DNA of 64,000 nucleotides from Pseudomonadota bacterium (GTDB taxonomy: Bacteria > Pseudomonadota > Alphaproteobacteria > Acetobacterales > Acetobacteraceae): contig JAKBAD010000001.1 in the NCBI GenBank assembly GCA_021809435.1, positions 496,001 to 560,000 of the forward strand. Direction: 5' to 3'. The notes beneath the pieces were generated by a model, which saw nothing but the letters and a program-made list of their open reading frames with translations, was not told the origin of the DNA and searched no databases. Shown here one piece after another: positions 1 to 64,000 of the stretch. Numbering within the stretch: the first letter of the stretch is position 1; every line of letters starts with the position of its first letter. Made by a program: the position numbers and the translations under genes.

Positions 1-699
1 GGCATCGGTGCCTCGCGCCCCGCCAGCCTGCGCGGCTGCGGCTATAAATGGCGTGACTGGGGCATGCTTGATTTCGCAGCAGCGCTCGCCTTCGCCCAAC
101 GGGCGGCACCCAGCACGAAGCTGCTATGCGTCGGTCATTCCATCGGCGGCTATCTCGCCGGCCTCGCCCCCAACGCCGCCAGCCTCGCCCGCCTGCTCAC
201 AGTCGGCGCGCAATATGCCTTCTGGCCCGACTACGCCGCCCATAAGCGCCTGGGTCTGGTGGCCAAATGGCACATCGCCATGCCGGCCCTCACCGCGCTC
301 TGCGGCTATTTTCCCGGTAAAAAACTCGGCTGGCTGGAAGATTTACCCAAAGGCGTGGCCTATGAATGGAGCTTCCGGGGCGCCCTGATGGAACACACCC
401 ACCCGCCCCATGAGCGCCCCGAGATTCTACACCGTTTCAGCGCCGTCACCGCGCCCATCCTGGCGATTACGCTAAGCGACGATGAATTCGCCACCCTCCC
501 CGCCATCAAACGCACGCTCGCCTACTACACCGGCGCCTCCAAATCAGCGGTCATGCTCCACCCCGCCGATTTCGGGCACGAGAAAATCGGCCATTTCGGG
601 CTGTTCCACGCCCGCCATAAAAACGATTTCTGGCCCGCCACGCTGAAATGGCTGCAAGGCGGGGCCAATCCCTGGCCCCACCGCGCCGTGCCGCTATAG
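1..699 (+). CDS. Alpha/beta hydrolase, 5'-truncated by the window edge
   Basis: The frame is open from base 1 to a stop at 697-699, so at least 232 residues are present and the N-terminus lies outside the window. A GHSIGG nucleophile elbow gives the likely catalytic Ser near residue 48 of the visible part. A late His in the context EKIGHFGLFH fits the catalytic His. The DWGMLDF stretch before the elbow recalls the COG4757-type predicted hydrolases. Substrate unknown. It converges on tyrS with a 6-bp gap. Assignment to the fold is firm; any specific activity is not. Confidence 0.8.
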   Translation, partial: GIGASRPASLRGCGYKWRDWGMLDFAAALAFAQRAAPSTKLLCVGHSIGGYLAGLAPNAASLARLLTVGAQYAFWPDYAAHKRLGLVAKWHIAMPALTALCGYFPGKKLGWLEDLPKGVAYEWSFRGALMEHTHPPHERPEILHRFSAVTAPILAITLSDDEFATLPAIKRTLAYYTGASKSAVMLHPADFGHEKIGHFGLFHARHKNDFWPATLKWLQGGANPWPHRAVPL

Positions 700-705
700 G
701 CCGTT

Positions 706-1929
706 TTAGCCCAGCAATACCCGCACATGGTGCTTCTTGCCCGAGGAGAGCTTCTGCTCCGCCTTGGGCGCCACCATCAACGCCTCGTCGGTAATCACCA
801 CGTCATCAAGCCGCGCCCCGCCACCCCTGATCAGCCGCCTGGCCTCGCCATTGCTGGCCGCCAGCCCCGCCTTCACCAACAGCGCGAAAGCGGGCATCCC
901 CTCGCCAAACTCGGCCGCCGGAATGGTAATGCTGGGCAGGCTGCCCGCCGCCACCCCTTCGGTGAACAGCTTGCGCGCGGTCTCGGCGGCCTCCTCGGCG
1001 GCCACGCGGCCATGGCACAGCGCGGTGGCCTCGGTCGCCAGCACAATCTTGGCCTGATTAATCTCGGCGCCGCCCAACTCCTCCAGCCGGGCAATCTCAT
1101 CGAGCGCCAGATCGGTGAACAGACGCAAGAACCGACCGACATCGGCATCTTCCGTGTTCCGCCAGAACTGCCAGTACTGATAAGGGCTCAGCTTCTCCGC
1201 CGAAAGCCACACCGCCCCCGAGGCCGACTTGCCCATCTTCGCGCCCGAGGCGGTGGTGATCAGCGGCGTGGTCAGCCCGAACACGCTCTTCTGCTCGGTG
1301 CGCCGCACCAGCTCAATGCCCGAGACAATATTCCCCCACTGGTCCGACCCGCCCATCTGCAGCACCACATTTTCCCGGCGCAGCAGCTCGCGGAAATCAT
1401 AGGATTGCAGGATGGAATAGTTGAACTCCAAAAAGGTCAGCCCCTGCTCGCGCTCCAGCCGCTGCTTCACAGAGTCGAACGAGAGCATGCGATTGACCGA
1501 GAAATGCACCCCGACATCGCGCAGCAGCGCAATATAAGAGAGCTGGTCCAGCCACTCGGCATTATTGACCAGCACCGCATTGCTCGAAAAATCAATGAAC
1601 GCCTCGAGATTCTTACGAATCCCCACCAGATTCTCGGCGATCTTCTCCTCGGTCAAAAGCTGGCGCGCCTCCTCCCTGAACGAAGGATCACCAATGCGCG
1701 TCGTGCCGCCGCCCAGCAGCGCCACTGGCTTGTGCCCGTGCTTTTGAAACAGCCGGAGCAGCATAATGGGGATCATATGCCCCACATGCAAAGAGTCCGC
1801 TGTCAGATCGAACCCCGCATACCCCGCGATCGAGCCCGTGGCGCAAGCTTCATCCAGCGCCGCCTCGTCGGTGCATTGAAAAATAAAGCCGCGCGCCTTC
1901 GCCTCGGCCAGAAATCCACTCTTTGCCAT
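706..1929 (-). CDS. tyrS: Tyrosyl-tRNA synthetase
   Basis: Class I aminoacyl-tRNA synthetase that charges tRNA-Tyr in the cytosol; 407 residues, normal for the bacterial TyrS family. The HIGH-type motif HVGH is at about residues 48-51, the KMSKS-type motif is KMGKS near 231-235, and a C-terminal S4 RNA-binding segment holds the LIRGGGARL motif. An AGGAG sits 7 nt before the ATG at 1929, so that start is preferred. A second ATG at 1935 overlaps the stop of the preceding gene as ATGA and could also serve, giving two extra residues. It is the last gene of a minus-strand run after two membrane glycosyltransferase genes. Confidence 0.97.
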
Positions 1930-1931
1930 CG

Positions 1932-3180
1932 TCATGCTCCTGTGGCCGTGGCGGGTAGCACAGCCCCCGCTTGGCGCAAAGCCGCTTCCCGCCACACGCG
2001 CCATGCCGCCAACGCCACCACCAGGGGCGTAAACAACACCCCCGTCAACAGCGAGACAGTCGGGCAAAACACCGGCCACAACCAAAACGCGACATCTATC
2101 AACCCAATCCGCCACCCCCGCCGCTCAGCCAGCAGCGCCAGCATGGCCGAACCAGCCACCATGTCATAAGTGTCGCCATAAGGGGTCGCCAACAGCGAAA
2201 GCAGCACTGTCAACGCCACTTTTTCTACCCACCCCACGCGCGCGCGCCCACAGCCACCAAGTCACTGCCATGACCGCCCCCGACACCACCAGTTGCACTA
2301 GCCCCGCCAGATGCGTGCCGCCCCTTAGGCTGCGCACCATCCAGAACACTGAACCCCCCGAAGCCTGTGCCGTTCTGGGCGCGAAGCCCGCATCGAGCAG
2401 AGTAGCCCCGCCGGCTTGTCCATGGTCAAGATAGGCAAGCCAGATCGAGGGCCCAAAAGCCACCACCGTCATCGCCACCAGCAGCCCACAAACCAAAGCA
2501 AACCCACCCACACCCCGCCATGAATGCTGCCCCCCCAAAGCGGCCGGCACCAAAATGCCGGTCTGAGGCTTACAGGCCAACAGCCCAAGCAACGCCCCCG
2601 CCAAGCCGGGCAGCTCATTCCCTCTCATTAACCCGGCCACCAGCAGAGCACCGCCAATCAACCCCAACTGCCCCAGCATCGTGTTCCACAATGCCGCCGG
2701 GCTGAGCAGGCTCGCCCCAATGACCAGCCAAGACAGCCCCGCCCACCGCCAGAGTCCTGCTGCCAGAACGATCCAGGCAATTGTCCAAGCCAAAAAACCC
2801 GCCTCGAAGGGCAAATGCGAGATGATGCTGGCCAGCAGCAATATAGGCGGCGGATAAGGAAAACCCTCGTGATATCCGCCGGGCAAGGCGAAGAGCGCGT
2901 CCGGGCGCAACGGTAGTACCATCGCGTGCAGGGCGTCCGGCGATAGCCGTGCCGTAATACCCGCCCGCCAGAAATCTGAAAAATCACATTCCGGCCGCCC
3001 GCAGGGCAAGTCATTGCCAATCAACGCGCCATGGGCAAAATACCCCAGCCTCGGCGCCATATAATGCACAAATACGCCAACCCATAAGCCCCAGAACACC
3101 ACCAGAGCGCACCAGGCTAGCATTTCGGCAGCCACTCCGCCATAAAAGCCAATCCGGGTCACGCGCTCCGCTCCAGCCAT
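1932..3180 (-). pseudogene. GT87/DUF2029-like membrane glycosyltransferase, frameshifted
   Basis: Paralogue of the intact gene just upstream (3159-4343). It shares the PECDFSDFW segment after the first membrane span, a YPPP motif, a KPQ motif and a hydrophobic multi-span layout. The frame starting with ATG at 3180 runs past the expected join and stops at 2164. The missing C-terminus (ATPYGDTYDMVAG, then GVLFTPLVV, matching the paralogue) continues in another frame to a stop at 1932-1934. The switch falls at a (CG)5 run at 2237-2246; one extra CG unit would restore a protein of normal length. It could be a true pseudogene, a slippage-switched gene or a sequence error. The 5' end overlaps the upstream gene by 22 bp. 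Confidence 0.8.
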
Positions 3181-4343
3181 ATCTCGCGCCCCAGCGCCAA
3201 ACCAACCACCAACGGCGTAAACAACACGCCAGTTATCCCCACAACGGGTTGGCAGAAGGCAGGCCAAAGCCACCCCAATACATCAATCACCCCCAAACCC
3301 CACCCGCGCCGCGCCGCCAGCGCCGCCAAAGCCAACGAGAACGCTACCATATCGTCTGTGTAACCATATGGCATCGCGATCAGAAACAGCATGGTCGTTA
3401 GCGCCATGCGCCTTATCGGGTCCATACCATTCCGCCCCCAAAGCCTAACGCACATGCCAAACGCGGCCAGACTGCAAACAACCTGTATGGCGGCCGCCAG
3501 CCCGGTGCCGATCTTCAAGCTGCGCATCATCCAAAAAACCGTAACCCCCGTGCTTTGCGCCATGCCCGCCGCAATATGCCCGGCCATCAAACTGACTTCG
3601 CCCCGGCTACCCTGAAAAAAAAACGCCCCCCACAGATGCGGCCCAAAAATCACCAAAGTCAGCCCGACAGCCCCCAGAACGACGACAAAAAACCCGAGCG
3701 CCAACCTCGCCCCCCCTCGCCCCAGCCACAAAGCAGGCACGAGCATGCCAATTTGAGGCTTAATCACCAACAAGCCTAGCAGTGCGCCGGCTCGCCCCGG
3801 GGCGGTCTGCGCCAGCAACAACCCGGCCACCAGCAGCGCGCCACCGACAGTGCCAAACTGCCCCAACTGGTCGTTCCACAATGCGGCTGGGCTGAGCAAC
3901 CCGGCCGCGATCACCGGCCAAGGCAACCGTGCCCAGCGAAGCACCAACACAGCCGTCCCCGCCAAAAGAGCCGACCAAACGAAAAACCCCAGCTCAAAAG
4001 GCAGGTGAGCGACGGGAATAATCAGCAAAAATATCGGCGGCGGATACGGAAAACCCACGGCATACCCGGCGGGAAACGGCATTTGCACACCTGGCGCCAG
4101 CATTCCATGTAACGGATCAGCGCCTGGCCGCCACAATGAATAGCCAGACCGCCAGAAATCCGAGAAATCGCATTCAGGCTTCACACAGGGTGGATCATTC
4201 ACAATCAACCCGCCGCGCAAATGGCCCCATCGGTCCATCATCCTGACAGCAAAGATCCACAGCCACACGGCCCAACAATATAAAAGTACCGCAACGTTAA
4301 GCGCGCTCCAGGCCTTACGCAGTAATTCGGCCGCCCTGCTCAT
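3159..4343 (-). CDS. GT87/DUF2029-family polyprenyl-phosphate-dependent glycosyltransferase (predicted)
   Basis: Integral membrane protein of 394 residues with about ten hydrophobic spans. Motifs typical of the DUF2029/GT87 group of GT-C enzymes are visible: an acidic PECDFSDFW loop after span 1, a YPPP motif and a KPQ motif. Known members move a lipid-linked sugar to an acceptor on the outer face of the membrane; the substrate here is unknown. ATG 4343 is preferred because the alternative at 4382 would leave only 8 bp before the divergent anmK start, and an AAGG lies upstream of 4343. Its 3' end overlaps the frameshifted paralogue by 22 bp, so the two look like a tandem duplication. Confidence 0.75.
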   Translation of the reverse strand: MSRAAELLRKAWSALNVAVLLYCWAVWLWIFAVRMMDRWGHLRGGLIVNDPPCVKPECDFSDFWRSGYSLWRPGADPLHGMLAPGVQMPFPAGYAVGFPYPPPIFLLIIPVAHLPFELGFFVWSALLAGTAVLVLRWARLPWPVIAAGLLSPAALWNDQLGQFGTVGGALLVAGLLLAQTAPGRAGALLGLLVIKPQIGMLVPALWLGRGGARLALGFFVVVLGAVGLTLVIFGPHLWGAFFFQGSRGEVSLMAGHIAAGMAQSTGVTVFWMMRSLKIGTGLAAAIQVVCSLAAFGMCVRLWGRNGMDPIRRMALTTMLFLIAMPYGYTDDMVAFSLALAALAARRGWGLGVIDVLGWLWPAFCQPVVGITGVLFTPLVVGLALGREIWLERSA

Positions 4344-4390
4344 CCGGTCTGCCTTAACGTCATGACACACAGAGTGTATCAACTAACTCT

Positions 4391-5482
4391 ATGCCCCACA
4401 AACCACTCCGCGCCATCGGCCTCATGTCCGGCACCTCGCTCGATGGCGTCGATGCCGCCTGGCTCGAAACAGACGGCCTGACCATCACCAGCTTCGGTCC
4501 CACGGCCACCCTGCTCTACCAAGACGATCTCCGCGCCGACCTGCGCCGCCTGCTTGACCTCGCCCCCCGTCTGGCACCCGACGATCCGTTCCTGCACACG
4601 GTCGAAGACCGCCTGACCCGCGATCATGCGGTGGCGGTCAGCATGACCGGCCGCGCCGCCGACCTCATCGGCTTTCACGGCCAAACCATCCTCCATGCCC
4701 CCGAGCACCACCTTACCTGGCAAATCGGCAACGCGCCCCTGCTGGCCCGCATCACGCGCATCCCCGTCGTGCATGATTTCCGCTCAAACGACATCGCCCA
4801 TGGTGGCGAAGGCGCACCGCTGGTGCCGCTCTTCCATGCCGCCCTGGCGGCCGCCCTGCCCAAGCCCCTGTTAATCGCCAATATCGGCGGCGTCGCCAAC
4901 ATCACCTGGCTGGGCGCGGCGGGTGAAATCATCGCCCTCGACACCGGCCCCGGCAACGGCCCGCTCGATGACCTGGCCCGCGCCCATCTAGGCACCGCCT
5001 TCGATGAAAACGGCGCCTTCGCGGCCTCAGGCCAAGTCGATGAAGCCCGTCTTCGCCTCCTCCTCACCGACCCGTTCTTCGCCCGCCAGGCGCCCAAATC
5101 GCTCGACCGGCTGAGCTTCTCCGCCCTCATCGCCCGCGCAACCAGCGGCCTCGCCCCAGCAAACGCCGCCGCCACCCTGGCCGCCTTCACCGCCGCCGCC
5201 ATCAAGGCCGCCCCCGTCCCCGCATCCCCCACGCGCGTGCTGGTCACCGGCGGCGGGCGCCACAACCGCACCATCATGGCCGAACTCGCCCAGCGCTTCA
5301 CGGTGCCGGTTGAGCCTGTCGAGGCCGTGGGCTGGAACGGCGATGCGCTGGAAGCCCAATGCTTCGCCTATCTGGCGGTGCGCTCACTGCGCGGCTTGCC
5401 GCTCTCGCTGCCCACCACCACCGGCGTGCCCACGCCGCTCACCGGCGGGCGCCTCGCCAAACCGGCGCCGTTCACTTCGTAA
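4391..5482 (+). CDS. anmK: Anhydro-N-acetylmuramic acid kinase
   Basis: Phosphorylates and opens 1,6-anhydro-MurNAc released by lytic transglycosylases, feeding peptidoglycan recycling in the cytosol. 363 residues, the usual family length. The N-terminal GLMSGTSLDG signature (residues 10-19), a GFHGQT motif, DTGPGNG near residue 184 and a late VTGGGRHN segment are all diagnostic. The gene diverges from the GT87 pair and converges on the following GT-C gene, overlapping its 3' end by 11 bp. From general knowledge, anmK is often next to tyrS in alphaproteobacteria; here the GT87 pair lies between them. Confidence 0.96.
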   Translation: MPHKPLRAIGLMSGTSLDGVDAAWLETDGLTITSFGPTATLLYQDDLRADLRRLLDLAPRLAPDDPFLHTVEDRLTRDHAVAVSMTGRAADLIGFHGQTILHAPEHHLTWQIGNAPLLARITRIPVVHDFRSNDIAHGGEGAPLVPLFHAALAAALPKPLLIANIGGVANITWLGAAGEIIALDTGPGNGPLDDLARAHLGTAFDENGAFAASGQVDEARLRLLLTDPFFARQAPKSLDRLSFSALIARATSGLAPANAAATLAAFTAAAIKAAPVPASPTRVLVTGGGRHNRTIMAELAQRFTVPVEPVEAVGWNGDALEAQCFAYLAVRSLRGLPLSLPTTTGVPTPLTGGRLAKPAPFTS

Positions 5483-7250
5483 CGCGGTATAGCCGCCATC
5501 CCGCGCTGTCCTGGCCCACAGGCGCCAGCCAGGGCGGCACATTACCAGCCTCCAGCGTGTCCCAGATCGTCGATCCCACCGGTAAATCCGCCACCAGCTC
5601 ATAGCGCGCGGCACGCGGGCAAAACAGCACATAAGCCACTTTGGCGGCCTTCAGCTCGGGCGGCTCCATTGGCCCCGGCGCCGCCCGCCAGGCCGCACGG
5701 TCGCGCAAATAACCGGGCACGCCATGATGAAACAGCGAGCCCACGGTCAGCACCGGCGCGCGGTAGAGCAGCTCGGGCGTATCTTCTGGCCCAGCCAGTA
5801 CCACCTGCCCGGCCGCCCCCTGCAACAGCGGCGCCACATCGCGCAGCGTACAACTCGGAAACGCCCGTCCCGCCGCCTCGGCCCGCGCGCCCGAATCAGC
5901 CATTGGCGGCCCAAAAGCCAGCGCCAACTCAGGTACCCCGAGCACCAGAAACATCATCCCCCATCGTACCCGGCGCGCCAGATCAGGGCTCGCCTCGCCC
6001 CAGCGGCGCACAACATCGCCCAACGCCACCGGCAACAGGGCAGCAGCCAAAACCGCCGAGAACCCGACAAAGAGCAAAAATTTCGCCCCCAGCACGAGCG
6101 CCACGCCCCCGCACAGCGCCACATAAAGCCACAAGCCAGGCAGTGGCGCCGGTCCTTTCAGCAGCGCCGAGAGTTCCGCCTCATTCTGCCGCCAGCGCCA
6201 CCCGCCCCACGCCCTGGCTAGCGCATAAAGCACCACGCACAGGCCCGGAAACAAAAACACCACCAGCCCTTCCCCGGTCACTGGCCGCTGCTCGGCAATG
6301 GCGCCAAAAAACAATCTCGCCTCCGCGGGCGGCAAAATACCATAAGGCCCCTCCACCACGCCCGGAAACGCCCATCCCCAGCCCCCCAGCAGCAGCGCGA
6401 CAATCGCCACCGCCGCCAGTGTCCGCCATCGTGGTGCCCAGTGCTCAACCCGCAGCAGCAGCACACCGGCCACCAGCAAGGCTCCCCCCAGCACCACATA
6501 CACAAACGAGAGCCGGTCCACCTCGACACTGCCATACCCCCCCGCCGGCGGATCGATGAGCACCCCCACCACCGTCAGGTCAAAAAATCCGGCCGCGCAA
6601 TACACCAGCACCATCGTCCGCCCGGTCTGCATCCAGCGCAACAGCAGCGCGCCAAAAGCCATCAGCACGAACGGATAAGTCTCAGGCGTCACCCACACGG
6701 CCAGCCCACCGGCCAGCCCGGCCATAAATCCGTGCCAGCGCTCCCCCCTCCAGGCCCGCACCACCAGCCCGCTGGTTAGCGCCAGCATTGCCAGCAGCGT
6801 GACATGATAATGCACCACCCCTGGCAGCGCGATGGTCACCAGCCCCGGCAAAAAGGCCGCGGCAAAGGCGGCGATCCATAAATCGCGCCGGCGCGCCAGT
6901 GGCTCCACCGCCCAGCCCAGCAGCGCGCCCAGCGCCCCTACCGCCAGCGGCCCCGAGGCCACGCCCGCCCAAAACAGCGCCTTATGCCAGCCCATCCAGG
7001 GCGCCAGCGGCGCCGCCAGCAGCCACAACATGGCGTCGAACAAGCGCGACCATTCAATCATCACCCCCTGCCCGGACTGATCGCGCGCAACATCCAAAAT
7101 CAACCGCCCCGCCCGCACGCCATCCTCAATGCGCAGCAGCCGCATGTAGGAATCAGGATCATTCAGGCTGCCAGCCAGCACCTGGGGCCAAAACCGCGCG
7201 CCCAGCACAATATTGAGCCCGGCCGCGAGCCCAAACAGCAACAGATACAT
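5472..7250 (-). CDS. Large multi-pass membrane protein, GT-C glycosyltransferase-like
   Basis: 592 residues with roughly 11-13 hydrophobic spans and a soluble C-terminal segment of about 120 residues. After the first span comes DPDSYMRL (residues 31-38), an acidic motif placed like the catalytic loop of GT-C enzymes such as STT3/PglB or PMT-type transferases. I do not recognise a named family. Its ATG at 7250 shares one base with the stop of the upstream oxidoreductase (TGATG), so translation is probably coupled. The 3' end overlaps anmK by 11 bp on the opposite strand. A lipid-linked sugar transferase is inferred, not shown. Confidence 0.6.
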   Translation of the reverse strand: MYLLLFGLAAGLNIVLGARFWPQVLAGSLNDPDSYMRLLRIEDGVRAGRLILDVARDQSGQGVMIEWSRLFDAMLWLLAAPLAPWMGWHKALFWAGVASGPLAVGALGALLGWAVEPLARRRDLWIAAFAAAFLPGLVTIALPGVVHYHVTLLAMLALTSGLVVRAWRGERWHGFMAGLAGGLAVWVTPETYPFVLMAFGALLLRWMQTGRTMVLVYCAAGFFDLTVVGVLIDPPAGGYGSVEVDRLSFVYVVLGGALLVAGVLLLRVEHWAPRWRTLAAVAIVALLLGGWGWAFPGVVEGPYGILPPAEARLFFGAIAEQRPVTGEGLVVFLFPGLCVVLYALARAWGGWRWRQNEAELSALLKGPAPLPGLWLYVALCGGVALVLGAKFLLFVGFSAVLAAALLPVALGDVVRRWGEASPDLARRVRWGMMFLVLGVPELALAFGPPMADSGARAEAAGRAFPSCTLRDVAPLLQGAAGQVVLAGPEDTPELLYRAPVLTVGSLFHHGVPGYLRDRAAWRAAPGPMEPPELKAAKVAYVLFCPRAARYELVADLPVGSTIWDTLEAGNVPPWLAPVGQDSAGWRLYRVTK

Positions 7251-8680
7251 CAGCGGGCCAGAGCTCTAAACCCGGCCACCCCGCTCTCGGTTTCGGTCAC
7301 GTGGCGCGGCGAGAAATAGGCGGGGTCCGTGAGCCCACAGCTATGGGCAATAATCTCCACCTCCTCGCGCAGCCGCCGCGCATAGCGTGCCACACGCACG
7401 GCCTTATCGGCGGGGTCCAGCCCACTGATCAGCCGTTCATCGGTGGCGGTCACGCCTGTGGGGCAATAGCCCGTGCCGCATTTCATGGCCTGAATGCAGC
7501 CGAGCGAAAACATAAACCCGCGTGCCGAAGAGACAAAATCCGCCCCCATGCACAGCGCCCAGGCAACCTTGTCAGGCGTCACCAGCTTGCCCGAGGCAAC
7601 AATGCGTATGCGGTTATGCAGCCCATGCTCATCGCGCAGCCCGGCCACATAGGGCAGTGCCTGGGTAATTGGCAGCCCCACATAATCGGCCAGCGGCGCG
7701 GGCGCGGCGCCGGTGCCGCCCTCGCCACCATCTACCTGCACATAATCGGGACAATGCGCGGGGTTATCCACGCAATCGCCAAACCACTCATCCACAAAGC
7801 GCGGATCACCCAGCACGAATTTCACCCCCACCGGCTTGCCGGTCACCCGCCGCACGCGCTCAACCATCGCGCCAAGCTCCGCCACCGAGCCCACATCCCT
7901 GTGCCGATTGGGCGATATGCTGTCGCGCCCAACCGCAATACCGCGAATGGCCGCGATCTCGGCGGTCACCTTATGGCCGGGCAAAATCCCGCCCTTGCCG
8001 GGCTTCGCCCCCTGCGCGAGCTTGATCTCAAACATCCGCACCGTCTCATGTGCCGCGATCTCGCGCAGCTTCTCGTCCGACAAATTCCCCTGCTCATCGC
8101 GCACACCATATTTCGCCGTGCCGATCTGCATGACGATATCCGCGCCCCCCTCGAGGTGATAGCGCGACAAACCGCCCTCACCCGTGCTCATCCACACCCC
8201 ACCCAGCTTCGCCCCGCGCGAGAGCGCGGTAACAGCGGCATGCGAAAGCGCACCGAAAGACATGCCCGAGATATTAAAAAAACTGGTCGCGAGATAAGGC
8301 CTCTGGCACGCGCCCGGCCCATCGGTAATCCCGATCATCTTACCCGCATAAGGCTTCTTGTCATCATCGAGCGTGGGAAAAGCGGCATTCCTGAAAATAA
8401 AGCTCGGTACATTCTCCGACCCGAAGCTGACGAGGTTGGAAACCCCCTTGGCCGAGCGATAAACCCACGAGCGCTCCAGCCGGTTAAACGGCCGCTCCGC
8501 CCAGTCGGGCAGATATTGGTACTGGCGCATATATTCGCCCCAGGTCTCGGCAAAATAACGTATATGCCCGATGACCGGAAAATTGCGCAAAATCGTGTGC
8601 TGCGTCTGCTTCACGTCGTGGAGATAAACGGCCAGCACCGCCACCCCCACCACCAGCGCCAAAACGACCAAACCTTCCAT
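7250..8680 (-). CDS. FMN-binding glutamate synthase-family protein (GltB domain 2-like)
   Basis: 476 residues matching the stand-alone FMN/Fe-S oxidoreductase related to the central domain of glutamate synthase (COG0069). An N-terminal hydrophobic segment (about residues 3-20) suggests membrane anchoring. The barrel carries the GEGGLSRYH and VDGGEGGTGAAP flavin-binding segments. A Cys cluster reading GCIQAMKCGTGYCPTG near residue 400 should bind a 3Fe-4S cluster. No glutaminase domain is present, so it is not a complete glutamate synthase; the true substrate of these stand-alone forms is uncertain. ATG 8680 has GGGAGG 8 nt upstream; an adjacent GTG at 8683 is the alternative. It is coupled to the GT-C gene through TGATG. 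Confidence 0.85.
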   Translation of the reverse strand: MEGLVVLALVVGVAVLAVYLHDVKQTQHTILRNFPVIGHIRYFAETWGEYMRQYQYLPDWAERPFNRLERSWVYRSAKGVSNLVSFGSENVPSFIFRNAAFPTLDDDKKPYAGKMIGITDGPGACQRPYLATSFFNISGMSFGALSHAAVTALSRGAKLGGVWMSTGEGGLSRYHLEGGADIVMQIGTAKYGVRDEQGNLSDEKLREIAAHETVRMFEIKLAQGAKPGKGGILPGHKVTAEIAAIRGIAVGRDSISPNRHRDVGSVAELGAMVERVRRVTGKPVGVKFVLGDPRFVDEWFGDCVDNPAHCPDYVQVDGGEGGTGAAPAPLADYVGLPITQALPYVAGLRDEHGLHNRIRIVASGKLVTPDKVAWALCMGADFVSSARGFMFSLGCIQAMKCGTGYCPTGVTATDERLISGLDPADKAVRVARYARRLREEVEIIAHSCGLTDPAYFSPRHVTETESGVAGFRALAR

Positions 8681-8719
8681 CACGGCAGCCTCCCTCAGCT
8701 CCGCCGCCCTTCTAAAGCA

Positions 8720-8800
8720 ATAACCGCCTGATCGGAACCAGAAGGTTCAGATCAGGCGGTTGACATTGCTCACCAAAATAATATCAGGCGGTTTTTGTCA
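8720..8800. repeat. Dispersed palindromic repeat, family A copy 1 (terminator-like)
   Basis: A near-perfect hairpin has arms AACCGCCTGATC (8722-8733) and GATCAGGCGGTT (8750-8761) with an inner GAACC/GGTTC extension. A third arm, TCAGGCGGTT followed by Ts, is at 8784-8796. The whole stretch aligns without gaps to 24122-24202 (about 61 of the first 77 bases identical by hand). It lies between two minus-strand genes, just after the roadblock protein stop, where it could end that transcript. The third arm can compete with the second for pairing to the first. Confidence 0.75.
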
Positions 8801-8833
8801 GCCGCGCGGCCACTAAACCCTGCCGGGCCAGCG

Positions 8834-10234
8834 TCAGTTCACCAGTTCCATGCGCGCGCGCAGCTCGGGCACGGCCGATTTCACATTCACCAAAATAACC
8901 CCCAGCGGCGTGCGCGCGCAGATCAACAAAATGATCGAGTGCCCATTGGCACTGATCCGTGTGCTGACAATCTGCACACCCTGCGACTCCATGGTCAGAA
9001 CATCAAGCTCGGTCTGCCCCGTGGCGGCATTCACCAGCGCCTCGCCCACCACCAGCAGTGACGAGCTAACCGCCGCCATCTTGCCGATCTGTTCATTGCC
9101 CACCCCGGTTGAGCAGACATTAAACCCATCGGGCGTACACAGCACAGCGTAGCGCAATTTGGGAATTCGCCCGACCATAACCGAAAAAGCCGGGCGCAAG
9201 GCCGAGCCCAATGCGGTCAGATACGCGCTCGGATCGCGCTCCTCCATATCCAGAGGCGCGGTCGCGGCACTCTCCGTCCCATTGCTGGCGGATATATCCG
9301 CGCCCTCCCCAACCGGCTGCGGCTCACTGACCGCCTCCGGTTCGCCAAGCCCCTTGTCTTCTGCGGGCGGCGCGGCGCTCATCTCCGGCGCAAGGGCGGG
9401 CAAAGGCGGCATCACCAACGGCTCTGATGCGACCTCAGCCGCCAGCCAGCCCGGTACCCTTTCCACCACCGCCGCACCAACAGGCGAAACATCCGCCCCC
9501 CGCGCTTCCAAGGTCTGTGGCTCCTCACCCCCCATCTCCGGCACCACCGGCTCAACCTCCGGCCAAGCAGGCGCGATGTGCGCCACCTCACCAGCCTGGC
9601 TCAGCATTTCCGCCACCACCGGCCCAGAAGCCCCCGCCTCAACAGCGCCCTCCGGCACCACCACCGGCTCAGCCCCCGGCCAAGCCGGCAATACTGGCGG
9701 CTCCTCACCACCCTGCCTCGGCATTTCCGGCACCACCGGCGCAAAAGCCCCCGCCTCAACAGCGCCCTCCGGCACCACCACCGGCTCAGCCCCCGGCCAA
9801 GCCGGCAATACTTGCGGCTCCTCACCACCCTGCCTCGGCATTTCCGGCACCACCGGCGCAAAAGCCCCCGCCTCAACAGCACCCTCAGACACCACCACCG
9901 GCTCAGCCCCCGGCCAAGCCGGCACCACCCGCGTCACCTCTCCGGCCTCCGCCCGCGCATCCGGCACAATTGGCACAAACGCTGTCGCCTCCATGGCACT
10001 CTCAGGCCCAGGCCATGCCGGCTCCGGGGGGAGAGCCGCCTCGGGCGGAAATTGTCTCACGGCCGGCCAGATATGGCCGGTGACCTCATCATCAACAGCC
10101 TCGATCGGCGGCCAGACATCCAAAACCCGGCGCGGCAAGGGCGCGGGCGCGGCGGGGCCGGCTTGCGGCATCTCCGCCTCGGGAGCCGGCGCTGTTTCAT
10201 GGGGCTTGTCATTCTGGTCCATCATTCCGCTCAT
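8834..10234 (-). CDS. Roadblock/LC7-domain protein with long Pro/Glu/Ala tandem-repeat linker
   Basis: 466 residues. Residues 334-466 read as a Roadblock/LC7 domain (TPDGFNVCS, IGKMAAVSSSLL, then a late TPLGVILVN strand), a fold that binds or regulates small GTPases. Residues about 72-240 hold a PAWPG-based repeat: PAWPG recurs at residues 72, 105, 144, 183 and 222, and the central units are 39 residues long and nearly identical. The rest is acidic, Pro-rich and probably disordered. ATG 10234 overlaps the GTPase stop as ATGA, so both proteins are likely made together. No signal peptide or membrane span is seen. A partner or regulator of the adjacent GTPase is inferred from context. Confidence 0.8.
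   Translation of the reverse strand: MSGMMDQNDKPHETAPAPEAEMPQAGPAAPAPLPRRVLDVWPPIEAVDDEVTGHIWPAVRQFPPEAALPPEPAWPGPESAMEATAFVPIVPDARAEAGEVTRVVPAWPGAEPVVVSEGAVEAGAFAPVVPEMPRQGGEEPQVLPAWPGAEPVVVPEGAVEAGAFAPVVPEMPRQGGEEPPVLPAWPGAEPVVVPEGAVEAGASGPVVAEMLSQAGEVAHIAPAWPEVEPVVPEMGGEEPQTLEARGADVSPVGAAVVERVPGWLAAEVASEPLVMPPLPALAPEMSAAPPAEDKGLGEPEAVSEPQPVGEGADISASNGTESAATAPLDMEERDPSAYLTALGSALRPAFSVMVGRIPKLRYAVLCTPDGFNVCSTGVGNEQIGKMAAVSSSLLVVGEALVNAATGQTELDVLTMESQGVQIVSTRISANGHSIILLICARTPLGVILVNVKSAVPELRARMELVN
9572..9922 (-). repeat. Three in-frame 117-bp tandem repeats
   Basis: The same sequence recurs with an exact 117-bp spacing (for example a CCCCCGCCTC word on the plus strand at 9631, 9748 and 9865), giving three units of 39 codons. 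Degenerate half-units flank the array, so repeat-like sequence spans about 9515-10021. The unit is a multiple of three, so copy-number change would lengthen or shorten the linker without breaking the frame. Confidence 0.9.
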
Positions 10235-10806
10235 CCTGCCAAAAACCGGGCCGAAGGCGCCGCCAGCACCATGGCCACGGTTCGCATCACATCCGCGGGA
10301 GCCCGCGGGTCCGCGGCCAGCACCGCCGCGTGCGGATGAAACCGCCGCGCCAGCGCCGCGAAACCTTGCAGCCCCTCCTCGCGCCGCGCCTCCCCCAGCC
10401 GCGAAACCGCCACCGCCAGGCGCGTGGGCGTCTGCCGGCGCGAGAGCGCCCGCAGCCACATTTCACAAGTCATTCCGCCATCGGCCCGGTCGCCAAACGC
10501 CCACAGCACAATGCCGGCGCTGCCAGGGGTCAGCAAATCCCACATTAAATCAAAGCGTTCCTGCCCTGGTAGCCCATACAGCACCACCTGCCTGCCATCG
10601 GGCAGGCTACACTCACCATAATCGAAACCCGCCGTGGTCGTGGTCTTGCCAAGCGCGCGCATCATCTGGGTTACCTCCAGGCTGCGCACATCCATTTCCA
10701 CCTTCTCAGGGCCAGAAACAGCGCGCATCGCCGTGGTCTTGCCCACGCCCATCGGCCCGGCGAATATCACCTGCGGGGCGACCTTCTGGCCAACAATAAT
10801 GTCCAA
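10231..10806 (-). CDS. Small GTPase, CvnD/COG2229-like
   Basis: 191 residues. The P-loop is GPMGVGKTT (residues 17-25), followed by a TTTTAGFDYGE switch-like segment and LYGLPGQERFDLMWD (about 77-90). That last segment closely resembles conservon GTPases (CvnD) and COG2229 rather than MglA. The DxxG aspartate is replaced (GLPG), and no clear NKxD base-recognition motif is present (AVSRLGEA stands there), so nucleotide specificity is uncertain. The start is TTG at 10806, supported by GGAGG 6 nt upstream; the next ATG lies inside the P-loop. The stop overlaps the downstream roadblock gene (ATGA). A signalling or polarity switch is inferred. Confidence 0.8.
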   Translation of the reverse strand: MDIIVGQKVAPQVIFAGPMGVGKTTAMRAVSGPEKVEMDVRSLEVTQMMRALGKTTTTAGFDYGECSLPDGRQVVLYGLPGQERFDLMWDLLTPGSAGIVLWAFGDRADGGMTCEMWLRALSRRQTPTRLAVAVSRLGEARREEGLQGFAALARRFHPHAAVLAADPRAPADVMRTVAMVLAAPSARFLAG

Positions 10807-10939
10807 CCCGCGCCTCCGTCTGGCCTTCGCTTCTCTAAGTCTTTAGCTTCTTTACGTCTTTCGGTGCCGCTCGCCGGCAGGGCTTGTACCACCACCCCGG
10901 CACCGGCACGCGTGGGCCGCCCTGTCACTCACCTGGTCA

Positions 10940-10971
10940 CTGGCGCCCCGCACGGCTCATCGGGGCGCCAG
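10940..10971 (-). terminator. GC-rich hairpin downstream of the short roadblock-like gene
   Basis: Perfect 11-bp arms CTGGCGCCCCG (10940-10950) and CGGGGCGCCAG (10961-10971) flank a 10-nt loop, 6 bp past the 10978 stop. There is no T-tract on the minus strand, so it may act as an RNA-stabilising or Rho-assisted end rather than a standard intrinsic terminator. It separates the short roadblock-like gene from the GTPase gene. Confidence 0.55.
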
Positions 10972-10977
10972 CGCCTG

Positions 10978-11355
10978 TCAGGCCCTGGCCGCCTGTACCG
11001 AGCTCAACGCCTTGGGCAGCGCCACCGAAAGCAGCACGCCCAGATTAACCTTGGAACTATCCATCAGCACGCCCTGCAGCAAATCCGTGCCGTGCATGAC
11101 GATCAACACGATCTTGCCCGTCTGCAAATTCATGAAAAAATACCGGTCAAGCCCAGGAAAACCAGAGCTTTCAAGAGTATCTCCCAAAGAGTTAACAATC
11201 TCCGTGAACAGCGCCACCGCCGCCGGCTGGGTGTTGAAGCCCGCAAGAGACAGGCCGGTATTGCGGTCCCAAATATCAGCCGCCAGCAGCCCATCCTTGA
11301 GCGCGGCCTTCAAATCGGTAATGGCAGCTTCCAGTTTTTGGACGTCAATTTGCAT
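10978..11355 (-). CDS. Short Roadblock/LC7-like protein
   Basis: 125 residues, starting at ATG 11355 (AAGGA about 12 nt upstream). After an N-terminal helix (KLEAAITDLKAALKDG) the pattern is strand-helix-strand-strand-helix, with DRNTGLSLAGF, a helix containing FTEIVNSLG, GFPGLDRYFFMNL and KVNLGVLLSVALPKAL. This resembles stand-alone roadblock/LC7 proteins that accompany small GTPases. It lies 171 bp upstream of the GTPase gene on the same strand, so the three genes form a roadblock-GTPase-roadblock set. The family call is by fold pattern only; the closest named family could not be checked. Confidence 0.6.
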   Translation of the reverse strand: MQIDVQKLEAAITDLKAALKDGLLAADIWDRNTGLSLAGFNTQPAAVALFTEIVNSLGDTLESSGFPGLDRYFFMNLQTGKIVLIVMHGTDLLQGVLMDSSKVNLGVLLSVALPKALSSVQAARA

Positions 11356-11728
11356 GGAGTCTTGTTTTCCTTTCTTAAATCCGGTGATCCAATTCGCAGC
11401 CCCGGGCGCCTCTCCCGCGCCCAACCTGCTGCATGATTCGGCCTTCGTCTGCACGAAAAACCAAACACATCCTCAACCCTGGCGAGCACATCGTGACGCG
11501 CCGCGTTCAACAGCGGCGCCTCAAACACCCACCCCTTCTATTCCAAGCCTCGCGGTCTTTTGTCCTCAGCCTCCTGGCCGGGCTTGCTCACAAAACCGCC
11601 CTGACCTTTGATTTTCCTAAACCTATTCCGTTTATCGCCGCCCGTAAACAACTATCAAAACCAGAACGGGCAATTTTTCACGCTCCACGTGCTTTGACCA
11701 ACAGCGCCACCGCCCCTATCGTGCCTCC
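11356..11728. other. Intergenic region with no gene seen (373 bp)
   Basis: This divergent gap between the roadblock-like gene (minus) and the phosphatase gene (plus) should hold both promoters. The right half is A/T-richer than the surroundings. On the minus strand a TTGATA and a GATAAA box 16 bp apart are visible around 11630-11660, a weak sigma70-like candidate. No open frame here has codon use or length like the neighbours, and no RNA gene is recognisable. Confidence 0.5.
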
Positions 11729-12301
11729 ATGACCCTGCCGTTCAAGCTCATCATCTGCGGGCTAGACGAGTTGCCCGCCCATGCCGGCGCGCCGGTCACC
11801 CATGTGCTCTCGATTCTCGATCCCACCCACCCCGCGCCCGAGGCCTTCGGCAGCTTTGGCGAGCATGACAAGCTCGAGCTCCGCTTCGACGATGTGATCG
11901 ACGATCAGCCCGGCAAAAAATCACCACAACCATCAGATGTTGAAGCATTACTAAGCTTCGGCCACGGGTTCGATCCCAGCCGCGGCGCGCAATTTCTGGT
12001 GCATTGCCATGCTGGCGTCTCGCGCTCCACCGCCAGTGCCGCGCTGCTCATCGCCCAGGCCCAGCCGAACCTGCCCGCCGCCCGTATTTTCGACCAACTC
12101 GCCACGCTCCGCCCGCAACTCTGGCCCAATCTGCGCCTCATCGAGCTGGGCGATGCCCGCCTCCACCGCCAAGGCGAACTGATAGACGCCGTGGCCCGCC
12201 TTTATGCTCGCCAGCTGGCGCGCACCCCGGCCCTGCGCAAATATTTCAGGGGGCTCGGCCGCGAGCGTGAACTCAACGCCGCCCAGCCCTTCATGGCCTG
12301 A
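11729..12301 (+). CDS. Predicted protein tyrosine phosphatase (COG5350-like)
   Basis: 190 residues with the P-loop HCHAGVSRST (residues 92-101), the HCx5R signature of cysteine-based phosphatases; C93 is the nucleophile and R99 binds phosphate. An upstream Asp-rich segment (RFDDVIDD, about 51-58) may supply the general acid. Cytosolic, with no signal peptide. The size and layout fit the bacterial predicted tyrosine phosphatase group COG5350. The gene converges on the histidine kinase gene with only 2 bp between their ends. Substrate unknown. Confidence 0.85.
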   Translation: MTLPFKLIICGLDELPAHAGAPVTHVLSILDPTHPAPEAFGSFGEHDKLELRFDDVIDDQPGKKSPQPSDVEALLSFGHGFDPSRGAQFLVHCHAGVSRSTASAALLIAQAQPNLPAARIFDQLATLRPQLWPNLRLIELGDARLHRQGELIDAVARLYARQLARTPALRKYFRGLGRERELNAAQPFMA

Positions 12302-12303
12302 AA

Positions 12304-13668
12304 CTAACCCGTCCTGGCATCTGGCGTGGGCAGCCACACGCTAAACGCGGTACCCTTGCCCAGCTCGCTCTCAATCACCAACCGCCCGCGATGGCGGTTC
12401 ACCACATGCTTGACAATCGCCAACCCGAGCCCCGTGCCGCCCACCGCCCGCGAGCGCCCCTTGTCGACGCGGTAAAACCGCTCGGTCAAACGCGGAATGT
12501 GCTCGCGCGCAATGCCCGCGCCATCATCGGCCACCGTCACCACCACCCCGCCAGCCGGAAACCGCGTATCCGGCGCGGCCGAGGCGCTCAGCCTGATCTC
12601 CCCGCCCCGCTGCCCATATTTCAGCGCGTTATCGAGCAGGTTGGTAAATAGCTGGGCCAACTGGTCGGCATCGGCGGGCAAGCGCGGCAAATCATCGGGC
12701 ACGTCCACCAGCAGTTTGGTGTCCTGGGCTTTCACCATCGGCTCCATGGCGGCCACAATCCGGCTCAGCACGGGCGGCAGCAGCAGCAGCTCCTTGGGCG
12801 GCGAATGTTCTGAAATCTCAATCCTGGAGAGCGAGAGCAAATCCCCGATCACCCTTTGCATACGCGCGGCCTGCTCGGCCATAATGCCCAGAAAATTCTG
12901 TTGCGCCTCGCGGTCATCGGCGGCGGGCCCGCGCAAGGTCTCGATAAACCCAATCAGCGAGGCCAGCGGCGTGCGCAGCTCATGGCTTGAATTCGCCACG
13001 AAATCCGCGCGCATCTTCTCCAGCGCCCGCTCGCGCGTGCGGTCATTGACCAGCATATAAAGCAGCTCGCCCGCGGGGATGATCGTAACCTCCAAATCCC
13101 GCGCCACCGGCGCCGCCATACCCACCTCCCGGCGCACCGGCTGACCGCGGCTCTGTGCCTCGGCCTCGGCCTCACGCACATCGGGGTGGCGCAGCAAGGC
13201 CGCGGTCTCGCCCGCAAAGGCCGTGCTGGCGCTCTCATTGCGCCACATCACCCGCCCCATCCCATCCAGCTTGAACAGCGGGTCGGGCAGCCGCTCCACC
13301 AGCGCCCGGTCCTCAATGGCCGTGGCCTGCGAGCGCGCGCGCACCAGCCGCTCGGCATGAATAAGCCTCACCGCCTCCTGCCCCAGCGCGCGCATGCCGG
13401 GCATCAGTAGCCCGGCCTCCTCAGGCAGCGTGTCCGGCTCTGTGCGCAGCGCGCGCATCAGCCCGGTCATGGCGGCCAAATCATGCCCCAGCGCCAAGCC
13501 AATCACCCCGGCGCCCACGCCACACACCGCCCAGCCCACAACCGCCAGCCAGGCTTTCAGCCCCCCTGCCAGCGCGAGCGCCAAAAACACCGCGCTTGGC
13601 ACCGCCATCAGCAGCAGAATCGTGGCGACAGCCGTCGTCCAGGCTTCCCCGTTTTGCCGCTCGGCCAT
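12304..13668 (-). CDS. PhoR-like sensor histidine kinase
   Basis: 454 residues: two N-terminal membrane spans with little periplasmic sequence (about residues 10-65), a PAS-like segment (about 110-200), then HisKA and HATPase domains. The H-box reads SSHELRTPLASLIGFIETL (phospho-His near residue 228), close to PhoR. N-box NALKYG, G1 DDGAGI and G2 GGTGLGLAIV are intact, so kinase activity is expected. ATG 13668 shares a base with the stop of the upstream lipoprotein gene (TGATG). No response regulator or pst gene is in the window, so a phosphate role is suggested only by similarity. Confidence 0.85.
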   Translation of the reverse strand: MAERQNGEAWTTAVATILLLMAVPSAVFLALALAGGLKAWLAVVGWAVCGVGAGVIGLALGHDLAAMTGLMRALRTEPDTLPEEAGLLMPGMRALGQEAVRLIHAERLVRARSQATAIEDRALVERLPDPLFKLDGMGRVMWRNESASTAFAGETAALLRHPDVREAEAEAQSRGQPVRREVGMAAPVARDLEVTIIPAGELLYMLVNDRTRERALEKMRADFVANSSHELRTPLASLIGFIETLRGPAADDREAQQNFLGIMAEQAARMQRVIGDLLSLSRIEISEHSPPKELLLLPPVLSRIVAAMEPMVKAQDTKLLVDVPDDLPRLPADADQLAQLFTNLLDNALKYGQRGGEIRLSASAAPDTRFPAGGVVVTVADDGAGIAREHIPRLTERFYRVDKGRSRAVGGTGLGLAIVKHVVNRHRGRLVIESELGKGTAFSVWLPTPDARTG

Positions 13669-14954
13669 CAATTCACCGGCTGGCTCAGGCTGGAGGGCGC
13701 GGGCGCGTTCATCACCGGCTGACCCGGCGCCACGGCAAACACCGCCAAACCGCGGCTCACCGTGCCATCGGGGTTGAGCACCACCAGCCCGTCAGCCCCG
13801 TCAAACCCGGCCGGATTGGTGAGCACGGTGCTGGTATAGCCCCCCCTGCCCGCCGCCACCCGCGCGATCGCGGCGGCATCGAACGCCACATCGGCAATGG
13901 CCGGGGGCGGCGCGCCATACACGCTCTGATATTTCGCATCGAACGCCTGGGCGCTGGCCGGGTCCGGCGCGGCGTAGAGCGCACCGATAAACACCGTCTG
14001 GCTGGCCATTTGCGGCGCCAGCCCGCTCCACAGCGTTGGGCCCAGAAACTGCACCTGCGGGGGGTTCACATCGTAATAGGGCAGAAAATTCGCCATTTCC
14101 GCCAGGGTGGCGGCATCGGTCGCGCCAATGAACAAGGCGTTGAAGGACGGCGGCGGCACCGGCTGGTGGCTGAGCGCCGCGGCCTTGGCGCGCCCGGCGG
14201 CGGTGCCTTCCTCCCGCGCGGCCTTGATCTCGTCCATCAGCCCCTGGCCACGCTCGGCAAAGTCCGAAATCTGCTCGACCGCGCTGTTCACCCCGGCAAA
14301 GCCCGGCTGATAATAAATAATCTGCGGCGCCGGCTCGCCTTGCTTGGCGGCGGCGGCAGCCAGGGCGCTGGCCAAATGGTGGCCAAAATCATCATCGCTG
14401 AGCAGCGCGGCGAGCTGGGTGTGCCCGCCGGCGGCCGCGGCCTGCACCACCCGCGCCACCTGCTGGGTGGGGGTAATGCCCAGCGGCCACACACCGGGCG
14501 CGGCCACGGTGCCATCATTGGTGAAGGGCAGCATGTTCACACCCGCCTGCTTGGCCACGGGCGCCACGGCCTGCGTCTCGGCCGAGGTCAACGGCCCGAT
14601 GATCACGCCATCCCCCGCCGCGATCCCCGCCTGCGCCGCCGCCACCGCCCCCCCGGCGGTGCCGCCGGTATCGCGCACATCCAGCCTCACCCCGCCCGAG
14701 GCCGGAAACGCCAGCCGGGCGGCATTTGCCAGCGCCTGGCCAATCCCGGCATAAGGCCCGCTCAAGGGTGCCAGCAGCAACACATTGCCGCCTGTGTGCC
14801 CATAACTTCCCGCGCCGGCCTGCGCGCCGGCTGGCAGCAAAGCTGCCGGCCCCGAGGCAACCGGCATTTGCGGGGCTTGACCGGCGCAGGCGCTCAGCGC
14901 CAGCGTGGCCGACAGGAGCAGCCATGACGAACGAGACCAGCGCGAACCAACCAC
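13668..14954 (-). CDS. LppC-like lipoprotein, periplasmic-binding fold (penicillin-binding protein activator type)
   Basis: About 428 residues. A short signal peptide ends at the lipobox LSAC, so it is a lipoprotein. The body has a type I periplasmic-binding fold: LLLAPLSGPYAGIGQAL at the start, VIIGPLTSAETQAVAPVAK next and a DDDFGHHLA segment later. Family members related to LpoA stimulate peptidoglycan synthases from the outer membrane. GTG 14954 with GGGAGG about 5 nt upstream is the best start; ATG 14990 is possible. Either start makes the 5' end overlap rsmI head-to-head on the other strand. It is translationally coupled to the downstream kinase. Confidence 0.8.
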   Translation of the reverse strand: MVGSRWSRSSWLLLSATLALSACAGQAPQMPVASGPAALLPAGAQAGAGSYGHTGGNVLLLAPLSGPYAGIGQALANAARLAFPASGGVRLDVRDTGGTAGGAVAAAQAGIAAGDGVIIGPLTSAETQAVAPVAKQAGVNMLPFTNDGTVAAPGVWPLGITPTQQVARVVQAAAAGGHTQLAALLSDDDFGHHLASALAAAAAKQGEPAPQIIYYQPGFAGVNSAVEQISDFAERGQGLMDEIKAAREEGTAAGRAKAAALSHQPVPPPSFNALFIGATDAATLAEMANFLPYYDVNPPQVQFLGPTLWSGLAPQMASQTVFIGALYAAPDPASAQAFDAKYQSVYGAPPPAIADVAFDAAAIARVAAGRGGYTSTVLTNPAGFDGADGLVVLNPDGTVSRGLAVFAVAPGQPVMNAPAPSSLSQPVN

Positions 14955-15835
14955 CGACACCTCCCACCTCAAACCGGGTTTCCAGCCCATCCATACCTGC
15001 TCTGATGCTGGTGTCCACGCCCATCGGCAATCTGGCCGATTTTTCTCCCCGCGCCCGTGAGGCGCTGTGCGCGGCCAGCGCCATTCTCTGCGAGGATACC
15101 CGCACCAGCGCGGTGCTGCTGCGCGCGCACGGCATCACCACCCGCACCTTCGCCCTGCACGAGCACAACGAATCGGCGCGCATCCCCGAGCTGCTCGCCG
15201 CCATGCAAGCCGGCCAACATTTCGCCCTCATTTCCGATGCCGGCACCCCCCTGGTCTCCGACCCCGGCTATCGCCTCACCCGCGCCGCCATCGAGGCCGG
15301 GCTGAGCGTCAGCGGCATTCCCGGCCCCAATGCCGCCGTGCTGGCGCTCACCCTGTCCGGCCTGCCGCCCCAGCCCTTTTTGTTCGCGGGCTTCACCCCG
15401 CCCAAATCCGGGCCCCGCCGGAGCGCGCTGCAAGCCTGCCGCGCCGCCGAAATGGCCGGCCTCTCCGCCACGCTGATTTTCTACGAAGCCCCCCACCGCC
15501 TGGCCGCCTTCCTGGCCGACGCGGCCGCCATATTCGGCCCCCGCCCCGCCGCCGTCGCCCGCGAGCTGACCAAGCATTTCGAGGAAGTCCGCCGCGCCCC
15601 GCTCGATGAGCTGGCCGCCCATTACTCAACCCACGAGGCGCGGGGCGAAATCTGCGTGGTCATCGGCCCAGCCCCGGCTGAATCCGCCTCCGCCCAAACG
15701 CTCGAAGACGCGCTACGCACCGCGCTCGCCACCCTCTCGGTCAAGGATGCCGCGGCCGCCGTCGCCACCGCGCTCGGCCTGCCGCGTAAACAAGTCTACC
15801 AAACAGCCCTGGCGCTTGCCCGCCCCACGCCGTAA
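14924..15835 (+). CDS. rsmI: 16S rRNA (cytidine-1402-2'-O)-methyltransferase
   Basis: 303 residues of the tetrapyrrole-methylase fold. It has the RsmI hallmarks STPIGNLADFSPRA at the start, EDTRTSAVLL, SDAGTPLVSDPG and a GFTPPKSGPRR segment. It methylates the ribose of C1402 in the ribosomal decoding centre using SAM. ATG 14924 has AGGAG 5 nt upstream, which decides the start even though it lies inside the coding region of the divergent lipoprotein gene. The pairing of rsmI with an LppC-type gene is seen in many proteobacteria. Confidence 0.95.
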   Translation: MTNETSANQPPTPPTSNRVSSPSIPALMLVSTPIGNLADFSPRAREALCAASAILCEDTRTSAVLLRAHGITTRTFALHEHNESARIPELLAAMQAGQHFALISDAGTPLVSDPGYRLTRAAIEAGLSVSGIPGPNAAVLALTLSGLPPQPFLFAGFTPPKSGPRRSALQACRAAEMAGLSATLIFYEAPHRLAAFLADAAAIFGPRPAAVARELTKHFEEVRRAPLDELAAHYSTHEARGEICVVIGPAPAESASAQTLEDALRTALATLSVKDAAAAVATALGLPRKQVYQTALALARPTP

Positions 15836-15893
15836 CGGCCCATAAACCTTTCCGCCGCTATCCTGCCCGCTATCTCCGGCAAGGCAGGCGTTC

Positions 15894-17726
15894 ATGAATT
15901 TATCGGCATCCCAGGCGGTCAAGCTCGTCAGCGTGATCATTTGCGGCGCGCTCGCGATCATCGCCCTGGTGGGCTGGCTGGCCATGTCGCGGCTCGAGGT
16001 CACCGGCCCTGTCTATACCCAAATCGCCAACAGCCAGGGCCTGATCGGCGATATCGAGCCCCCGCCGCTTTACGTCGTCGAAGCCTTCCTCGACGCCAAT
16101 TTGGCCATCCAAAACCCCGGCCAGCTCGCCACCTACCAGGCCGAAATCGCGGCACTGCACCAGCAATACACCGCCCGCCACGCTTATTGGTCCAGCGCCC
16201 CGCTACCCGGCGCTCTGAAAACCGAAATCTCCACCACCTCGGATGCCTATGTGCAGCAATTCTGGCCGGTGCTCGAGCAGCGGCTCCTGCCCGCCATCGC
16301 CACCCATAATCAGGCGCAAATCAGCCAATCGCTCGCGCAGCTTACCCAAATCTACAGCGCCCACCGCGCCATCGTGCAAGACATTGTCAGCAAGGCCGAA
16401 CGCTTCAACACCACCGCCCAGCAAAATGCCAGGCACCAAATCCACCATTACACCCTGCTGCTGACCCTGGTGCTGCTGCTCGCCCTCGCCGGAGTCGGGG
16501 CCGGATTATGGTTCGTCAACAGCCTGCTGCTGCGCCCCCTGAACCAAATCACCCGCTATATGACCAGCCTCGCCACCGGCGACTTCACCGCCGACATTCC
16601 CTGCCGCGACGCGCAATTCGAAATCGGTGACATCGTCCAGGCCGTCTCGGTGTTCCGCGCCGTCATCCTCAACGAGCGCGAGGCCGAGGCCAACCTCGCC
16701 GCCGCCCGCGCCAACGCCGAGGCCGAACGCGCCCGCCAGCAGGCGGACGCCGCCACCGCCGCCGCGGCGCAAAAATTCGTCGTCGATTCACTGGCCTCCG
16801 GTCTGGTCGCCTTCGCCAATGGCGACCTCACCTGCCACATCCACGAGTGGTTCAGCGCCGAGTACAAAACCCTGCGCATGGATTTCAACCACGCCGTCAC
16901 CAAAATGCAGGAAACCATGCGCCGCATCATGGCCACCACCAACACGGTCGAATCCAGCGCGCGGGAAATCATGCAAGCCGCCAGCGACCTGTCCCGCCGC
17001 TCCGAAGCCCAGGCCGCCCGGCTCGAAGAAACCGCCGCCGCCCTCGATCAGATCACCGACACCATCCGCCGCACCAGCAGCAACGCCCACGAAGCCGCCA
17101 CCATCGCCGCCTCCGCCCGCGCGGATGCCCAAGCCTCCGGCGAGGTCGTGCACAAAACCGTCACCGCCATGACCGGCATCGAGGATTCATCGCGCCAAAT
17201 CAGCCAAATCATCGGCGTGATCGACGAAATCGCATTCCAGACCAATCTCCTCGCCCTCAATGCCGGGGTCGAGGCCGCCCGCGCCGGCGAGGCGGGGCGT
17301 GGCTTCGCCGTGGTCGCCACCGAGGTGCGGGCACTGGCCCAGCGCTCGGCCGATGCCGCCAAGGAAATCAAAACCATCATCTCCGCCTCGGGCGAGCAGG
17401 TTGAAACCGGCGTCCGCCTGGTGGATGAAACCGGCAAGGCGCTCATCCGCATCAACGAGCAGGTCAATCAACTCTCCGAGGTCGTTCAGCGCATCGCCAC
17501 CGCCGCTTCCGAGCAATCAAGCAATCTCGGTCAAATCAACGACTCCGTGAACGAGATGGACAAGGTCACCCAGCAAAACGCCGCCATGGTCGAGCAAACC
17601 TCAGCCGCCAGCCGCGCCCTCGCTTCCGAGGCCACCGGCCTCGCCCGCCTGGTCGGCGAATTCCGCGTCGGCGAGGAAACGCAAACCCCCGCCCCTGTCC
17701 TGGCCGCGGAACCCGCCTACGCCTGA
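15894..17726 (+). CDS. Methyl-accepting chemotaxis protein
   Basis: 610 residues. Span 1 (about 10-32) is followed by a periplasmic helical sensor of about 150 residues, span 2 (about 187-210), a HAMP segment and a long cytoplasmic coiled coil. The signalling tip reads [16 protein letters not shown] then [17 protein letters not shown], the conserved MCP hairpin, with Gly where Ala is usual. The ligand is unknown; the sensor looks like a four-helix-bundle type. No che genes lie nearby, so it is an orphan receptor. It converges on pdxH with a 3-bp gap. Confidence 0.95.
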
Positions 17727-17729
17727 ACC

Positions 17730-18308
17730 TTACGGAAACAGCCGCCCGGTTTCCCATCCGCCATCGGCGCGCGTAAAAGTCAGCCGGTCATGCAGGCGAA
17801 AATCAATCCCCTGCCAGAACTCGAAATAATCCGGCTTTAACCGCCAGCCTGACCAATAAGCCGGGCGCGGCACGGGCTGGCCCTCATATGTCTGCTCAGC
17901 CGCCTTAATCCGCGCCTCGAACAGCTCGCGCGAGGCGAGCGGGCGTGACTGCTCCGAGGCCCAGGCGCCAATCTGGCTCATGCGGGGGCGGGTGGCAAAA
18001 TAGGCGTCAGCCGTGGCATCATCCACCTGCGTCACGGCGCCCTCAATCCGCACCTGGCGCATCAGGCTCTTCCAGTGAAACAGCAGCGCCACATACGGGT
18101 TGGCGGCCATTGCCCGCCCCTTGCGCGAGCCCAGATTGCCATAAAACACAAACCCGTCCTCATCGAACCCCTTCAGCAGCAAGATTCGCGCGGCCGGACG
18201 GCCATCCTCACCCACCGTCGCCACGGTCATGGCATTCGGGTCATTGGGCTCGCTGGCCTGGGCCGCGGCGTACCATTCGCCGAATTTTTGTAACGGGGAG
18301 TCGCTCAT
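17730..18308 (-). CDS. pdxH: Pyridoxamine 5'-phosphate oxidase
   Basis: 192 residues, the usual size. FMN enzyme that oxidises PNP/PMP to pyridoxal 5'-phosphate. Recognisable segments are AARILLLKGFDEDGFVFYGN, SRKGRAMAANP, a FHWKSLMRQVRIEG strand, the RPRMSQIGAWASEQS loop and the C-terminal WSGWRLKP and WQGIDFRLHDRL. ATG 18308 has GGAG about 8 nt upstream; an in-frame ATA-rich extension to 18329 is less likely. It diverges from fabI across about 90 bp that should hold both promoters. Confidence 0.96.
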   Translation of the reverse strand: MSDSPLQKFGEWYAAAQASEPNDPNAMTVATVGEDGRPAARILLLKGFDEDGFVFYGNLGSRKGRAMAANPYVALLFHWKSLMRQVRIEGAVTQVDDATADAYFATRPRMSQIGAWASEQSRPLASRELFEARIKAAEQTYEGQPVPRPAYWSGWRLKPDYFEFWQGIDFRLHDRLTFTRADGGWETGRLFP

Positions 18309-18398
18309 GACAATTTCTCCACTTATCATACACCCTTGAAGGGCCGCTTACTCTATGCCACCACCCACCCCCATAGAGATAGCCCCACGGAGAGCCAG

Positions 18399-19241
18399 AT
18401 GACCGAGACCCAATCCGAAGACGCCGTGCCGCGCGGCACGCTGATGGCCGGCAAGCGCGGACTGATCATGGGCGTCGCCAATAACCGCTCCATCGCCTGG
18501 GCCATCGCGCAGGCGGTTGCCGCCCAGGGGGGCGAGGTTGCGTTCACCTATCAGGGCGAAGCGCTGGAAAAACGCGTGCGCCCGCTGGCCCAGTCCATCG
18601 GCTCCGACTTCCTGGTGCCGTGCGACGTCTCCGACGACGCCGCCATCGACACCGCCTTTGCCGAGCTGGCCAAGAAATGGCCCAAGATCGATTTTCTCGT
18701 CCACGCCATCGGCTTCGCCGATAAAAACTTCCTGCGCGGCCGCTATGTCGACACCCCGCGCGACGTATTCCTCCAGGCGCTCGATATTTCCTGCTTCTCC
18801 TTCACCGCCGTGGCCCAGCGCGCGGCCGCCATGATGCCCAATGGCGGCTCGATCCTGACGCTCACCTATTTAGGATCCGAACGCTGGATGCCTCATTACA
18901 ACGTCATGGGCGTGGCCAAATCGGCGCTCGAGGCGAGCGTGCGCTACATGGCCGCCGATCTCGGCACCGAGCAGATCCGCGTCAACTCCATCTCCGCCGG
19001 CCCCATCAAAACCCTGGCCGCCAGCGGCATCGGCGATTTTTCCTATATTCTCAAATGGAACAAATATAACGCCCCGCTGCGCCGCAATGTCGAGCTCGAG
19101 GAAGTCGGCGGCGCCGGCCTCTATCTGCTGTCCGACCTCTCCAAAGGCGTCACGGGTGAGAACCACCACGTCGATTGCGGCTACAACATCGTCGGCATGA
19201 AACACCCCGACGCCCCCGATATCAACGTTTCAGGCGAGTAA
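18399..19241 (+). CDS. fabI: Enoyl-[acyl-carrier-protein] reductase (NADH)
   Basis: 280 residues, an atypical short-chain dehydrogenase that carries out the last reduction of fatty-acid elongation. The glycine-rich segment is GVANNRSIAWAIA, and the catalytic pair is Y167 and K174 (Y-x6-K, YNVMGVAK). An AGPIKTLAASGI loop and a C-terminal GENHHVDCGYNIVGM segment fit FabI. ATG 18399 has GGAG 7 nt upstream. aroC follows in the same direction after 153 bp containing a palindromic repeat, so the two may share a transcript. Confidence 0.97.
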   Translation: MTETQSEDAVPRGTLMAGKRGLIMGVANNRSIAWAIAQAVAAQGGEVAFTYQGEALEKRVRPLAQSIGSDFLVPCDVSDDAAIDTAFAELAKKWPKIDFLVHAIGFADKNFLRGRYVDTPRDVFLQALDISCFSFTAVAQRAAAMMPNGGSILTLTYLGSERWMPHYNVMGVAKSALEASVRYMAADLGTEQIRVNSISAGPIKTLAASGIGDFSYILKWNKYNAPLRRNVELEEVGGAGLYLLSDLSKGVTGENHHVDCGYNIVGMKHPDAPDINVSGE

Positions 19242-19260
19242 AGCACCCTGACTATATTGT

Positions 19261-19353
19261 AAAAATTTTTGGGGGGTGTGACCCCTTTTGGTAAACAGGG
19301 GCCACGAACCACGCCGCCTTTTTTACAAAAAAGGCGGCACCCAAAAAACTTTT
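19261..19353. repeat. Dispersed palindromic repeat, family B copy 1
   Basis: Outer arms AAAAATTTTTGGG and CCCAAAAAACTTTT enclose two hairpins. The stronger is GCCGCCTTTTTT/AAAAAAGGCGGC (19313-19338), 12 bp. The other is a weaker CCCC/GGGG element at 19282-19301. The reverse complement of copy 2 (39592-39677) aligns along its length. It lies between the fabI stop and the aroC start. Confidence 0.75.
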
Positions 19354-19394
19354 GCTCTTTTACTCGGCGCGAAAACCCGCCTATCTCCACCCCC

Positions 19395-20474
19395 ATGTCA
19401 CATAACAGCTTCGGCCATCTCTTCCGTGTCACCACCTGGGGCGAAAGCCACGGCCCGGCCATCGGCGCCGTCGTGGATGGCTGCCCCCCCGGCATCGAAC
19501 TCTCCGAAGCCGACATCCAGCCCTTCCTCGATCAGCGCCGCCCCGGCCAGTCGCGCTTCACCACCCAGCGCCGCGAGCCCGACCAGGTGCGTATCCTCTC
19601 GGGCGTCTACCAGGGCCGCACCACCGGCACCCCCATTTCGCTATTGATCGAAAACACCGACCAGCGCTCAAAAGACTACGCCAACATCGCCGAGCGCTAC
19701 CGTCCCGGCCACGCCGATGTCGCCTATGACATGAAATACGGCCACCGCGACCCGCGCGGCGGCGGGCGTTCCTCGGCGCGTGAAACCGCCATGCGCGTCG
19801 CCGCCGGCGCCATCGCGCGTAAAATCCTGCCGCCCGAGGTCACAATCCGCGGCGCCATGGTGGCGCTCGGCGCCCATGAAATCACCCGCGCGAACTGGGA
19901 CTGGTCACAAATCGGCCAAAACCCCTTCTTCTGCCCCGACGCCCAAGCCGCCCAGAGCTGGGAAACCATCCTCGATGACATCCGCAAATCCGGCTCCTCC
20001 ATCGGCGCCGTGCTCGAGGTAATCGCCGAGAACGTCCCCCCCGGCCTCGGCGCGCCGCTCTACGCCAAACTCGATGCCGACCTGGCCAGCGCGCTCATGA
20101 GCATCAACGCCGTCAAGGCGGTCGAAATCGGCGATGGCTTCACAGCCGCCACGCTTCGCGGCGAAGACAATGCCGATGAAATGCGCATGGAAAACGGCCA
20201 GATCACATTCCGCTCCAACCATGCCGGCGGTATCCTTGGCGGCATCTCCACCGGCCAGCCGGTCGTGGCACGCTTTGCCGTAAAACCAACCAGTTCCATT
20301 CTTATCTCAAAGCAAAGCGTGAGCGCGGACGGCGAAAATGTCGAGGTGCTGACCAAAGGCCGCCACGATCCCTGCGTGGGCATCCGCGCGGTGCCGGTGG
20401 GCGAAGCCATGGTCGCCTGTGTCCTCGCCGATCATCTTCTCCGCCACCGCGCCCAGTGCGGCACACGCTACTGA
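19395..20474 (+). CDS. aroC: Chorismate synthase
   Basis: 359 residues. It catalyses the FMN-dependent loss of phosphate from EPSP, giving chorismate for aromatic amino acids and folate. Signatures seen are [19 protein letters not shown] at the N-terminus, [24 protein letters not shown] and the late [17 protein letters not shown]. Start ATG 19395 fits the family N-terminus; no Shine-Dalgarno is visible, only a CCACCCCC stretch. It follows fabI with a family B repeat between them. The downstream gene is convergent. Confidence 0.97.
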
Positions 20475-20528
20475 CCCCCCAGAGCCGGCTGGAGCGAAAT
20501 GGGTTTACACCCACGCGCTCTAAGCCCG

Positions 20529-21092
20529 TTACGAGCTTGGCAGCCCCGGCAGCGGCCCGCCCACGCCAAACATGAACGGCAGCACCATCAGCCCGATAAT
20601 GGCGGCCGTGCTCACCGTCACCACCAGCAGCGCCTGCCAAGCGCCAAGCCCCAGCCCGGCGCGCAGCGCGAACCAGCGAAACCACAGCAAATAAAGTCCC
20701 ATAATGGCGAGCGCCACGCGCGCCGCCCCCATCGTCGAAAGCCCCACCACCTCCAATCCGGCGGCAGCGATGGCGGCCAGCATCAAAATCGGCGGAATTA
20801 CCCAAAACGACCAGTTGAGCACCGTGGCGGTGCGCAGCCATAAATGCTCGCGCCCAAACAGCTTGGCGAATTCATATGTCAACACCGGCAGCACCAGCAC
20901 GGCGGTCAGGCGCGAGAGAAAGCTGATCACCCCAAGCTGCCAGGCCCCCTGCATGGCAACCACCAAAGCCCCCACCAGCGGAAACGCGATCAGCGGCGCG
21001 ATCGAGGCGGAAAAATTCTCCGGTCCCGCGCCAAAATCCAAAATCCCGGCGCGCTCACCCTTGGCCAGCCGCCACAGTCCGCGCAAAATCAT
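20529..21092 (-). CDS. Multi-pass membrane protein of unknown function
   Basis: 187 residues with about five hydrophobic spans after a short cytosolic N-terminus (MILRGLWRLAKGERAGILDF). I do not recognise a named family; the layout loosely resembles small Yip1-type membrane proteins. ATG 21092 overlaps the dapE stop as ATGA, so it is translated with dapE; a TTG at 21098 is the other option. It is the third gene of dapD-dapE-orf. That position suggests co-expression with lysine/peptidoglycan precursor synthesis but does not prove a role. Confidence 0.65.
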   Translation of the reverse strand: MILRGLWRLAKGERAGILDFGAGPENFSASIAPLIAFPLVGALVVAMQGAWQLGVISFLSRLTAVLVLPVLTYEFAKLFGREHLWLRTATVLNWSFWVIPPILMLAAIAAAGLEVVGLSTMGAARVALAIMGLYLLWFRWFALRAGLGLGAWQALLVVTVSTAAIIGLMVLPFMFGVGGPLPGLPSS

Positions 21093-22189
21093 GAGCAAAA
21101 CATCCCAATGAACCTGGCATAAATCGCGCTCAAGCGCCGCAAATCCGCCACCGGCACGGCCTCGTCAACCTTGTGCATGGTCGCCCCCACCAGCCCAAAC
21201 TCAGCCACCGGGCAGTGGCGCGAGATAAACCGCGCATCCGAAGTGCCACCGCCGGTATTCTGCTCAGGCGCGCAGCCCGTTTCGGCCTCGATGGCGGCCA
21301 GCAGCGCGGCCAGCCCCTCGCCAGGGCGCGAGCGGAAGGATTCCCCCGAAACACTCACCTCCAGCTTGGCGCCTGGGCAATGGGCGGCAATCCGCCGCTC
21401 CAGCCACGCCGTGAGCGAGGCCCCGGAATGCAGCTCGTTAAACCGGATATTGAGCCGCGCGCTCACCTGGCCGGGAATGACATTGGTCACCTCATTCCCA
21501 ACATCGACCGTGGTGATCTGCAAGCTCGAAGGTTCAAACGCCTCCGTCCCCTCATCGAGCGTGGCCGTGGCCAGATCCTGCAACAGCGGCAAAATCCTGT
21601 GCACGGCGTTATCGGCCAAATGCGGATACGCCGCATGCCCCTGGCGCCCGGTCACGGTGATGCGGGCATTCAAACTGCCCCGCCGGCCAATCTTCACCAC
21701 ATCGCCAAGCGTGGCGCGGCAGGTCGGCTCGCCCACCACGCAAAAATCCGGCATCCGCCCCTGCGCGGCCAGCCATTCCAGCACCCGCACGGTACCATCC
21801 TTGGCCTCGCCCTCCTCATCGCCGGTAATCAGCAGCGAGACATGGCCCGGCACCGCGAGCGCCGCGGCCACAAAGGCGGCAATGCCGCCCTTCATGTCCA
21901 CCGCCCCCCGGCCATACATAATGCCCTCTATTTCCTCGGCGCCAAACGGGTCATGCCCCCAGCCATTCCCTGGCGGCACCACATCCGTGTGCCCGGCGAA
22001 GCATAAATGCCGCCCTGTGCCGGCCCGCTCGGCGAAGAAATTCTCAATCTCGCCAAAGCGCAGCCGGTGCACCACAAACCCGGCCGCCTCCAGCACGTCA
22101 ATCAGCACCGCCTGCGCCCCGCCATCTCGCGGCGTGACCGAGTTGCAGCGCAGCAACGCGCGGGTGAGTTCGACCGGATCCGTGCTCAT
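21089..22189 (-). CDS. dapE: Succinyl-diaminopimelate desuccinylase
   Basis: 366 residues, M20 peptidase family. It hydrolyses N-succinyl-LL-diaminopimelate in the lysine/meso-DAP pathway. Metal-site segments are FAGHTDVVPPG, RGAVDMKGG, TGDEEGEAKDG (catalytic Glu) and VVGEPTC; a late GGGTSDARF and a conserved HKVDE segment complete the signature. ATG 22189 shares one base with the dapD stop (TGATG), so synthesis is coupled to dapD. Confidence 0.96.
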   Translation of the reverse strand: MSTDPVELTRALLRCNSVTPRDGGAQAVLIDVLEAAGFVVHRLRFGEIENFFAERAGTGRHLCFAGHTDVVPPGNGWGHDPFGAEEIEGIMYGRGAVDMKGGIAAFVAAALAVPGHVSLLITGDEEGEAKDGTVRVLEWLAAQGRMPDFCVVGEPTCRATLGDVVKIGRRGSLNARITVTGRQGHAAYPHLADNAVHRILPLLQDLATATLDEGTEAFEPSSLQITTVDVGNEVTNVIPGQVSARLNIRFNELHSGASLTAWLERRIAAHCPGAKLEVSVSGESFRSRPGEGLAALLAAIEAETGCAPEQNTGGGTSDARFISRHCPVAEFGLVGATMHKVDEAVPVADLRRLSAIYARFIGMFCS

Positions 22190-23025
22190 CAGGCGCGCAG
22201 CAGCTCGTTGATCGAGGTCTTGCTCCGCGTCTGCGCATCCACACGCTTCACGATCACGGCGCAAGCCAGGCCGGGTCCGGTGCTGCCATCGGCCAAACTC
22301 TTACCCGGCAGCGTGCCCGGCACCACCACCGAGAAGGGCGGCACCTTGCCATACATCACCTCGCCGGTTTCCCGGTCCACGATTTTGGTCGAGGCGCCCA
22401 GAAACACGCCCATCGAAATCACCGCGCCCTGGCCCACAATCACGCCTTCCGCCACTTCCGAGCGCGCGCCAATAAAGCAATCATCCTCAATAATCACCGG
22501 GTTGGCCTGCAGCGGCTCCAGCACGCCGCCAATGCCCACGCCCCCCGAAATATGGCAGTTACGGCCAATCTGCGCGCACGAGCCCACGGTCGACCAGGTG
22601 TCGATCATGGTGTTCTCGCCCACATAAGCGCCAACATTGGTAAAGCTCGGCATCAGCACCACACCCGGCGCGATAAAGGCCGAGCGGCGCACCACCGCGC
22701 CCGGCACCGCGCGCAGCCCGGCCTGGGCAAAGCGCGCCTCGTCCCAGCCGGCGAATTTCACCGCCACCTTATCAAACACCGGCGCCCCGCCAGCGCCATC
22801 CATCATCTGGTTGGGGTAGAGCCGAAACGAGAGCAGCACCGCCTTTTTCAGCCACTGGTTCACCACCCACCCCTCGGGGCCGGGCTGGGCCACGCGGGCC
22901 TGGCCGGCATCGAGCATCTCGAGGGCGGCCTCCACCGCATCACGCACGGCGCCGGTGGTGGCGGGTGAGATTTCGCCGCGCGCATCCCAGGCGGCCTCGA
23001 TAACGGTCTGCAAATCGGTCGTCAT
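22189..23025 (-). CDS. dapD: 2,3,4,5-tetrahydropyridine-2,6-dicarboxylate N-succinyltransferase
   Basis: 278 residues. It transfers succinyl from succinyl-CoA to tetrahydrodipicolinate, the step before the DapC aminotransferase and DapE. The central region is a left-handed beta-helix made of hexapeptide repeats ([24 protein letters not shown], then [13 protein letters not shown]). The N-terminal helical domain has the [10 protein letters not shown] motif. It heads the dapD-dapE-membrane protein run and diverges from a degenerate GGDEF gene across about 118 bp. Confidence 0.97.
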
Positions 23026-23143
23026 GTCTATCCCAACGGTTTACGTTGCGGCGGACCATGAAGGCGCATCGCCTCCGCTGTCAACGCGCCGCGCGCAGGT
23101 TTCCGTTAAGCATTTGTTCATTGTCCGCGCCTAGTTTCCGGGC

Positions 23144-24103
23144 ATGAAATCCTCCCCCCTCTCCGCGCCCGCCACCGCCACGCTCAGCCCCCTGCCTGGC
23201 ATGAGCTGGCTGGGCGTTGCCGCCATGCTGGCCGACCTCGCCTTCGAGACCGACATCATGGGCCGCTTCACCGGCTTCGGCCCCGGCCGGGCCCTGGGCC
23301 AGCCGCCCGCCCAGCTCATGGGGGGCGAGCTGGCCGCCCTCATCACTGGCGGCTCGTCGGATGAAAACGCCATCAGCGCCGCACAATTCCGTGAAATCGT
23401 CGCCACCATCTGCGCTGAGTGCGTGGCGTGGCACGGGCGCGTGCGGCTGGCGAAGTTCGATGGCACAAGCGGCTTCTATCGCCTGTCCCTGGCGCCCCGT
23501 CTGGCGGGCAGCGCGGTCAGCGGCATGTACGGCCTGTTGTTCGATCTCGATGCCCCCGAGCTCACCCTCCCCGACCGCGAGGCCGGCCACCCCTCCGACC
23601 CGGCCTTGCGCCATAACGCCCTGCTCGATTCCCAAACCGGCCTCTGGTCCGGCCGCACCTTCGCGGATGAAGTCAGCCGCCGGCTCGACCGGCTCGATGT
23701 CGAAGAGCAGCCCGGCACCTTGCTCTATCTCGGCTTCTCGCGCGCCCAGCCGGTCAATCGCGTGGCCACCGCCCTCCGCCTGGCCGAGGAGCTGCGCGAC
23801 ATCGTCCGCCCAACCGACCTCCTCGGCCGGATCGACGAAACCACCATCGGCCTGTGGTGCGATAACATGGACCATCTGACCGGTGGCGAACGCGCGGCAC
23901 GGTTTTGCACCATCCTGCCGCCGCTCCTGCCTGAGCGCACGCCCCTCACGGTCGGGGTCGCCTCCCGCTGGTCAGGCAGCGGTGAAGATGCCAGTTCCGT
24001 CCTCGAGCACGCCGCCATCGCCCTTCGCTTGGCCGACATGGCGGCCGAGCGCGCGGGCACCGATAACCAAGCCGGCGCCTGGCGGGTCTGGCAGCGCGAC
24101 TGA
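23144..24103 (+). CDS. PAS-like plus degenerate GGDEF-domain protein
   Basis: 319 residues. The N-terminal half (about 20-150) looks like a PAS-type sensor. The C-terminal half begins with DSQTGLWSGRTFADEVSRRL (about 162 on), the usual start of a GGDEF domain. The active-site loop reads GRIDETTIGLW instead of GGDEF, and the metal and nucleotide residues around it are changed. Catalysis of c-di-GMP synthesis is therefore unlikely; a sensory or effector role is possible. Cytosolic. It diverges from dapD and is followed by a family A repeat. Confidence 0.7.
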   Translation: MKSSPLSAPATATLSPLPGMSWLGVAAMLADLAFETDIMGRFTGFGPGRALGQPPAQLMGGELAALITGGSSDENAISAAQFREIVATICAECVAWHGRVRLAKFDGTSGFYRLSLAPRLAGSAVSGMYGLLFDLDAPELTLPDREAGHPSDPALRHNALLDSQTGLWSGRTFADEVSRRLDRLDVEEQPGTLLYLGFSRAQPVNRVATALRLAEELRDIVRPTDLLGRIDETTIGLWCDNMDHLTGGERAARFCTILPPLLPERTPLTVGVASRWSGSGEDASSVLEHAAIALRLADMAAERAGTDNQAGAWRVWQRD

Positions 24104-24121
24104 ATCGCCGCCCATCGAGCG

Positions 24122-24202
24122 ATAACCGCCCGACCAGAAACAAAAAATTCAGATCAGACGGTTGAAATGGCTCGCCAAAATAATGCCAGACCGCTTTTCA
24201 TC
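24122..24202. repeat. Dispersed palindromic repeat, family A copy 2
   Basis: It aligns without gaps to 8720-8800 (offset exactly 15402) with about 79% identity over 77 bp. The hairpin arms AACCGCCCGACC and GATCAGACGGTT have drifted and pair less well than in copy 1. A separate GCCAGAC (24185-24191)/GTCTGGC (24215-24221) pair with an A-rich loop follows, just after the minus-strand DUF2892 stop. It is again downstream of a minus-strand gene. Confidence 0.75.
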
Positions 24203-24227
24203 ACATAAAAAACCGTCTGGCCCAGTC

Positions 24228-24422
24228 TCAGCCTTTCTTCGCGCCGCAGGTGTTCAGCCCAAACGGCAAATAAGCCGGGCAGAACCCAATGGCCGCGGTT
24301 CCCAGCGGCACCAGCCCAATCAGCCCCCACATGGTCTTGGGCCCAACAAACACCAGGCTCAGCAGCACCAGCCCAACAATCACCCGCAAAACCCGGTCAA
24401 TCGTTCCAACATTCGCTTTCAC
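24228..24422 (-). CDS. DUF2892-family small membrane protein
   Basis: 64 residues: a short N-terminus (MKANVGTIDRVLRVIVG) and two hydrophobic spans with a GLIGLVPLGTAAIGFCPAY turn and a late Cys. This matches the DUF2892/YgaP-type transmembrane module, sometimes fused to rhodanese domains and here free-standing. Two Cys (CPAYLP and the C-terminal NTCG) could matter for sulfur or redox chemistry. Function unknown. It diverges from grpE. Confidence 0.85.
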   Translation of the reverse strand: MKANVGTIDRVLRVIVGLVLLSLVFVGPKTMWGLIGLVPLGTAAIGFCPAYLPFGLNTCGAKKG

Positions 24423-24577
24423 AATGCGTCTCCTTACTCTGTGAGGTCATAACCCGGGCTAACTGTCCTCCAGCCATTCTGATTCGTCTTTGATCTACCT
24501 CGCATCCGGCGAGAATTTTTTGCAAAGTTTAATAATTCCGTCCGCCCCGTCTTACGTCCCGCCCGCGCCCGTAAAAT

Positions 24578-24605
24578 CTTGTTCCAGAGCAAATAATCCC
24601 CTAAT
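24578..24605 (+). promoter_or_regulatory. Candidate heat-shock (sigma32-type) promoter of grpE
   Basis: A CTTGTTC box (24578-24584) and a CCCCTAAT box (24598-24605) are separated by 13 bp, close to the sigma32 pattern CTTGAAA-N11-16-CCCCATNT. The grpE ATG is only 8 bp past the second box and has no Shine-Dalgarno, so transcription from here would give a leaderless or nearly leaderless mRNA. Confidence 0.45.
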
Positions 24606-24613
24606 CCAGCGCC

Positions 24614-25165
24614 ATGAGCGACACCAACAATCCCGACCAGCCCGCGCCTGAAGAGCCCCTGCTCGAGGCGCCCGATCAGCGCATCGCTTCTCTCGAGGAA
24701 GAGTTGCAGCAAATGCGCGACAAATGGCTGCGCGCCGAAGCCGAAATGGCCAATCTGCGCGCCCGCACCAAACGCGAGGTGGACGACGCCCGCGCCTACG
24801 CCGTGCAGAAATTCGCCCGCGACGTGGTCGAAGCCGCCGAAAACCTCAAGCGCGGCCTCGACAGCCTGCCCAAGCCCCAGCCTGAAGAGCCCGAGCTGCT
24901 CGCCAAGCTGCGTGAGGGTTTCGAGGGCGTCGAGCGCTCCTTTGTCGGCGTGCTTGAGCGCAACGGCATCACCCGCACCGACCCCACCGGCGCCCCGTTC
25001 GACGCCAACCTCCATCAGGCGATGATGGAACAAGAAAGCGCCGACCACCCGGCCGGCACCGTGCTCCAGGCCTGGAGCCAGACCTGGCAGCTCAACGGCC
25101 GCCTGCTCCGCCCGGCCATGGTGGTGGTCTCCAAAGCCCCGCCGGCCTCCGACACAACCGCCTGA
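24614..25165 (+). CDS. grpE: GrpE nucleotide exchange factor
   Basis: 183 residues. It releases ADP from DnaK in the cytosolic chaperone cycle. After an acidic N-terminus comes a long coiled coil (about 22-75, LEEELQQMRDKWLRAEAEMA). The C-terminal beta domain has GITRTDPTGAPFDANLHQAM and GTVLQAWSQTWQLNGRLLRPAMVVVSK, the family signature. It stands alone, without hrcA or dnaK beside it. A sigma32-like promoter lies immediately upstream and a strong intrinsic terminator 15 bp downstream, so it is probably monocistronic. Confidence 0.96.
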   Translation: MSDTNNPDQPAPEEPLLEAPDQRIASLEEELQQMRDKWLRAEAEMANLRARTKREVDDARAYAVQKFARDVVEAAENLKRGLDSLPKPQPEEPELLAKLREGFEGVERSFVGVLERNGITRTDPTGAPFDANLHQAMMEQESADHPAGTVLQAWSQTWQLNGRLLRPAMVVVSKAPPASDTTA

Positions 25166-25180
25166 CCACAGCCCCCCAAA

Positions 25181-25208
25181 ACGCCCGGCCCCCGCCGGGC
25201 GTTTTTTT
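25181..25208 (+). terminator. Rho-independent terminator of grpE
   Basis: Arms ACGCCCGGC (25181-25189) and GCCGGGCGT (25194-25202) with a 4-C loop, followed by a run of seven Ts starting at 25202. It has an A-run before the stem as well, so it could work on the other strand too. Confidence 0.9.
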
Positions 25209-25371
25209 GCCGAGCCCCGCCTTCATCACATCCCAGCCTTGCCGATTCGCACGGCTGCCCGCGGCTTGACCCACGGCGCCGCCAAGAACAATTAAAGAAC
25301 GTTAACACCCACCCCGCGCCAATTTCCCGCCCGGTCCGGCAGAGAATCGCGGGCAAGAAATTTTTCTTCGG

Positions 25372-25418
25372 ATTCATGATCTAGTTATAAATGACAAACG
25401 CACGACTATATGTTGTTA
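25372..25418 (+). promoter_or_regulatory. Candidate NrdR boxes upstream of nrdA
   Basis: CGACTATATGTTGTTA at 25403-25418 matches the core of the NrdR consensus ACACTATATATAGTGT at 10 of 16 positions. A weaker match (8 of 16, with TCTAGTT) lies at 25372-25387, 31 bp upstream, the usual in-phase spacing of paired NrdR boxes. The pair lies 34-80 bp before the nrdA start. No nrdR gene is in the window. Confidence 0.4.
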
Positions 25419-25451
25419 TGTCGCCCGTTGAATCGACTGGGAGCCGGATGA

Positions 25452-27326
25452 ATGAACGCGTTAACGAAGCCTGAGGCGGTATTGCTTGATGATGGCGTCC
25501 AGATGCATGGCCGCCACAAGGTCCATGTCGATCATTCGCGCGATTCGCTGCTCACCGAATTCGGCCGCGCCACCCTCGATGACCGCTACCTCATGCCCGG
25601 CGAATCCTACCAGGATCTCTTCGCCCGCGTTGCCTCCTATTATGGCGACGATGCAGCCCACGCCCAGCGGCTCTACGACTATATTTCCAAAATGTGGTTC
25701 ATGCCCGCCACGCCCGTGCTCTCCAACGGCGGCACCAATCGCGGCCTGCCCATCTCCTGCTTCCTCAACGAGGCGTCCGACAGCCTCGACGGCATCGTCG
25801 GCCTCTGGAATGAGAATGTCTGGCTGGCCTCCAAGGGCGGCGGCATCGGCTCTTATTGGGGCAATCTGCGCTCGATCGGCGAAAAGGTGAAAGGTGCCGG
25901 CAAAACCTCGGGCATCATCCCCTTCATCCGCGTGATGGACAGCCTGACCCTGGCCATTTCCCAGGGCGATCTGCGCCGCGGCTCGGCGGCCGTCTATCTG
26001 CCCGTGTGGCATCCCGAGATCGAGGAATTCGTCGAAATCCGCCGCCCCACCGGCGGCGATCCCAACCGCAAGGCCCTCAACCTGCACCATGGCGTGCTGA
26101 TCTCGGATGCCTTCATGCGCGCCGTCGAGGCCGATGAGCAATGGATCCTGAAATCCCCCAAGGATGGCAGCCATATCCGCTCCATCTCGGCGCGCGCTCT
26201 GTGGATTCGCATCCTCACCACCCGCATCGAGCAGGGCGAGCCCTACATCGTGTTCTCCGACCACGTGAACAATGCCCGCCCCGAGCAGCACAAGCTCGCC
26301 GGGCTCGAGGTCAAAACCTCCAATCTCTGCGCCGAAATCACCCTGCCCACTGGCATCGACCAATATGGCAAGCAGCGCACGGCCGTGTGCTGCCTGTCCT
26401 CGCTCAACCTCGAAACCTGGTTCGAGTGGCAAAATGAGCCCCTCTTCATCGAAGACGTGATGCGCTTCCTCGATAATGTGCTGCAGGATTTCATCAACAA
26501 GGCCCCCGGTTCCATGGAGCGCGCCAAATACGCCGCCATGCGCGAGCGTTCGGTGGGGCTGGGCGTGATGGGTTATCACTCCTTCCTGCAAGACAACAAC
26601 ATCCCCTTCGAGAGCGTCATGGCCAAGGTGTGGAACATCAAGATGTTCAAGCACATCCGCGCCCAGGCCGACGCGGCGTCCAAAAAACTGGCCGAAGAGC
26701 GCGGCCCCTGCCCCGATGCCGCCGATTACGGCATCAATGAGCGCTTCAGCCACAAAATGGCCATCGCCCCCACGGCTTCCATCTCCATCATCGCGGGCAA
26801 CGCCTCACCGGGCATCGAGCCCATCGCGGCCAACGTGTTCTTGCAAAAAACCCTCTCGGGCAGTTTCTCGGTGCGCAACCGCGCGCTGCAGAAAATCCTC
26901 GAGAAATATGGCCGCGATGATGAGGCAACCTGGTCCTCCATCACCACCACCAAGGGCTCGGTGCAGCATCTCGATTTCCTGAGCCAGCACGAGAAGGATG
27001 TCTTCAAAACCGCCTTCGAGCTCGACCAGCGCTGGGTGGTCGAACATGCCGCCGACCGCGCGCCCTTTATTTGCCAGAGCCAGTCGGTCAACATCTTCCT
27101 GCCGGCCAACATCCACAAGCGCGACCTGCACCAAATCCACTACCAGGCCTGGAAGCGTGGGGTGAAATCGCTCTATTATTGCCGCTCGCTGTCCATCCAG
27201 CGCGCCGACACGGTCTCCACCAAGAAACAGGTGGCCGACGTGCTCAACCTCGCCAATGACAGCGCCCAACCCGCCCCCCTGGCGGCGTCCAGCGGCAATT
27301 ACGAGGAATGTCTGGCCTGCCAGTAA
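25452..27326 (+). CDS. nrdA: Ribonucleoside-diphosphate reductase, large (alpha) subunit
   Basis: 624 residues, aerobic class I RNR alpha chain. It lacks an N-terminal ATP-cone, so allosteric overall-activity control is probably absent or elsewhere. Active-site features are SNLCAEITLPTG (thiyl Cys and neighbouring Glu), the ISCFLNEASDS segment and CCLSSLNL for the redox Cys pair. The C-terminus ends EECLACQ, the shuttle CxxC read by thioredoxin or glutaredoxin. GGGAG lies 8 nt before the ATG. Pairs with nrdB, separated by 119 bp that hold a family B repeat. Confidence 0.95.
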   Translation: MNALTKPEAVLLDDGVQMHGRHKVHVDHSRDSLLTEFGRATLDDRYLMPGESYQDLFARVASYYGDDAAHAQRLYDYISKMWFMPATPVLSNGGTNRGLPISCFLNEASDSLDGIVGLWNENVWLASKGGGIGSYWGNLRSIGEKVKGAGKTSGIIPFIRVMDSLTLAISQGDLRRGSAAVYLPVWHPEIEEFVEIRRPTGGDPNRKALNLHHGVLISDAFMRAVEADEQWILKSPKDGSHIRSISARALWIRILTTRIEQGEPYIVFSDHVNNARPEQHKLAGLEVKTSNLCAEITLPTGIDQYGKQRTAVCCLSSLNLETWFEWQNEPLFIEDVMRFLDNVLQDFINKAPGSMERAKYAAMRERSVGLGVMGYHSFLQDNNIPFESVMAKVWNIKMFKHIRAQADAASKKLAEERGPCPDAADYGINERFSHKMAIAPTASISIIAGNASPGIEPIAANVFLQKTLSGSFSVRNRALQKILEKYGRDDEATWSSITTTKGSVQHLDFLSQHEKDVFKTAFELDQRWVVEHAADRAPFICQSQSVNIFLPANIHKRDLHQIHYQAWKRGVKSLYYCRSLSIQRADTVSTKKQVADVLNLANDSAQPAPLAASSGNYEECLACQ

Positions 27327-27350
27327 ACCCGCCAGCAGGCACGAAACGTT

Positions 27351-27433
27351 AAAAGTTTTTGCGGGTATGGGAGCTTTCAACAAAAGCCCCCATATGTTCC
27401 GCCGGGGCCGCTGGCCCCGGCCCCCACAAATTT
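27351..27433. repeat. Dispersed palindromic repeat, family B copy 3 (divergent)
   Basis: It begins with the AAAAGTTTTT arm (27351-27360) and ends near CCCCCACAAATTT. Inside are TATGGGAGCTTT/AAAAGCCCCCATA (27366-27394, one mismatch) and CCGGGGCC/GGCCCCGG (27402-27420). The sequence is diverged from the other two copies, but the two-hairpins-in-an-outer-stem plan is the same. It fills the nrdA-nrdB gap. Confidence 0.6.
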
Positions 27434-27445
27434 CCGGGGGTTACT

Positions 27446-28516
27446 ATGGCCCAGTCTTTGAAGGCGATGATGATGAGCGGTGAAATCACGACCACCCCGG
27501 CCGAGGGGCAGAAATTCGACCTCCTGACCGAGAACCCGGTCTACAAACCCTTCCGTTATCCGTGGGCTTATGATGCCTGGCTGATTCAGCAGCGCGTCCA
27601 CTGGCTGCCCGAGGAAGTGCCGCTGGCCGACGACGTCAAGGACTGGCACAAAAACATCACCGATGCCGAGCGCAACCTGCTCACCCAGATTTTCCGCTTT
27701 TTCACGCAAGCGGATGTCGAGGTGAATAATTGCTACATGAAGCAGTACACGCGCATCTTCAAACCCACCGAAGTGATGATGATGCTCTCGGCCTTCTCCA
27801 ACATCGAGACCATCCACATCGCCGCCTATTCGCATTTGCTCGACACCGTGGGCATGCCCGAGACCGAGTATCAGGCCTTCCTCAAATACAAGGAGATGAA
27901 GGACAAATACGACTACATGCACGGCTTCTCGGTCGATAATAAGCACGAGATCGCCAAAACCCTGGCGGCCTTCGGCGGCTTCACCGAGGGCGTGCAGCTC
28001 TTCGCCAGCTTCGCCATCCTGCTCAACTTCCCACGCCACAATAAAATGAAGGGCATGGGCCAGATCATCACCTGGTCGGTGCGCGATGAGTCTCTCCACT
28101 GCGAGAGCATCACCCGCCTGTTCCGCACCTTCATTTCCGAGAACCCGGAAGTCTGGACCGAGGAGCTGCGCCGCGAGATCTATCTCATCTGCGCCACCAT
28201 CGTCGATCACGAGGACGCCTTCATCGACCTCGCCTTCGAAATGGGCGCCGTCCACGGCCTCACCGCCGACGAGGTCAAGCGCTATATCCGCTACATCGCT
28301 GACCAGCGCCTGGCCATGCTCGGGCTCAAGGGCCTGTTCCACATCGAGAAAAACCCCCTGCCCTGGCTCGATGAAATGCTGAACGCCGTCGAGCACGCCA
28401 ATTTCTTCGAAAACCGCTCGACCGAATATTCCAAAGCCTCCACCGCCGGAACCTGGGACGAAGCCTTCGCCGATTTCAGCATCGAGGCCGACGGCCCCTC
28501 CCTGCCGGCGCTCTAA
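27446..28516 (+). CDS. nrdB: Ribonucleoside-diphosphate reductase, small (beta) subunit
   Basis: 356 residues. It houses the di-metal site and radical of class I RNR. The helix reads ETIHIAAY: E121 and H124 are metal ligands, and Y128 sits where the radical Tyr lies (E-x2-H-x3-Y). A preceding QADVEVNN helix should give the first carboxylate ligand, and later RDESLHCESI and IVDHEDAFIDLAF give the second E-x2-H set. ATG 27446 is 14 bp past the repeat, with GGGGG upstream. Downstream is a 12-bp perfect inverted repeat. The retained Tyr argues for a Tyr-radical enzyme rather than class Ic. Confidence 0.95.
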   Translation: MAQSLKAMMMSGEITTTPAEGQKFDLLTENPVYKPFRYPWAYDAWLIQQRVHWLPEEVPLADDVKDWHKNITDAERNLLTQIFRFFTQADVEVNNCYMKQYTRIFKPTEVMMMLSAFSNIETIHIAAYSHLLDTVGMPETEYQAFLKYKEMKDKYDYMHGFSVDNKHEIAKTLAAFGGFTEGVQLFASFAILLNFPRHNKMKGMGQIITWSVRDESLHCESITRLFRTFISENPEVWTEELRREIYLICATIVDHEDAFIDLAFEMGAVHGLTADEVKRYIRYIADQRLAMLGLKGLFHIEKNPLPWLDEMLNAVEHANFFENRSTEYSKASTAGTWDEAFADFSIEADGPSLPAL

Positions 28517-28569
28517 ATCCAAAAATACCCGCTCCGGTTGTCTTGCGGCAATCACATTCAACGTGATGC

Positions 28570-28603
28570 ATGTTTTCCGTCTGGCGTGCCGGACGGAAAA
28601 CAT
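28570..28603. repeat. Perfect inverted repeat after nrdB
   Basis: Arms ATGTTTTCCGTC (28570-28581) and GACGGAAAACAT (28592-28603), 12 bp, with a 10-nt loop. It lies 53 bp past the nrdB stop and about 100 bp before the next gene. There is no T-tract, so it may be an RNA 3' end stem or an operator for the following small gene. Confidence 0.6.
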
Positions 28604-28704
28604 CTACCATCTTCACTTATCCGTAGGTATTCGACCCACGATCATTGTAAACTCAAACTGCCCTCACCAGGGCACGACCACGCTTGACCAGACAGGACCG
28701 CCTG

Positions 28705-28992
28705 ATGACCGACTTGACCGACTCCGAAGATGCCGACCTGTCTTCGCCCCGCCCCCAGGCAGGCCCTCCCCGCTATAGTCGCCGGTTGTCAGATAAAATT
28801 CTCATCGCCTTCCACCATGCCTGCGACCAGGGTGATTATGAAATCGCCGAACAATTGCTGCGTATTCTGGAAACCATGCTGACCCGCCGCACCGTCCCGC
28901 CCGATGCCAACCGCCGCAAAAGCATCGAGAGTCTGGTCGCCGCCCATGAGCGCCTCTGGCATCTCCGCCACCCGGAAAAAACCTATATGTAA
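28705..28992 (+). CDS. Small conserved helical protein, function unknown
   Basis: 95 residues from ATG 28705 (AGGA about 7 nt upstream); a TTG at 28684 would add 7 residues. The C-terminal two thirds are helical and conserved in style: LSDKILIAFHHACDQGDYE, IAEQLLRILETML, then RRKSIESLVAAHERLWHLRH. I recall similar short proteins from Rhodospirillales, but no function is known. Cytosolic, no Cys pairs, no signal. It ends 6 bp before a bidirectional terminator. Confidence 0.7.
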   Translation: MTDLTDSEDADLSSPRPQAGPPRYSRRLSDKILIAFHHACDQGDYEIAEQLLRILETMLTRRTVPPDANRRKSIESLVAAHERLWHLRHPEKTYM

Positions 28993-28998
28993 CGCCCC

Positions 28999-29029
28999 AA
29001 CCGCCTGAACCCGCGTCAGGCGGTTATTT
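28999..29029. terminator. Bidirectional intrinsic terminator
   Basis: Arms AACCGCCTGA (28999-29008) and TCAGGCGGTT (29016-29025) with a 7-nt loop, then ATTTT on the plus strand. The stop codon of the minus-strand gene (29016-29018) lies inside the stem, so one hairpin serves both convergent genes. The arm is the same 10-mer as in the family A repeat at 8.7 kb. Confidence 0.8.
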
Positions 29030-29672
29030 TCTCGAACGTCTCATGGCCATCCACCGAGAAGGCCAGCCCGGCCCATTGGCTGGTCTGATCATACCACACG
29101 CTCAAATGCAGCTTGCCGGTCACATCAAAGCGCTGGGCGACAATCTGTCCCCCCTCGGCGGTCGGCAGATAATTCCAGCCCGGCGAGTTCACGATCGCCG
29201 GATAATGCCGCCCGGTCTCGACATTTAAAATCTCCGCCTCCAGCATCGCCTTGTTCCAGTAAGTCAGCGGCATCATCGGGCGCTGACCGGTATAAACATA
29301 ATCTCCCGCCTTGGTGCTGCGCACCGCGAATCCCCCGGCCACGGGGGCCGCATGCACCTCATAGCGGGCGCCATTATGGTTCACCTGGCTATCGAGCCCC
29401 ACAAAGCTCTGCCCTTCCCAGCGCTCCAGGGCCTGCAGCGTGTAATGAAACACCGGCACGCCCAACACCTTCACCACCAAATCGGCATTGATCTCAACAT
29501 TCAGCGCCGCGCCGTCCTGTGTGAACTTAAGATGATGTTCCCCAATCGGCACACCATTGCGCAACACCCTGAACCCGATTCGCCCCGATGGCGGCACCGG
29601 CAGCCCCGCCGCCCGCGCGCCCCCCGCAACCCCCGCCGCCGCCAGTCCCAGCGCAAACGTCCGACGGTTCAT
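29016..29672 (-). CDS. Exported protein with Tat-type signal, DUF6134-like
   Basis: 218 residues. The N-terminus MNRRTFALGLAAAGVAGGARA is a twin-arginine-style signal (RRTFAL). The mature part is mostly beta strands (GRIGFRVLRNGVPIGEHHL, then a YEVHAAPVAGGFAV stretch) and resembles DUF6134 proteins, which have no assigned function. ATG 29672 is chosen because it starts the signal; an in-frame start at 29711 would bury it. Divergent from sixA, convergent with the small helical protein. Confidence 0.65.
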   Translation of the reverse strand: MNRRTFALGLAAAGVAGGARAAGLPVPPSGRIGFRVLRNGVPIGEHHLKFTQDGAALNVEINADLVVKVLGVPVFHYTLQALERWEGQSFVGLDSQVNHNGARYEVHAAPVAGGFAVRSTKAGDYVYTGQRPMMPLTYWNKAMLEAEILNVETGRHYPAIVNSPGWNYLPTAEGGQIVAQRFDVTGKLHLSVWYDQTSQWAGLAFSVDGHETFEKITA

Positions 29673-29767
29673 CAATTCCCCGCTCTCCTGCAAAGCCTTC
29701 ACCAAATTCACGGCCCTCGCCCGCGCACAGGGGCGACACGCGCCCTGGCTCGTGCCACAATACCCTC

Positions 29768-30286
29768 ATGCATCAGCTGATTCTACTGCGTCACGGCAAA
29801 GCCGAGCCCCAAGGCAAGGGCCCCGACCATGAGCGGCCGCTCGTCAATGCCGGCCGTCAGGCGGCCACCAGGCTGGCCGGCGCCATGCGCAAAGCCGGCC
29901 TCGCCCCCGAGGTGGTGCTGGTCTCCACGGCGCTGCGCACCCAGCAAACGCTCGAAGCCCTCGAAGCCGCCAATCTCTGGGATGAATGGCCCAACATCGA
30001 CAGCCTGCCCCAGCTCTACATGGCCCCGCCAGGCCTGATTCGCGACCAGCTCTGCGATTTGAGCGAAACCGTGCGCAGCGCGCTGGTCATTGGGCACAAT
30101 CCAGGCCTGCACGAACTGGCCCTCTCGCTGGCCGGCCCCACCCGCGCCGCGCCCGAGCTGGCCCGCATCGACCATGGCTACCCCACCTGCGCCATGGCCG
30201 AGTTTCTCATCAGCACCCCCTGGCGCCGGCTTGGCCCCGGCGGCGCCACGCTGCAACGCTTCATTATTCCCAAAGATCTCCCCTGA
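29768..30286 (+). CDS. SixA-type histidine phosphatase
   Basis: 172 residues of the histidine phosphatase superfamily. The catalytic LLRHGKAE is at residues 5-12, and a second site VIGHNPGLHELA lies near 112. The size and lack of other domains fit SixA, which dephosphorylates phosphohistidine on HPt or PTS proteins. ATG 29768 was chosen because the RHG motif follows at once. It diverges from the DUF6134-like gene; gltA follows after 234 bp. Confidence 0.85.
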   Translation: MHQLILLRHGKAEPQGKGPDHERPLVNAGRQAATRLAGAMRKAGLAPEVVLVSTALRTQQTLEALEAANLWDEWPNIDSLPQLYMAPPGLIRDQLCDLSETVRSALVIGHNPGLHELALSLAGPTRAAPELARIDHGYPTCAMAEFLISTPWRRLGPGGATLQRFIIPKDLP

Positions 30287-30414
30287 TCCCCCCAGCCTCC
30301 GCCCCAGCCATAACCCACCCAGCCCTTGGGCATTGCCGGGCATTTTTTCAAGCCTGCCCCCGTTTCACCGCCCCCGCCATGATTGCGCCATTTTGCTGCG
30401 CCGCACGCCCGCGC

Positions 30415-30441
30415 TTTACATGGCGGTGCGGATTTTATAAC
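30415..30441 (+). promoter_or_regulatory. Possible gltA promoter
   Basis: TTTACA (30415-30420) and TATAAC (30436-30441) are 15 bp apart, shorter than ideal, about 80 bp before the gltA start. This is the only sigma70-like pair I can see in this gap. Low certainty. Confidence 0.25.
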
Positions 30442-30520
30442 CGTATTTTCACTCCGCGCTGGCAGAAGATTTCACAAATTCTACCCGCGTTAAAATCCAA
30501 GACGAGAAAGTGAAACGGCA

Positions 30521-31831
30521 ATGGCTCCAAACCCCAGCACGCAGGTCGGCACGGCCACCCTCACCTATGGCGATAAAAGCGCCACCCTGCCGGTCCTCGC
30601 CGGCACCCTCGGCACCGACTGCGTCGATGTGCGTAAAATTCAGGGTGACCTGAACGTCTTCACCTTCGACCCGTCCTACGGCGCCACCGCCTCCTGCGAA
30701 AGCGCCATCACCTATATCGACGGCGACGAAGGCGTGCTGCTCCATCGCGGCTACCCGATCGACCAGCTGGCCGAGAAATCCACCTTCCTCGAAGTCGCCC
30801 ACCTGTTGCTGTTCGGTGAACTGCCGACCGCCCCGCAGCTCGAGAAATTCACCTCCGGCGTCATGCGCCACACCATGCTGCACGAGCAGATCCGCCGCTT
30901 CTGGGACGGTTTCCGCCGCGACGCCCACCCCATGGCCATGCTCTGCTCGGTGGTCGGCGCCATGTCGGCCTTCTACCCCGACAGCATCAACACCCACGAT
31001 GAGCGTCAGCGCGAAATCTCGGCCTACCGCCTGATCGCCAAAATGCCCACCATCACCGCCTGGGCGCATAAATACACCACCGGCCAGCCCTTCATGTATC
31101 CCCGCAACGACATGGGCTACGCCGAGAACTTCCTCTACATGTTCGGCGCCGTGCCGACCGAGGATTACAAGCCCAACCCCGTGCTCACCCGCGCGATGGA
31201 CCGCATCCTCATCCTCCACGCCGATCATGAGCAGAACGCTTCCACCTCCACGGTGCGCCTGGCTGGCTCCACTGGCACCAACCCGTTCGCCTGCATCGCG
31301 GCCGGCATCGCCTCGCTCTGGGGCCCCGCCCATGGCGGCGCCAACGAGGCCGTGCTCAAAATGCTGGGCGAAATCGGCTCCGTGAAGAACATCCCCTCCT
31401 TCATCGAGCAGGTGAAGGACAAGAATTCCAACGTGAAGCTGATGGGCTTTGGCCATCGCGTCTATAAAAACTTCGACCCCCGCGCCAAGATCATGCAGAA
31501 AACCTGCTACGAGGTGCTGGGCGAACTTGGCATCAAGGACGAACCCCTGCTCGACCTCGCCATCGAGCTGGAGAAGATCGCGCTGAACGACGAATATTTC
31601 GTCAAGCGCAAGCTCTACCCGAACGTCGATTTCTATTCGGGCATCATCCTCAAGGCCATGGGCTTCCCCACCTCCATGTTCACGCCCATCTTCGCGCTCG
31701 CCCGCACCGTCGGCTGGATCAGCCAGTGGAAGGAAATGATCGAGGACCCGACCAACCGCATCGGCCGTCCCCGCCAGATCTACACCGGCGCCGCCGCCCG
31801 CGACTACACCCCCATCGACCAGCGGGGCTGA
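30521..31831 (+). CDS. gltA: Citrate synthase (type II)
   Basis: 436 residues, the hexameric type II length. It condenses acetyl-CoA and oxaloacetate in the TCA cycle. Catalytic segments are [15 protein letters not shown] (His), [18 protein letters not shown] (His and Arg) and the [15 protein letters not shown] region; an N-terminal GFDPS-like [12 protein letters not shown] and [14 protein letters not shown] are also typical. The stop overlaps the next gene's ATG (TGATG). A terminator hairpin follows within 25-55 bp, so most transcripts probably end there. Confidence 0.97.
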
Positions 31832-32904
31832 TGCCGGGGCGCGAGCCACATCAGGGCCAGGGGGCATCGCTCCCTGGCCTTTTTGCGTTTTTCCGCGAAG
31901 GCCCGGGTCGCAATCTCGGCCTCGGGTTGCTTTACATGCTGGCGGTGGTCATCGCCGCCACCGCCGCCTACACCGCCGCAGGCTGGTCGGTGTGGGATGC
32001 CTTCTACTTCGTCATCATCACCATCTACACGGTCGGCTACGGCGAAACCCAGCCCATCCACGGCTTCGAGCTACGCTCGATCACCATCCTCACCATCATT
32101 CTCGGCTGCACGGGCGTCATCTATCTCACTGGCGCCCTGGTCCAGGCCTTCACCTACGCCCAGATCCAGCAGCTGGTCGGAACCAAGAAGATGAAAACCC
32201 AAATCGACAAAATGTCCGGCCATGTCATCATCTGCGGCTATGGCCGAATCGGCGAGGCGCTGGCCGAGGAACTGGCCGCGGGCGGTATTGAATTCGTCAT
32301 TGTCGACATGGACGAAGCCCGCCTGAATTCCGCCGCCGACCGCGGCTTCACCACCTGGGTGGGCGACGCCACCTCCGAGGATGTGCTCAAGGAAATCGGC
32401 GTCGAACGCGCCCGGGCCCTGGCCACCGTGGTCCCCAACGACGCGGTGAACGTCTTCATCACCCTCACCGCCCGCAGCCTCAATAAAGACCTCGAAATCA
32501 TCGCCCGCGGCGTGCTGCCCAACACCAAGGGCAAGCTGCTTCACGCCGGCGCCAGCTCGGTGGTCGAGCCCACCCATATCGGCGCCGAGCGCATCGCCCA
32601 ACTCATCTTATTCCCCCGCACCGCCCGCTTAACCGACGGCACCAGCCGCATGCGCGCCCTGGCGGCCGGCCTGCACAGCCTGGGACTGGATGTCGAAGTG
32701 GTCGCCGCCGGCCCCGAAACCGGGCTGGCCGGCATCACCATCGCCGAAGCCGAGGCCCAGGGCCACGGCACGCGCTTCGTGGTCGCCATCAACCGCCGCA
32801 ATGGCGAAACCCTCACCCGTCCCGACCCCGCCACCCTCATCGAACCCGGCGATGGCGTGGTCATGATCACACGGGCAGGCCGCAGCGCCCCCCGCCAAAC
32901 CTAA
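31831..32904 (+). CDS. K+ channel with RCK/TrkA domains
   Basis: 357 residues. Two spans (about 28-50 and 88-110) flank a pore loop with the selectivity filter TVGYGE (about 67-72). Then come a Rossmann RCK domain (HVIICGYGRIGEALAEEL, D-binding VIVDMDEARL) and a C-terminal TrkA_C-like domain. This is a prokaryotic ligand-gated K+ channel of the MthK/Kch kind in the inner membrane. ATG 31831 sits in TGATG with the gltA stop; starting later would cut span 1. A terminator-like hairpin lies within codons 9-18, so expression may depend on gltA translation and read-through. Confidence 0.9.
   Translation: MPGREPHQGQGASLPGLFAFFREGPGRNLGLGLLYMLAVVIAATAAYTAAGWSVWDAFYFVIITIYTVGYGETQPIHGFELRSITILTIILGCTGVIYLTGALVQAFTYAQIQQLVGTKKMKTQIDKMSGHVIICGYGRIGEALAEELAAGGIEFVIVDMDEARLNSAADRGFTTWVGDATSEDVLKEIGVERARALATVVPNDAVNVFITLTARSLNKDLEIIARGVLPNTKGKLLHAGASSVVEPTHIGAERIAQLILFPRTARLTDGTSRMRALAAGLHSLGLDVEVVAAGPETGLAGITIAEAEAQGHGTRFVVAINRRNGETLTRPDPATLIEPGDGVVMITRAGRSAPRQT
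31855..31884 (+). terminator. Intrinsic terminator inside the K+ channel reading frame
   Basis: Arms GGCCAGGG (31855-31862) and CCCTGGCC (31872-31879) with a 9-nt loop, followed at once by TTTTT (31880-31884). It is 24 bp past the gltA stop, the expected place for the gltA terminator, yet it is within the coding sequence of the channel gene. Confidence 0.75.
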
Positions 32905-32924
32905 ATATCGCGGTCATCTATCCC

Positions 32925-34529
32925 TCACGGGGCGCCATGAATAATGGCCGCGCACGCCGCATCATTGGCAGAGTTTGTACGCCGCCAAATCTCAAAATTT
33001 CCCATCTGGCGCGCGAGGGTAAAATTCTGCTCAATAGCCTGCTCAAACGCCCGCGTATCCTCCGGGGTCGAGGGGACCATCGCGGGAAAGAGGCGCCGCC
33101 AAGCCTGGATACCCATGAGCGACCGGTCAAACACAACCCATTGCGCCTTGGCGGTAACCGCCATGCACGAGGCAAAATATTGGTCCCGGGTCGTATAATA
33201 GGGCGTAAACACGTCATTTGCGCCGGCTTGCTGGCGCTCGGCTAAATATGACATGAGCGGCATATACGGGTAGAAGAAAAAACCTGCGCTGGCTGGTTGG
33301 CTGGCCAGAAAACTGAACACGGCATCGCCGCCATTTCTCTCCTCCCCCAGCAGCGCGACAGGACCAGCCGCCGTCACCACCGTCGGGGCCAACATGGCTT
33401 TCCATCCCTGATACGCGACCCCAACCGCGCCCGGCATGCACCAAATTACCGCCAGCCCGAAAGCGACGCGCCGCCAGCGCGGCCCCCACCCTGCCGCGAG
33501 CCACGTCGCGCCATACGCCATAAGCGGCAAGGCAAGGGGGGCGGTGAAAGCGAGATGCGCGGCATCGGGGCGCGGATAGAGCCCCAAAAACGCCGCCAGG
33601 GCGAATAAAACGCTGACCCTGAAATAAGGAGCCCCAACATGAAACCGCGCATTGGCCCTTAGCGCCGCCAAGGCCAACGCCCCATCCAAGGGCAACAAAT
33701 ATCGGTTAGGATAAAACCAGCGCAGGCCATTCCCATACGAGACTTTTTGAATGGCGGAATAATCATTGAGGGTGAACCGTACGATATCGTTATAGGCGGG
33801 AACGAACTCCCCATGCATGATGATATAAGCAAGGCAGAATAGAGGCGCGGCAAAGCCCGCCGCCACACAGGCCCCCAACAAACTCCGCTGCCGGCGCGGA
33901 CCGAGAAAACTCCCCACAGTGGCCAGTTCCGCATATAACCCGCAAGACGCCACGACCATGGCGGCCATCCCCGCGACAGCTCCGGCAAGCCCCGCCCACC
34001 ACAGGCGCCCGCGATACGGCGTGGCCGAGAATGACCGCAAGGTGAGCCAGCACGCTGCCATGGAAAACAGGGTGGCGAGCCAATGGTGGCTAACAACAAC
34101 GATCCAGGAGAACGGTGAGGTGACGACCCAGGCGAGCGGCAAAAACGCCGCCAAAACGACAGACCCTGAAACCTCAAGACAGGCGAGATAGGAAAAAGCC
34201 GCAATGCCCACAATCATGAAACTGGCGAACAGGCGCGCCTTTAAAAACGACAGCCCAAAAAGCTTTATCCAGGCCTCCATGATCAAATAGCCAGCGGGCG
34301 GATCGAAACTGAAAATATCCGTATAGATCCTACGTCCGGCAGCGAGGTCCGCCGCCCCCCGCAGCAATATTCCCTCATCCCCCAGCCAATAAACGGCGCG
34401 CATGAACGGCAGGCAAATCACGAACGTCGATAAAACAACCACCCCCAGGCCAATCATCGCGCCTCGGCCATACCTCCGGGTGGGCAAATATACGTGCCCA
34501 CGATCAACCCGGCCTACATTTACCGTCAT
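32925..34529 (-). CDS. GT-C-type membrane protein, dolichyl-phosphate mannosyltransferase-like
   Basis: 534 residues with about 11 hydrophobic spans. The first outer loop reads YWLGDEGILLRGA, with the Asp-Glu pair typical of GT39/PMT-like enzymes, followed by RIYTDIFSFDPPAGYLIM, a common form in bacterial GT-C proteins. The C-terminal 130 residues are soluble. A lipid-linked sugar transferase is likely; the acceptor is unknown. ATG 34529 is preferred over TTG 34535. The coding region looks somewhat richer in A/T than its neighbours. Alone on its strand, convergent with the K+ channel gene. Confidence 0.65.
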   Translation of the reverse strand: MTVNVGRVDRGHVYLPTRRYGRGAMIGLGVVVLSTFVICLPFMRAVYWLGDEGILLRGAADLAAGRRIYTDIFSFDPPAGYLIMEAWIKLFGLSFLKARLFASFMIVGIAAFSYLACLEVSGSVVLAAFLPLAWVVTSPFSWIVVVSHHWLATLFSMAACWLTLRSFSATPYRGRLWWAGLAGAVAGMAAMVVASCGLYAELATVGSFLGPRRQRSLLGACVAAGFAAPLFCLAYIIMHGEFVPAYNDIVRFTLNDYSAIQKVSYGNGLRWFYPNRYLLPLDGALALAALRANARFHVGAPYFRVSVLFALAAFLGLYPRPDAAHLAFTAPLALPLMAYGATWLAAGWGPRWRRVAFGLAVIWCMPGAVGVAYQGWKAMLAPTVVTAAGPVALLGEERNGGDAVFSFLASQPASAGFFFYPYMPLMSYLAERQQAGANDVFTPYYTTRDQYFASCMAVTAKAQWVVFDRSLMGIQAWRRLFPAMVPSTPEDTRAFEQAIEQNFTLARQMGNFEIWRRTNSANDAACAAIIHGAP

Positions 34530-34644
34530 CGCCAAACTTTCTCGTCGCCAACACTGTTTTTAAATCTAAAAATCCGCCCCCGCCGTCGCGGACGACAAAT
34601 TGCGTCCCATATGCCAGCCGCTCAAGCCATGACATGGCTCAACA

Positions 34645-35058
34645 TTACGGCTGCGCGTTCAACAGGTCATAATCAGCCATACAGGCTTTCACAAACTTGG
34701 CCGCCCCGCCCGCATCATCGGCCTGCGAATCGGCTTTTTCCCGGGTTTGCCCATCCTGCCGGGCCTGCGCAACCTCCCCCTGGTCCAGTTGTCCCGCCAA
34801 ATCTCCCGCCATCGAAATGATCGAGACCAGCTTCCCAGCATCTCCCAAATCATTGATGCTGGCTTTCTGCACCTGAGCGGCAAAAGCCATGCCCCCGCCG
34901 ATCATACCATTGCCAAACACCGCGCCGCCGCCCATCGCCTCAAGATAAGCCCCACATTTCACAATCTCGAGCTTGCGGTCCCGCACCGACTTTCCGCATC
35001 CCCCAAGCGCCAGGCAGAGCGTCAACCCGGCGGCTCCCAGCATATTCCATGGCTTCAT
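34645..35058 (-). CDS. Small lipoprotein of unknown function
   Basis: 137 residues. MKPWNMLGAAGLTLCLALGGCGKS is a lipoprotein signal with the lipobox LGGC. The mature part has a Gly-rich stretch (MGGGAVFGNGMIGGGMAF) and a Gln/Asp-rich helix, and ends near CMADYDLLNAQP. Two further Cys residues may pair. No family recognised. ATG 35058 starts the signal. It lies 56 bp after the broken methyltransferase gene on the same strand. Confidence 0.65.
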   Translation of the reverse strand: MKPWNMLGAAGLTLCLALGGCGKSVRDRKLEIVKCGAYLEAMGGGAVFGNGMIGGGMAFAAQVQKASINDLGDAGKLVSIISMAGDLAGQLDQGEVAQARQDGQTREKADSQADDAGGAAKFVKACMADYDLLNAQP

Positions 35059-35114
35059 GGCGCCCTTACTCCCTGGCGGTTCACCGCCAACAAGAGCCCG
35101 CGTCCGCCGCGCTG

Positions 35115-35963
35115 TCAAACGCCGCCGGCCACCCTATAAGCCCCATACGTCACCAGCGCCTCACCCTCCTCCCGCACCTCCTCAATCACCTCACAGCGGG
35201 CGCGCAAAAAATCCCGGGCCTTGAACACGCTTTCCCAACCAATATCGTCAAGCACAATCACCCCGCCGGGCCTCACCAGCGGCAGCCAGCCCCGCACATC
35301 GGCCAGCGCCCGCGCCTCGGCATGGGCGCCATCAATATGCAACACATCAAACCCCTGGCTTTGATCGAGCATAAAAGCCGCGCGCGCCTGATCCGCGGTC
35401 AGCTCCACCACCCGCACCATCGCGCTCAGCCCGCAGCCGCGCACCGCCTCCAAAAACCCGGCCTTAATCTTGGCCATGTCCACGTTTTGCCACCAGGAAT
35501 CATTTTCCGCGCTGGTTTCGCAAGCCGTCGCGGCGGCATTGCTCCAGGGCTCCACCGCCCACAGCTCCGCCCCCTCAACCCCACGCGCGGCCAACGCCAT
35601 CGGCACCAGCGAACGCCCGCCATAAACGCCAATTTCGCCAATCTTGCGCGCCCCCGTTTCGGCCACCAGCCGCGCGAGCCACGCCGCCTTGCGCGGCGTG
35701 CACCAGCCCTCAAGCCGCTCAACCACCCGCTCGGGCGTCATCTCGTCGGCTGGCCACAGCGCCCCCTGGCCGGCCTGAAGCGCGGCCAGATCCTGCTCCA
35801 GCTCGCGCACCCGCGCCTCACGCTAGCGAATCGTGTCCTCCCGTTCGCGCACCCTGGCCTCGCGTTCGCGCACCCGCTCGTGCAACAGCGCGATCTGGGC
35901 TCGCAACGCCTCCGTTTCTTCATCTCCGCGCCGCGCCGGTGGGGCGGCAAAAACCTGGCTCAT
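35115..35963 (-). pseudogene. Coiled-coil class I methyltransferase gene interrupted by an in-frame amber codon
   Basis: One reading frame from ATG 35963 to 35115 is broken only by a TAG at 35823-35825. Before it lies a charged heptad region (LHERVREREARVREREDTIR) and after it the same repeat resumes (REARVRELEQDL). The downstream part is a SAM-dependent methyltransferase of the Methyltransf_24 type: GEIGVYGGRSLVP (SAM loop), AVEPWSNAA, VLHIDGAHAEA and VIVLDDIGW. A GTG at 35810 could restart translation and yield the complete domain. Change of a GAG (Glu) or CAG (Gln) codon to TAG would explain it. Sequence error is the main alternative. Confidence 0.75.
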
Positions 35964-36056
35964 CTCGACTTCATCTCCCTCATGGCCAGCCCATTTGGCG
36001 CGCAACCACTTAATATTTCGCCAATATTCCCACGGTCCCCGGCAATATTCATCCCA

Positions 36057-36078
36057 ATGTTAAAGTCCCCCTTTACAT
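36057..36078 (+). promoter_or_regulatory. Candidate ArsR operator
   Basis: Imperfect inverted repeat ATGTTAAAG-TCCCC-CTTTACAT, 28 bp before the arsR-type start. The ATGTTAA half-site recurs in a second inverted repeat before the alkene reductase gene. Autoregulation by the encoded ArsR protein is inferred. Confidence 0.4.
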
Positions 36079-36106
36079 CGCCAAAACCCGATCCATATTT
36101 CGTCTC

Positions 36107-36415
36107 ATGACGATGAGCTCCGGCACCGATGATATTCTCAAAGCCCTGGCCAACCCGGTGCGGCGAAAAATCCTCTCCGCCCTCAAAGCCCCCGCGCAAA
36201 ATTTCCCCGGCCAGCTTCACCCCTACGAATGGGGCGTCTGCGCCAACCGCATCGAGGCCACATGCGGTCTGGCCCAATCCACCATCTCCGCCCACCTCGC
36301 CGCCCTCACCCAGGCCGGGCTGCTCACCAGCAGCAAAATTGGCCAATGGGTCTTCTACGCCCGCAACGAACCCGCCATCGCCGCCTTCCTCACGCAAATC
36401 TCCGAGGATTTGTAG
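36107..36415 (+). CDS. ArsR-family transcriptional regulator
   Basis: 102 residues with a winged helix-turn-helix: DDILKALANPVRRKILSAL, recognition helix GLAQSTISAHLAAL and wing GLLTSSKIGQWVFYAR. The segment HPYEWGVCANRIEATCGL has two Cys that could sense electrophiles or metals, in place of the usual CxC metal site. A second ATG at 36113 is possible. It precedes an Old Yellow Enzyme gene in the same direction, a common pairing, so it probably represses that gene until a reactive electrophile is present (inference). Confidence 0.85.
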   Translation: MTMSSGTDDILKALANPVRRKILSALKAPAQNFPGQLHPYEWGVCANRIEATCGLAQSTISAHLAALTQAGLLTSSKIGQWVFYARNEPAIAAFLTQISEDL

Positions 36416-36458
36416 GCAGGGCCGGCCCTATGGTAAAATTATGCTTTATATTAAATCT

Positions 36459-36483
36459 ATTAACATAAAATCATGATGTTAAT
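36459..36483 (+). promoter_or_regulatory. Inverted repeat before the alkene reductase gene, candidate operator
   Basis: Perfect arms ATTAACAT (36459-36466) and ATGTTAAT (36476-36483) with a 9-nt spacer, inside a strongly A/T-rich stretch (36434-36490) that would suit a promoter. It shares the ATGTTAA half-site with 36057-36078. It lies about 120 bp before the start codon. Confidence 0.45.
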
Positions 36484-36602
36484 TATCAAAACCAAATCCC
36501 CACACCCGGGCACCAACAATCAGCCCACCTCCGTGTCGCTCGGCTTGTCTGCCTTGCCCGTGTGTCTTATCGCCAACCCCAAACCCATCAGGATCTAACC
36601 TC

Positions 36603-37664
<1,062 letters not shown>

Positions 37665-37670
37665 TCAAAG

Positions 37671-37704
37671 GCTTGGGGCGGCTTTTTAATTCGCCGCCCC
37701 AAGC
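37671..37704. terminator. Bidirectional hairpin between convergent genes
   Basis: Perfect 12-bp arms GCTTGGGGCGGC (37671-37682) and GCCGCCCCAAGC (37693-37704); the loop contains five Ts. It fills the 42-bp space between the alkene reductase stop and the GGDEF-protein stop. Confidence 0.8.
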
Positions 37705-37706
37705 GT

Positions 37707-38690
37707 TCAAAACAGCTCCACCTGCCCGCCAATTTTCTTCGCCTCCGACAGGCTGCCCTCCATCACCAGCCATTCATGGCATTGCACCTGGTTGCGCCCG
37801 CGCTGCTTGGCGACATAAAGCGCCTCATCGGCCCGTCCAAACGCCACCGCCCCGGTATCGCCCAGCTTCACAGCCGCGAAGCCAATGCTCACCGTCACCC
37901 GCCCCACCTGCGGAAACATCGCCTCCGCCATCCTCACCCGAAACGTCTCCAGCGCCCGCCAGGCCGCCTCCAGACTTTCCTGGCGCAGCAAAATCAAAAA
38001 CTCCTCGCCGCCAAACCGGAATAATTCGCCCTGCTCGGCAAAACACCCCTCCAGCAGCCGCGCCATCAAAATCAGCACCTCGTCGCCGTAGAGATGCCCG
38101 TATTCATCGTTGATACGCTTGAAAAAATCGATATCCGCCAGCGCGATCACCGCCCGCGCCCCCGAGTCGGCCGCCACCTCCTTAAATAAGGTATTGAACG
38201 TGCGGCGGTTGAGCAGCCCGGTCAGCTCATCGCGGTGGCCATAATCAAGCAACCCGACATGGTTGCCATAAACCCGCATCAACCCCGTCACCAGGCTCAT
38301 CTGTGGCACATCCAGCCGCTTCGGGCTCACCAAATCCAGCAACCCCGTCACCTGCCGCTCATCGCACAGCGGAAATAAATGCCGGGTCTGGCGCTGGGTC
38401 GAGAGCGCCACCTCCACCGGCTTGCGCCCCTCCACGCAATCGCGGAATTCCGGCCGGTCGGCGAGGGTCATATCAGCCCCCTTGGCGCCGCGCCCCAGCG
38501 GCAGGCTCACCCGCGCCCGCAGCCGCGCCTCGGCGCCCCGCCCGGTCAAGCGCCAAATCACCAGCCGCGTCGCCCCCGCGAGCCGGTACACGGCATCAGC
38601 AAAATGCACCTCCAGCGCATCCTTGTTGCGCAGATGCGTCAGCTCAGCGACGGTTTCAAGCAAATCAGTCATAAGGGTGGCGCCGATCAT
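37707..38690 (-). CDS. Diguanylate cyclase (GAF-like plus GGDEF)
   Basis: 327 residues. The N-terminal half (about 15-150) looks like a GAF sensor. A GGDEF domain follows: YGHRDELTGLLNRRTFNTL, DIDFFKRINDEYGHLYGDEV and the active loop FRFGGEEFLILL. The GGEEF motif is intact, so it should make c-di-GMP from two GTP; no RxxD inhibitory site precedes it. ATG 38690 and ATG 38672 are both possible starts, and neither has a clear Shine-Dalgarno (AAGGG lies upstream of 38690). Cytosolic. It is the only one of three c-di-GMP-related proteins here with a good catalytic motif. Confidence 0.9.
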   Translation of the reverse strand: MIGATLMTDLLETVAELTHLRNKDALEVHFADAVYRLAGATRLVIWRLTGRGAEARLRARVSLPLGRGAKGADMTLADRPEFRDCVEGRKPVEVALSTQRQTRHLFPLCDERQVTGLLDLVSPKRLDVPQMSLVTGLMRVYGNHVGLLDYGHRDELTGLLNRRTFNTLFKEVAADSGARAVIALADIDFFKRINDEYGHLYGDEVLILMARLLEGCFAEQGELFRFGGEEFLILLRQESLEAAWRALETFRVRMAEAMFPQVGRVTVSIGFAAVKLGDTGAVAFGRADEALYVAKQRGRNQVQCHEWLVMEGSLSEAKKIGGQVELF

Positions 38691-38828
38691 CTCACCCAAC
38701 CCTTAAAATCCCACCAACAACCCCCGGCCTGCCCCCAGCGCGCCCCAACTCTTTGCCGCAAGCGGTAGCACTCCGGGCCAGAGGTTGTTATAGAGCGGCC
38801 TCATTCTATAGACCGAAGGTATGTGATC

Positions 38829-39593
38829 ATGGCCCGCCGCCGGCAGCTCTATGAAGGCAAAGCAAAAATCCTGTTCGAGGGCCCCGAGCCCGGCACCCTC
38901 GTGCAGTATTTCAAAGACGATGCCACCGCATTCAACGCCCAGAAAAAGGGCACCATCACCGGCAAGGGTGTGCTGAACAACCGCATCAGCGAGTTTCTCA
39001 TGCTCAAGCTGCATGAGATCAACATCCCCACCCATTTCATCCGCCGCCTCAACATGCGCGAGCAGCTGATCAAAGAGGTCGAAATCATCCCCATCGAGGT
39101 GGTGGTGCGCAACATCGCGGCCGGCTCCATCGCCCAGCGCCTCGGCATCCCCGAAGGCACCCGCCTGCCCCGCTCGATCGTCGAATATTATTACAAAAAC
39201 GACCAGCTCGGCGACCCGATGGTGGCCGAGGAGCATATCACCGCCTTCGGCTGGGCCACCCCGCCGGACATGGACGACATCGTCCACCTCACGCTGCGCA
39301 TCAACGACTTCCTCTCCGGCCTGTTCCTGGGCGTCGGCATCACGCTGGTCGATTTCAAGCTCGAATTCGGTCGCCTTTATGAGAATGAAGACATGCGCAT
39401 CGTCCTGGCCGACGAGATCAGCCCCGATAATTGCCGCCTGTGGGACGTGAAAACCAACGAGAAGATGGACAAGGACCGCTTCCGCCGCGACCTCGGCAAG
39501 ATCGAGGAAGCCTACCAGGAAGTGGCCCGCCGCCTCGGCATCCTCCCCGAAGCCGGCTCGCGCGACCTCAAGGGCCCCGAAACCATGCAGTAA
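38829..39593 (+). CDS. purC: Phosphoribosylaminoimidazole-succinocarboxamide synthase
   Basis: 254 residues. It joins Asp to CAIR to make SAICAR in purine synthesis. Family marks are [53 protein letters not shown] and [17 protein letters not shown] 38829 follows GAAGG; GTG 38823 is the alternative. It heads purC-purS-purQ-purL; the stop TAA overlaps the first bases of a family B repeat. Confidence 0.97.
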
Positions 39594-39677
39594 AAGTTTT
39601 TAGGGGCGCTTTTTTACAAGAAAGGCGCGAAGACATGGCCCCTGTTTGAAAACAGGGGCCACACCCCAAAAACTTTT
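39592..39677. repeat. Dispersed palindromic repeat, family B copy 2
   Basis: AAAAGTTTTT (39592-39601) and CCCCAAAAACTTTT (39664-39677) are outer arms. The hairpins are GCGC-TTTT-rich (39606-39628, 8 bp with one G-T) and GGCCCCTGTT/AACAGGGGCC (39637-39660). It is inverted relative to copy 1. It lies between purC and purS, 25 bp before the purS start. Confidence 0.75.
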
Positions 39678-39702
39678 AATAACTTAGATTTGCGAGACGT
39701 TC

Positions 39703-39942
39703 ATGAAAGCCATCGTCACCGTCACCCTCAAACACGGCGTCCTCGACCCCCAGGGCAAGGCCATCGGCCACGCGCTGCACACGCTGGGCTTCACTGGCGT
39801 CGGCGAAGTCCGCGTCGGCAAACTCATCGAGCTTGAACTGCCCGACCAAGACCCGGCCCAGGCCAAGGCCACCGCCGAGGACATGGCCCGCAAGCTGCTC
39901 GCCAACACGGTCATCGAAAGCTTCAAGGTCGAGATCGCGTAA
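39703..39942 (+). CDS. purS: PurS subunit of FGAM synthetase
   Basis: 79 residues, a small alpha/beta protein ([20 protein letters not shown], then [16 protein letters not shown]) that bridges PurQ and PurL. Its presence matches the short PurL form used here. It is followed 5 bp later by purQ, so the two are probably co-translated. An ATG directly after TGCGAGACGTTC is the start; no strong Shine-Dalgarno is seen. Confidence 0.96.
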
Positions 39943-39947
39943 CCCCC

Positions 39948-40610
39948 ATGAAAGCCGCCATCCTCCTGTTCCCCGGCATCAATCGCGAGCGCGACATGGT
40001 GCTGGCCGTCCGCCAGAGCTTCGGCCACGAACCCCAGATCGTCTGGCACAAGGAAACCGCGCTGCCGCCTGGCACCGACCTGGTCATCCTCCCTGGCGGC
40101 TTCTCCTTCGGCGATTATCTGCGCTGCGGCGCCATGGCCGCCCACAGCCCCATCATGCCGGCCGTCCAGGCCCATGCCGCGCGCGGCGGCTATGTGCTGG
40201 GTGTCTGCAACGGCTTCCAAATCCTCACCGAGGCCGGCCTCCTGCCCGGCGCGCTGCTGCGCAACGCCAGCCTGCGCTTCCTCTCGATGGACACGATGCT
40301 CAAAGTCGAGCGCGCCGACACGGTGTTCACCAGCAAATGGCAGCCAGGCGCCATCTTCCGCGCCCCCATGGCCCATGGCGATGGCAATTACACCGCCGAT
40401 CCCGCCACGCTCGACCGGCTGGAAGGCGAAAACCTCGTCGCCTTCCGCTACGCCGATGAAAACCGCAACGGCTCGGCGCGCAGCATCGCGGGCATCTTCT
40501 CGCCCAATCTGCGCGTGCTCGGCCTCATGCCGCACCCCGAAAACCTCGTCGATCCGCTGATGGGCGGCACCGACGGCAAACCCCTCTTCGATAGTCTGGC
40601 CGCCGCATGA
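39948..40610 (+). CDS. purQ: FGAM synthetase glutaminase subunit
   Basis: 220 residues, class I glutamine amidotransferase that supplies ammonia to PurL. The nucleophile is in [16 protein letters not shown] (Cys near residue 86), and the His/Glu of the triad are in [15 protein letters not shown]. The stop overlaps the purL start (ATGA). It works as a PurS-PurQ-PurL complex. Confidence 0.97.
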
Positions 40611-42784
40611 GCACCGAAATCAATTTCGCCCTCGCCAAATCCTTCGGCCTGAACGAAGCCGAATGGAGCAAGGTCAACGAGATCATGGGCCGCACGCCCA
40701 GCCTCACCGAGCTTGGCATCTTCTCCGTCATGTGGTCCGAGCATTGCTCCTACAAATCCAGCCGCGTGTGGCTGAAGGAGCTACCCACCAAAGCCCCCTG
40801 GGTCATTCACGGCCCCGGCGAAAATGCCGGCGTGATCGACATTGGCGACGGCCTGGCCGCCATTTTCAAAATGGAAAGCCACAACCACCCCTCCTTCATC
40901 GAGCCCTATCAGGGCGCGGCCACGGGCGTTGGCGGCATCCTGCGCGATGTGTTCACCATGGGCGCGCGCCCCATCGCCAACCTCAACGCGCTCCGCTTCG
41001 GCGACCCGTCTCTCCCCGTCACCAAGCGGGTGGTCGATGGCGTGGTGCGCGGCATTGGCGGCTACGGCAATTGCGTGGGCGTGCCCACCGTCGGCGGCGA
41101 GGTCAATTTCCACCCCTCCTATAACGGCAACCCGCTGGTCAACGCCATGACCGTCGGCATCGCCAAAACCGACAAAATCTTCCTCTCGGCGGCGGCCGGT
41201 ATCGGCAATCCGGTCGTCTATGTCGGCTCCAAAACCGGGCGCGATGGCATCCACGGCGCCACCATGGCCTCCACCGAGTTCGATGCCTCCTCCGAGGAAA
41301 AACGCCCCACCGTCCAGGTCGGCGACCCCTTCACCGAGAAGCTGCTCATCGAGGCCTGCCTGGAGCTGATGCAAACCGACGCCATCGTCGCCATCCAGGA
41401 TATGGGCGCCGCCGGCCTCACCTCCTCCTCGGTCGAAATGGCCGGCAAGGGCGGCGTCGGCATCGAGCTGATCCTCGATAACGTGCCTCAGCGCGAAACA
41501 GGCATGACCGCCTATGAGATGATGCTCTCCGAGTCCCAGGAGCGCATGCTGCTCATCCTCAAGCCCGAGCGGCGCGACATGGCCCGCGCGATCATCGAGA
41601 AATGGGATCTCGACTACGCCGAGATCGGCCATATCACCGATACCGGGCGCATCGTGGTCAAGCATAACGGCGTCACCGAGGCCGATATCCCCCTCGACCC
41701 GCTGGCCGAGGCCGCGCCCCTCTATCGCCGCCCCTGGGTCGAAACCCCCAAGCCCGCGCCGCTCGGCCCGCTCGATCTCACCACCCCGCTCGACCAGGCG
41801 CTGCTCACGCTCATCGCCTCGCCCGACCTCTGCTCGCGCCGCTGGATCTTTGACCAGTATGACAGCACCGTCGGCGGCCAGACGGTCAAGCGCCCGGCCC
41901 AGGCCGACGCCGCCATCGTCCGCCTCGAAGACAGCCAGCGCGCCCTTGCCATCACCACCGACGTCACGCCCCGCTATTGCGTGGCCGACCCGTTCGAGGG
42001 CGGCAAACAGGCGGTCGCCGAAACCTGGCGCAACATCACCGCCACCGGCGCCAAGCCGCTCGCCATCACCGACAACATGAATTTCGGCAACCCCGAGAAA
42101 CCTGAAATCATGGGTCAGTTCGCCACCTGCATCCAGGGCATGAAACAAGCCTGCGAAGCCCTCGACTACCCGGTCGTCTCGGGCAATGTCTCGCTCTATA
42201 ACGAGACCGAAGGCCGCCCGATCCTGCCCACCCCCGCCATCGGCGGCGTCGGTGTGCTCGATAACGCCGCCCAGGCCGTCGGCTACGCCGCTGCCCCCGG
42301 GCTCGAGCTGGTGCTCATCGGCGAAACCCACGGCCATCTCGGCCGCTCGCTGTATTTGCGCGAGATACTGGGCCGCGAAGACGGCCCGCCCCCGCCGGTC
42401 GATCTGGCGGCCGAACGCCGCAACGGCGATTTCGTCCGCGCCCAAATCCAGGCCGGCACCATCCAGGCCTGCCACGATATCGCCGATGGCGGCCTGCTGG
42501 TCGCGCTCGCCGAAATCGCCCTGGCGTCCAACACCGGCCTCGCCCTCACCGCCCAAGGCGATGGCGGCTTCTGGTTCGGTGAAGACCAGGCCCGTTACGT
42601 CGCCGCCCTGGCGCCCGCCGCCCTGGCCGGCTTCCAAGCCGCCGCCCAGGCCGCCGGTATTCCCGCGCAGCATATCGGCCGTACCGTCACGGAGAATAAA
42701 TTGACTCTCCCCAACGGCATTGCCATATCCTTGCCACAGTTGCGCGACGCCCATGAGGGGTTCTTCCCCGCATGGTTCGCTTGA
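40607..42784 (+). CDS. purL: FGAM synthetase large subunit (small PurL form)
   Basis: 725 residues, the short PurL that needs separate PurS and PurQ. It converts FGAR to FGAM with ATP and ammonia. It has [13 protein letters not shown], the HGPGENAGV loop, [43 protein letters not shown] and an internal duplicate domain with the [15 protein letters not shown] segment. ATG 40607 overlaps the purQ stop. bolA-like and grxD follow in the same direction within 270 bp. Confidence 0.97.
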
Positions 42785-42799
42785 AGAGGAACCAGCAGC

Positions 42800-43033
42800 A
42801 TGGCCATGCAAGCCGGTGAGATCGAGGCCCTGATCAAGGCCGCGTTTCCCGATGCCAAAATCACCATCGAGGATCTCGCGGGTGATAATGACCATTACGC
42901 CGCCACGGTCGTCTCCGAAGCGTTCCGTGGCGTGCCGCGCGTGCGCCAGCACCAGATGGTCTATGCAGCCCTGCAAGGCCGCATGGGTGGCGCACTTCAC
43001 GCATTGGCGCTGCAAACCAGCGCCCCCGACTAA
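42800..43033 (+). CDS. BolA-family protein
   Basis: 77 residues with the class II KH-like BolA fold: [22 protein letters not shown], then [27 protein letters not shown]. The conserved His in RQHQMVY is the expected Fe-S ligand when paired with a CGFS glutaredoxin. GAGGA precedes the start; a second ATG is two codons on. It is immediately followed by grxD, the classical BolA-Grx4 pair in Fe-S cluster and iron homeostasis. Confidence 0.92.
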
Positions 43034-43047
43034 GGACCCCCATCCCC

Positions 43048-43383
43048 ATGGATAACCCCGTTTTCGCCGAAATCCAGAACCGCATCGATGCCGCTCCCGT
43101 GCTGCTCTTCATGAAAGGCACGCCGCTCTTCCCGCAATGCGGTTTCTCGGCCCGCGTGGTGCAGGTTCTGCGCCATGCCGGCGTGCCCTTCGCCTCCGTC
43201 AATGTGCTCGAGGAGCCCGAGATCCGCGAAGGCATCAAAGTCTATTCCAACTGGCCGACCATTCCCCAGCTCTACGTCAAGGGCGAGTTCGTCGGCGGCT
43301 GCGACATCATCACCGAGATGTACCAGACCGGCGAACTCCAGACCCTGCTGACCGACAAAGGAATCAGCCAAAACGCCGCCTGA
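43048..43383 (+). CDS. grxD: Monothiol glutaredoxin, Grx4 type
   Basis: 111 residues with the CGFS active site at residues 31-34 ([12 protein letters not shown]), a cis-Pro [19 protein letters not shown] segment and a C-terminal helix. These proteins carry a 2Fe-2S cluster with glutathione and partner with BolA in cluster delivery. It sits 14 bp after the bolA-like gene, and both follow the pur operon. Confidence 0.95.
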
Positions 43384-43399
43384 ACCGCATGACGCGCCG

Positions 43400-44635
43400 G
43401 TGATCGTCTTCGTCACCGATGAACTGCCCAAGCCCGGCACCACCGGGCACATGGCGTTCAATTTCGCGGTGCTCGACTGGCTGCGCGCCTCGGGCTTCCA
43501 GGTCCGCGTGCTCGTCACCGGCGAGCCGCACCCCTGGCCCGTCTCGTCTTACCGCCTGTTTCCGGTCAGCGGCCCGCATGTTTTACAAGCGGGCCGATTC
43601 TTGCTGCCGCGTGGCCCGGTCTCGGCCCTGCGCATCCTCGGCCGGGCGCTGCGCCGCCTCATTCCCGGCACGCTCACCCGCCGCCTGCGTAAACAAGGGC
43701 TGGAGACCGCCGCCAGCCTCGGCCATTTCCCCACCAAGCCAGATCTCCGCTGGTGCGCGCGCGCCATCGCCCGCCTCACCCCTCACGCCGTCCTCATCGA
43801 CACCATCTTCTCCGCCCCCCTGCTCGCCGAGCCCGAGCTGGCCAGTCTGAACTCAATCATCCTCACCCACGATATTTTCCATCGCCGCGCCCAGGTCCTG
43901 CGCGCGGTCGGCTACCAGATCGAGCCCGCCAGCCTCACCCGCGAGGCCGAAGCCGCCCTGCTCGCCAAGGCCCGCGCCCTCGCCGCCATCCAACCTTCCG
44001 ATGCCGCGATCCTGCGCGACATGTGCCCTCCGCCCCAAACCGTGCTCACCGCCCCCATGCCTGCCCAGCCCTGCCCAAGGCCGCGTCTGGTGCAGCGCAT
44101 CCCCGGCCGGCTGGTCTTCGTGGGCAGCGCCTCCCTGCCCAATCTCGACGGTCTGCGTTGGTTCTTCACCGAAATCTGGCCCCACCTCGAAGGCACCGGC
44201 ATCACGCTCGATCTGGTGGGTGAATGCGGGCTTGGCCTGCGCCTGCTCCTGGCCGGCGTCACCGTGCGCGGGCCCGTGGCCCAGCTCGCCCCCATCCTGC
44301 ATCGCGCCCAGCTCGCCATCGCCCCCGTGCGCGTCGGCTCCGGCCTCAAGGTCAAGCTGCTCGAATATGCCCGTCATGGGCTCTACACCATCGCCACGCC
44401 CGAAGCCCTCGAGGGCTTCACCCAAGACCCCACCGCCCCCTTCATCGCCGCCGCGACACCCACGGCCTTCGCGCAAGCCATCATCCGCAACGTCGCCACC
44501 CCGCCCGCGCCCGGCGCCGCGCTGGCCTATTGCACCCAGCATTACGGGCGCGAGGCCAGCTTCCAAGCCCTCCGCCAAGCCCTGGATGAACAAACGCCCG
44601 CCCCCCAACCCGGCCTGCGCTCCTTGCCGCTCTGA
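43400..44635 (+). CDS. Glycosyltransferase, GT4-like
   Basis: 411 residues, two Rossmann halves. The C-terminal half has RLVFVGSASLPNLDGLRWF, a mid segment with DLVGECG, APVRVGSGLKVKLLEYARHG and a late GYAL-like ATPEALEGF, the form typical of GT-B glycosyltransferases that use a nucleotide-sugar donor. Cytosolic. The start is GTG 43400 (no ATG in frame nearby), 16 bp after grxD. Donor and acceptor are unknown, and no polysaccharide cluster surrounds it. This is the weakest-placed member of the glycosyltransferases in this window. Confidence 0.75.
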   Translation: MIVFVTDELPKPGTTGHMAFNFAVLDWLRASGFQVRVLVTGEPHPWPVSSYRLFPVSGPHVLQAGRFLLPRGPVSALRILGRALRRLIPGTLTRRLRKQGLETAASLGHFPTKPDLRWCARAIARLTPHAVLIDTIFSAPLLAEPELASLNSIILTHDIFHRRAQVLRAVGYQIEPASLTREAEAALLAKARALAAIQPSDAAILRDMCPPPQTVLTAPMPAQPCPRPRLVQRIPGRLVFVGSASLPNLDGLRWFFTEIWPHLEGTGITLDLVGECGLGLRLLLAGVTVRGPVAQLAPILHRAQLAIAPVRVGSGLKVKLLEYARHGLYTIATPEALEGFTQDPTAPFIAAATPTAFAQAIIRNVATPPAPGAALAYCTQHYGREASFQALRQALDEQTPAPQPGLRSLPL

Positions 44636-44799
44636 CCGGACAGCGTTTTTTTTACCGCCAAAGGCGCGTTTTTCCCTTCTTTCGCGGGCTCCCTTATCGA
44701 ACCAACCCGCCAAAGTTTGCCAAAATTTTCAAAAAAATCTTTTCCCTTCCATTAACATTTGAAATGCACGCTCGCCGCCATGCTACCGCGAGCCCGTTC

Positions 44800-45675
44800 A
44801 TGACCATCCTCACCAAGCCCCCCGGCACCTCCCTGTCATCGGCCACCAGCCCGGCCGCCGCCTCGGCCCGCGATTTGCGCCAGCGCACGGCCAGGCGCGA
44901 AGTCACCGAGCGCCGGCGCATGACCCAGCGCCTCCGCCAAGCCTTGCAAGATGGCGGCTTCACCCTGCATTATCAGCCGATCATCTCGCTCGGCACCGGC
45001 CTCGCGGTCGGCGCCGAAGCGCTGATCCGCATGCATCACAGCCGCCGCGGCCTCATTCCGGCCTCGCATTTCATGCCCATCGCCGAGCGTTCCGAGGTCA
45101 TCACCGACATCATGGGCTGGATGCTCAGCACCGCCTGCCACGATGCCGCCACCTGGCCGGTCAACTTCACCCTCTCTCTGTCCCTCTCGCTCAGCGCGCT
45201 CCGCTCTGGCCAGCTCCTGCGTCAACTGCTCGAGTCGCTGTCCCGCTCCGGCCTCGAACCCGAGCGCCTCGAGATGAACCTCACCGAATCCATGCTGCTC
45301 GACGATAACGAAGACACCCTCTTCGCCCTGCGCGCCCTGCAAGGGCTGGGCGTGCGGCTGGCGCTCATCAATTTTGGCGCCGGCTATGCCTCGCTCGGCG
45401 CCCTCAAACGCCTGCGTTTCACCACCCTCCGCCTCGACCGCTCCCTGGTACAAAACCTGACTGAGCCCACCGGCGCCGCCATCACCCGCGCCGCCATCGA
45501 AGCCGCCCACGCCCTGGGCTGCACCGTGCAAGCCGAAGGCGTCGAGCAAGAAGCCCAATATCACCAGCTCTGCGCCCTCGCGCTCGACGCCGCCCAAGGC
45601 AGCTATTTCGCTCCCCCCGTCGATGCCGCCGAAATGGCCGCCATGTTCCCGCCCGTCATGGGTGGCAGCGGCTAA
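44800..45675 (+). CDS. Degenerate EAL-domain protein
   Basis: 291 residues from ATG 44800 (ATG 44764 would add 12). An EAL domain starts near residue 45 with FTLHYQPIISLGTGLAVGAEALIRMHH, so the EAL motif itself is kept. The metal-site residues that follow are altered: NLTES for ELTE, and INFGAGYASLGALK where an active enzyme has DDFGTGYSSL. Late LQAEGVE-type AEGVEQEAQ and GSYFA replace QGYFF. It is probably an inactive phosphodiesterase that may still bind c-di-GMP. Cytosolic. Its upstream 165 bp is A/T-rich and holds no gene. Confidence 0.8.
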   Translation: MTILTKPPGTSLSSATSPAAASARDLRQRTARREVTERRRMTQRLRQALQDGGFTLHYQPIISLGTGLAVGAEALIRMHHSRRGLIPASHFMPIAERSEVITDIMGWMLSTACHDAATWPVNFTLSLSLSLSALRSGQLLRQLLESLSRSGLEPERLEMNLTESMLLDDNEDTLFALRALQGLGVRLALINFGAGYASLGALKRLRFTTLRLDRSLVQNLTEPTGAAITRAAIEAAHALGCTVQAEGVEQEAQYHQLCALALDAAQGSYFAPPVDAAEMAAMFPPVMGGSG

Positions 45676-45697
45676 GGTAATTTGCCATAAGGGCGGC

Positions 45698-45964
45698 ATG
45701 AGCACCGACCCCGCAGAAGCCGCAATCCTCTCCACCCTGGCCGCGCGTGGGCCACAAAAATCCATCTCCTACGCCGAGGCCGCCAAGGCCCTGGCCGGCA
45801 ACCCGCCCGACGAGTCATGGCACAAATCCATGCACCCCGTGCGGCTGGCCGCCGTCCGCCTCGCCCGCGCCGGCGTCATCGAGATTTTGCGCAAAGGCAA
45901 ACCGATCGACCCCAACAACCTCCACGGCGTCCTTCGCCTGCGCCTGAAGGAGCAGCCGGAATAA
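45698..45964 (+). CDS. DUF3253-family protein
   Basis: 88 residues: a short helical start, then SISYAEAAKALAG, W-K-MHPVRLAAVRLARAGVIE, ILRKGKPIDPNN and HGVLRLRLKE, which match DUF3253, a winged-helix-like small protein. Function unknown. Its TAA shares a base with the ATG of the ABC transporter gene (TAATG), so the two are coupled. SD-like AAGGG lies 5 nt before the ATG. Confidence 0.8.
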   Translation: MSTDPAEAAILSTLAARGPQKSISYAEAAKALAGNPPDESWHKSMHPVRLAAVRLARAGVIEILRKGKPIDPNNLHGVLRLRLKEQPE

Positions 45965-47721
45965 TGAACGAGCGCATCACCAATTTCCTCACCGGCCTCA
46001 AAGAGGCCTGGGTCCTGGCCAAACCCTATTTCAAATCCGAGGAGAGATGGGGTGCCTACGCGCTGCTGGCCGCCGTCATTGTCATGAACCTCATCGTGGT
46101 CGGCATCAACGTGGTGCTGACCTACTGGAACAATGACTTCTTCAACGCCATCCAGGTCTATGATTCAGCCACCTGCTGGGCGCTGCTGCTCAAACCCCTG
46201 GTGCATCTCAAATCCTCGCCCTACCCCATGCCCGGCTTCGACGTGCTGGTGGTCGCCTACATCATCCTGGCCACTTATGCCTTTTATTTTAACCAGATGC
46301 TGCAAATCAAATGGCGGCAATGGCTGACCACCCATTATGTCGAGAACTGGCTGAGCCGGCGCGCTTATTACATCATCTCCCTCCAGCACGCGCCCGGCAC
46401 CGTGGTCGATAACCCCGACCAGCGCATCTCCGAGGATCTGCGCGACTACACCGCCAACACCCTGGCGCTTGGCATGGATTTCATCACCAACCTGGTGACC
46501 CTGTTCTCCTTCATCACCGAGCTCTACATCATCTCCGGCCCCATCACCCTGTTCGGTGTCACGGTGCCCGGCTACATGCTGTGGGTGGCCGTGCTCTATT
46601 CCGCCATTGGCACCGGACTCACTCAGCTCATTGGCCGCAAGCTGGTGCCGCTCTCCTTCAACCAGCAGCGCCTGGAGGCTAATTTCCGCTACCGCCTGAT
46701 CCGCGTGCGCGACAACCCCGAGGCCATCGCGCTCGCCAAAAGCGAAGCCGATGAGCACGGCGCCCTGACCGAGAGCTTCACCTATGTGCGTGATAATTTC
46801 TGGGCCATCATGCGCCGCACCATGGGGCTGAATTTCTTCACCAACGGCTTCTCGCAAATCGCCTATATCTTCCCGCTGGTGGTCATCTTGCCGCGCTATT
46901 TCGCCAAAAAAGTCGGGTTTGGCGCGCTCGCGCAAATTCCCATGGTGTTTAGCCAGGTGCAGGGCGCGTTAAGCTGGTTTGTCACCAACTACCCCAACCT
47001 GGTCACCTGGCGCGCCACCGTCTCGCGTCTTTATTCCTTCCGCGAAGCCATGGACGCGGCCCGCGAAGCCGCCGCCAACGGCCCCCATCTACGCGAACCG
47101 GGTGCGGCGCTGGAATTCTCCCACCTCACCCTAACCCTCCCCGATGGCCGCAAGCTGCTCAATGATTCCAGCCTCACCCTGCCACCCGGCGAGATGATCA
47201 CCCTCACCGGCCCCTCGGGTGCTGGCAAATCCACCCTGTTCCGCGCCATCGCCGGCATCTGGCCGTTCGGAGACGGCGCCATCACCCAACCCCAGGGCCG
47301 GCTGCTGTTCCTGCCGCAAAAGCCTTATTTCCCGCTGGGCAGCCTCAAACGCGCCCTCGCCTACCCCGCCCCCGAAGACAGCCTCACCGACACCCAAGCC
47401 CAAGATGCCCTGCGCGCCCTGAGCCTTGAAACCCTGCTCCCGCGCCTGAACGAGACCGAAAACTGGGGCCTCATCCTGTCAGGCGGCGAACAGGCCCGCG
47501 TCCAGCTCGCCCGCGCCCTCATCGCCCAGCCCGACTGGCTGTTCCTCGATGAGCCCACCGCGTCCCTCGACCCCGATCTGGCCACCAAAACGGTGGCGGC
47601 GCTCAAATCCCATCTGCCGGGCACCACCATCATGGTCATTTCCCATCAACCGCTCGAAGCCCCGCGTCACCTCCACCTCACGCCGGGTGCCCTGGTCTCG
47701 GCCACGCTCAGCCCAGCCTGA
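45964..47721 (+). CDS. SbmA/BacA-family ABC transporter, fused permease and ATPase (YddA-like)
   Basis: 585 residues. The N-terminal half has about six spans and the SbmA/BacA-like motifs QWLTTHYVENWLSRRAYY and NPDQRISEDLRDY. The C-terminal NBD has Walker A GPSGAGKST (near residue 418), signature LSGGEQARVQLARAL and Walker B WLFLDEPTASLD. Related proteins move peptides, vitamin B12 or fatty-acyl substrates; the direction and substrate here are unknown. It starts in TAATG with the DUF3253 stop, and the 3' end overlaps the convergent Hint gene by 14 bp. Confidence 0.88.
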   Translation: MNERITNFLTGLKEAWVLAKPYFKSEERWGAYALLAAVIVMNLIVVGINVVLTYWNNDFFNAIQVYDSATCWALLLKPLVHLKSSPYPMPGFDVLVVAYIILATYAFYFNQMLQIKWRQWLTTHYVENWLSRRAYYIISLQHAPGTVVDNPDQRISEDLRDYTANTLALGMDFITNLVTLFSFITELYIISGPITLFGVTVPGYMLWVAVLYSAIGTGLTQLIGRKLVPLSFNQQRLEANFRYRLIRVRDNPEAIALAKSEADEHGALTESFTYVRDNFWAIMRRTMGLNFFTNGFSQIAYIFPLVVILPRYFAKKVGFGALAQIPMVFSQVQGALSWFVTNYPNLVTWRATVSRLYSFREAMDAAREAAANGPHLREPGAALEFSHLTLTLPDGRKLLNDSSLTLPPGEMITLTGPSGAGKSTLFRAIAGIWPFGDGAITQPQGRLLFLPQKPYFPLGSLKRALAYPAPEDSLTDTQAQDALRALSLETLLPRLNETENWGLILSGGEQARVQLARALIAQPDWLFLDEPTASLDPDLATKTVAALKSHLPGTTIMVISHQPLEAPRHLHLTPGALVSATLSPA

Positions 47722-48856
47722 TTCCCACCTGCCGGGCGGCAATCTGGCGCCTGATCTCATCGAGCTTCGCGCCCGCGCAGACCAGCGGCGCGAAACTCCC
47801 GGCCACCCGCGCCGCCTGCATCAACGCGGGCGGCGCAATCACATCGCCCTCATAATTATCGAACAACGCCTTGTGGCCAGTATCCAGAAAACTCTCCGCC
47901 ATCGCCCCCTCGGCAAACAGCGCGGCATGGCGGCAAAGCTCCACATGGTAATAACAAATCCGCCCCAGCCCCTGAATTTCTCTGATATTCGACCAATTCA
48001 CCAACAGCTTGGCCGGCACCAGTACCCCTTCAATCAACAGCGCATGATCGGGCGAGAGCCGTAAATCCCGCGCTGGACTCCCCTCGCCCAGCGCGCCGCG
48101 CTCAATCACCACCGGCCGCACCAGCTCAGGCCGCCGCATCGCCGCCAAATCCAGCTCCCGGCGGCCAATCCAAACCACCGGCAGCTCCTCGCCCTCCGGG
48201 GTAATCACCAAATCCCCCACCGCCAGCGCCTCCACGGCCACTTCGCCGCGCGCGGTCAAAATCCTCGTGCCCTCCACAAAGCAAGGGTTCACCGGCGCCT
48301 CCGCCGTCACCACCAAATCAATATAAGGCTGGTTCGGCGCCCCCGGATTGCTCCGCACGCTGGGGTCAAGCCCCAGCGTCGCGCGTTCGGCCGCGGTGCC
48401 AAACAGCCCGACCATCATGTCATTCAAAATGGTCTGCTCATTGGCGGTCAGCGTATCGCCATAGGGGGTCGACGGCGAGAGCACGATCTTGCCGTCGGTC
48501 ATGGTCATATAATCACCGCTCTCGGCGGCAAACGTCATGAAATTATCAAACCCCGCGGCATCCGTGCCGGTCAGGTCCATCGCCCCGAATAAATTGGTCA
48601 CGGCCTGAATGGTCACCACATCCCCGGCAATGCCGGGATATTTGCCGGGCAGAAAATTAGTCACCGTGCCGCCAAAATAAGCGGCGGTGGTGAGGGTGCC
48701 GTTCTGGTTCAGCGTCTGCGCGCCCATGCCGCCGGCGGTAAAAATCAGCACCCCGCCCACACCGGGATCATTGGCGAATTCCAGCGTCGTCGCCTGGATG
48801 AACTCGTTCGAAATCGTCAAGGTTCCGTACGAGGCAATAATGGTCGTGTTGGTCAT
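47708..48856 (-). CDS. Hint (hedgehog/intein)-domain protein
   Basis: 382 residues. The N-terminal 190 are Gly/Thr/Asp-rich and beta-like, as in secreted surface proteins. A Hint domain follows with NPCFVEGTRILTARGEVAVE (Cys near 190), VVWIGRRELDL, RLSPDHALLIEG and a late ASGHKAL-like DTGHKALF. Hint domains can self-cleave through the Cys; the next part of the protein is short, so what is released is unclear. No signal peptide is visible. ATG 48856 follows AGGA; GTG 48859 is adjacent. A promoter candidate lies at 48903-48932. Confidence 0.8.
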   Translation of the reverse strand: MTNTTIIASYGTLTISNEFIQATTLEFANDPGVGGVLIFTAGGMGAQTLNQNGTLTTAAYFGGTVTNFLPGKYPGIAGDVVTIQAVTNLFGAMDLTGTDAAGFDNFMTFAAESGDYMTMTDGKIVLSPSTPYGDTLTANEQTILNDMMVGLFGTAAERATLGLDPSVRSNPGAPNQPYIDLVVTAEAPVNPCFVEGTRILTARGEVAVEALAVGDLVITPEGEELPVVWIGRRELDLAAMRRPELVRPVVIERGALGEGSPARDLRLSPDHALLIEGVLVPAKLLVNWSNIREIQGLGRICYYHVELCRHAALFAEGAMAESFLDTGHKALFDNYEGDVIAPPALMQAARVAGSFAPLVCAGAKLDEIRRQIAARQVGIRLG

Positions 48857-48902
48857 CACTCAATCCTGGCGGGGCGTGCGGGCCGGAGCCGCGTCACCAG
48901 AG

Positions 48903-48932
48903 ATTGTACCAATCCGCTTAACGAATCAACAA
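48903..48932 (-). promoter_or_regulatory. Candidate promoter of the Hint-domain gene
   Basis: On the minus strand TTGTTG (48927-48932) and TACAAT (48903-48908) are 18 bp apart, about 47 bp before the start codon. It lies in the 88-bp gap after mnmA. Confidence 0.4.
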
Positions 48933-48943
48933 AGGGTTGCTTA

Positions 48944-49984
48944 CTATATAATAAACCCGCCGCCCAGCACGCGGGTGCCGTCGTAAAACACCGCCGCCTG
49001 TCCGGGCGCAGCCAGGGCGGGTTCCGCCAGCTCCAGCACCGCCCCCGCGCCATCGGGCAAAATCCGCGCCGCGTGGCGCGTGTCGCGGGCGCGCAGCTTC
49101 ACCTCGGCCATCATCTCGCGCGGGCTGGTCAGCCAGTTCACCTCGCGCAGCCGCAAGGTCATGCCGGCCGCGCCCCTGGGCCCCACCACAATGCGGTTGG
49201 CCACGGGGTCAATGCGCTTCACCACCATATTGGCGGCGCGGTCGGGCAGGCGCTTGGCCTGGCCAATGGTATAGCGCGCAATACCCTGGTGTTCGCCCAG
49301 CACACGCCCGGCCTCATCCACCACCTCACCGGCGCTCAGCGCCTCAGGCCGATATTTTTCCACAATCGCGGCATAAGAGCCCGAAGTCACAAAGCAAATA
49401 TCCTGGCTGTCGGCCTTTTCGGCCACCACCAGCCCCATCTCCGCGGCCACCGCCCGCACCTCCGCCTTCGAGGCATAGCCCCCCAGCGGAAACCGGCAAA
49501 ATTCCAGCTGCGCGCGGGTGGTGGCGAATAAAAACCAGCTCTGGTCGCGGGCCGGGTCCACGGCCACATGCATTTCGGCGCCTTCGGGCCCCTCGGCGCG
49601 GCGCACATAATGGCCCGTGGCCATGGCATCCGCCCCCAGCTCGCGCGCCATCTCCAGCAAATCGCCAAATTTCAGATGCTGGTTGCAGGCAATGCAGGGC
49701 ACGGGCGTCTGGCCGCCGGCATAGCTGTCAGCAAACGCCGCCACCACGCTTTTCTCAAACCGCGCCTCGCTGTCCACCACATAATGCGCAATACCCAGCC
49801 GGTCGGCGACCCGCTTGGCATCCCTGATATCCTGGCCCGCGCAGCAAGCCCCCTTGCGCCCCGAGGCGGCGCCCTGGTCATAAAGCTGCAGCGTCACGCC
49901 AATCACCTCGTGGCCTTCGCGCGCCATCAGCCCGGCCACCACCGAGCTATCGACCCCGCCAGACATGGCCACGACCACGCGCAT
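48944..49984 (-). CDS. mnmA: tRNA-specific 2-thiouridylase
   Basis: 346 residues. It puts sulfur on U34 of tRNA-Lys/Glu/Gln. The PP-loop is SGGVDSS (8-14). Catalytic Cys sites lie in VPCIACNQHLKFGDLL and the later SQDICFVTSG, with RYTIGQAKRL and a C-terminal PGQAAVFYDG segment. It is the third gene of a minus-strand run desulfurase-ferredoxin-mnmA (5-bp gap to the ferredoxin), so sulfur supply and use are encoded together. Confidence 0.96.
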   Translation of the reverse strand: MRVVVAMSGGVDSSVVAGLMAREGHEVIGVTLQLYDQGAASGRKGACCAGQDIRDAKRVADRLGIAHYVVDSEARFEKSVVAAFADSYAGGQTPVPCIACNQHLKFGDLLEMARELGADAMATGHYVRRAEGPEGAEMHVAVDPARDQSWFLFATTRAQLEFCRFPLGGYASKAEVRAVAAEMGLVVAEKADSQDICFVTSGSYAAIVEKYRPEALSAGEVVDEAGRVLGEHQGIARYTIGQAKRLPDRAANMVVKRIDPVANRIVVGPRGAAGMTLRLREVNWLTSPREMMAEVKLRARDTRHAARILPDGAGAVLELAEPALAAPGQAAVFYDGTRVLGGGFII

Positions 49985-49989
49985 GATCC

Positions 49990-50313
49990 TCAGCCCGCCT
50001 TCTTGCTGGGCGGCAGGCTCACGGTCAGCCCGTCGAGGCTCTCGCTCATCACAATCTGGCAGCCCAACCGCGAGGTCTTCTGCACCCCAAAGGCCACGTC
50101 GAGCATATCCTCCTCGTCTTCCGAAGGCGCTTCGAGCTTATCAAACCAGTCCGCCGCCACAATCACATGGCAGGTCGAGCAGGCCAGCGACCCCTCACAC
50201 GCGCCCTCGATATCCACGCCATGCTTGTGCGCGACTTCGAGCACCGAAAGCCCCAGCGGCGCGTCCACTTCCTTGCGCGTGCCGTCACGTTCAATAAAGG
50301 TCATTTTCGCCAT
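49990..50313 (-). CDS. 2Fe-2S ferredoxin, Isc/adrenodoxin type
   Basis: 107 residues. The cluster ligands are in CEGSLACSTCHVI and the late RLGCQIVMSESLDGL, the vertebrate/Isc-type spacing. Supplies electrons to Fe-S assembly or related monooxygenases. The start codon is ambiguous: ATGs at 50322, 50316 and 50313, and GAAGG fits 50313-50316 best. It lies 36 bp after the desulfurase stop. Confidence 0.93.
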   Translation of the reverse strand: MAKMTFIERDGTRKEVDAPLGLSVLEVAHKHGVDIEGACEGSLACSTCHVIVAADWFDKLEAPSEDEEDMLDVAFGVQKTSRLGCQIVMSESLDGLTVSLPPSKKAG

Positions 50314-50349
50314 CATCGTCATCCTTCAAGCTTCGCGGGCGGATAAAGC

Positions 50350-51459
50350 TCAATCAGCCCGCCCGCGCAAGGCACGCCGGGCCATCGCCTCATAAGCCGC
50401 GCAAAACCGCGCCACCCCGTCCGCCTCCACACTCCAAGGCAGCGACACCCGTATCCCCTGCCCCGCCCCCTCGCCAAACCCCATGGCATCGAGCACATGG
50501 CTGCGCGCCACCTTCCCCGATGAGCAAGCCGCCCCCGCCGACACCGCGATCTTCGCCATATCGAGCATAATCAGCTGGCTCTGCGCCTTCACGCCGGGCA
50601 AAATCAGCGAGAGCGTATTGGCCAGACGGGGCGCGCCCTTGCCCGCCGCCACCGCGCCCAGCCCTTCGCAAAACCGCTCCATCTCGTCACGCAGCGCGCC
50701 AATCCGCGCGGTCTCATAGCCCGCCGAGTCGGCCAGCGCCGCCGCCATTCCGGCAATGGCGGGCAAGGCCTGGGTGCCGCCGCGCCGCCCGCTCTCCTGT
50801 CCACCGCCCCGCAACACCGCCTCAATTTCAAGCCCCGCGCGCAGCACCAGCGCCCCCGCGCCCATCGGCCCGCCCATTTTATGGCCCGAAACCGCCACGC
50901 TGTCGGCGCCCAGGCGCAACCAGTCGCGCGGCAAACCGCGCCCGGCCTCCTGCGCCGCATCAACATGCAGCAGCGCCCCATGCGCCCGGCAAATCCTGGC
51001 CGCCCCGGCAATGTCATGGCGCACCCCGGTTTCGTTATTGGCCGCCATCAGGCACACCAAAGCCGGTGGCGCCGCACTCAGCATGGCCTCGAGCATCAGC
51101 GCGTCAAACCGCCCATCGGCGGCCACCGGCACCACCAGCGCGCCAGGCGCGGCGGCCCGCACCGCCTCATGCTCGGTGGCGCCCACCAGCACGGCGCGCC
51201 CCTTGCCCAGCGTCGCCACCGCCAAGCCATCGGCTTCCGTCGCGCCCGAGCAAAACACCACGCCCGCCGGCGTCGCCCCCAGCGCCCCGGCCACGGTTTC
51301 CCGCGCCTCTTCCAGCAGCTTGCGCGCCGCCCGCCCCGGCCCATGCACCGAAGAGGGGTTACCCAAAACCTCCATCCCCGCCAGCACCGCCGCCCGGGCG
51401 GCTGGCCGCAGCGGCTCGGTGGCATTGGCGTCCAAATAAACCATGTCCTCAGCAAACAT
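50350..51459 (-). CDS. Cysteine desulfurase (IscS/NifS family)
   Basis: 369 residues. PLP enzyme that moves the Cys sulfur to an active-site Cys as persulfide. The N-terminus is MVYLDANATEPLRP. The PLP Lys is in VSGHKMGGPMG and the persulfide Cys in SAGAACSSGKVARSHV, with the aspartate HVDAAQEAG before them. The frame stays open 75 codons further up to 51684, but that stretch has no protein-like features, so ATG 51459 is used. With ferredoxin and mnmA downstream, a sulfur-relay role is likely. Confidence 0.92.
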   Translation of the reverse strand: MFAEDMVYLDANATEPLRPAARAAVLAGMEVLGNPSSVHGPGRAARKLLEEARETVAGALGATPAGVVFCSGATEADGLAVATLGKGRAVLVGATEHEAVRAAAPGALVVPVAADGRFDALMLEAMLSAAPPALVCLMAANNETGVRHDIAGAARICRAHGALLHVDAAQEAGRGLPRDWLRLGADSVAVSGHKMGGPMGAGALVLRAGLEIEAVLRGGGQESGRRGGTQALPAIAGMAAALADSAGYETARIGALRDEMERFCEGLGAVAAGKGAPRLANTLSLILPGVKAQSQLIMLDMAKIAVSAGAACSSGKVARSHVLDAMGFGEGAGQGIRVSLPWSVEADGVARFCAAYEAMARRALRGRAD

Positions 51460-51829
51460 CGCCGGTCTCACATCCTCACATCCACATGGTGGCGCGCCCG
51501 GCGCGCGTCCAGTGCGCAACCTCCGGGCGTGCCCGCCCTCCAGCCCCGGCGCCACGTTTTCACCCAAAAACATGAAAGCCATGCGATTTTCCGTGGATAT
51601 CCGCGCGCGAAGCAGGTTATACTCCCGGGCCTGTGGGGTAACCCGCTCTCGCGCCATCCGTAACCGACCAGCCTTGAGGAGCATTTAGTTATCAGGACCA
51701 GCCCGGTCAAATTTCGGATGGCAGGATCACACGCGCCCATACCGGGGCGGTGATCCGCGCCGCAGTCAGCGGCCAGCAAAATCTCTGGCTGACACCTAGT
51801 TCACGGTTCGATGAAAGACGAGTCACATA
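51460..51829. other. Intergenic region with no gene seen (370 bp)
   Basis: It separates the desulfurase (minus) and hydrolase (plus) genes and should hold both promoters. A TATACT-like box lies at about 51619 on the plus strand, and GAGGAG is at about 51676. A frame of about 47 codons ends in TAA just before the hydrolase, but it has no start codon, so it is not called. No RNA gene recognised. Confidence 0.5.
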
Positions 51830-52495
51830 ATGCCTGAAGTGATGTTTCCCGGCCCCGAGGGCCGTCTCGAAGGCCGCTACCACCACGCCAAGGACCGCGG
51901 CGCCCCGCTCGCTCTCGTGCTGCACCCGCACCCCCTGCACGGCGGCACCATGAATAACCGCATCACTTACACCATGTACCAGGTCTTTCAGCGCCTGGGC
52001 TTTTCGGTCATGCGCTTCAATTTCCGCGGCGTCGGCCGCTCGCAAAGCAAGTTCGACGGCGGCATGGGCGAAATCAACGATGCCGCCGCCGCGCTCGACT
52101 GGATGCAGGCCCTCAACCCCGGCCATGGCGGGCTGTGGATCGCGGGCTACTCCTTTGGCGCCTTTGTCGGCATGCAGCTGCTCATGCGCCGCCCCGAAGT
52201 GTCCGGCTGGGTTTCGGTCGCGCCGCCCGCAGCCCATTATGATTTCGGCTTCCTCGCCCCCTGCCCCTGCGGCGGGCTGATGATCCACGGCGACGCCGAC
52301 GAGCTGGTGCCCGAAAACTCCGTGCGCAAGCTGGTCGACAAGCTCAACCAGCAAAAAGGCGTCGCCATCGATTACCGGGTGTTCGAAGGCGCCGACCATG
52401 TGTTCGCCAACCACGCCGCCCAAATCTCCGACGCCGTCGAAACCTACGTGACCCAGTCCCTGGCCCGCAAGCAAATGGCCCTGGCCGCCGACTGA
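51830..52495 (+). CDS. Alpha/beta hydrolase (COG2945-like)
   Basis: 221 residues. The HPHPLHGGTMNNR loop, RFNFRGVGRSQS and the GYSFGA nucleophile elbow (Ser near residue 107), with IHGDADELVP (Asp) and EGADHVF (His), give a complete triad. It resembles the COG2945/YhbO-like predicted hydrolases. Substrate unknown. A strong terminator follows, and the 5' gap is long. Confidence 0.88.
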   Translation: MPEVMFPGPEGRLEGRYHHAKDRGAPLALVLHPHPLHGGTMNNRITYTMYQVFQRLGFSVMRFNFRGVGRSQSKFDGGMGEINDAAAALDWMQALNPGHGGLWIAGYSFGAFVGMQLLMRRPEVSGWVSVAPPAAHYDFGFLAPCPCGGLMIHGDADELVPENSVRKLVDKLNQQKGVAIDYRVFEGADHVFANHAAQISDAVETYVTQSLARKQMALAAD

Positions 52496-52510
52496 CCCAG
52501 GCTTTCCTCC

Positions 52511-52540
52511 AAAAAACGGCGCCCTCGGGCGCCGTTTTTT
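52511..52540. terminator. Bidirectional intrinsic terminator
   Basis: Arms AAAAAACGGCGCCC and GGGCGCCGTTTTTT, 14 bp, nearly no loop (TC), ending in a T-run. It serves the hydrolase on the plus strand and the efflux channel gene on the minus strand. Confidence 0.92.
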
Positions 52541-53969
52541 ATGGCGCCCCGCTCAGCCCCAGCAGAATCTTCTCCGTCCCCGGCAAGTCTTTGGCCTCAA
52601 ACCCGCCGCCCAAATCCTGATAAAGCGCCACCGCCGCCAACAGCCGGTTGGTTTTAAGCGTAATGGCGTTCTGCTCATCGCCCAGCAGGGTCACCTCCGC
52701 CGTCACCACCGTGGTGTAATCCACCGTGCCGGCCAGATACTCGTTCTGGGCAATCTGCGCCGCGCGCGTGGCATCAGCCACGGTGCGCGCCTGCACCGGC
52801 GCCTCATCGCCATAAACCTGCAAATCCGAAAGATCCGTCTCCACCCCCTGAAACGCCGAGAGTACCGTCTGGCGGTAAGTCTGCACCGCCGCCACATAGC
52901 CATATTGAGCCGCCTGCACGGCATAATGGGTCTGCCCCCCGGCAAACAGCGTATCCGTCGCGCTCACGCCCAGCGACCACAACGTGTTCGAGGCCGAGAA
53001 CAACCCGCCGATCGGATCGGCCGAATAGCCCGCCAGAGCCGAGAGCGAAATATCGGGATAATAAGCCCCCACCGCCACGCCAATGGCGGCGTTCTGCTCG
53101 GCCATCGCGCGCTCGGCGGCGGCAATATCGGGGCGCCGCTCCAGCAGGGCGCTGGGCACGCTGGCCGGCGCCAGCGGCACCTTGTCCATCAGCTTGCCGG
53201 GCGCAATGGCCACCTCTTCCGGCGCCTGTCCCGCCAGCACCGCTATGGCGTGCTCATACGCCGCGCGCGCGGCGCCCAGATTAATCAGCGCCGCCCGCGC
53301 CCCATCCAGCTGCACCTGCGCGCTCAGCACATCCGCCTGCGGCACGGTCCCGGCCTTATACTGGTTTTGCACAATCCGCAGGCTCTGCTCATAGGCCGCC
53401 ACCGTCTGCTCATAGAGCGCGATCTCCTCATCGGCGGCCCGCAGCTCGATATAATCATCCGCCAGCGCCGCCTGGGCACTCAAGCGCGCATTGGCGAGGT
53501 CAGCGGCCGAAATTTGCGCCGCCGCCGTGCTCTCCTCCACCTGGCGGCGGATCTTGCCCCAAATATCGGGCGTCCAGGAGGCGCTGCCCTCAAACGTCCC
53601 CGCCGATGCCGCCCCCGCGCTCACCCCCCGCACCGTCTGGGCCGCGCGGGTGGCGCTGGCACTCACGCCAATTTGCGGCAGCAGCCCGCCCCTGGCCTCG
53701 CGCGCCAGCGCCACCGCCTGCTCATAGGCCGCATAATCGGCCGCCAGCGTGGCGTTATTCACACTCACCTCCGCCTCCAGCCCATCGAGCACCGGATCAT
53801 CAAAATCCCGCCACCATTCCCCCTTGGGCGCGCCGTCACGGGGCGCGGCCTTCACCCAGCCAGGGTCGGTTTTATAGCTGGCCGGCACCGCCAGAACGGG
53901 CTTGTGGTAATTAGGCCCCACCGCACAGGCACTCAGCGCCATCAAGGCCGCCACACTCACTCGTCTCAT
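52539..53969 (-). CDS. Outer membrane efflux lipoprotein, NodT/OprM-like
   Basis: 476 residues. The signal ends at LSAC (lipobox), so the protein is lipid-anchored. The mature part is the TolC-like fold: CAVGPNYHKPVLAVPASY start, GASSTRAAQ-like helices and repeated YEQAVALAREARGG and YQAGTVPQADVLSAQVQ segments. It forms the outer membrane exit of a tripartite pump. Last gene of the RND operon; its ATG overlaps the stop of the second RND gene (ATGA). Confidence 0.92.
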   Translation of the reverse strand: MRRVSVAALMALSACAVGPNYHKPVLAVPASYKTDPGWVKAAPRDGAPKGEWWRDFDDPVLDGLEAEVSVNNATLAADYAAYEQAVALAREARGGLLPQIGVSASATRAAQTVRGVSAGAASAGTFEGSASWTPDIWGKIRRQVEESTAAAQISAADLANARLSAQAALADDYIELRAADEEIALYEQTVAAYEQSLRIVQNQYKAGTVPQADVLSAQVQLDGARAALINLGAARAAYEHAIAVLAGQAPEEVAIAPGKLMDKVPLAPASVPSALLERRPDIAAAERAMAEQNAAIGVAVGAYYPDISLSALAGYSADPIGGLFSASNTLWSLGVSATDTLFAGGQTHYAVQAAQYGYVAAVQTYRQTVLSAFQGVETDLSDLQVYGDEAPVQARTVADATRAAQIAQNEYLAGTVDYTTVVTAEVTLLGDEQNAITLKTNRLLAAVALYQDLGGGFEAKDLPGTEKILLGLSGAP

Positions 53970-56900
53970 CCCGCCTCCGCGATATTACCGGCCCTGGGCA
54001 GCGCCTTGTCGCGTCCGCCTCGCAATTTGGTCGCCAGTTTTTCCAGCCACAAATACACCACCGGCGTGGTGTAGAGCGTGAGCATCTGGCTCACCGCCAG
54101 CCCGCCAATAATCGTCAAGCCCAGCGGCTGGCGCAAACTCGCCCCTTGCCCCAGCCCAATAGCCAGCGGCAGCGCGCCCAGCATGGCGGCGAAGCTGGTC
54201 ATCAAAATCGGCCGCAGGCGCAGGCTGGCGCCTTGCAAAATCGCCTCTTCCGGGCTCACCCCTCGCGCGCGCTGCAATTCGAGCGCGAAATCCACCATCA
54301 AAATGGCATTCTTCTTCACAATGCCAATCAGCAAAATCACCCCGATCAGCGCGATGATGGTCAGCGGCACATTGAAGGCCAGCAAAATCAGCGTCGCCCC
54401 CAGCCCGGCCGAGGGAATGGTCGAGATAATGGTAATGGGGTGGATGGTGCTCTCGTAAAGTATCCCCAGCACAATATAAACCGCCGCCAGCGCCGCCAGA
54501 ATAATCAGCGGCTCGCTGCTGGCCGATGACTGAAACACCGCCGCCGTCCCCGCGAATCCGCCTTTAATGGTCAGCGGCACATCGAGCCTGGCCATGGTGT
54601 TCTCAATCGCCGTGGCCGCCGTGCCCAGCGCCACGCCCTGGGGCAGCGAGAACGAAATGGTCACCGCCACCTCGCCATCCTGGTGGTTCACCGTCACCGG
54701 CGCCATGCCCTGGCGCACGGTGGCAAACGCCGAGAGCGGCACCATCGTCTCCACATTGGTGCTCACCGCCGTCCCCGATGAGGCTTGCATATGCCCGCTG
54801 GCGGCAATCGCGTTCACCGCCGCGTTACTGGCCGAATCCAGCGCCACGCCGCTCACCTTGGCGCTGGCGCTGGTGGCGGCGGTGTTGCCCACCACGCTGC
54901 CCGCCGCCAGCTGCGTGGCCCCCGTGCCGCTGGCCCGCCCGCCCGCCGTGCTCACATAAATCCGCGCCAGATCGGCGGGGGTCTGCTGGTAGCGGGGCGC
55001 CAGCTCCATCACCACCTGATACTGGTTGAGCGCGTTATAAATGGTCGAAACCGTCCGCTGCCCGAACGCGTCATAGAGTGTGGCGTCAATCTCGGCGGGG
55101 GTCAGCCCATAGCTCGCCGCCAGGGCGCGGTTGATGTGAATTTGCGTCTCCAGCCCGCTTTGCTGCAAATCCGAGTTCACATCCACCAGCTGGCCATCTT
55201 CCTTCAGCGCCGCCACAATCCTGGGCACCCACGCATAAAGCGCCTGGGCATCGGTGCTGGTCAGCGTGTACTGATACTCAGCATTGCCCGAGCGCCCGCC
55301 CACGCGCAAATCCTGCGCCGGCACCAAAAAGGTCTGCGCCCCGGCAATACGCGAGAGCGGCCCGCGCAGCCGCGCCACAATGCCCGCCGCGCTGGCATGG
55401 CGGTCCGCCAGCGGCTTGAGCGTGACAAATATAAACCCCGAATTGGTCGTCCGCCCGCCAGTGAACCCCGCCACCGAGGCCACGCCCGGATCATGGCCAA
55501 TAATCGCCTGCAGCTCGCCCATCTTCGCCTTCATGGCCGCGAACGAAATATCCTGGTCCGCCGTCACATTGCCAATCAGCAGCCCGGTATCCTGCTCGGG
55601 AAAAAACCCCTTCGGCACCACCACGAACAGCGCGACATTAAGCACCACCGTCAAAATCAGCCCCACCCCCACCAGCCGGGCATGGCGCAGCGCCCAGCGC
55701 AGGCTGCGCTCATAGGCGCCATGCAGCGCGTCAAACCCGCGCTCCAGCTGCATCAGCCACGGGTGGCGCGCGCGCTCCGCCTCGCCAAAGGGGCGCAGCA
55801 GCAGCGCGCACAGCATCGGCGTGGCGGTCAGCGAAATGACCAGCGAAATCAAAATTGTCAAACACAGCGTCTCGGCGAATTCCTGAAATAATTTGCCCAG
55901 CAGCCCCGGCATCAGCAAAATCGGCACAAACACCGCAATCAGCGACAGACTCATCGAGACAACGGTAAAACTCACCTCCGCCCCGCCCCTCAGCGCCGCC
56001 TCGCGCGGGCTCATGCCGGCCTCCAAATGCCGCATGGTGTTTTCCGTCACCACCACCGCGTCATCCACCACAAAGCCTGTGGCAATGGTCAGCGCCATCA
56101 GCGACAGATTATCCACCGAAAACCCCAGCAGATACATCGGCCCGAACGTGCCGATGATCGACACCGGCACCGCCAGCCCCGGAATCAGCGTCGCCCGCGT
56201 GTTGCGCAAAAACACAAACACCACCGCCACCACCAGCAGCACGGCAATAAACAGCGTGCGCTCCGTGTCATCGAGCGCGGCCCGGATGGACTGGCTGCGA
56301 TCCATCGCCACGGTCACGGTAATGGCTGGCGGCAGCGCCGCCTCCACCCGCGGCAGCACCGCCTTAATCTGGTCCACCGTCTGAATGACATTGGCCGTGG
56401 CGCTGGCATGAATAATCACCAGCACGGCTGGTTTGCCATTGAACAACCCGGCATTTTGCAAATTCTCAACCGAGTCATCCACCTCCGCCACATCCGCCAG
56501 CCGCACCGCCTGGCCATTGCGGTAAGCCACAATCAGCCCCCGGTACTGCGCCGCCTTCGAGGCCTGGTCATTGGTATAAATCTGGTAGCGCAAGCCGCTG
56601 GCGTCAAAATACCCCTTGGGCGCGTTGGCGTTGGCGGCCGCAATGGCGGCGCGCACATCTTCCAGCCCAATGCCATATTTCGCCAGCAAGCCAGGGTTCA
56701 GCTCCACCCGCACGGCGGGCAGGGCCGAGCCGCCCAGCTCCACCTCGCCCACGCCCGGAATTTGCGAGAATTGCTGCTCCATCACCGTTTCGGCGGCATC
56801 ATAAAGCTGCCCCTTGGTCATGGTGGCCGAGGTCAGCGCCAGCACCATGATCGGCGCATCGGCGGGGTTGAACTCCTGATATTGCGGGTTGGCGCGCAGC

Positions 56901-57265
56901 GTGCTCGGCAAATCCGCCCGCGCCGCCTGAATGGCGGCCTCCACATCGCGCGCGGCGCCGTTAATGTCGCGGTCAAACCCAAATTGCAGCGTGATGCGCG
57001 TATTCCCCACGCCCGATTGCGAGGTCAGCTCCGTCACATCGGCAATGGTGGCCAGCCTGCGCTCCAGCGGCTCAGCCACCGTCGAGGCCATGGTGCTCGG
57101 GCTGGCGCCCGCCATGTTCGCCTGCACCTCAATGGTCGGAAACGCGATTTGGGGCAGCGGCGCCACCGGCATGGCCAGAAACCCCAGCACCCCGAACAGC
57201 GTAATGCCCAGCGTGAGCAAAATGCTCGCCACCGGCCGCCTGATGAACAGGGCCGCCAGATTCAT
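53966..57265 (-). CDS. mdtC: RND efflux permease, MdtC-like, with low-complexity insert
   Basis: 1099 residues, 12 spans with two large periplasmic loops. N-terminus NLAALFIRRPVASILLTLG, LPQIAFPTIEVQANMAG, a middle FVDDAVVVTENTMRH segment (TM4 Asp pair) and PLALPIGLG-like late spans. It is about 70 residues longer than usual: residues about 775-835 are Ala/Ser/Gly/Thr-rich (STAGGRASGTGATQLAAGS and more) in the second periplasmic part. It likely pairs with MdtB as a heterotrimer. ATG 57265 overlaps the mdtB-like stop (ATGA). Confidence 0.9.
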   Translation of the reverse strand: MNLAALFIRRPVASILLTLGITLFGVLGFLAMPVAPLPQIAFPTIEVQANMAGASPSTMASTVAEPLERRLATIADVTELTSQSGVGNTRITLQFGFDRDINGAARDVEAAIQAARADLPSTLRANPQYQEFNPADAPIMVLALTSATMTKGQLYDAAETVMEQQFSQIPGVGEVELGGSALPAVRVELNPGLLAKYGIGLEDVRAAIAAANANAPKGYFDASGLRYQIYTNDQASKAAQYRGLIVAYRNGQAVRLADVAEVDDSVENLQNAGLFNGKPAVLVIIHASATANVIQTVDQIKAVLPRVEAALPPAITVTVAMDRSQSIRAALDDTERTLFIAVLLVVAVVFVFLRNTRATLIPGLAVPVSIIGTFGPMYLLGFSVDNLSLMALTIATGFVVDDAVVVTENTMRHLEAGMSPREAALRGGAEVSFTVVSMSLSLIAVFVPILLMPGLLGKLFQEFAETLCLTILISLVISLTATPMLCALLLRPFGEAERARHPWLMQLERGFDALHGAYERSLRWALRHARLVGVGLILTVVLNVALFVVVPKGFFPEQDTGLLIGNVTADQDISFAAMKAKMGELQAIIGHDPGVASVAGFTGGRTTNSGFIFVTLKPLADRHASAAGIVARLRGPLSRIAGAQTFLVPAQDLRVGGRSGNAEYQYTLTSTDAQALYAWVPRIVAALKEDGQLVDVNSDLQQSGLETQIHINRALAASYGLTPAEIDATLYDAFGQRTVSTIYNALNQYQVVMELAPRYQQTPADLARIYVSTAGGRASGTGATQLAAGSVVGNTAATSASAKVSGVALDSASNAAVNAIAASGHMQASSGTAVSTNVETMVPLSAFATVRQGMAPVTVNHQDGEVAVTISFSLPQGVALGTAATAIENTMARLDVPLTIKGGFAGTAAVFQSSASSEPLIILAALAAVYIVLGILYESTIHPITIISTIPSAGLGATLILLAFNVPLTIIALIGVILLIGIVKKNAILMVDFALELQRARGVSPEEAILQGASLRLRPILMTSFAAMLGALPLAIGLGQGASLRQPLGLTIIGGLAVSQMLTLYTTPVVYLWLEKLATKLRGGRDKALPRAGNIAEAG

Positions 57266-60200
57266 GCCGCCACGCCCCTCACCCGCCGCGAGAGCGCGTC
57301 AAACGCCAGATAGATCACCGGCGTGGTGAACAGCGTCAGCACCTGGCTGACAATCAGCCCCCCCACAATCGCCACGCCCAGCGGGCTGCGCAGCTCATGC
57401 CCCATGCCGCCGCCAAAAATCAGCGGCAAGCCGGAAAAAATCGCCGCCAGCGTGGTCATCAAAATCGGCCGGAACCGCAGCAGCGCCGCCTCGCGTATCG
57501 CCTCACGCGCCGCCTTGCCCTCATTGCGCTCGGCATGCAGCGCGAAATCGATCATCATGATGGCATTTTTCTTCACAATGCCAATCAGCAGCACAATGCC
57601 GATAATCCCGATCACCCCCAGCCCATCACCCGCCAGCCAGAGAAAAATCAGCGCCCCCACGCCCGCCGAAGGCAATGTCGAGAGAATCGTCACCGGATGC
57701 ACGAAACTCTCATAAAGCACACCCAGCACGATATAGACGGCGATGATCGCCGCGATCAGCAAAAACACCTCATTGCCCAGCGCCGCCGTAAACGCCCCCG
57801 CCGCGCCCAAATAGCTCGCCTGCAACGAGGGCGGAAACGCCAGCCCCTTCATGGCGGCGTTAATGGCATCCTCGGCCTGCCCCAGCGTGTAGCCGCTGGC
57901 CACATTGAACGAGATGGTGGTGGCCGGAAACTGGTCGAGATGCTCAACCAGCAAAGGCTCAGGCCGCACCTTGAACGTCGCCACCGCCGAAAGCGGCACC
58001 TGCCCGCCGCTCGCGGTGGAGGAGGGCAGATAAATCTTGCCCAAACTCGCCACCGCCTCCATTTCGCGCGGGTCGGCGGTCAAAATCACCCGGTACTGGT
58101 CGGTCTGGGTGAAAATGGTCGAGATGATCCGCTGCCCGAACGCATCATAGAGCGCCGAATCAATCGTCGCCGGGGTAATGCCAAACCGCGCCGCCTGCGT
58201 ACGGTTGATATCAACATAAACCCCCTGCCCGGCCGCCTGCATGTCGCTCGCCACATCGGCAAGCTCAGGCAGCGCGCGCAGCTTGGTCAGCAGCTCAGGC
58301 TCATATTTATTAAACTCATCGGCGTTCAAATCCTCCAATACCAGCTGATATTGCGTGGGCGAAACACTGGTGTTGAGCGTCAAATTCTGCACCGGCTGCA
58401 TATAGAGCTTAACCCCGGCCACCCCCGCCACATCGCGCTCCAATTGCGGTATCAGCCGCGCGGCGCTCTGTGAGCGTTGCGAGAGCGGCTTCAAATTAAT
58501 CAAAAACCGCCCCTGGTTCAGCGTCTCATTGGTGCCGTCCACGCCAATATAGCTGGTCAGGCTGGCCACATCCGGGTCTTTGAGCAGCGCGTCCGCCAAA
58601 GCCTGCTGGTGCGCGCTCATCGCCTGATACGACGTGCTCTGCGCCGCCTGGCTTATGCCCTCGATCACGCCGGTATCCTGCTCTGGAAAAAACCCTTTCG
58701 GAATAAAAACATAAAGCCCGATGGTCAGCGCCAAAGTGCCCAGCGCCACCAGCAGCGTGGCGCGCGCGCGCGCCAAAACCCAGTCCAGCCCGCGCCCATA
58801 AGCGGCGATCAGCCGGTTCACCACCGCCTCGTCCCAGGCCTCAAACCGGCTCGGCCGTTCCTCCGCCTTGGGCTTCAAAATTTTCGCGCACAGCATCGGC
58901 ACCAGGGTCAGCGACACCACCGCCGAAATCACGATGGTAAAGGCCAGCGTCACCGCGAATTCCGAAAACAGCCGCCCCACCACATCGCCCATGAACAAAA
59001 GCGGTATCAGCACCGCCAGCAGCGACACGGTGAGCGAGATGATGGTAAACCCAATCTGCCCCGCGCCCTTCAGCGCCGCCTCATAAGGCGGCAGCCCCGC
59101 CTCCAAAAACCGCGAGACATTTTCAATCATCACAATCGAATCATCGACCACGAACCCGGTCGCGATGATCAACGCCATCAAAGACAGATTATCGATCGAA
59201 AATCCCGAGAGATACATAAACGCCAGCGCCCCGATCAACGAGACAGGCACGCTGATGCTGGGAATGATGGTCGCCCGCCAATTGCGCAAAAACACAAAAA
59301 TAACAGCAACCACCAGCAACACGGCCAACAGCAGCTCAAACTCCGCCTCATGCACCGAAGCGCGGATCGAGCTCGTGCCATCCGCCACCACCGCCACCGT
59401 CAAATCCGCGGGCAACCCCTCGGTCAGCGCCGGCAACTCGGCCTTAATCGTATCCACCGTCTTAATGACATTAGCATTGGGCTGGCGCTGAATATTAATC
59501 ACAATAGCTGGCGTCTTGTTCACCCAAGCGCCCAGCTCGGCGTTTTCCGGCGCCGAAACAATCTTCGCCACATCGCCCAAATAAACCGGCGTGCCGTTCT
59601 TATAAGCAATCACCAGCCGCTCATATTGGCCGGGATCGGTAATCTGGTCGTTATCGTCAATCGTGTAGCTCTGGGTTGGCCCCGAGAAATTGCCCTTGGG
59701 TGAACTCACGTTCAAATTGGCGATATCGGTCCGGATATTATCAAGCGAAATCCCGAGCGCGGCCAGCTTCTGGGTATTCACCTGCACCCTTACCGAAGGC
59801 CGGTTGCCCCCGCTCAGCGTCACCAACCCCACCCCCGGAATTTCCGAGAGCTTGGCGCCCAGCCGCGAATCAACCAGGCTTTCCACATCCGTCAGGTTCA
59901 GCGTCTTCGAAGTCACGGCCAGCGTCATAATCGGCGCATCCGCCGGGTTCACCTTGGCATAAACCGGCGGCGCCGGCAGGTCGGCGGGCAACAGATTGCC
60001 GGCATCGTTAATCGCCGCCTGCACCTCCTGCTCGGCCACGTCCAGGCTGATGGTCAAGCCAAATTGCAACGTAATCACCGAGGCCCCGGCGGCATTCACC
60101 GAGCGCATCTGGTTCAGCCCCTCCATCTGCCCCAGCTGGCGCTCGAGCGGCGCGGTAATGGTCGCGTTCATCACCTCCGGCGACGCGCCAGGGTAGAAGG

Positions 60201-60345
60201 TCTGCACCTGAATGGTCGGGTAAGCCACATCGGGCAACGCCGATACGGGCAGGTACAAAAACGCCACCAGCCCCACCAGCACAAAGGCCAGCATCAGCAA
60301 CGATGTCGCCACCGGCCGCCGGATGAATAATTGCGACGGGTTCAC
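57262..60345 (-). CDS. mdtB: RND efflux permease, MdtB-like
   Basis: 1027 residues, normal RND length. NPSQLFIRRPVATSLLML start, LPDVAYPTIQVQTFYPGASP porter segment, and ATGFVVDDSIVMIENVSRF (Asp pair of the proton relay). Starts with GTG at 60345, overlapping the adaptor stop as GTGA. Drug or metabolite exporter using the proton gradient; substrates unknown. Part of adaptor-MdtB-MdtC-outer membrane channel order. Confidence 0.92.
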   Translation of the reverse strand: MNPSQLFIRRPVATSLLMLAFVLVGLVAFLYLPVSALPDVAYPTIQVQTFYPGASPEVMNATITAPLERQLGQMEGLNQMRSVNAAGASVITLQFGLTISLDVAEQEVQAAINDAGNLLPADLPAPPVYAKVNPADAPIMTLAVTSKTLNLTDVESLVDSRLGAKLSEIPGVGLVTLSGGNRPSVRVQVNTQKLAALGISLDNIRTDIANLNVSSPKGNFSGPTQSYTIDDNDQITDPGQYERLVIAYKNGTPVYLGDVAKIVSAPENAELGAWVNKTPAIVINIQRQPNANVIKTVDTIKAELPALTEGLPADLTVAVVADGTSSIRASVHEAEFELLLAVLLVVAVIFVFLRNWRATIIPSISVPVSLIGALAFMYLSGFSIDNLSLMALIIATGFVVDDSIVMIENVSRFLEAGLPPYEAALKGAGQIGFTIISLTVSLLAVLIPLLFMGDVVGRLFSEFAVTLAFTIVISAVVSLTLVPMLCAKILKPKAEERPSRFEAWDEAVVNRLIAAYGRGLDWVLARARATLLVALGTLALTIGLYVFIPKGFFPEQDTGVIEGISQAAQSTSYQAMSAHQQALADALLKDPDVASLTSYIGVDGTNETLNQGRFLINLKPLSQRSQSAARLIPQLERDVAGVAGVKLYMQPVQNLTLNTSVSPTQYQLVLEDLNADEFNKYEPELLTKLRALPELADVASDMQAAGQGVYVDINRTQAARFGITPATIDSALYDAFGQRIISTIFTQTDQYRVILTADPREMEAVASLGKIYLPSSTASGGQVPLSAVATFKVRPEPLLVEHLDQFPATTISFNVASGYTLGQAEDAINAAMKGLAFPPSLQASYLGAAGAFTAALGNEVFLLIAAIIAVYIVLGVLYESFVHPVTILSTLPSAGVGALIFLWLAGDGLGVIGIIGIVLLIGIVKKNAIMMIDFALHAERNEGKAAREAIREAALLRFRPILMTTLAAIFSGLPLIFGGGMGHELRSPLGVAIVGGLIVSQVLTLFTTPVIYLAFDALSRRVRGVAA

Positions 60346-61556
60346 AGCCCCGCGCCGCCCGCCGCTTTACGGTGTTTTCCTCCCGCCCAGGCGGTCCTGG
60401 CCGGCGCCGCGCCGCTGGGCGCCGTCACCACGCTCACCCGCGCCCCCTCGGTCAGCCGGTCCACCCCATCGGTCACCACCACATCGCCGGGCGCCAGCCC
60501 CTTGGTCACCACAATCTTGGTGCCGTCCGTGGTACCCGTGGTCACCGGCTGCACATGCACCGTATCATCGGGCCGCACCACATACACATAGCTCCCCGGC
60601 GCGCCGCTCTGCACCGCCGCCACCGGCACCAGCACCACATTGGCCTCGGTCTTCACCAGCAGGTGCACATTCACAAACTCATTGGGAAACAGCCGCTCAT
60701 CCTGGTTGGCAAAGGTCGCGCGCAGCTTCACCATCCCGGTCGAGGCATCCACCTGATTATCCACCGCGCTGAGCACGCCCTCCTCGATCTTGGTGGCATC
60801 GTCGCTTTCATAGGCGCTGGCGCTCAGCGTCGCGCCGGTCCCCATCTGCTCCAGCACCGGCGCCAAATCCGCCTGCGCCACCGAGAATTCCACCGTCGTC
60901 GGCGCCATGCTGGTCACCACCGCAATGCCGGTGCTCGAGCTGGGCGTCACGTAATTTCCCGCATCCACCAGCCGCAGCCCCACCCGTCCGGCCACCGGCG
61001 AGGTGATATGGCAATAGCTCAAATCCAGCTTGGCGGTGTCTATATTGGCCTGGTCGGTCTGCACGGCGGCCGCATCGGCCTGCACGGCAAAGCGCTGGTC
61101 GGTCACTTGCTGCGCCGAAATACTATCTTGCGCCGCCAGCGTCTCATAGCGGCTCAGATCCGAGCGCGCCGCTCCCAGCGCCGCCTCATCCCTGGCCATC
61201 TGCGCCTGATATTGCTCAAGCTGGATCTGATAAGGCCTTGGGTCGATCTGGGCCAAAAACTGCCCCTTGGCCACATCCTGCCCCTCGGTAAAGGCCACAT
61301 CGGTCAAATAGCCGCTGATCTGGGGCAGCACGGTCACGGTGGCCACCGGCGTCACGGTGCCCAGCTCATCCAGCACCACCGGCATATCGCCCCGCGTGGC
61401 GGTGGCCACGCCAACAGCCTGCGGGCCGCCGCGCCCCGCGCCATGCTGTCCCCCGCCATGGTGGCGCCACCACACAAACGCCACGGCCAGCAGCGCCAGC
61501 CCGCCCATCACCCAGCGTTTGCGCCCCGCCTTGCCGCTCTTGCCGCCATCCGCCAC
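60342..61556 (-). CDS. mdtA: RND periplasmic adaptor (MdtA-like)
   Basis: 404 residues. One N-terminal span (WVMGGLALLAVAFVWW) anchors it to the inner membrane. Then a biotinyl/lipoyl-like half (GYLTDVAFTEGQDVAKGQFLA), a helical hairpin (QAQMARDEAALGAARSDL) and a beta-barrel (FPNEFVNVHLLVKTEANVVLVP). It couples the RND pumps to the outer membrane channel. Start is GTG 61556 with GGAG 9 nt upstream. No regulator gene adjoins the operon. Confidence 0.92.
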   Translation of the reverse strand: MADGGKSGKAGRKRWVMGGLALLAVAFVWWRHHGGGQHGAGRGGPQAVGVATATRGDMPVVLDELGTVTPVATVTVLPQISGYLTDVAFTEGQDVAKGQFLAQIDPRPYQIQLEQYQAQMARDEAALGAARSDLSRYETLAAQDSISAQQVTDQRFAVQADAAAVQTDQANIDTAKLDLSYCHITSPVAGRVGLRLVDAGNYVTPSSSTGIAVVTSMAPTTVEFSVAQADLAPVLEQMGTGATLSASAYESDDATKIEEGVLSAVDNQVDASTGMVKLRATFANQDERLFPNEFVNVHLLVKTEANVVLVPVAAVQSGAPGSYVYVVRPDDTVHVQPVTTGTTDGTKIVVTKGLAPGDVVVTDGVDRLTEGARVSVVTAPSGAAPARTAWAGGKHRKAAGGAGL

Positions 61557-61656
61557 GTGTCACCACTCCGATATATCTGACCCGTTAGATAGATACTCAG
61601 ACAGGGTTTGTCGCGGGGGTAACCCTTTACCGGCTCATGACAAATGGTAACGTCCC

Positions 61657-62925
61657 TTACCCGCCAATCCGCTCCATGCCACCCATATAAGGCCGCAGCG
61701 CGGCGGGCACGGTCACGCTGCCATCCTCATTCTGATAAGTCTCCAGCACCGCGATCAGCGCCCGCCCCACCGCCACGCCCGAACCATTGAGCGTATGCAC
61801 GAATTCCGGCTTGCCCTCACCGGCCCGAAACCGCGCATTCATCCGCCGCGCCTGAAACGCCCTGGTGTTCGAGCAGCTCGAAATCTCGCGATAGGTCGCC
61901 TGCCCCGGCACCCACACTTCCAGATCATACGTCCTGGCCGCCGAAAACCCGGTATCGCCCGCGCACAGCAGCACGCGCCGGTAAGGCAGCTCCAGCCGCT
62001 CCAAAATCGTCTCGGCGGCGCGGGTCATGCGCTCATGCTCGGCCTCCGACTCCTCGGGCGTGGTAATGCTCACCATCTCCACCTTGTAAAACTGGTGCTG
62101 GCGCAACATGCCGCGCACATCACGTCCGGCCGAGCCCGCCTCCGAACGAAAACAAGGGGTGAGCGCGGTCATGCGCATTGGCAGCGCGCTGGCCTGCACA
62201 ATCTCGCCCGCCACCAAATTGGTCAGCGACACCTCGGCCGTCGGAATCAGCCAGCGTCCATCCGTGGTCCGAAACAAATCCTCGGCGAATTTCGGCAGCT
62301 GCCCGGTGCCAAACATGGTGGCGTCATTCACCAGCAGCGGCACTGTGGTCTCGTCATAGCCATGCTCGCTGGTGTGCACATCGAGCATGAATTGCCCAAG
62401 CGCCCGCTCCAGCCGCGCCAGCGCGCCTTTCAGCACCGTAAAGCGCGCCCCCGCCAGCTTGGCCGCGCCGCCAAAATCCATCAGCCCCAGCGCCTCGCCA
62501 ATCTCGAAATGCTGCTTCACCGCGAAGCCGAATTCGCGCCTCTCGCCCCATTCCTTCAGCACCTTGTTGTCAGCCTCATCGCGGCCGGGCGGCACCGCCT
62601 CATCCAGCAAATTGGGAATCCGGCACAGCATGTCTTTCAGCAGCGCATCCAGCCGCGGCCCTTCCTTATCCAGCGCCTCCAGCTCGGCCCGTATCCGCGC
62701 GCCCTCCGCTTCCAGCGCCGCGGTATCGGCCTTGGCGCGCTTGGCCTCGCCAATTTTCTTGGCCAGGCCGTTACGCGCCGCCTGCAGCTCCTGCTGGCTG
62801 GCCAGGGCAGCGCGCCGCTGGTCGTCAATGGCGAGCAACTCGCGTGAGACCGGCTCAATCCCCCGCCGCGCCAACCCCGCGTCAAACCCCGCCGCATCCT
62901 CGCGGATGGCCTTGATATCATGCAT
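61657..62925 (-). CDS. serS: Seryl-tRNA synthetase
   Basis: 422 residues, class II. Long N-terminal coiled-coil arm ([20 protein letters not shown]), motif 2 [17 protein letters not shown] and motif 3 [15 protein letters not shown]. It charges tRNA-Ser and also tRNA-Sec if present. The 5' end overlaps tatC by 8 bp. The tatA/B-tatC-serS order is common in alphaproteobacteria. Confidence 0.97.
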
Positions 62926-63697
62926 CGACCGTCTCCTCTTTCGGCTCCACGAGCTTCACGCTGAACACCGAAATCTCGAACAGAAAAATCAACAATCCGG
63001 CCATCAACACCTGGCTCGGCACATCGGGCGGCGCCATGATCGCGGCCGCGACAAAACAGCCCACATAGGCATAGCGCCGGTATTTGCGCAAAGCGCTTGA
63101 TGAAATAATCCCCACCTTACCCAGCAAGGTCAGCAACACCGGCAGCTCAAACGCCAGCCCGAACGCGAAGATCAACTTCATGACGATGTCGAGATAATCA
63201 GACACCTTGGCTAGAATCTGAATATCCACGCCCCCGCCCATGGTCTGGAACGAGAGAAAGAACTTCCACGCCACCGGAAAGAACACATAATAAGCCAGCG
63301 CCCCACCGGCGAAAAACAAAATCGGCGTAACGATGAGAAACGGCAGCAGCGCGCGTTTTTCCCGCTTATAAAGCCCCGGCGCCACAAACAGCCACACCTG
63401 CGCCGCCACCACCGGAAACGACACGAACGCCGCCGCGAACACCGCCACCTTCACATAGGTAAAAAACGCCTCATAGAGCGCGGTATAAATCAGCTCCGGC
63501 TTCTCCCCGCGCGCTTCGAGCGCATGAGCCAGCGGCGCGGCCAAAAACTCATAGATCTTGGGCGCGAAATGAAAACACACAATGAACGCGATGATAAAGG
63601 TCAGCCCCGACCAGATCAGCCGCTTGCGCAACTCCGCCAGATGCTCGAGCAGCGGCATCTCCTTGTCGTTAATCTCGTCTTCAGGTTGGTCGGTCAT
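62918..63697 (-). CDS. tatC: Twin-arginine translocase subunit TatC
   Basis: 259 residues, six spans. The conserved start [18 protein letters not shown], then [32 protein letters not shown] and the late [24 protein letters not shown] are the TatC signature. Receptor for twin-arginine signal peptides, such as that on the exported protein at 29.0-29.7 kb. Three bp downstream of tatB. Confidence 0.97.
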
Positions 63698-63700
63698 GGC

Positions 63701-64000
63701 TCAATATCCCCAGCGGCGCGTGCCGGGCGGAATGAAAGCGGGGGTCGGGCTCTTGCGCGCGGCATCGGGCGGAATCACGCTGGGCGCATCGGGCGGCTCC
63801 TCCACCACGGGGGCGGGCGGCACATAGGCTGGGGTGGTCAGCGTGGCGGCGGCGCCTTCCACGGCGGTCTTGGCCTCGCTCACCGCGGCCCGCATGCTGC
63901 CCTTGGGGTCAATCGTCTCCATGGTCGCGGTCTTGAAATCGAAGCGCCTGAGCTTGCTGATCTCACCCTTGACATCCGAGAGATTGGCCTCGCGCATCAT
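63701..64000 (-). CDS. tatB: Twin-arginine translocase subunit TatB, N-terminus outside the window
   Basis: The last 99 or more residues are present. EANLSDVKGEISKLRRFDF is the conserved alphaproteobacterial TatB helix, followed by a Pro-rich acidic C-terminal tail (TPAYVPPAPVVEEPPDAPS). The membrane span and amphipathic start lie beyond base 64000. Works with TatC in substrate recognition. The ATG at 63998-64000 is internal, not the start. Confidence 0.85.
   Translation of the reverse strand: MMREANLSDVKGEISKLRRFDFKTATMETIDPKGSMRAAVSEAKTAVEGAAATLTTPAYVPPAPVVEEPPDAPSVIPPDAARKSPTPAFIPPGTRRWGY

Follow-up and report, generated by a model that had tools for sequence, protein, structure and literature searches.

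A three-gene cassette of an Acetobacteraceae bacterium (assembly GCA_021809435.1) was analysed within a window of 64,000 nucleotides, that is, the whole stretch of DNA under study. The cassette is, in our estimation, probably a reduced and diverged switch of the MglA/MglB type, related to the Group 3 kind. Read along the minus strand, it encodes a short protein, a small MglA-like GTPase and a long protein, which combines an N-terminal tail with a C-terminal roadblock domain of the MglB type. Among known kinds, the Group 3 MglA system comes closest; a single MglA combined with one or two MglB proteins is already on record for it in the available part of PMC4316618. The cassette differs from that kind in the undetected partner X, in a short-protein family that is not recognised by existing profiles and has three orphan copies, and in a tail bearing Trp-Pro (WP) pairs and made of unlike repeats in two species. 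An earlier note on this DNA had called the arrangement not described in this lineage; correspondingly, a limited literature search found no report of a roadblock with a GTPase in Acetobacteraceae or of a roadblock with MglA in Alphaproteobacteria.

The gene of the short protein (125 aa; positions 10978-11355), the GTPase gene (191 aa from a TTG start; 10231-10806) and the gene of the long protein (466 aa; 8834-10234) have the coordinates, strand and order given in the earlier note. The coupling of the last two was also confirmed, as the GTPase stop codon TGA and the long-gene start codon ATG share an ATGA at 10231-10234, while 171 nt separate the short gene from the GTPase gene. The same three genes occur in equal order in the congeners G162 and G068, whose GTPases are 82% and 57% identical to the cassette copy, respectively. 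The ATGA overlap is also present in G162, with a short gap instead in G068. The dN/dS ratios in comparison to G162 were 0.04 for the short protein, 0.21 for the GTPase and 0.17 for the roadblock domain; in comparison to G068 they were 0.17, 0.44 and 0.25, these being rough owing to large synonymous distances. Ratios of 0.04-0.44 against two congeners indicate that the cassette genes are under purifying selection, and this conservation ruled out a chance set of open reading frames. The promoter scan returned one promoter-like site, on the opposite strand (shuffle mean 0.3), and the terminator scan three terminator-like sites (shuffle mean 3.5). The hairpin 3' of the short gene was non-significant within the window (z −1.12).

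The GTPase carries the motifs G1 (GPMGVGKT), G2 (KTTTT), G3 (GLPGQ) and G5 (DPR), together with a degenerate G4 (AVSRLGE). The segments TTTTAGFDYGE and LYGLPGQERF, quoted earlier as marks of the family, were found in the protein. The KTTTT sequence places T in the position of the arginine finger in G2, a feature of Groups 2-5 MglA, and DPR satisfies the D-x-R (DAR) of Groups 2-3 MglA. The G3 motif is GLPGQ and not the GTPGQ of Groups 2-5 MglA; GLPGQ was also seen in G162, G068, G517, L053 and Amycolatopsis. In a tree of 40 GTPases, midpoint-rooted and lacking assigned members of Groups 1 and 4, the cassette copy grouped with G162 (support 0.998), then with G068 (0.946) and then with G517 (0.999), a genome of another class. 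The wider clade includes Comamonas and is separated from the four actinobacterial copies as well as from Deinococcus and Thermus. For a grouping with the beta/gamma-proteobacterial MglA of Group 3, the support at the deeper nodes of the tree was modest (0.863 and 0.535), as compared to 0.999 for the node with G517.

The last ~138 residues of the long protein are an MglB-type roadblock domain (8837-9250, minus strand), containing the Asp-Gly pair (CTPDGFNVCS). This assignment draws on sequence comparisons of several kinds. The Pfam profile Robl_LC7 matched the region with E=0.0043 and 17.2 bits (cut-off 23), and with 6.2e-4, also below the cut-off, in a genome search. A three-member profile of the domain matched 3kye (Robl_LC7) in the PDB with E=0.0025, the second match being cvnB5 (E=0.048). 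The profile-profile comparison with six GTPase-linked roadblocks gave E=2.9e-12, a value on which we rely, as the G517 roadblock stood on one side only and was not among the six; the value of 1.9e-22 was inflated by the presence of that roadblock on both sides. The fold model was poor (pLDDT 44), and a Foldseek search with it returned largely roadblock-fold chains as best matches, none of them significant (best E 0.04). Of the two proteins that had been named roadblocks from the sequence, the long one was upheld by 3kye and the profile-profile comparison, and the short one received weak support, matching nothing in Pfam, NCBIfam or the PDB.

The tail occupies approximately residues 1-333 and is rich in P, A, E, V and G. 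The repetitive linker reported previously was recovered as a tandem array of a 117-bp (39 aa) unit in 3.3 copies with 91% matches (9542-9924, minus strand). The tail measures 333 residues in the cassette species and 336 in G162, where the repeat is a different one (a 102-bp, 34-aa unit in 4.2 copies). It is absent in G068, whose roadblock protein of 131 aa lacks the linker. The first ~80 codons of the tail showed a dN/dS of 0.22, and a block kept with G162, RR(V/T)LD(V/I)WPPIEA...TGHIWPAVRQFPPEAA, lies at 10034-10132 on the minus strand. Each of the two tails contains seven WP pairs, compared to 1.4 expected from residue shuffles in the cassette species (0/20000 shuffles) and 2.0 in G162 (P about 0.001), both P values being overstated because the repeat copies were treated as independent. 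Since a WP-containing block is conserved between the two linkers, the tail points rather to binding motifs than to a spacer. The reach-setting spacer proposed earlier is still a possible role, set against a linker-free protein in G068 and the conserved WP block. The first WP block reads L-x-x-W-P, as in the partner X discussed below; this single match between the tail and X may be due to chance. We know of no tail of the cassette type in the MglA-MglB-MglC system of Myxococcus xanthus.

The short protein had no meaningful match among Pfam, NCBIfam or PDB sequences, and the Robl_LC7 profile matched none of the ten members of its small family that were aligned. Its fold model was poor (pLDDT 46); a Foldseek search with this model gave nothing significant, with MglB (6hjm) at rank 43 (E=2.3). 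The predicted order of elements, helix, strand(s), helix, three strands and helix, is the roadblock order. The profile-profile comparison of the family with 28 roadblocks yielded E=8.3e-4 and a probability of 24% over 99 columns, the reversed control giving 0.24. With trimmed columns the values were E=4.3e-3 and 8%, and none of 200 column shuffles reached the trimmed score (21.1 versus 18.4 for the best shuffle); unrelated alignments used as controls scored 15.5 and 14.8. An earlier comparison based on small alignments was non-significant. Owing to this weak profile evidence and the predicted order of secondary structure, we favour the view that the short protein is probably a very diverged roadblock. 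A roadblock may go unnoticed at the sequence level, as shown by MglC of Myxococcus xanthus, which shares less than 9% identity with MglB and has the same fold, as stated in the accessible portion of PMC7949163. Descent of the short protein from MglB2, the second roadblock type of related loci, was considered and not supported, as no profile match between the two was significant (E of 0.1, or 0.037 over 19 columns). A similar-looking D-x-x-K-x-N-L patch was observed in the short protein and MglB2.

Loci from other genomes were compared with the cassette. The G517 locus contains, in a row, two short-type genes, X, a GTPase and an MglB-type gene. When compared within a small local set, the short-type genes matched the short family with E values of 5.1e-44 and 6.6e-41 and the MglB-type gene matched the long-protein domain with 8.3e-31. 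This gene row ties the short family to an Mgl module outside the genus. In 5 of the 12 loci compared (L082-L084 being read in part), MglB2 follows the GTPase and MglB1, similarly to the 1:2 systems of Group 3. The partner X was sought with a profile built from eight X proteins, taken from 8 of the 12 loci, in which L-x-x-W-P formed the only invariant alignment columns; it is seen in the X of G075 too. This search detected X in none of four genomes of the genus (own, G162, G068 and G166) and in all four comparison genomes, G075, G517, G531 and G860, of which G517 and G531 had contributed to the profile and G075 and G860 had not.

Among 38 genomes of the genus, GTPase matches were found in three, the short family in four and both together in three. 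GTPase matches occurred in 3 of 150 genomes sampled from the family (own, G068 and G075) and in 57 of 398 of the phylum sample, own included. In the class sample (n=337) the own copy scored 319.8 bits and 11 other genomes at most 25.3 bits, mostly over the P-loop region, with absences incomplete since no more than nine candidates were scored per genome. The short family was confined to the own genome in the class sample (1/337), and the phylum sample (n=398) yielded it in the own genome and in G517, together with a single weak match that carries three stops. The own genome holds four short-family copies, the other three without a neighbouring GTPase gene of the cassette kind, and the congener G166 has a short paralogue and no GTPase match. 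An internal stop suspected in the paralogue C3 was dismissed, as it is the terminator of C3 itself. Searches of viral contigs and plasmids for the short family, of viral contigs for the GTPase and of phages for the G162 GTPase retrieved nothing.

The cassette is flanked by a histidine kinase gene and a glutamate-synthase-like gene, the latter named by eye from its sequence, with matches in 36/38 and 35/38 genomes of the genus, respectively. The kinase gene (HisKA/HATPase; 12304-13671) lies on the same strand, 0.95 kb upstream of the cassette, so that the claim of a missing kinase partner holds within the cassette and has to be qualified by this neighbour. In G068, 168 bp lie between the end of the kinase match and the short-gene match. 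Both flanks were on one contig in 17 genomes of the genus. The site looked empty in ten of them, with flank matches at most ~150 bp apart (judged by distance; three gaps were fetched), and occupied by the cassette in three. The remaining four had a gap of 0.7-3.4 kb without the cassette, holding a gene that resembles, by eye, the phosphatase-like gene at 11729-12301, with or without other genes. The pattern of empty and occupied gaps across the 17 genomes indicates that the cassette is accessory and lies at one common chromosomal site in all three carriers.

According to the available part of PMC4316618, Group 3 systems of beta/gamma-proteobacteria consist of X, MglA and one or two MglB, Group 2 corresponds to the conservon, X is receiver-like plus winged helix by Phyre2, and MglB of Groups 2-5 carries the Asp-Gly pair. 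The cassette resembles Group 3 in combining a single MglA-type GTPase with coupled MglB roadblocks, one or two in number (the short protein being the candidate for the second), in T for the arginine finger, D-x-R in G5 and the deviant G4, and in Asp-Gly in MglB. It differs in that no X was detected in its genome, GLPGQ replaces GTPGQ, the short protein is not recognisable as MglB and MglB has a long tail in two species. The mgl locus of Snodgrassella, as far as the accessible portion of PMC11112851 describes it, comprises one Group 3 mglA with two coupled mglB and one orphan mglB; mutation of the orphan influences pilus-dependent motility, as the authors infer. One GTPase, several roadblock genes and an orphan copy at a separate genomic place are common to both; however, the Snodgrassella orphan encodes an MglB in which a Robl_LC7 domain is present, whereas the orphans of the cassette genome belong to the unrecognised short family. 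As described in the consulted part of PMC7949163, MglA-MglB-MglC of Myxococcus xanthus likewise pairs two roadblock-fold proteins with one GTPase. That GTPase is of Group 1 and has an arginine finger in the PMC4316618 text available to us, unlike the cassette GTPase.

A different reading of the cassette is that the short protein is a non-roadblock family of its own, which merely lies upstream of a system formed by the GTPase and the long protein only. Its lack of a family match, the three orphan paralogues, the 171-nt gap to the GTPase and the paralogue of G166, a genome with no GTPase match, are in line with such a reading. We nevertheless consider it unlikely, in view of the shared gene order in three congeners, the short family near the GTPase in G517, its absence from all 336 further genomes in the class sample and near absence from the phylum sample (own, G517 and the one weak three-stop match), and its weak profile match to roadblocks. 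Somewhat less credible again is a pseudo-GTPase, deprived of base recognition and perhaps also of hydrolysis, that would serve as a constitutive scaffold with no switch. The G4 motif is SRLG in the cassette, lacking Asn/Thr, Lys and Asp, SRLA in G162, SRLP in G068 and TRMT in G517, while Asp occupies the corresponding column in 26 of the 40 aligned GTPases; moreover, the dN/dS of the GTPase (0.21 and 0.44) exceeds that of the short protein (0.04 and 0.17). However, of the 14 GTPases without this Asp, only four are those just named and ten fall outside their clade, including L054, L058, L062-L064, L067, Comamonas and three actinobacterial copies; the missing Asp is therefore no peculiarity of the clade, for which the loss of G4 was weakened as a hallmark. 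The P-loop, KTTTT and PGQ are intact, purifying selection applies, and Groups 2 and 3 also deviate in G4, yet CvnD9 hydrolyses GTP (PMC4316618, the part available).

The actinobacterial conservon CvnA-D, examined in plasmid examples, shares the GTPase family and a roadblock with the cassette, and a degenerate conservon that has lost its kinase and DUF742 genes would accommodate the 32-38% identity of the GTPase to the listed actinobacterial plasmid copies, the cvnB5 match, the histidine kinase gene upstream, and a Rhodococcus locus that has a kinase, a roadblock and a GTPase but no listed DUF742 gene. This origin was already disfavoured and is very improbable. No CvnA-type kinase gene was found among the open reading frames of the cassette operon and no CvnC (DUF742) beside the GTPase, none of the three proteins having a DUF742 match, and the gene order is unlike that of actinobacterial plasmid conservons. 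The GTPase falls outside the CvnD clade, for which the four actinobacterial copies served as reference, and apart from the Streptomyces, Amycolatopsis and Rhodococcus copies; its G4 is not NxFD. The upstream kinase matches 36 of 38 congeners, most of which are cassette-free. Conservon membership was therefore rejected on gene content and the GTPase tree. What stands of the description as conservon-like is that CvnD and the cassette GTPase are of one family, while the tree sides with the Comamonas clade; the compact GTPase/roadblock unit lacking kinase and DUF742 genes was borne out.

By analogy with MglA/MglB, the preferred diverged Mgl switch would operate through a GTPase that cycles, binds nucleotide and changes its switch regions, its active form binding an effector. 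As an MglB-like dimeric partner, the roadblock domain of the long protein would contact the GTPase and might stimulate hydrolysis or exchange. The short protein would most likely be a second, non-GAP roadblock, comparable to MglC beside MglB, bridging or tuning the complex, with the orphan paralogues as possible competitors for its partner. With the usual Group 3 X missing, the WP-motif tail of the own species and G162 may bind a partner or a cell location. Any cellular output, such as surface behaviour, pili or polarity, can be suggested by analogy only. It is doubtful, and in our judgement improbable, that an Mgl switch was rebuilt during reduction, with X lost, its L-x-x-W-P passed to the tail of the MglB partner, and MglB2 replaced by a new roadblock family which spread as orphan competitors.

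A three-gene version free of X would show the smallest working MglA/MglB set. The cassette would also be an outlier in distribution, as the other genomes of the class sample gave only weak matches to the GTPase profile, with at most nine candidates scored in each. With unlike repeats and equal tail length and WP count, two species offer a natural experiment on the features that a disordered tail has to retain, and the short family would extend the roadblocks by a branch that escapes existing profiles.

The chromosomal site between a histidine kinase gene and a glutamate-synthase-like gene, at which the cassette is located, also carries a phosphatase-like gene (window 11729-12301), the window copy of which gave a weak DSPc match. 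The same site in four congeners lacking the cassette (L159-L162) contained a gene resembling the phosphatase-like gene by eye, and the site is variable. Within the cassette, a G+C-rich hairpin (window about 10938-10974) was located directly 3' of the short gene, ahead of the GTPase gene. A hairpin of different sequence occupied the same position in the congener G162, and the hairpin z values were -1.12 for the window, -2.47 for G162 and -0.65 for G068, another congener with the cassette. The hairpin perhaps reduces read-through to the GTPase gene.

One and the same paralogue of the short family was identified in two species (L025 7211-7777 and L028 8334-8900), and in both it carried a C-terminal extension of ~65 residues beyond the shared domain. 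For the partner proteins X of MglA/MglB loci of the Group 3 type, the alignment of eight sequences (mean column identity of 28%) revealed L-x-x-W-P as the sole invariant element, making this motif a candidate contact site.

In the cassette-bearing genome itself, a locus on contig C2 (L004 4886-7589, about 42.9-45.6 kb) encoded two proteins in which a protoglobin domain forms the C-terminal part (E = 5.7e-22 and 1.9e-16), followed by a lone roadblock protein (Robl_LC7, 2.8e-13). The first protoglobin protein entered the roadblock set through iterated search only; the second had a weak Robl_LC7 match (0.0027) ahead of its protoglobin domain. A literature search for roadblock combined with protoglobin retrieved no paper. 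According to the gene annotations, the Thermus brockianus plasmid pTB1 (L033 3345-8314) provides another case of a GTPase, globins and roadblock side by side, in a run comprising DUF4388, ATP/GTP-binding protein, protoglobin, hypothetical, roadblock, protoglobin and EAL genes. This recurrent grouping suggests a gas- or redox-sensing link.
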